Shown here: one piece after another, positions 1-13,815 of the stretch
How positions within the stretch are numbered: position 1 is the stretch's first letter
Layout: every line of letters starts with the position of its first letter
Assembly (NCBI GenBank): GCA_019058515.1
Contig: JAHPYY010000106.1
Coordinates: forward strand, 1 to 13,815
DNA: 13,815 nt
Source of the DNA: Promethearchaeota archaeon
Lineage (GTDB): Archaea; Asgardarchaeota; Lokiarchaeia; Sigynarchaeales; SOKP01
Direction: 5' to 3'
Program-made: the position numbers and the translations under genes
Notes under the pieces: model-generated
The model's database searches: none
Seen by the model: the letters and a program-made list of their open reading frames with translations, nothing else
Told to the model about the DNA's origin: nothing

Positions 1-530
1 CTTAGATAGTCTCCTACTGAAGCTTCAAAGCCAAACAGTGATATAAAGATAATTTGAGGGATTATCTTAGAATACTGTTTAAGCTCTTTTTTATGCAGTA
101 ATTGAGTAAACTTCTCTACTTCATCAGTTAATTTAAGCATCTGAATTAATTTTAATGGTTGTATTTTCTTATTTGTAAAAATGAAGGTAATTTTTAGATT
201 GATATTTTCTTTTTCTGCATCATCAGAATATTGATCTTCGATTCTAATTTTTTCCTCTAGTTCCAAATTATTTATAGAATTAGAACTCTGTTCTTCAACT
301 TCATTTATAATTAAATCAGCAATACGTTGCTGAAGTTCATTATCAAATGCAAAATTATGATTTCTAAATATCCTTGTTGAATTATTTTTTGAGACATTAA
401 GCTTACTCTCGATTGAGTCTATGTAAGAGCTATATATTTTCTGCCATAAGTCCAATGAACCATCCATTTCAAATAATGAGAAAGGATATTTTCTCAAAAC
501 ATTAGAATAATTTTCTGTTTGTATTTTCAT
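1..530 (-). CDS. Hypothetical protein, 5' part only (runs off the left edge)
   Basis: An open frame of 176 codons starts with ATG at 530 and is still open at base 1, so the C-terminus is missing. The start is supported by a GAGGT Shine-Dalgarno-like site at 540-544, nine bases upstream of the ATG. The visible protein starts MKIQTENYSNVL and is mostly polar and probably soluble. An acidic, low-complexity linker rich in Glu, Asp, Ser and Asn lies at about residues 80-115. A more ordered part follows, with an alternating hydrophobic strand (ITFIFTNKK) and a hydrophobic stretch near the cut end (IIPQIIFISLFGFEAS). I do not recognise the family and propose no function. Codon use looks like that of a real gene. 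It is separated from the next confident gene by almost 900 bases of AT-rich DNA, so it is probably transcribed from its own promoter. Confidence 0.7.
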   Translation of the reverse strand, partial: MKIQTENYSNVLRKYPFSLFEMDGSLDLWQKIYSSYIDSIESKLNVSKNNSTRIFRNHNFAFDNELQQRIADLIINEVEEQSSNSINNLELEEKIRIEDQYSDDAEKENINLKITFIFTNKKIQPLKLIQMLKLTDEVEKFTQLLHKKELKQYSKIIPQIIFISLFGFEASVGDYL

Positions 531-539
531 TTATTTTAT

Positions 540-544
540 ACCTC
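540..544 (-). promoter_or_regulatory. Shine-Dalgarno-like site for the 1-530 gene
   Basis: GAGGT on the minus strand, with nine bases before the ATG at 530. It is one of the few clear ribosome-binding sites in the window and fixes the start of this gene. Confidence 0.55.
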
Positions 545-616
545 TTTTTAAATATTTGAATGTTTAACCCTCTTTTAATTGAAGTCTGTCTTTCTTAAGA
601 ATATTTAATTTCTTAG

Positions 617-960
617 TTAGATTTTTTTTCTTTCACTTGGATATCTCACACGTTCTATAGTGTCATTATAAATATTATCAATATCTCTACTTTTACTAAT
701 TAAAGAATTAAACGTATCTAAATTATTTTTAGATTTAATTACTTAATCGACCCTTCTTAATCGTAATTAAAAATATATATTGAATCTGTTAAATTAAATT
801 TCGTAACTCTAATATTGTTTATTGATCCTTCTTTCCTTGAATCTTGGAAAGGTATTTTGATAACGAATTTTAAGTCGTTTAAATACAAGTTATCATATAA
901 AAGTCCTTTCTTTTTATCATAATCAACAAATTTTTTTAAAAATTTCTTTGGAATTCTCAA
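617..960 (-). pseudogene. Possible remnant of a lost gene (two short frames)
   Basis: The first frame, 960 down to 757, encodes 67 residues from a TTG codon with an in-frame stop just upstream. It has alternating hydrophobic and charged residues (LNDLKFVIKIPF) like beta-strands of a folded domain. The second, 742 down to 617, is about 41 codons in another frame and reads as a helical, charged peptide (SRDIDNIYNDTIERVRYPS). Neither has a ribosome-binding site or a normal ATG start. Their order and protein-like composition suggest pieces of one decayed gene, but in DNA this AT-rich short open frames also arise by chance. No family was recognised. Confidence 0.25.
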
Positions 961-1415
961 GCTTCTCTTTTTAATCTTCTATTTAAATTTATTATACATT
1001 GTTTTATTCATTTTCATTGAAACACCAGAAATTAAATCTTATAATATCTTCAAATTTAAAGATTTACTATCAAAAAGTTATACTTTATTTGTCTATTTTC
1101 ATTGTCGAAACAATTAAGAATAACAGTGTTAAAAGAAAAAAAATCTAAAAATAAATCTTAAATTTAAAAATTTCAAGAATCTGAAATTTTTTTTGAATCT
1201 GTATTAATTAGAAGTAATAAAGATATTTATATTTAACGCTAAATTGTTCTAATTTATTATAACTCAGCAGACATAAAATTTTTTCTTTATTAAGATTTGA
1301 TTGCTGAAATTCTTTTTAGTTTAACCTCCCTAAATCCCCACCTTTTAATAATTTCTTTATATTTTACTTAGATTAAAAGTCTGGAATAATTTCTAAATTC
1401 TCGCACCATTTTTGA

Positions 1416-2525
1416 TTAGTTAATAAACTGAAGGCAAAACTTGATTGCTGGAGTAATGTGATACCCGATCCCCAGTATATGGGGGCTTAAAAACGCCTTC
1501 GGATCATTATACAGCTCGTATTGATGCGAGATCTCGAATTTGGTTAGTGTTTCGTGGATTCCTTTCGCTGCAATTGCAGAGCCCATTTCGTCGTTAATGT
1601 GACAGTTAATCAATAGGTTTGCACTTTTAAGGGCTTCTGGATGTTCTTTAATCAAATTGTTTAGATTGTGTCTCATCCAATTACCAAGCGATAGTTGGTT
1701 CAAGCTTACTACATTTCCGTTATCGTCTCGCTTAATTGACGGTAACAAAGGATTGTTTTTTGAATAAATTAGATCACATGTGTCTAAAATGTCTGCCCAT
1801 GTTTTTTCACCCATTCTTTTTGATAGTTTCTCTCCAAAAAGCTCTTTATTGAGTGGGACTTGGAGTTGCCAATCTAATAATTCGCGAACTATATTTCCTG
1901 GGCTTAACGCAGCTGCTGCGACGAATTTATTAGGGTAATAAAGGCATATTCTTAACGCACCAGCGCCTCCCATCGAACCGCCAACTATCGCTCGATAGGT
2001 CTTTTCAGGAATAGTTCTATAGGATGAATCCATGTGCTCTATTACATCTTGAGCGATGTAATCCATGTAATTTCCTGTGAACGGAGAATTGATGTAAAAA
2101 CTACCTTTTGTGGCAGGTTTTCCTTGTAAATTTTTTGTGTTGTTGATGTTGTGAACATGAAGACTTGCATCGGGTTGAACTAATATGAATGGTTTAAATT
2201 CCCCTTTTTCAATTAATTCGTCGATCTTTTCGTACGTTGTAATTTTGTCTAATTCAATTTTGTCTACTATCTTTTTTGGAATGCGATTTAAGGGAATGGC
2301 ACTTTCGTTCTCGAAGCGAGAAGTAATTGTCCAATTATGGTTATTCCCCCCGTAGCCATGTAGAAAATATATAACCGAAAATCGTGTATCGCGAGAGCCG
2401 TAGTAATTTGGAGGTAAATATATGCGCAAATCGCGATTAACAGGGCTATTAAGAGGATTATCTTCTAAACTTTTTGCTCGGAAATTGTCTATAATATACC
2501 GTTTATTCTGTTGATTTTTAGACAT
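1416..2525 (-). CDS. Putative esterase, alpha/beta hydrolase (esterase D / PF00756 type)
   Basis: This 369-residue protein has the layout of the PF00756 serine esterases, a family that includes S-formylglutathione hydrolase, acetylxylan and feruloyl esterases and Fes. Residues 51-60 hold the strand and oxyanion-loop motif VIYFLHGYGG. The nucleophile elbow is GGSMGG at 182-187, with Ser184 as the likely catalytic serine. Asp312 (HINDEMG) and His356 (GIGYH) fit the other two triad positions; His349 is a less likely alternative. No signal peptide or membrane segment is visible, so it should act in the cytoplasm on an imported or internal ester. The start is the ATG at 2525; no Shine-Dalgarno site is seen. 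It lies 56 bases downstream of the GPH symporter gene on the same strand, so cotranscription is likely, although a TATA-like stretch in the gap (about 2557-2572) could give it its own start. The context suggests deacylation of a glycoside, but the substrate cannot be read from the sequence. Confidence 0.85.
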   Translation of the reverse strand: MSKNQQNKRYIIDNFRAKSLEDNPLNSPVNRDLRIYLPPNYYGSRDTRFSVIYFLHGYGGNNHNWTITSRFENESAIPLNRIPKKIVDKIELDKITTYEKIDELIEKGEFKPFILVQPDASLHVHNINNTKNLQGKPATKGSFYINSPFTGNYMDYIAQDVIEHMDSSYRTIPEKTYRAIVGGSMGGAGALRICLYYPNKFVAAAALSPGNIVRELLDWQLQVPLNKELFGEKLSKRMGEKTWADILDTCDLIYSKNNPLLPSIKRDDNGNVVSLNQLSLGNWMRHNLNNLIKEHPEALKSANLLINCHINDEMGSAIAAKGIHETLTKFEISHQYELYNDPKAFLSPHILGIGYHITPAIKFCLQFIN

Positions 2526-2581
2526 GATACATCGTCAATAGGTTGATTTTAATTAACTTAATATTAATATAAAAAGTGAAA

Positions 2582-4045
2582 TTATAATCCAATTTCCTTC
2601 AGTTTTTTCGAATTGTGAAGTGCGTCTTCTTTACTTATATTGTATACTAAAGCAAACACTATCGCTCCTGCGATGACTATAAAAAACGGAATTAGGCTAA
2701 TTTGCACTAATAACCCTACATAGGCTAATGGAGTATAAGTACTGGGATCGCCAGAATTAAACCCGGTAAAGACCGATACTATCGCAAAAATCAAGGTTTG
2801 AAGCGCGTACGAATACGCTGTAAAAATTCTTAAGATACCGTTGAACGATCCCTCTTCTCGTTTGCCTGATTTAATAACTGCGTTATCGATCGCTTCTGCT
2901 CCTATATAAATTCCAGATACGATTACCCCACCGTAAAAAAGCCCTCCAAATACACAAAAAACGTTCAAGAGTGCGACCGGTAATATTATTAACGAGAACA
3001 ACAAAAGAAAAAACATGCTAAAAAATATCAAACTCAGAATCCCACATTTTCTCGCTCCATACTTCTTTACTAAAGGGATAAACAGGATTGAACCCACAAA
3101 AGTCATGATTAGAACTATTAGCTGGGGAAGAATTGCCTCAATCGAATCCACCTCGTAACCGAGTCCATCAAAGAAGAAAAACGGTAACCCGTTTAAGAAG
3201 CAAATGCCCGCGATGGAATACAACGTGAACATAACGACGTAAGCCATCCAGTTTCTATCGGTAAAAATGCGTACGAGCGTTTCTCTGATTGCGGAAGAAC
3301 TCTTCTTCTCTCGATCTAATTTCGCTCTAAATGTTCTTATCTCTTTATTTTCGTAAGCTCCGTACGAAAATGGAACTAACATGAGATAGAAGATAACGAT
3401 ACATATTAGAACCGTCCCGAGAAATGCCTCGGGGACATCCACACCACCAAGGCGTCCAAGAATTAAGGGGATAATAATTGCAGGAACTGCGATCTGATAA
3501 ATAATGCTTATAACTTGACCTGCTCTTATGCTCTTGCTTCGCTCGTTTTGAGTTCTGAATAAATCAGGAAATAACGCAGATTGATTTATCTCAGATATTG
3601 TTCCGAACGTCTCAAATATGCACATCATTACGGTTAACCACACTATTGAAAGAAGCAAGTTATTTGGTTCGTTTACAACTTGAGAAATTGGGATAAAGCA
3701 AAGAATTAAAAATATAGGTTGAAATATACGACCGATTAAAATCCAAGGGAATCGTTTGCCGTATTTCTCCGTAAATCTAGTTGATCTATCGGCAAAATAA
3801 CCTATTGCAGGATCGTTAAACGCGTCAACCGTAGAATAGATAAGGTAGATAATAAAAATAGTAATCTGAGGGATTAATAGGATATGCGCGGAAAAATACT
3901 GAATCCTCCCCCACAAATTCGTTAGGATTAATCCAACGGGTCCTCCCATGGCCCATGCCCAATATTTTGCTTGCTTATGAGGTGTTCGTAAATTTAAATC
4001 GGTACTTTTCACTTCCTCTGATTGAGACATTGTGCTTTTACTCAT
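2582..4045 (-). CDS. GPH-family (MelB-like) sugar:cation symporter, MFS_2
   Basis: A 487-residue integral membrane protein with about 12 hydrophobic segments (roughly 31-50, 54-73, 101-119, 128-149, 174-197, 206-226, 264-292, 303-324, 333-356, 358-382, 405-427 and 437-468). Diagnostic motifs of the glycoside-pentoside-hexuronide family are present. DAFNDPAIGYFADR at 74-87 contains the two acidic positions that shape the cation site in MelB. YGKRFPW at 95-101 is the family's loop after the second helix. EAIDNAVIKSGKREEGSFNG at 384-403 is the conserved loop before helix 11. The known role of the family is import of glycosides, pentosides or hexuronides with Na+ or H+. It starts at the ATG at 4045, with an alternative at Met6. 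It is the first gene of a probable two-gene unit with the esterase, which points to a sugar or sugar-ester substrate. The 199 bases upstream hold its promoter region. Confidence 0.9.
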   Translation of the reverse strand: MSKSTMSQSEEVKSTDLNLRTPHKQAKYWAWAMGGPVGLILTNLWGRIQYFSAHILLIPQITIFIIYLIYSTVDAFNDPAIGYFADRSTRFTEKYGKRFPWILIGRIFQPIFLILCFIPISQVVNEPNNLLLSIVWLTVMMCIFETFGTISEINQSALFPDLFRTQNERSKSIRAGQVISIIYQIAVPAIIIPLILGRLGGVDVPEAFLGTVLICIVIFYLMLVPFSYGAYENKEIRTFRAKLDREKKSSSAIRETLVRIFTDRNWMAYVVMFTLYSIAGICFLNGLPFFFFDGLGYEVDSIEAILPQLIVLIMTFVGSILFIPLVKKYGARKCGILSLIFFSMFFLLLFSLIILPVALLNVFCVFGGLFYGGVIVSGIYIGAEAIDNAVIKSGKREEGSFNGILRIFTAYSYALQTLIFAIVSVFTGFNSGDPSTYTPLAYVGLLVQISLIPFFIVIAGAIVFALVYNISKEDALHNSKKLKEIGL

Positions 4046-4244
4046 TTAGTAATGTTTAATCTTATAATCAAGTGACTACTTAAATTGGAGTTACGTCATT
4101 AAATAATTTAAATGGGATCGCGATTAATTAGTCTACTTTATAGATATTCGATAAACTTTTTTAAAAAATGATTTTATTAGAAACATGCAAATTCAAATAA
4201 GACTAATAAGAGTAGAACTTTTAATAAGTCGGCTTAACTTTCTA

Positions 4245-7200
4245 TTATTCTTTTTCATTGGTTAATAATGGGATTTTTTCAAGATTTTCTTTTAAGTCGT
4301 CCATTTTTATACCGATATCGCCGAAACCAAGCCTAAAAATATCATTTGCGATTGCAATCGCTTCTTCATACTTCTCTTGCGCAAGATCGTAATCAGACGA
4401 TTCGATTGCTTTAGTCGCATCGAGTTCTCGGATTTTCAAGCTTTCTTCTAGTTCGATCTTGTATAATTGTCGACGAGTTTCTTCAAGCTCGCTTAACTCT
4501 TTTTTAAGTTCCCAATCTATGGCGATTTTCTGCGCCTTAAGGTAATTTTCTTTTGCGTAATCGTATATTTTTATTTTGGTAAATCTTCTACCCTTTTTTT
4601 TAAGCTTCTTTATAACTTTTTTGGCAGATTTTTCGTTTTTTATCTCAGTTGTGTTAACATTTGATTCAATAGGAACAGAAACAATTTCTGTTTGCTCTTC
4701 TAAACTCAAAAAATACAAATAACATTCGGCGAGAGTTAAAATTATTAATTCTTGTACGAGGTTTTGCTTTTCTTCGGTATTCAAGTTTGTTAGATCGTTA
4801 ACTTTTTGGCTAATCTGGGTGGCTTTTTGTTGGGAAATTGGAACTTGTTCTATAGCAGAAATATCAAGTGGTTTAAGTATACCTTTATCTTTTAATTCTA
4901 ATATTTTGAAAATAACATCATCTCTTCCCTGATTCATTTCTTCAATAGCGAAATTTATTAGTGTATTGATAAAAAAGAATTCTTTTCCAGATTTTGTGAC
5001 CAGTTCGCTTGTAATTCTAACTAACTCTTTGAATTTAGAGTTTTTAAGTCTCTTTTGGTAAGATGTTTGATACACTAATTCGTGCGGTAAAATTATTGAT
5101 ATTTTTAAGATGTTTTCTATTAGCCTTCCCACATCTTTAAAGAAATATAGCTGTCCTCTCCAATTAGGGAGCTGGTTCTTGTGTTTCTCTTCAAATTGAT
5201 TTACAAATTTGTTTAAAAGGTTTCGCAATACCATGGAGGCTGGTTCTGATAACACTAAAGCTGCTCTTACGTATACACCATCAGCTAAAAGCAACTTTTT
5301 GTCTTCGTAGCTTATTTGGTTTTTATCTTTTTGAGTAAATTCTTTTCTTCCATACGATGATATGGTACAAAAAAGACCATCGATTAATTCGGGATTAAAT
5401 CCTTCAGTACTATACGATTTGAAAAAAATACAAGTCCCTGTCTCCTTGTAAAGTACAAGAATATACTCTATATTTGGTGCATCCTTGAAAATTGCCTCTA
5501 TTTCTCTTAGTAACTTTCTTTTATTTCTTCTTTTAGGTGTTATAATAACCTTAATGACGATCATTATGCTAGCTAATCCCCCTGATACCGCTCCAACCAA
5601 GATTAATATAAAGGTTGGAAGCATAAATACCGTTTGTGTAGATTTGTTTAAATTCATTCCAGTAATTTCAATTGGTTTGCTTTCAAATTTGAAGTTCGCT
5701 CGAAGATTGACCGTAATCGCAATTTTTTCCACATCTGAGGTAGTAACTAAATAGAACGACGCAATTCCAGAGTCGGAAGTATTATTATAATATATTGAAG
5801 CAGCTTTATATTTCAAGCAAGTTACTAATTTTACCTCTACCCCTGCTAACGGAAGCCATTTAGAATTATTTCTATAGAGAGCTTTTATTTTTATAACGAA
5901 TTGCTCACCTTGAATAATTTCTGAAGGTATATCGTATAATTCTAACCTCGCTTTGATTTTTTCTTTAATGTTAAAAAGAATAGTTAAGGTAGTGTTTTCA
6001 TAGTTTGGTTTAGTAATGGTAATCGTAACCACAAACAATCCGGTTACGTTTAGTGATTGGCTTAAATTTAAAATACCACTGTGGTACCCATAACTCTCGT
6101 TTATTAGCTCGAATTTAAGATCGTGAAGGATTGAGCCCGTATCGGATGAATTAAATACATTAATATAAGTAATTGAATATTTAGTTTCTCCTAAAACTAT
6201 ACTATCACTAAACTCATCCTCGGTTAAATTAAATATAATAAATACATCAGAATTTACATAAACAGCATAATTTTTGTGATCTTTGTTGACATTAGGTTTA
6301 ATTACCCCACTTGGATCTGCAATTGCTATCAAATTAGCTGAAAAATAACACCCTCGTACATAAAACTTTACTGAAAGCTGCTGATCAGCGTAATTGGAAC
6401 CGGGATCGACATTTACTATGGCGGTGTGCCACCCTATACTTAATCCTTTGATACTAATATCTAAGGAGTAGTTTCCATCGCAATTGTAATCGTGTAAGGT
6501 GAAATTGTGGTCTCCTGCGAGCTTACCCCAAGGCTTCCCGTCTTGGTCTCGCACTGAAACCATTGATGTGTCTAATCCTAATATCAGTTCGTTGGCGGAG
6601 GTATCGTTTATCCTAAATCGAATGGTTTGATTCCCTTGAATGTAAACCGGAATTATAGAGTTATAGGAATCCACAACCAGACTAGTTTGTGCTGCGAGGA
6701 TGGTAAAATTAAGGGTGATTTCCTGCGTCTGACATCCTGGGGAAGATACGTTAAATGTGTAGGAATAATCGCCTATGTTGTTTCCGTTTGTATTTAGACG
6801 CATGGAGTAATTTCCATTGTTCTCTTCTTGAAGCGAAGGATTTAACCCACAATGGTCACTTACATTTTTCCACTCTGCTCCTAATATTGGAGTATAGTTT
6901 GCATCAGAATAGTTAAACACATAGCAAATTTGAAATCCTCTATGGATCGAAGGTAATTGTATAGTATTGTTCGGGGATATGGTAGTAGAAATGGTCCTAA
7001 TTATTCTCAATGTTCTGGTGTGATTAGTGTAAGTACATTTAGAGAGCTTGAGGGTTATATCGCTGTATCCATATTCAACGAAGTCAAGATCGTCAATATT
7101 AACAGTAATATTGTAATTTCCATCTGATATGTCTTTCACATTTTCGTTTAAGGTTTTAAAACTAATTCCTCCATTTAAACTGTAATTTATATCCGCCCCC

Positions 7201-7820
7201 GAAATACCACTATCGACAATTTCGTCGAGATATTCAACCGTAATGTTGAAATTATCACCCTTTCCTGCAAGATATTCCGTATTATTCGCGGGATTTAAAA
7301 TACAAAATGTGGTTTTTCGTATGATCTCTATTAAAATTAAATCTTTATATTCGCTAGTTTCGCGATGAGTTATTGTATTGTAGGAGTAGAAAAAAAAGGA
7401 AAGATTATAGGTAGAGGAGAATTCCGTAAGCAGCAGGTTCCATATCGCTACGGTCCAATTTTCTCTAATACTCCCAGTTTCATTGTTTTTAGTGGAATTC
7501 CAAATTAGGTTGTTATTAAGATCTTTTAATAATATTTGGATATAGCACATTTCGCTCGCAGGATTAAAAAATAAATCCCAAGATGCGTTAATAAAAATTG
7601 AATTTGAGTTAAGATAAATAGAATTATTGGTAGTAAAATCACTCACAAAACAAAATGAGCTTTTCTTCAATCTACTTTCTTCGTAGGTAACCTTATTTTG
7701 ATTGTCACCGAAGTAATGCACTAGAAAAGGGTGGAAAGACGGAACTATTAAAAGAAACACACTAAATGCCACTATTGCTAATACATAGACCCGTCGCTGG
7801 CCTAACCCTTTAACTATCAT
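4245..7820 (-). CDS. Receptor-like type I membrane glycoprotein: repeated beta-sandwich ectodomain, one TM, longin/roadblock-like domain, TPR-like tail
   Basis: About 1191 residues; numbering below counts from a GTG at 7823, but the adjacent ATG at 7820 (Met2) is the more likely start. Residues 12-35 are a hydrophobic N-terminal segment (signal peptide or anchor). Residues 50-725 are a secreted-type region with about 32 N-X-S/T sequons by hand count, against one in the roughly 430 residues after the second membrane segment (732-761), which fixes the topology. The ectodomain has repeated beta-sandwich modules marked by a G-N-Y-S/N-like motif at about 236, 337, 450 and a divergent one near 579, 100-130 residues apart. 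A last module at 625-720 (GVEVKL, then SDSGIASF) resembles bacterial Ig-like domains. After the TM comes RRNKRK (stop-transfer). Residues 785-905 fit a longin/roadblock-like fold, including LILVLYKETG-type and WRGQLYFF segments. About 925-1040 is helical. 1078-1165 is charged and TPR-like or coiled coil. The architecture suggests a surface sensor or adhesin linked to a cytoplasmic small-GTPase-type scaffold. That role is inference; no ligand is known. Confidence 0.8.
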   Translation of the reverse strand: MIVKGLGQRRVYVLAIVAFSVFLLIVPSFHPFLVHYFGDNQNKVTYEESRLKKSSFCFVSDFTTNNSIYLNSNSIFINASWDLFFNPASEMCYIQILLKDLNNNLIWNSTKNNETGSIRENWTVAIWNLLLTEFSSTYNLSFFFYSYNTITHRETSEYKDLILIEIIRKTTFCILNPANNTEYLAGKGDNFNITVEYLDEIVDSGISGADINYSLNGGISFKTLNENVKDISDGNYNITVNIDDLDFVEYGYSDITLKLSKCTYTNHTRTLRIIRTISTTISPNNTIQLPSIHRGFQICYVFNYSDANYTPILGAEWKNVSDHCGLNPSLQEENNGNYSMRLNTNGNNIGDYSYTFNVSSPGCQTQEITLNFTILAAQTSLVVDSYNSIIPVYIQGNQTIRFRINDTSANELILGLDTSMVSVRDQDGKPWGKLAGDHNFTLHDYNCDGNYSLDISIKGLSIGWHTAIVNVDPGSNYADQQLSVKFYVRGCYFSANLIAIADPSGVIKPNVNKDHKNYAVYVNSDVFIIFNLTEDEFSDSIVLGETKYSITYINVFNSSDTGSILHDLKFELINESYGYHSGILNLSQSLNVTGLFVVTITITKPNYENTTLTILFNIKEKIKARLELYDIPSEIIQGEQFVIKIKALYRNNSKWLPLAGVEVKLVTCLKYKAASIYYNNTSDSGIASFYLVTTSDVEKIAITVNLRANFKFESKPIEITGMNLNKSTQTVFMLPTFILILVGAVSGGLASIMIVIKVIITPKRRNKRKLLREIEAIFKDAPNIEYILVLYKETGTCIFFKSYSTEGFNPELIDGLFCTISSYGRKEFTQKDKNQISYEDKKLLLADGVYVRAALVLSEPASMVLRNLLNKFVNQFEEKHKNQLPNWRGQLYFFKDVGRLIENILKISIILPHELVYQTSYQKRLKNSKFKELVRITSELVTKSGKEFFFINTLINFAIEEMNQGRDDVIFKILELKDKGILKPLDISAIEQVPISQQKATQISQKVNDLTNLNTEEKQNLVQELIILTLAECYLYFLSLEEQTEIVSVPIESNVNTTEIKNEKSAKKVIKKLKKKGRRFTKIKIYDYAKENYLKAQKIAIDWELKKELSELEETRRQLYKIELEESLKIRELDATKAIESSDYDLAQEKYEEAIAIANDIFRLGFGDIGIKMDDLKENLEKIPLLTNEKE

Positions 7821-7891
7821 CACTTAGGTTTAAATTCAAAATTACTATTGAGTTAAATATTAAGAGTGTTAGCTTAATAGATACAACTCCC

Positions 7892-7906
7892 AAATATATT
7901 TTATAA
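7892..7906 (-). promoter_or_regulatory. Possible TATA box for the receptor-like gene
   Basis: The minus strand reads TTATAAAATATATTT here, 70-85 bases upstream of the ATG at 7820. An archaeal start site about 25 bases downstream would leave a leader of about 50 bases. TATA-like strings are common in DNA this AT-rich, so this is tentative. Confidence 0.3.
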
Positions 7907-8048
7907 TTAGCAATAAAAAGATGTAATAATTTTGTAAATCGCTTGAAATTTCTTTCCTTAAAAGAGTATTAAAAGAAACTAAAAGTAAATAATGAGATTA
8001 TAAATTGCAAATTTTATGGGTTTTTTTAAAAGGGCTTGTTCTAATTGT

Positions 8049-8069
8049 AAAAAATAATAATAAAAAATT
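8049..8069 (-). terminator. T-rich archaeal-type terminator after the acyltransferase gene
   Basis: Starting seven bases after the acyltransferase stop codon, the minus strand carries two T runs separated by TTATTATTA. Runs of T on the coding strand are the usual intrinsic termination signal in archaea. No strong hairpin is seen. Confidence 0.4.
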
Positions 8070-8075
8070 TCATAA

Positions 8076-9302
8076 TCAAACTAATTTCGCTACGTTATTT
8101 CCCAGAATTCTGTTTTTCCTCAAATGAATTTTTTCAAGCACATAATGACTCAAGAGATAACAAACGATGACTGTTAAAGGAAATACGAAGGCTAGTTTAA
8201 TAATAGGATAAAGGCTTAAGAAGGCAAATCCAACGGATATCACAACAAGGACGAGCGGATGAAGTAGGTACATATGATACGCGCTATTGGAAAAGTTCTG
8301 TAATATAGACCCTTGCTTATTGAATTTTGAGTAAAAAACCTTGATTAAGACAAAAATAACTCCCATACAGATGATATTATCAACCATAGCAAGTAAAAAA
8401 GCGTGTAAGTTGAGCCGCCTGTTGAAAACTATAAAATCTACATCCGTTGCGATGGCTAGGATAAAATCGATGTAAATTATAACGAGTAAAATTAATATTG
8501 TAATTAACCATAATTTGATATGTGTTTTAGTTATTTTTTCGAACCAACGATACCTAATACAGATAACTCCAATGCTAAACATCATTAGATATTCAATGAG
8601 TTGGCCCCATGGTATTTCGAGGGGGCGTACATCTATAGGTAAGAATATACGAACCAAAAACGCAAAAAATCCTAATCCTAAAGCTAAAAGAAGCAAATAA
8701 GGATATCTTGGGATTTCAAATTCCTTAGGAATTTTTTGTTGCATCGAATTTAACTTAGTTACTTGACGCCAAAAAGTATAAATAGCGGTGAATATTAGTA
8801 AAACCTTGAGAAACCACATCGGACCCCCAAATGATAAAAAGTTAATGAAATCTTCCCAAGATAAAAATATACCAAAATAATAATCTAGAAATATTCCTTG
8901 CAACACGGGATTAGTATTCCAAGGGGAAATCCCCAATTTGGCAAGGGTATAAATCGTAAGAGGATTTATTAATACGGCATAAACAAGGAGAGGGATACCG
9001 AGACGAATAAGACGTCCTTTCCAAAAATTACGAACACCTTTTCGATCGTAACTTTTAGGGGTAAAATAACCCCCTAATAAAAAGAATAATCCTAATAGGG
9101 AAGTTTGAAACACACCTCCAATTGAAGCTATAATTAGAAAGAAAATTTCACTGAAAGGATCAAGTGGATTAGATTCTTTATAGTACCACCACCCTACTTC
9201 AAAATAAGTGACCATTATGTGCCAAAAAATCACTAAGATAGTAAAAAGGACTTTTATATTATCTAGGAATAGATACCATATTTTCTTAGTTTCTGTGATC
9301 AT
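8076..9302 (-). CDS. Acyltransferase family 3 integral membrane protein (OatA/MdoC-like)
   Basis: A 408-residue protein with about 10-11 hydrophobic helices, matching the acyltransferase-3 family (PF01757), whose members move acyl groups such as acetyl or succinyl from the cytoplasmic side onto extracellular sugars. Counting from Met at 9302, LDNIKVL at 13-19 opens helix 1, and the conserved His of the family is His28 (FWH). GRLIRLGIPLL at 96-106 is the basic loop, GPMWFL at 160-165 the conserved W-F-L motif, and YHMYLLHP at 342-349 the late Y-L-L-H-P motif. The frame extends to an ATG at 9365, but the extra 21 residues do not resemble the family, and AAAAGGAGAT at 9313-9322 is a ribosome-binding site for the ATG at 9302. 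The last residues, ILGNNVAKLV, match the C-terminus of the broken amidohydrolase next door (ILGNNVAKLLGL) and look foreign to this family. The target may be a cell-surface glycan; the neighbours do not settle it. Confidence 0.8.
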   Translation of the reverse strand: MITETKKIWYLFLDNIKVLFTILVIFWHIMVTYFEVGWWYYKESNPLDPFSEIFFLIIASIGGVFQTSLLGLFFLLGGYFTPKSYDRKGVRNFWKGRLIRLGIPLLVYAVLINPLTIYTLAKLGISPWNTNPVLQGIFLDYYFGIFLSWEDFINFLSFGGPMWFLKVLLIFTAIYTFWRQVTKLNSMQQKIPKEFEIPRYPYLLLLALGLGFFAFLVRIFLPIDVRPLEIPWGQLIEYLMMFSIGVICIRYRWFEKITKTHIKLWLITILILLVIIYIDFILAIATDVDFIVFNRRLNLHAFLLAMVDNIICMGVIFVLIKVFYSKFNKQGSILQNFSNSAYHMYLLHPLVLVVISVGFAFLSLYPIIKLAFVFPLTVIVCYLLSHYVLEKIHLRKNRILGNNVAKLV

Positions 9303-9312
9303 GACAAATAAT

Positions 9313-9322
9313 ATCTCCTTTT
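9313..9322 (-). promoter_or_regulatory. Ribosome-binding site deciding the acyltransferase start
   Basis: AAAAGGAGAT on the minus strand lies 10 bases before the ATG at 9302 and inside the longer open frame that begins at 9365. It favours the shorter protein, which also begins where family similarity begins. Confidence 0.55.
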
Positions 9323-9399
9323 TAGATTTAAAGTCCGTAGCAATTCTGGATGCAAAAAAATTCAACTAACATCATGATATTAAATAGGCCCTTCGAATA

Positions 9400-10301
9400 T
9401 TATAAGCCAAGCAATTTTGCTACGTTATTTCCTAATATTGCATTTTTTTCTTCTTCGGTGAAGTCTTGAGGTCCCATGAGTTTTAATGGAGGAGGAATTT
9501 TCAGCTTCAAATCACCTTAACCCAGTTTTCAAGTGAGAAGATATGGGTGAATAGTGGCCAATCAGAACCAAAGAGAATTTTTTTTATGCCGCACATCATC
9601 TTAGCTTGATACAATCCTTGAATGAATACGGGAAGTGAGTACTTTAAAGCTGGTTCCCAAGCAGATATGTCTAAGTATACATTCGGGTTCTTAACTGCAA
9701 CCGCAAAGGCTTGATTCGTGAAAGGATCCCCCATATGAGCCAGAATTAACTTAAGGTCTGGAAAATCAACTGCGACTGCGTCTACATAGACAGGTTGACA
9801 ATGTTTGAGATAGCTATATTGAGGACCTAACCCCGTGTGAACAAGGATAGGTATGTTTAATTCTTCGGCTCGTCTATAGAAGGGATAAAATTCTTAATCT
9901 TTGGGGCAAAATCCCGTTAAAGTATAGAATTTAACTCCTCCAAATCCTAAGGTTTCTACACTCCTTTCTAACTCCATTATAGCTTCATCTCCCCTCTTAG
10001 GGTCGATGCCTGCGAACCCAATAAATTTATCGGGGTAATTATTTAGAATTTCGGCCACATAGTTGTTATATTCTTTATAACTCAACTCGTGTCTAAACTT
10101 AAAATTTCCATCTAATGCTAATAAAACCGTTTTATCTATACCTGCTTCTTCCATTTCCCGAACCAGTCGTTCAACGCTTCCATCATACACCATTTTAGGA
10201 TCGGGACATTTTAAACTTCTAATCACGGAATCTACGATTTTAACGAAATCTTAGCTAGCAAACCTTTCGTCCCAAATATGACAATGAACATCAATTATCA
10301 T
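9400..10301 (-). pseudogene. Broken amidohydrolase (amidohydrolase-2 / TIM-barrel metal-dependent hydrolase)
   Basis: The frame can be rebuilt from an ATG at 10301 to a TAA at 9400-9402 and would give about 300 residues, normal for the PF04909 family. It opens with MIIDVHCHIW, the metal-binding H-x-H strand. AGIDKTVLLALD, FIGFAGIDP, GFGGVKFYT, IPILVHTG (metal-ligand His), LILAHMGDP and ILFGSDWPLF (the late catalytic Asp) follow in the family order, and it ends ILGNNVAKLLGL. Three lesions break it: TAA at 10251-10253 (after FAS), TAA at 9894-9896 (after CPKD), and a net one-base loss just after WVKVI near 9507-9511, where one extra G would restore WKLKIPP. The two longest intact pieces are 9894-10226 and 9507-9734. 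An AAGGT at 10308-10312 is a good ribosome-binding site six bases before the ATG. With so few lesions, inactivation looks recent; assembly error is the alternative. Confidence 0.85.
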
Positions 10302-10307
10302 TTTTTT

Positions 10308-10312
10308 ACCTT
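10308..10312 (-). promoter_or_regulatory. Shine-Dalgarno-like site of the amidohydrolase pseudogene
   Basis: AAGGT on the minus strand, six bases before the ATG at 10301. It supports the rebuilt start, which also begins exactly at the H-x-H metal-binding strand. Confidence 0.45.
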
Positions 10313-10379
10313 GGATTTCGCACATTAATGATATGTTAAATTTTGATATGATGAAAGAAATTTAAGCCTTTCAGTCCGT

Positions 10380-10505
10380 CTAAAATTCCTTGTTTTGCGA
10401 TTTATTAGCTATTTGAGGTTTATCCACGTTTTTTTTTAGTTCCTTATCCTCAAAAAGTATTTTAGTGGGTTTTTTTTGTCGATGGGAGTGTTACACATCC
10501 AGCAT
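10380..10505 (-). pseudogene. Short gene remnant with an in-frame TAA
   Basis: A 42-codon frame from ATG at 10505 to TAG at 10380-10382 has a TAA as its fifth codon (10491-10493). The rest is a charged peptide (ILFEDKELKKNVDKPQ followed by IANKSQNKEF). The DNA for IANKS lies in a 17-base stretch (10398-10414) that is identical to 10986-11002, just past the stop of the 11025-11480 membrane-protein copy, where the shifted tail reads KLKIANKSK. This may be the C-terminal scrap of a further copy of that gene. It is short, and chance is possible. Confidence 0.3.
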
Positions 10506-10589
10506 TAGTTTTCTATTTTAATTTAAAAGGGAGCACTACTATTAAAGGAACCATAGATTTAGAGTTCGAGAAAATATAACTGATATTTT

Positions 10590-10880
10590 TTAAAAGTTTG
10601 TAGGTGCCGTTTTCTTAACTTTTTTAAGTTTGCTAAATGACAACTTTCCTTTGAAGAAAAGGTAAGCGAATATGAGAATTATAGGTGTCATAATGATTGA
10701 TAATATTATGTATAATAGGGTGTTAGTCGTAATCCCAATAATGTAGAAAATAAAATCTACTATGCCAAGTGCAATAAGAATTACTCTCCACCATACATCA
10801 TATTCGGTATATTCTACCCTTGAACGAGGACGTTCTCCAAATATTTTTAATCACCAAGCATATTTGTTTTGATAAAACAT
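10590..10880 (-). pseudogene. Small two-helix membrane protein, copy 2 (in-frame TGA)
   Basis: The frame runs from ATG at 10880 to TAA at 10590-10592, 97 codons. A TGA at 10851-10853 (codon 10) interrupts it; the paralogue at 11025-11480 has CGA (Arg) at the same place. Rebuilt, the protein has a basic amphipathic N-terminus (LKIFGERPRSRVEYTEYDVW), two hydrophobic helices (RVILIALGIVDFIFYIIG and LLYIILSIIMTPIILIFAYL) and a basic tail (FFKGKLSFSKLKKVKK). The family is not recognised. No in-frame ATG, GTG or TTG follows the TGA early enough to keep both helices, so the copy is probably dead unless the stop is read through. The whole gene with its promoter lies in a direct repeat shared with the next copy. 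Confidence 0.55.
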
Positions 10881-10970
10881 TTTATTTTTTGTTCAAAAAA
10901 AAATGAATTCGCTATGATACTTATCGTATCTCACATATATAAAAATTTTTATAGAAGTTTCAGCCCATCA
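10630..10970. repeat. Imperfect direct repeat, copy A (membrane gene plus promoter)
   Basis: Pairs with 11218-11569. Identity is very high at the ends: 10633-10670 differs from its partner at about one base in 38, and 10903-10970 at only a few bases. It is lower in the middle, where copy B carries about 11 extra bases. The repeat covers most of the small membrane-protein gene, its start region and its TATA box. Confidence 0.85.
10931..10950 (-). promoter_or_regulatory. TATA-like promoter of membrane-protein copy 2
   Basis: On the minus strand this reads as a T/A-rich box (TTTTTATATATG) about 55-65 bases upstream of the ATG at 10880, giving a leader of about 30 bases. It is conserved almost base for base in the second repeat copy even though it is not coding, which favours a real function. 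Confidence 0.45.
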
Positions 10971-11002
10971 GTTACAAATTTATTTCGATTTATTAGCTAT
11001 TT

Positions 11003-11140
11003 TAAGTTTTGTAAACAATAACTTTCATTTAAAGAAACGATTAATCAATATGAGAACCATAGCTGCCGATATATATGAAAACATTGCATATATTAGGGTG
11101 TTGGAAGTTACCCCAATTAGGCAGAAAATAAAATAAAAGA
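11003..11140. repeat. Third, partial copy of the two-helix module
   Basis: Aligns by eye with 10627-10760 and 11217-11340: AACTTTC, a Lys-rich stretch, then ATATTAGGGTGTT followed by CCCCAAT. It encodes the second pair of helices in the 11025-11480 frame, ending at RFFK where the other modules continue KGKLSF. It is more diverged than the other two copies, so the internal duplication is probably older. Confidence 0.6.
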
Positions 11141-11480
11141 AAATAAAATAGGATGTTATCCCAATGAGGTAGAAAATAAGTCTCTTTATTGAGGGTATAT
11201 TGTTAACTAATTGATGTTTTCTAAATGATAACTTTCCTTTGAAGAAAAGGTAAGCGAACGTGCAAATTACATTTCCTATTATATTTGATAATATATAATA
11301 AAATAGGCTGTTAGTTGTTATCCCAGCGGTGTATAACATATAAACTGCTATACCAAGTGCAATAAAAATTAAAATAAGAGTTACTCTGAACCATACATCG
11401 TATTCAGTATATTCTCTCCTTGAACGAGGATATTCTCCAAAGATTTTTAATCGCCAATTACATAGGTTTTTGCAAAATAT
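11025..11480 (-). pseudogene. Small membrane protein, copy 1: duplicated two-helix module, no normal start
   Basis: An open frame of 152 codons. From the first ATG (11339) only 104 residues remain, losing the conserved N-terminus (LKIFGEYPRSRREYTEYDVW) that is plainly still coded upstream. At the position of the ATG in the sister copy this frame has ATA (11478-11480), and the next in-frame stop upstream is reached without any ATG, GTG or TTG. The protein has four hydrophobic helices in two homologous pairs. The first pair ends YLFFKGKLSF; the second ends RFFK and then TGA (11025-11027) where the first has GGA (Gly). Beyond that TGA the frame continues KLLFTKLKIANKSK to a TAA at 10980. It is probably a decayed gene, or one using an unusual start. 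The family is unknown. A short 104-residue protein from 11339 remains possible. Confidence 0.5.
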
Positions 11481-11569
11481 TTTAAATTTTGTTCGAAAAA
11501 TATGAATTCGCTATGATACTTATTGTATCTCACATATATAAAAATTATTATAGAAGTTTCAGTCCATCA
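11218..11569. repeat. Imperfect direct repeat, copy B
   Basis: Partner of 10630-10970. Its right end lies seven bases before the likely original start of the MFS gene at 11576, so the promoter part of this copy sits between two divergent genes. Confidence 0.85.
11530..11550. promoter_or_regulatory. TATA-like element between divergent genes
   Basis: CACATATATAAAAATT lies on the plus strand about 30-40 bases before 11576, the probable original MFS start. Its complement faces the membrane-protein frame at 11480. It could serve either direction. The plus-strand spacing fits a nearly leaderless MFS transcript, common in archaea. Confidence 0.4.
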
Positions 11570-11575
11570 TATTGC

Positions 11576-12853
11576 ATAACCGAAATTAATAACGACAACA
11601 AAGAAACACCTGACAGGTACTTTAAGTACTTAGTATTCGTATTAATGATCGTCCAAATTCTTGACACATATACGACCGTGTTACCAGGTTCATTTCCATC
11701 GTTGATTGCCAAAGAGTTTCTAAGTGACTTTCCCCCGGATGTGCAAAACTCTATAATGGCAACTGCTGGGGCCTTAGTATCGATAGGAATGTACTATCTG
11801 TTTTTTACGCAATATCTTTCGGATAAATTAAGACATAAGAAGATGCTGACGATAACCGTGTGTGGAATGGGAGTGGCAACTTTGGGAATGATATTATCCG
11901 TTAATTACATGGTGTATATGTGTTTCGTGTTCCTGTTGTACTTCTTCTTTAGTTCTGACATTTGATTGATAATGATCAACGAGGAAGCTAAACCTACTAA
12001 AAAAGCGTTATTCTCGAATCTTTTGTTGATTGTGGGGTTAGTTGGACCCATCTATATGGTGATATTCCGTTTTATTTTCGGGTCAGGTTCTGTTCCAAAT
12101 TGGCGAGGTATGATTCTGTTTCCAATGATATTGGGATTTGCGCTTACATTGGTAATTCTTCTATCGCTAAAAGAATCGTCCAAGTTTCTATTGATGAAAG
12201 AAAACCCTTCTATGAGAGAAACGCGATTCTTATTGGAAGATCTAAAACTTGTGTTCAGTATAGAGAATCGAAAAGCTCTAATAGCAATCCTAATCATGAG
12301 TTTCTTTTTCATGGGCGGTAACATGTATATTGGATTATTTGAAAAGTATATTAGCGATGTCGGAACATTATCCCAAGCTCAAGTAACTATAATTATGCTG
12401 ATAACAATATTTATGGTACTAATCGCGTATCTTACGAACGGATTACTAGCCGATCGGATAGGAAGAAAGCCCTTACTATACCTATGGGTTACAATCTCGC
12501 CAATTTCTGTGTTAATATGGGTGATCGGAGCTACAATTCCTCAATACGCTTTCATTTTAGTATTACTGGGTTATTCATTCTCTCACATCACATTTTGGGG
12601 CACCTTATTTATTCTTAGAATCATAGTATTAGAAAATCTTCCTACTGATGGGAGAGGAACGGGATTAGGTATTAGGAGTTTATTAGGATCTATTGGAAGT
12701 ACGACAGCATTGTTTCTGAGCAATTTATTCATAATTATGGTTGGTCTTAGAATCACCTTCATCATCTTCATAATGACAAATCTAATTCTTATCCCACTTT
12801 GCTACTTTTACATAAAGGAGACTAAGGGCGTTGATTTAAGAACGCTGAAATAG
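11576..12853 (+). pseudogene. MFS transporter, sugar-porter-like, interrupted by TGA
   Basis: One continuous frame of about 425 codons with a single TGA at 11963-11965. The two open parts are 11489-11965 and 11966-12853. Sugar-porter hallmarks are SDKLRHKKML after helix 2, KESSKFLL after helix 6 (compare PESPRWLL), ADRIGRKPLL between helices 8 and 9, and KETKGVDL at the C-terminus (compare PETKGV). About 12 hydrophobic segments are present when the stop is ignored. The TGA falls in SSDI*LIMINEEA, a place where a Trp (TGG) would fit, so a single G-to-A change explains it. The start is also doubtful. The frame can begin at TTG 11489 or ATG 11513, but those residues come from the repeated promoter DNA. 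The natural N-terminus looks like ATA at 11576 followed by TEINNDNKETPDRY, suggesting a lost ATG. Whether the part from 11966 is made alone is unknown. Confidence 0.75.
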
Positions 12854-12857
12854 CAAA

Positions 12858-12893
12858 TTTTAGTTTTTCATATTTTTACCATCTTTTTTCTTA
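12858..12893 (+). terminator. T-rich terminator after the MFS gene
   Basis: Four T runs of 4-6 bases within 36 bases (ATTTTAGTTTTTCATATTTT and on) start just after the stop at 12853. This is the usual archaeal pattern without a hairpin. Confidence 0.45.
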
Positions 12894-13011
12894 GTTTCTA
12901 AGTTGTATGACACTCATTGAGTTTAATTTGCGCGTTTTAAGACAAAATTTAAAATAGGAATGTATCTAAATTCAACCTAACACACAATAAGAAACTCAAA
13001 CTACTTAATCG

Positions 13012-13016
13012 GGTGG
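13012..13016 (+). promoter_or_regulatory. Ribosome-binding site of the UlaG-like hydrolase
   Basis: GGTGG, seven bases before the ATG at 13024, matches the archaeal Shine-Dalgarno consensus GGAGGTGA in part and supports this start. Confidence 0.5.
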
Positions 13017-13023
13017 AAATAGA

Positions 13024-13659
13024 ATGGAAATATTTTGGTTAGGACACGCAGCATTTAAAATCAAGACGAATAAGGGAACGGTCATCTATTTAGATCCTTA
13101 CAATCTAACTGGTGATTTAGAACCCGCAGATATTGTAATTTCTTCGCATTCCCATGGGGATCATTTCTCTAGAAAAGATATCAAGAGAGTGGTAAAAGAT
13201 TCTACGATCGTTCTTGGACCTGAAAGCATCAACAATGAGCTAAGCAAATTCAGCGGAAAGGGATTGAAGTTAGGGAAGCCGTATGAAAAAGAGGATGTTA
13301 AAATCGAGTTGGTCCCTGCCTACACGATTCAAAAACCTACTCATCCAAAAGCCAATAACTGGACAGGAACGATTATAGAAGTTGAAGGAAAAAAGGTTTA
13401 TCACGCAGGAGATACTGAGCGAATCCCAGAAATGAAAGATTTAGCGGGAAAGAACATAAATGTGGCGCTAATGCCCTGTGGAGGAACTTACACCATGGAT
13501 TTTGAAGAGTCAACAGATGCTACGGTCGACATAAATCCAGAGATCGTAGTCCCAATGCATAACTGGGATAAAAAAATGGACGAATTTAAGGAGCTTATGG
13601 GAAAAAAAAACCCAAACATCAAAGTTGAGATTCTTGAAGGCAAAACTCTAAAAATCTAG
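13024..13659 (+). CDS. Metallo-beta-lactamase-fold hydrolase, UPF0173 / UlaG-like
   Basis: A complete 211-residue cytoplasmic protein, normal length for this family. It opens with the family's MEIFWLGHAAFKI strand. SHSHGDHFS at 41-49 supplies the first metal ligands (His42, His44, Asp46, His47), HAGD at 127-130 the bridging Asp130, and PMHNWD at 177-182 the last His179. PCGGTYTMD at 151-159 is a conserved loop of the UPF0173 group. Relatives include the L-ascorbate-6-phosphate lactonase UlaG, but most archaeal members have no proven substrate, so only a metal-dependent hydrolase can be claimed. The start at 13024 is backed by GGTGG seven bases upstream. The gene is free of lesions, unlike its left-hand neighbours, and is followed by a T-rich terminator. 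Confidence 0.9.
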   Translation: MEIFWLGHAAFKIKTNKGTVIYLDPYNLTGDLEPADIVISSHSHGDHFSRKDIKRVVKDSTIVLGPESINNELSKFSGKGLKLGKPYEKEDVKIELVPAYTIQKPTHPKANNWTGTIIEVEGKKVYHAGDTERIPEMKDLAGKNINVALMPCGGTYTMDFEESTDATVDINPEIVVPMHNWDKKMDEFKELMGKKNPNIKVEILEGKTLKI

Positions 13660-13665
13660 CTTAAC

Positions 13666-13692
13666 TTTTCTACACCTTTTTATTTTTCTTTT
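13666..13692 (+). terminator. T-rich terminator after the UlaG-like gene
   Basis: Successive T runs (TTTTC, CCTTTTTATTTTTCTTTT) start seven bases after the stop at 13659 and precede the next gene on the same strand. This suggests the two are separate transcripts. Confidence 0.4.
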
Positions 13693-13733
13693 AATTATAA
13701 TTTCTACTCTACTTATCAATTGAGAAATTAAAA

Positions 13734-13815
13734 ATGATACCTGCGTTTAATTTTGCGAGTATTCCAAAAATTATATTTGGAGCAAAAAAATTTAACGATA
13801 TATACGATATTATTC
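13734..13815 (+). CDS. Iron-type alcohol dehydrogenase, N-terminus only
   Basis: ATG at 13734 opens a frame that reaches the right edge, 27 codons. The residues FNFASIPKIIFGAKKFNDI match the N-terminal signature of iron-containing alcohol dehydrogenases (Fe-ADH, PF00465), in which a strand with the pattern P-K-I-I-F-G precedes the first helix. Members reduce aldehydes or ketones with NAD(P)H and bind Fe or another divalent metal further along the chain; that part is outside the window. No Shine-Dalgarno site is seen; the 74-base gap to the preceding gene is A/T-rich. The call rests on 27 residues only. Confidence 0.65.
   Translation, partial: MIPAFNFASIPKIIFGAKKFNDIYDII

Follow-up and report, generated by a model that had tools for sequence, protein, structure and literature searches.

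The window, that is the whole stretch of 13,815 nucleotides that was analyzed, encodes on its reverse strand a protein in which a sequon-rich ectodomain is joined through one transmembrane helix to a tail with a predicted longin domain. The explanation we favor, and which we would place just short of probable, is that the protein is a single-pass surface receptor whose longin tail acts on a Ras-superfamily GTPase, and that it represents a family found mainly in Lokiarchaeia. In such a receptor the N-glycosylated Ig-like ectodomain would come into contact with a ligand, with a partner cell or with a component of the envelope. The longin domain of the tail, probably as a dimer, would bind a Ras-superfamily GTPase and change its nucleotide state or location, and the winged-helix and TPR parts would assemble partner proteins. 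We infer GTPase binding and dimerization in this scheme, as well as the ligand, the direction of signaling and the occupancy of the glycan sites.

The coding sequence (4245..7823, read from 7823 to 4245 on the reverse strand, as are all features below) comprises 1192 aa counted from a GTG start codon, or 1191 aa from the ATG that forms codon 2. P0002, the database protein closest to it, has 1191 aa and shows a single residue difference, 311 T to N, which costs one sequon. Hydropathy revealed an N-terminal hydrophobic segment, either signal peptide or anchor (aa 12-30; 7734..7790), and, together with charge, a single transmembrane helix followed by a basic juxtamembrane stretch (aa 739-757; 5553..5609). 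The helix lies within residues 732-761, where the original prediction had correctly placed it. This prediction had also counted about 32 N-X-S/T sequons before the helix and one behind it, from which it derived a clear topology. The exact number is 33, with 32 sequons N-terminal to the helix (aa 66-726) and one C-terminal (aa 1057). Shuffled ectodomains contained on average 13.1 sequons (sd 3.1), a 2.4-fold difference, and none of 2000 shuffles reached 32, while the single sequon of the tail is below the shuffled mean of 2.5. Residues 760-775 carry a charge of +6 in the window protein and of +3.2 on average over 84 rows, placing the juxtamembrane side inside according to the positive-inside rule. 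Sequon excess in the ectodomain, scarcity in the tail and the basic juxtamembrane stretch agree, and an N-out, C-in topology is therefore well supported by the sequence. The surface protein is probably decorated with sugars. Direct searches of Pfam, NCBIfam and PDB sequences with the window protein gave nothing informative, and PADLOC returned no match for P0001, P0003 and P0087.

The ectodomain was modeled with AF2 on 58 aligned rows. Its N-terminal part (about aa 31-167; 7323..7733) was poorly modeled, with block pLDDT values mostly below 50 for aa 31-165, and in 25 relatives among the matches listed the best ectodomain match does not begin before aa 145. Between aa 168 and approximately 728 the values are mostly 80-95, with dips to 57-70. 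This part folds into five Ig-like beta-sandwich modules (aa 171-726; 5646..7313) according to the model and Foldseek, and it carries most of the 32 sequons that stand out in the shuffles. The all-beta modules, whose boundaries were grouped by hand from the strand list of the model, span approximately aa 171-278, 280-376, 380-503, 518-631 and 635-726, in line with the four or five that had been expected. The best 50 of 1854 Foldseek rows have E-values of 5.8e-15 to 2.6e-11, and among them are modules of the tandem Ig, FN3, cadherin, S-layer and complement types. Their query-normalized TM-scores are low (0.12-0.24), as is expected because strings of modules bend differently. Pfam gave no domain above cut-off for the ectodomain of P0001 or for those of five relatives. 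All 84 of 84 relatives match the window ectodomain, and the position of the transmembrane helix ranges from 739 to 1451 among those members of the family for which an N-terminal hydrophobic segment is predicted. As modeled, the ectodomain is a generic adhesion or recognition architecture, which names no ligand.

The first domain of the tail (aa 785-911; 5091..5471) was assigned from the tail model using DSSP, Foldseek and VIA. In model numbering, DSSP placed strands at 44-51 and 57-60, a helix at 70-82, strands at 95-98, 101-107 and 111-117, and helices at 123-139 and 157-165. This is the beta-beta-alpha-beta-beta-beta-alpha(-alpha) topology of longins, with block pLDDT values of 50-86; besides the third, C-terminal helix, which is typical of longins and absent from roadblocks, the model contains a helix at 23-43 before strand 1, the side on which roadblocks carry a helix packed on the sheet. 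When the tail was used as Foldseek query, the best 50 of 904 rows were all entries containing longin or roadblock proteins, judged from their titles. VIA gave Z-scores of 9-10.8 for longins across about 120 residues, a whole-domain match to solved longins. The top matches in both programs were the longins of AP sigma, zeta-COP, Sec22b and Ykt6. The longin part of the model, for which model confidence is only moderate, had no Foldseek match at E<=0.001. The viral structure library gave none at this threshold (best 0.059, a Tupanvirus V-SNARE-type protein). Longins rank above roadblocks in Foldseek (7yh1, rank 21), and the roadblock family Robl_LC7 was matched weakly (best E 0.17) by 2 of 20 members of profile A2. 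On the model, the window domain appears to be a longin rather than a roadblock. The earlier assignment of residues 785-905 as longin- or roadblock-like, made by pattern, is supported by the predicted structure, which refines it to a probable longin. Sequence searches did not name the fold: the window domain matched no Pfam family at E<=1 and no longin model, and no longin was among the PDB-sequence matches of profiles A2, A6 and A5 (best E 0.084, 0.036 and 1.3, respectively). Eukaryotes use longin domains in small-GTPase control and membrane traffic, and longins serve in SNAREs and coats too.

Behind the longin domain the model shows a winged-helix-like domain (aa 929-985; 4869..5039), in which DSSP assigned a helix, a strand residue, two helices and a strand, and block pLDDT values reach 82-87 over model residues 191-240. 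Longin and winged-helix region match other Asgard tails by profile (E 1.7e-30). A helical linker (aa 988-1042; 4698..4862) and TPR-like helical repeats (aa 1064-1191; 4251..4634) complete the tail model, and TPR_2 was the only Pfam match of the tail at E<=10. The TPR-like helices that had been predicted to follow the longin domain are present in the model, but they are not contiguous with it, since the winged-helix-like domain lies between.

The architecture is not a one-off. A protein search that scored the 7990 best candidates revealed 85 proteins at E<=0.001, including P0002; they come from Asgard archaea wherever the organism was identifiable, and one source is a metagenome. A genome scan yielded 62 loci. 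The close set is labeled Lokiarchaeota or Lokiarchaeia, and in the wider set there are also Helarchaeota, Sigynarchaeota, Odinarchaeota and Baldrarchaeota, as well as a single bin labeled Bathyarchaeota. Profile A5 at E<=1e-50 matched 50 of 227 Asgard-phylum genomes with one match each, at most 11 candidates being scored per genome. Homologues without the transmembrane junction would have spoken against a receptor; the helix stands directly before the longin domain in all of the 37 close loci that could be evaluated and in 17 of the 21 wide loci, and of the four wide loci that miss the junction one is masked there. The tail behind the helix measures 417-440 aa throughout the family, except for P0003 (763 aa) and for P0081, P0084, P0085 and P0086 (245-348 aa). 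Tail identity to the window protein is 41-57% (median 44.5), compared to 24-48% (median 30.7) for the ectodomain (84 of 84 relatives). The survey across Asgard genomes hence established a family, and the view of the protein as a candidate transmembrane signaling or trafficking receptor is supported by the predicted fold and the kept junction; the role itself we infer.

Within this family the window copy is unusual. In the tail alignment of 85 rows, 151 columns show at least 95% identity, and the window protein departs from 45 of these near-invariant columns, the most of all rows. The tree pairs it with P0003 (99/96), and its branch is long (1.21 vs. 0.035). The neighborhood in the window contains no RadA block, and the neighboring MFS_2 gene is 82% identical in G138, a genome with a canonical copy. 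The window gene may represent either a paralogue or a fast-evolving copy. It may be under relaxed constraint or have taken on a new role, and the fold is still predicted.

The longin domain is used far beyond this family. At E<=1e-20, the superfamily profile A2 matched 121 of 148 Asgard-phylum genomes, and at E<=0.001 six genomes contained 7 to 130 matches each. Domain architectures were assigned by inspecting translated loci. Ectodomain and transmembrane helix are combined with a longin and two winged helices, or with a longin and a zinc ribbon. Soluble forms comprise coiled-coil-longin-zinc ribbon chains and a 314-aa longin-wHTH protein of Odin/Baldrarchaeota. We further observed LRR-longin proteins (L056, with Pfam LRR_4 at 1.7e-21; also P0087 and P0092), polytopic membrane proteins with a C-terminal longin (L073, L074), a TPR-longin protein (L124) and longin-GTPase single chains (L120-L122). 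The LRR-, TPR- and polytopic longins and the longin-GTPase chains of this wider superfamily represent one domain recombined onto many inputs.

A link between the superfamily and GTPases is most direct in these single chains. Fusions of a superfamily longin to a Ras-superfamily GTPase (Roc model PF08477; Arf-like by eye) occur in 3 of 3 Lokiarchaeota genomes examined. Asgard genomes are rich in both small GTPases and longins, and matches to GTPase models numbered 55, 80 and 55 in three genomes. In two genomes, a GTPase match lies within 1 kb of 7 of 47 superfamily matches, where 2.25 were expected and 13 of 2000 circular shifts reached 7. Two of the seven cases are longin-GTPase fusions themselves. 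When the distance is extended to 2 kb, no clear excess is left (7 of 47 vs. 3.71; reached by 157 of 2000 shifts). At L124, a TPR-longin gene, two GTPase genes and an ectodomain-transmembrane-longin receptor gene form a co-directional cluster. This cluster suggested a conserved receptor-GTPase operon, which we rejected as a rule, because only one of the 23 receptors of the approximately 760-aa kind whose regions were read has GTPases in its own cluster. With GTPases recognized by a match to seven reference proteins or by a P-loop plus NKxD pattern, no co-directional GTPase cluster was found in L125-L135 (22 receptors of this kind) or around the canonical receptors of L136 and L137. A Rab-like gene lies about 5 kb away in L131, and a roadblock-like gene about 3 kb away in L125. 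In L057, L060 and L061 a Rab-like gene is located 2.2-3.6 kb from a soluble longin gene, which counts for little because the three loci are closely related. Of 40 loci of the close family, 11 have a roadblock gene nearby and 8 have a roadblock-Ras GTPase fusion. We give these neighbors little weight, since they lie inside a syntenic block with RadA (33 of 41 loci, the window, which contains no RadA, being counted), an isomerase-like gene (32 of 41, identified by eye and without Pfam match at 0.01) and others, and they may be present for other reasons. In the window itself, neither a scan of the 6 other ORFs nor inspection of the ORF translations by eye revealed a GTPase gene. A GTPase step is plausible and unproven for the window protein.

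We also compared the protein with eukaryotic longin systems. The window motif resembles the first longin of MON1/FUZ/HPS1, a likeness noted before the relatives were scanned. Members of A2 gave weak Pfam matches to Sybindin (2 of 20, best 0.00098) and Fuz_longin_1 (2 of 20, 0.0021). Such sub-threshold matches prove little by themselves, because GSH-S_ATP (3 of 20, best 0.0037) and Myc-LZ (0.0094) reach similar values in the same table. The profile bridge to FUZ/MON1/HPS1 therefore rests on a genome search with PF19036 (Fuz_longin_1), which gave matches above cut-off in 3 of 6 Asgard genomes; 0 of 14 controls reached the cut-off, although one of them gave a match below it. The matches are L112 (2.7e-10), L113 (1.5e-8) and L114 (4.8e-8), and L112 in turn matches profile A2 (E 1.8e-9, probability 96.3). 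The window domain itself has no direct match to PF19036, and its longin claim is consequently one of fold and transitive homology. FUZ, MON1 and HPS1 are tri-longin proteins and are not known to have an ectodomain, whereas the window protein has one longin only, placed behind a transmembrane helix.

The order of longin and winged helix in the model is reminiscent of NPRL2/NPRL3 of GATOR1, which contain a longin and winged helices and act as a Rag GAP; we know of no ectodomain or transmembrane helix in GATOR1 proteins. A GATOR1-complex chain ranks sixth in the Foldseek search with the tail, over 323 columns, but with an rmsd of 19. P0112 matches HTH_NPRL3 below cut-off (0.0044), and Pfam gave no NPRL match for the window protein. 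Longin R-SNAREs such as Sec22b, Ykt6 and VAMP7 are built differently. They carry an N-terminal longin, then a SNARE motif and then a transmembrane helix or lipid, whereas the window protein runs from ectodomain to transmembrane helix to longin, the helix being N-terminal to the longin, and has no Pfam SNARE match at E<=0.1.

The structural matches would also suit a trafficking or cargo adaptor, whose longin would work like adaptin sigma/zeta-COP or a longin-SNARE domain and would cluster envelope cargo or sort it into vesicles or protrusions with no GTPase control. The closest structures, the longins of AP sigma, zeta-COP, Sec22b and Ykt6, point in this direction, as do the Asgard chains described in the accessible part of PMC10936438, which combine longins with Vps28-C, adaptin appendage, TPR, IG-like and HTH/PCI domains. 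These chains share the combination with TPR, IG-like and HTH domains with the window protein, but they are ESCRT-related, and that part of the paper mentions no glycosylated ectodomain-transmembrane-longin receptor. We consider an adaptor unlikely. The protein could likewise serve adhesion or the envelope, with the longin as a structural dimer module and the tail docked to the cortex through the TPR part. The ectodomain indeed resembles tandem Ig modules of adhesion and S-layer type, and its length varies (transmembrane helix at about 739 to 1451) while the tail stays near-constant. However, the tail is the better conserved part, and longins also occur in soluble chains of the LRR-longin, TPR-longin and longin-GTPase kinds, so that we regard a role in adhesion as quite unlikely.

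A membrane-tethered transcription regulator working through the winged helix appears very improbable to us. It would account for the domain at aa 929-985, and soluble relatives show matches to HTH models that stay below cut-off (HTH_AsnC-type, 0.0038 in L057; HTH_47, 0.0003 in P0112), but the putative recognition helix (aa 967-979) is slightly acidic, with a mean charge of -0.94 over 85 rows. Winged helices in trafficking complexes also act as protein-protein modules. A receptor acting on a GTPase remains our preferred reading. Its extension to a whole Asgard receptor class, with several members per genome that place interchangeable glycosylated ectodomains on a shared longin-winged-helix cassette handling Ras-superfamily GTPases, and with MON1/FUZ/HPS and NPRL-type regulators coming from the same stock, is more doubtful.

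According to PMC10933270, roadblock/longin proteins form dimeric platforms to which small GTPases are often bound, and longins are common in Loki, including longin-GTPase and longin-TRAPPC3 chains; the accessible text of this paper does not contain the word "transmembrane". Excerpts of other reports list 41 longins, five of them fused to Arf-like GTPases (PMC4917890), a "longin domain" and an "NPRL2-like longin domain" for L. ossiferum (PMC9834061) and longins in two further lineages (PMC11291895). As far as these excerpts go, longins appear either as regulators that are soluble or as part of GTPase fusions or ESCRT-related chains. Among the papers listed, none describes an ectodomain-transmembrane-longin receptor in its title or abstract start; the 2021 Nature survey of Asgard diversity may mention one. 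A family found once per genome, with a longin immediately beneath the membrane in a surface protein prone to glycosylation, offers a concrete way to ask if events at the cell surface reach the GTPases of Asgard archaea. Through the profile bridge to FUZ/MON1/HPS1, phylogeny can be used to test where the longin regulators of eukaryotes come from. If the wider receptor class is real, receptor-coupled small-GTPase signaling would have existed before eukaryotes.

The window also holds an MFS transporter reading frame on the forward strand (11489-12853), which is split by an in-frame TGA at 11963-11965 and whose second part matched MFS_1 in Pfam (1.7e-12). A pseudogene, a sequence error and recoding are candidate readings of this TGA. 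A short amidohydrolase-like ORF of 110 aa on the reverse strand (9894-10226; Pfam Amidohydro_2, 3.6e-7) is apparently truncated. Residue 311 of the receptor-like protein itself is T in the window and N in the nearest database protein, which consequently has one sequon fewer (window aa 309-311).

Longin domains were also found at other loci. Four regions (L126, L128, L129 and L130) each carry three or four genes for receptors of about 760 aa with an ectodomain, a TM segment and a longin domain, and in L126 and L128 three such genes are consecutive. At L073 and L074 the longin domain is C-terminal on polytopic membrane proteins with 7-10 hydrophobic segments by hydropathy. In the PDB-sequence search, the second winged helix of profile A6 weakly matched archaeal CheF in its C-terminal domain (7od9; E 0.036).

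A 377-aa Helarchaeal protein (L112:643-1773, reverse strand) matched Fuz_longin_1 over the cut-off, and, by eye only, two more longin-like stretches follow it. It is possibly an archaeal tri-longin (MON1/FUZ-like) protein. Its genome encodes many frames of 350-390 aa matching the longin superfamily profile A2.

Longins and GTPases were also found together in co-directional gene clusters. L124:2-6048 comprises a TPR-longin, a Rab-like GTPase, a 125-aa protein, an MglA-like GTPase (by eye) and an ectodomain-TM-longin receptor. L123:1286-6000 comprises a Rab-like GTPase, a longin protein (880 aa, with a C-terminus that looks nitrilase-like by eye), a JAMM-like protease and a ThiF/E1-like protein. 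With these names assigned by eye, we read L123 as a GTPase-longin-ubiquitin-like cluster.
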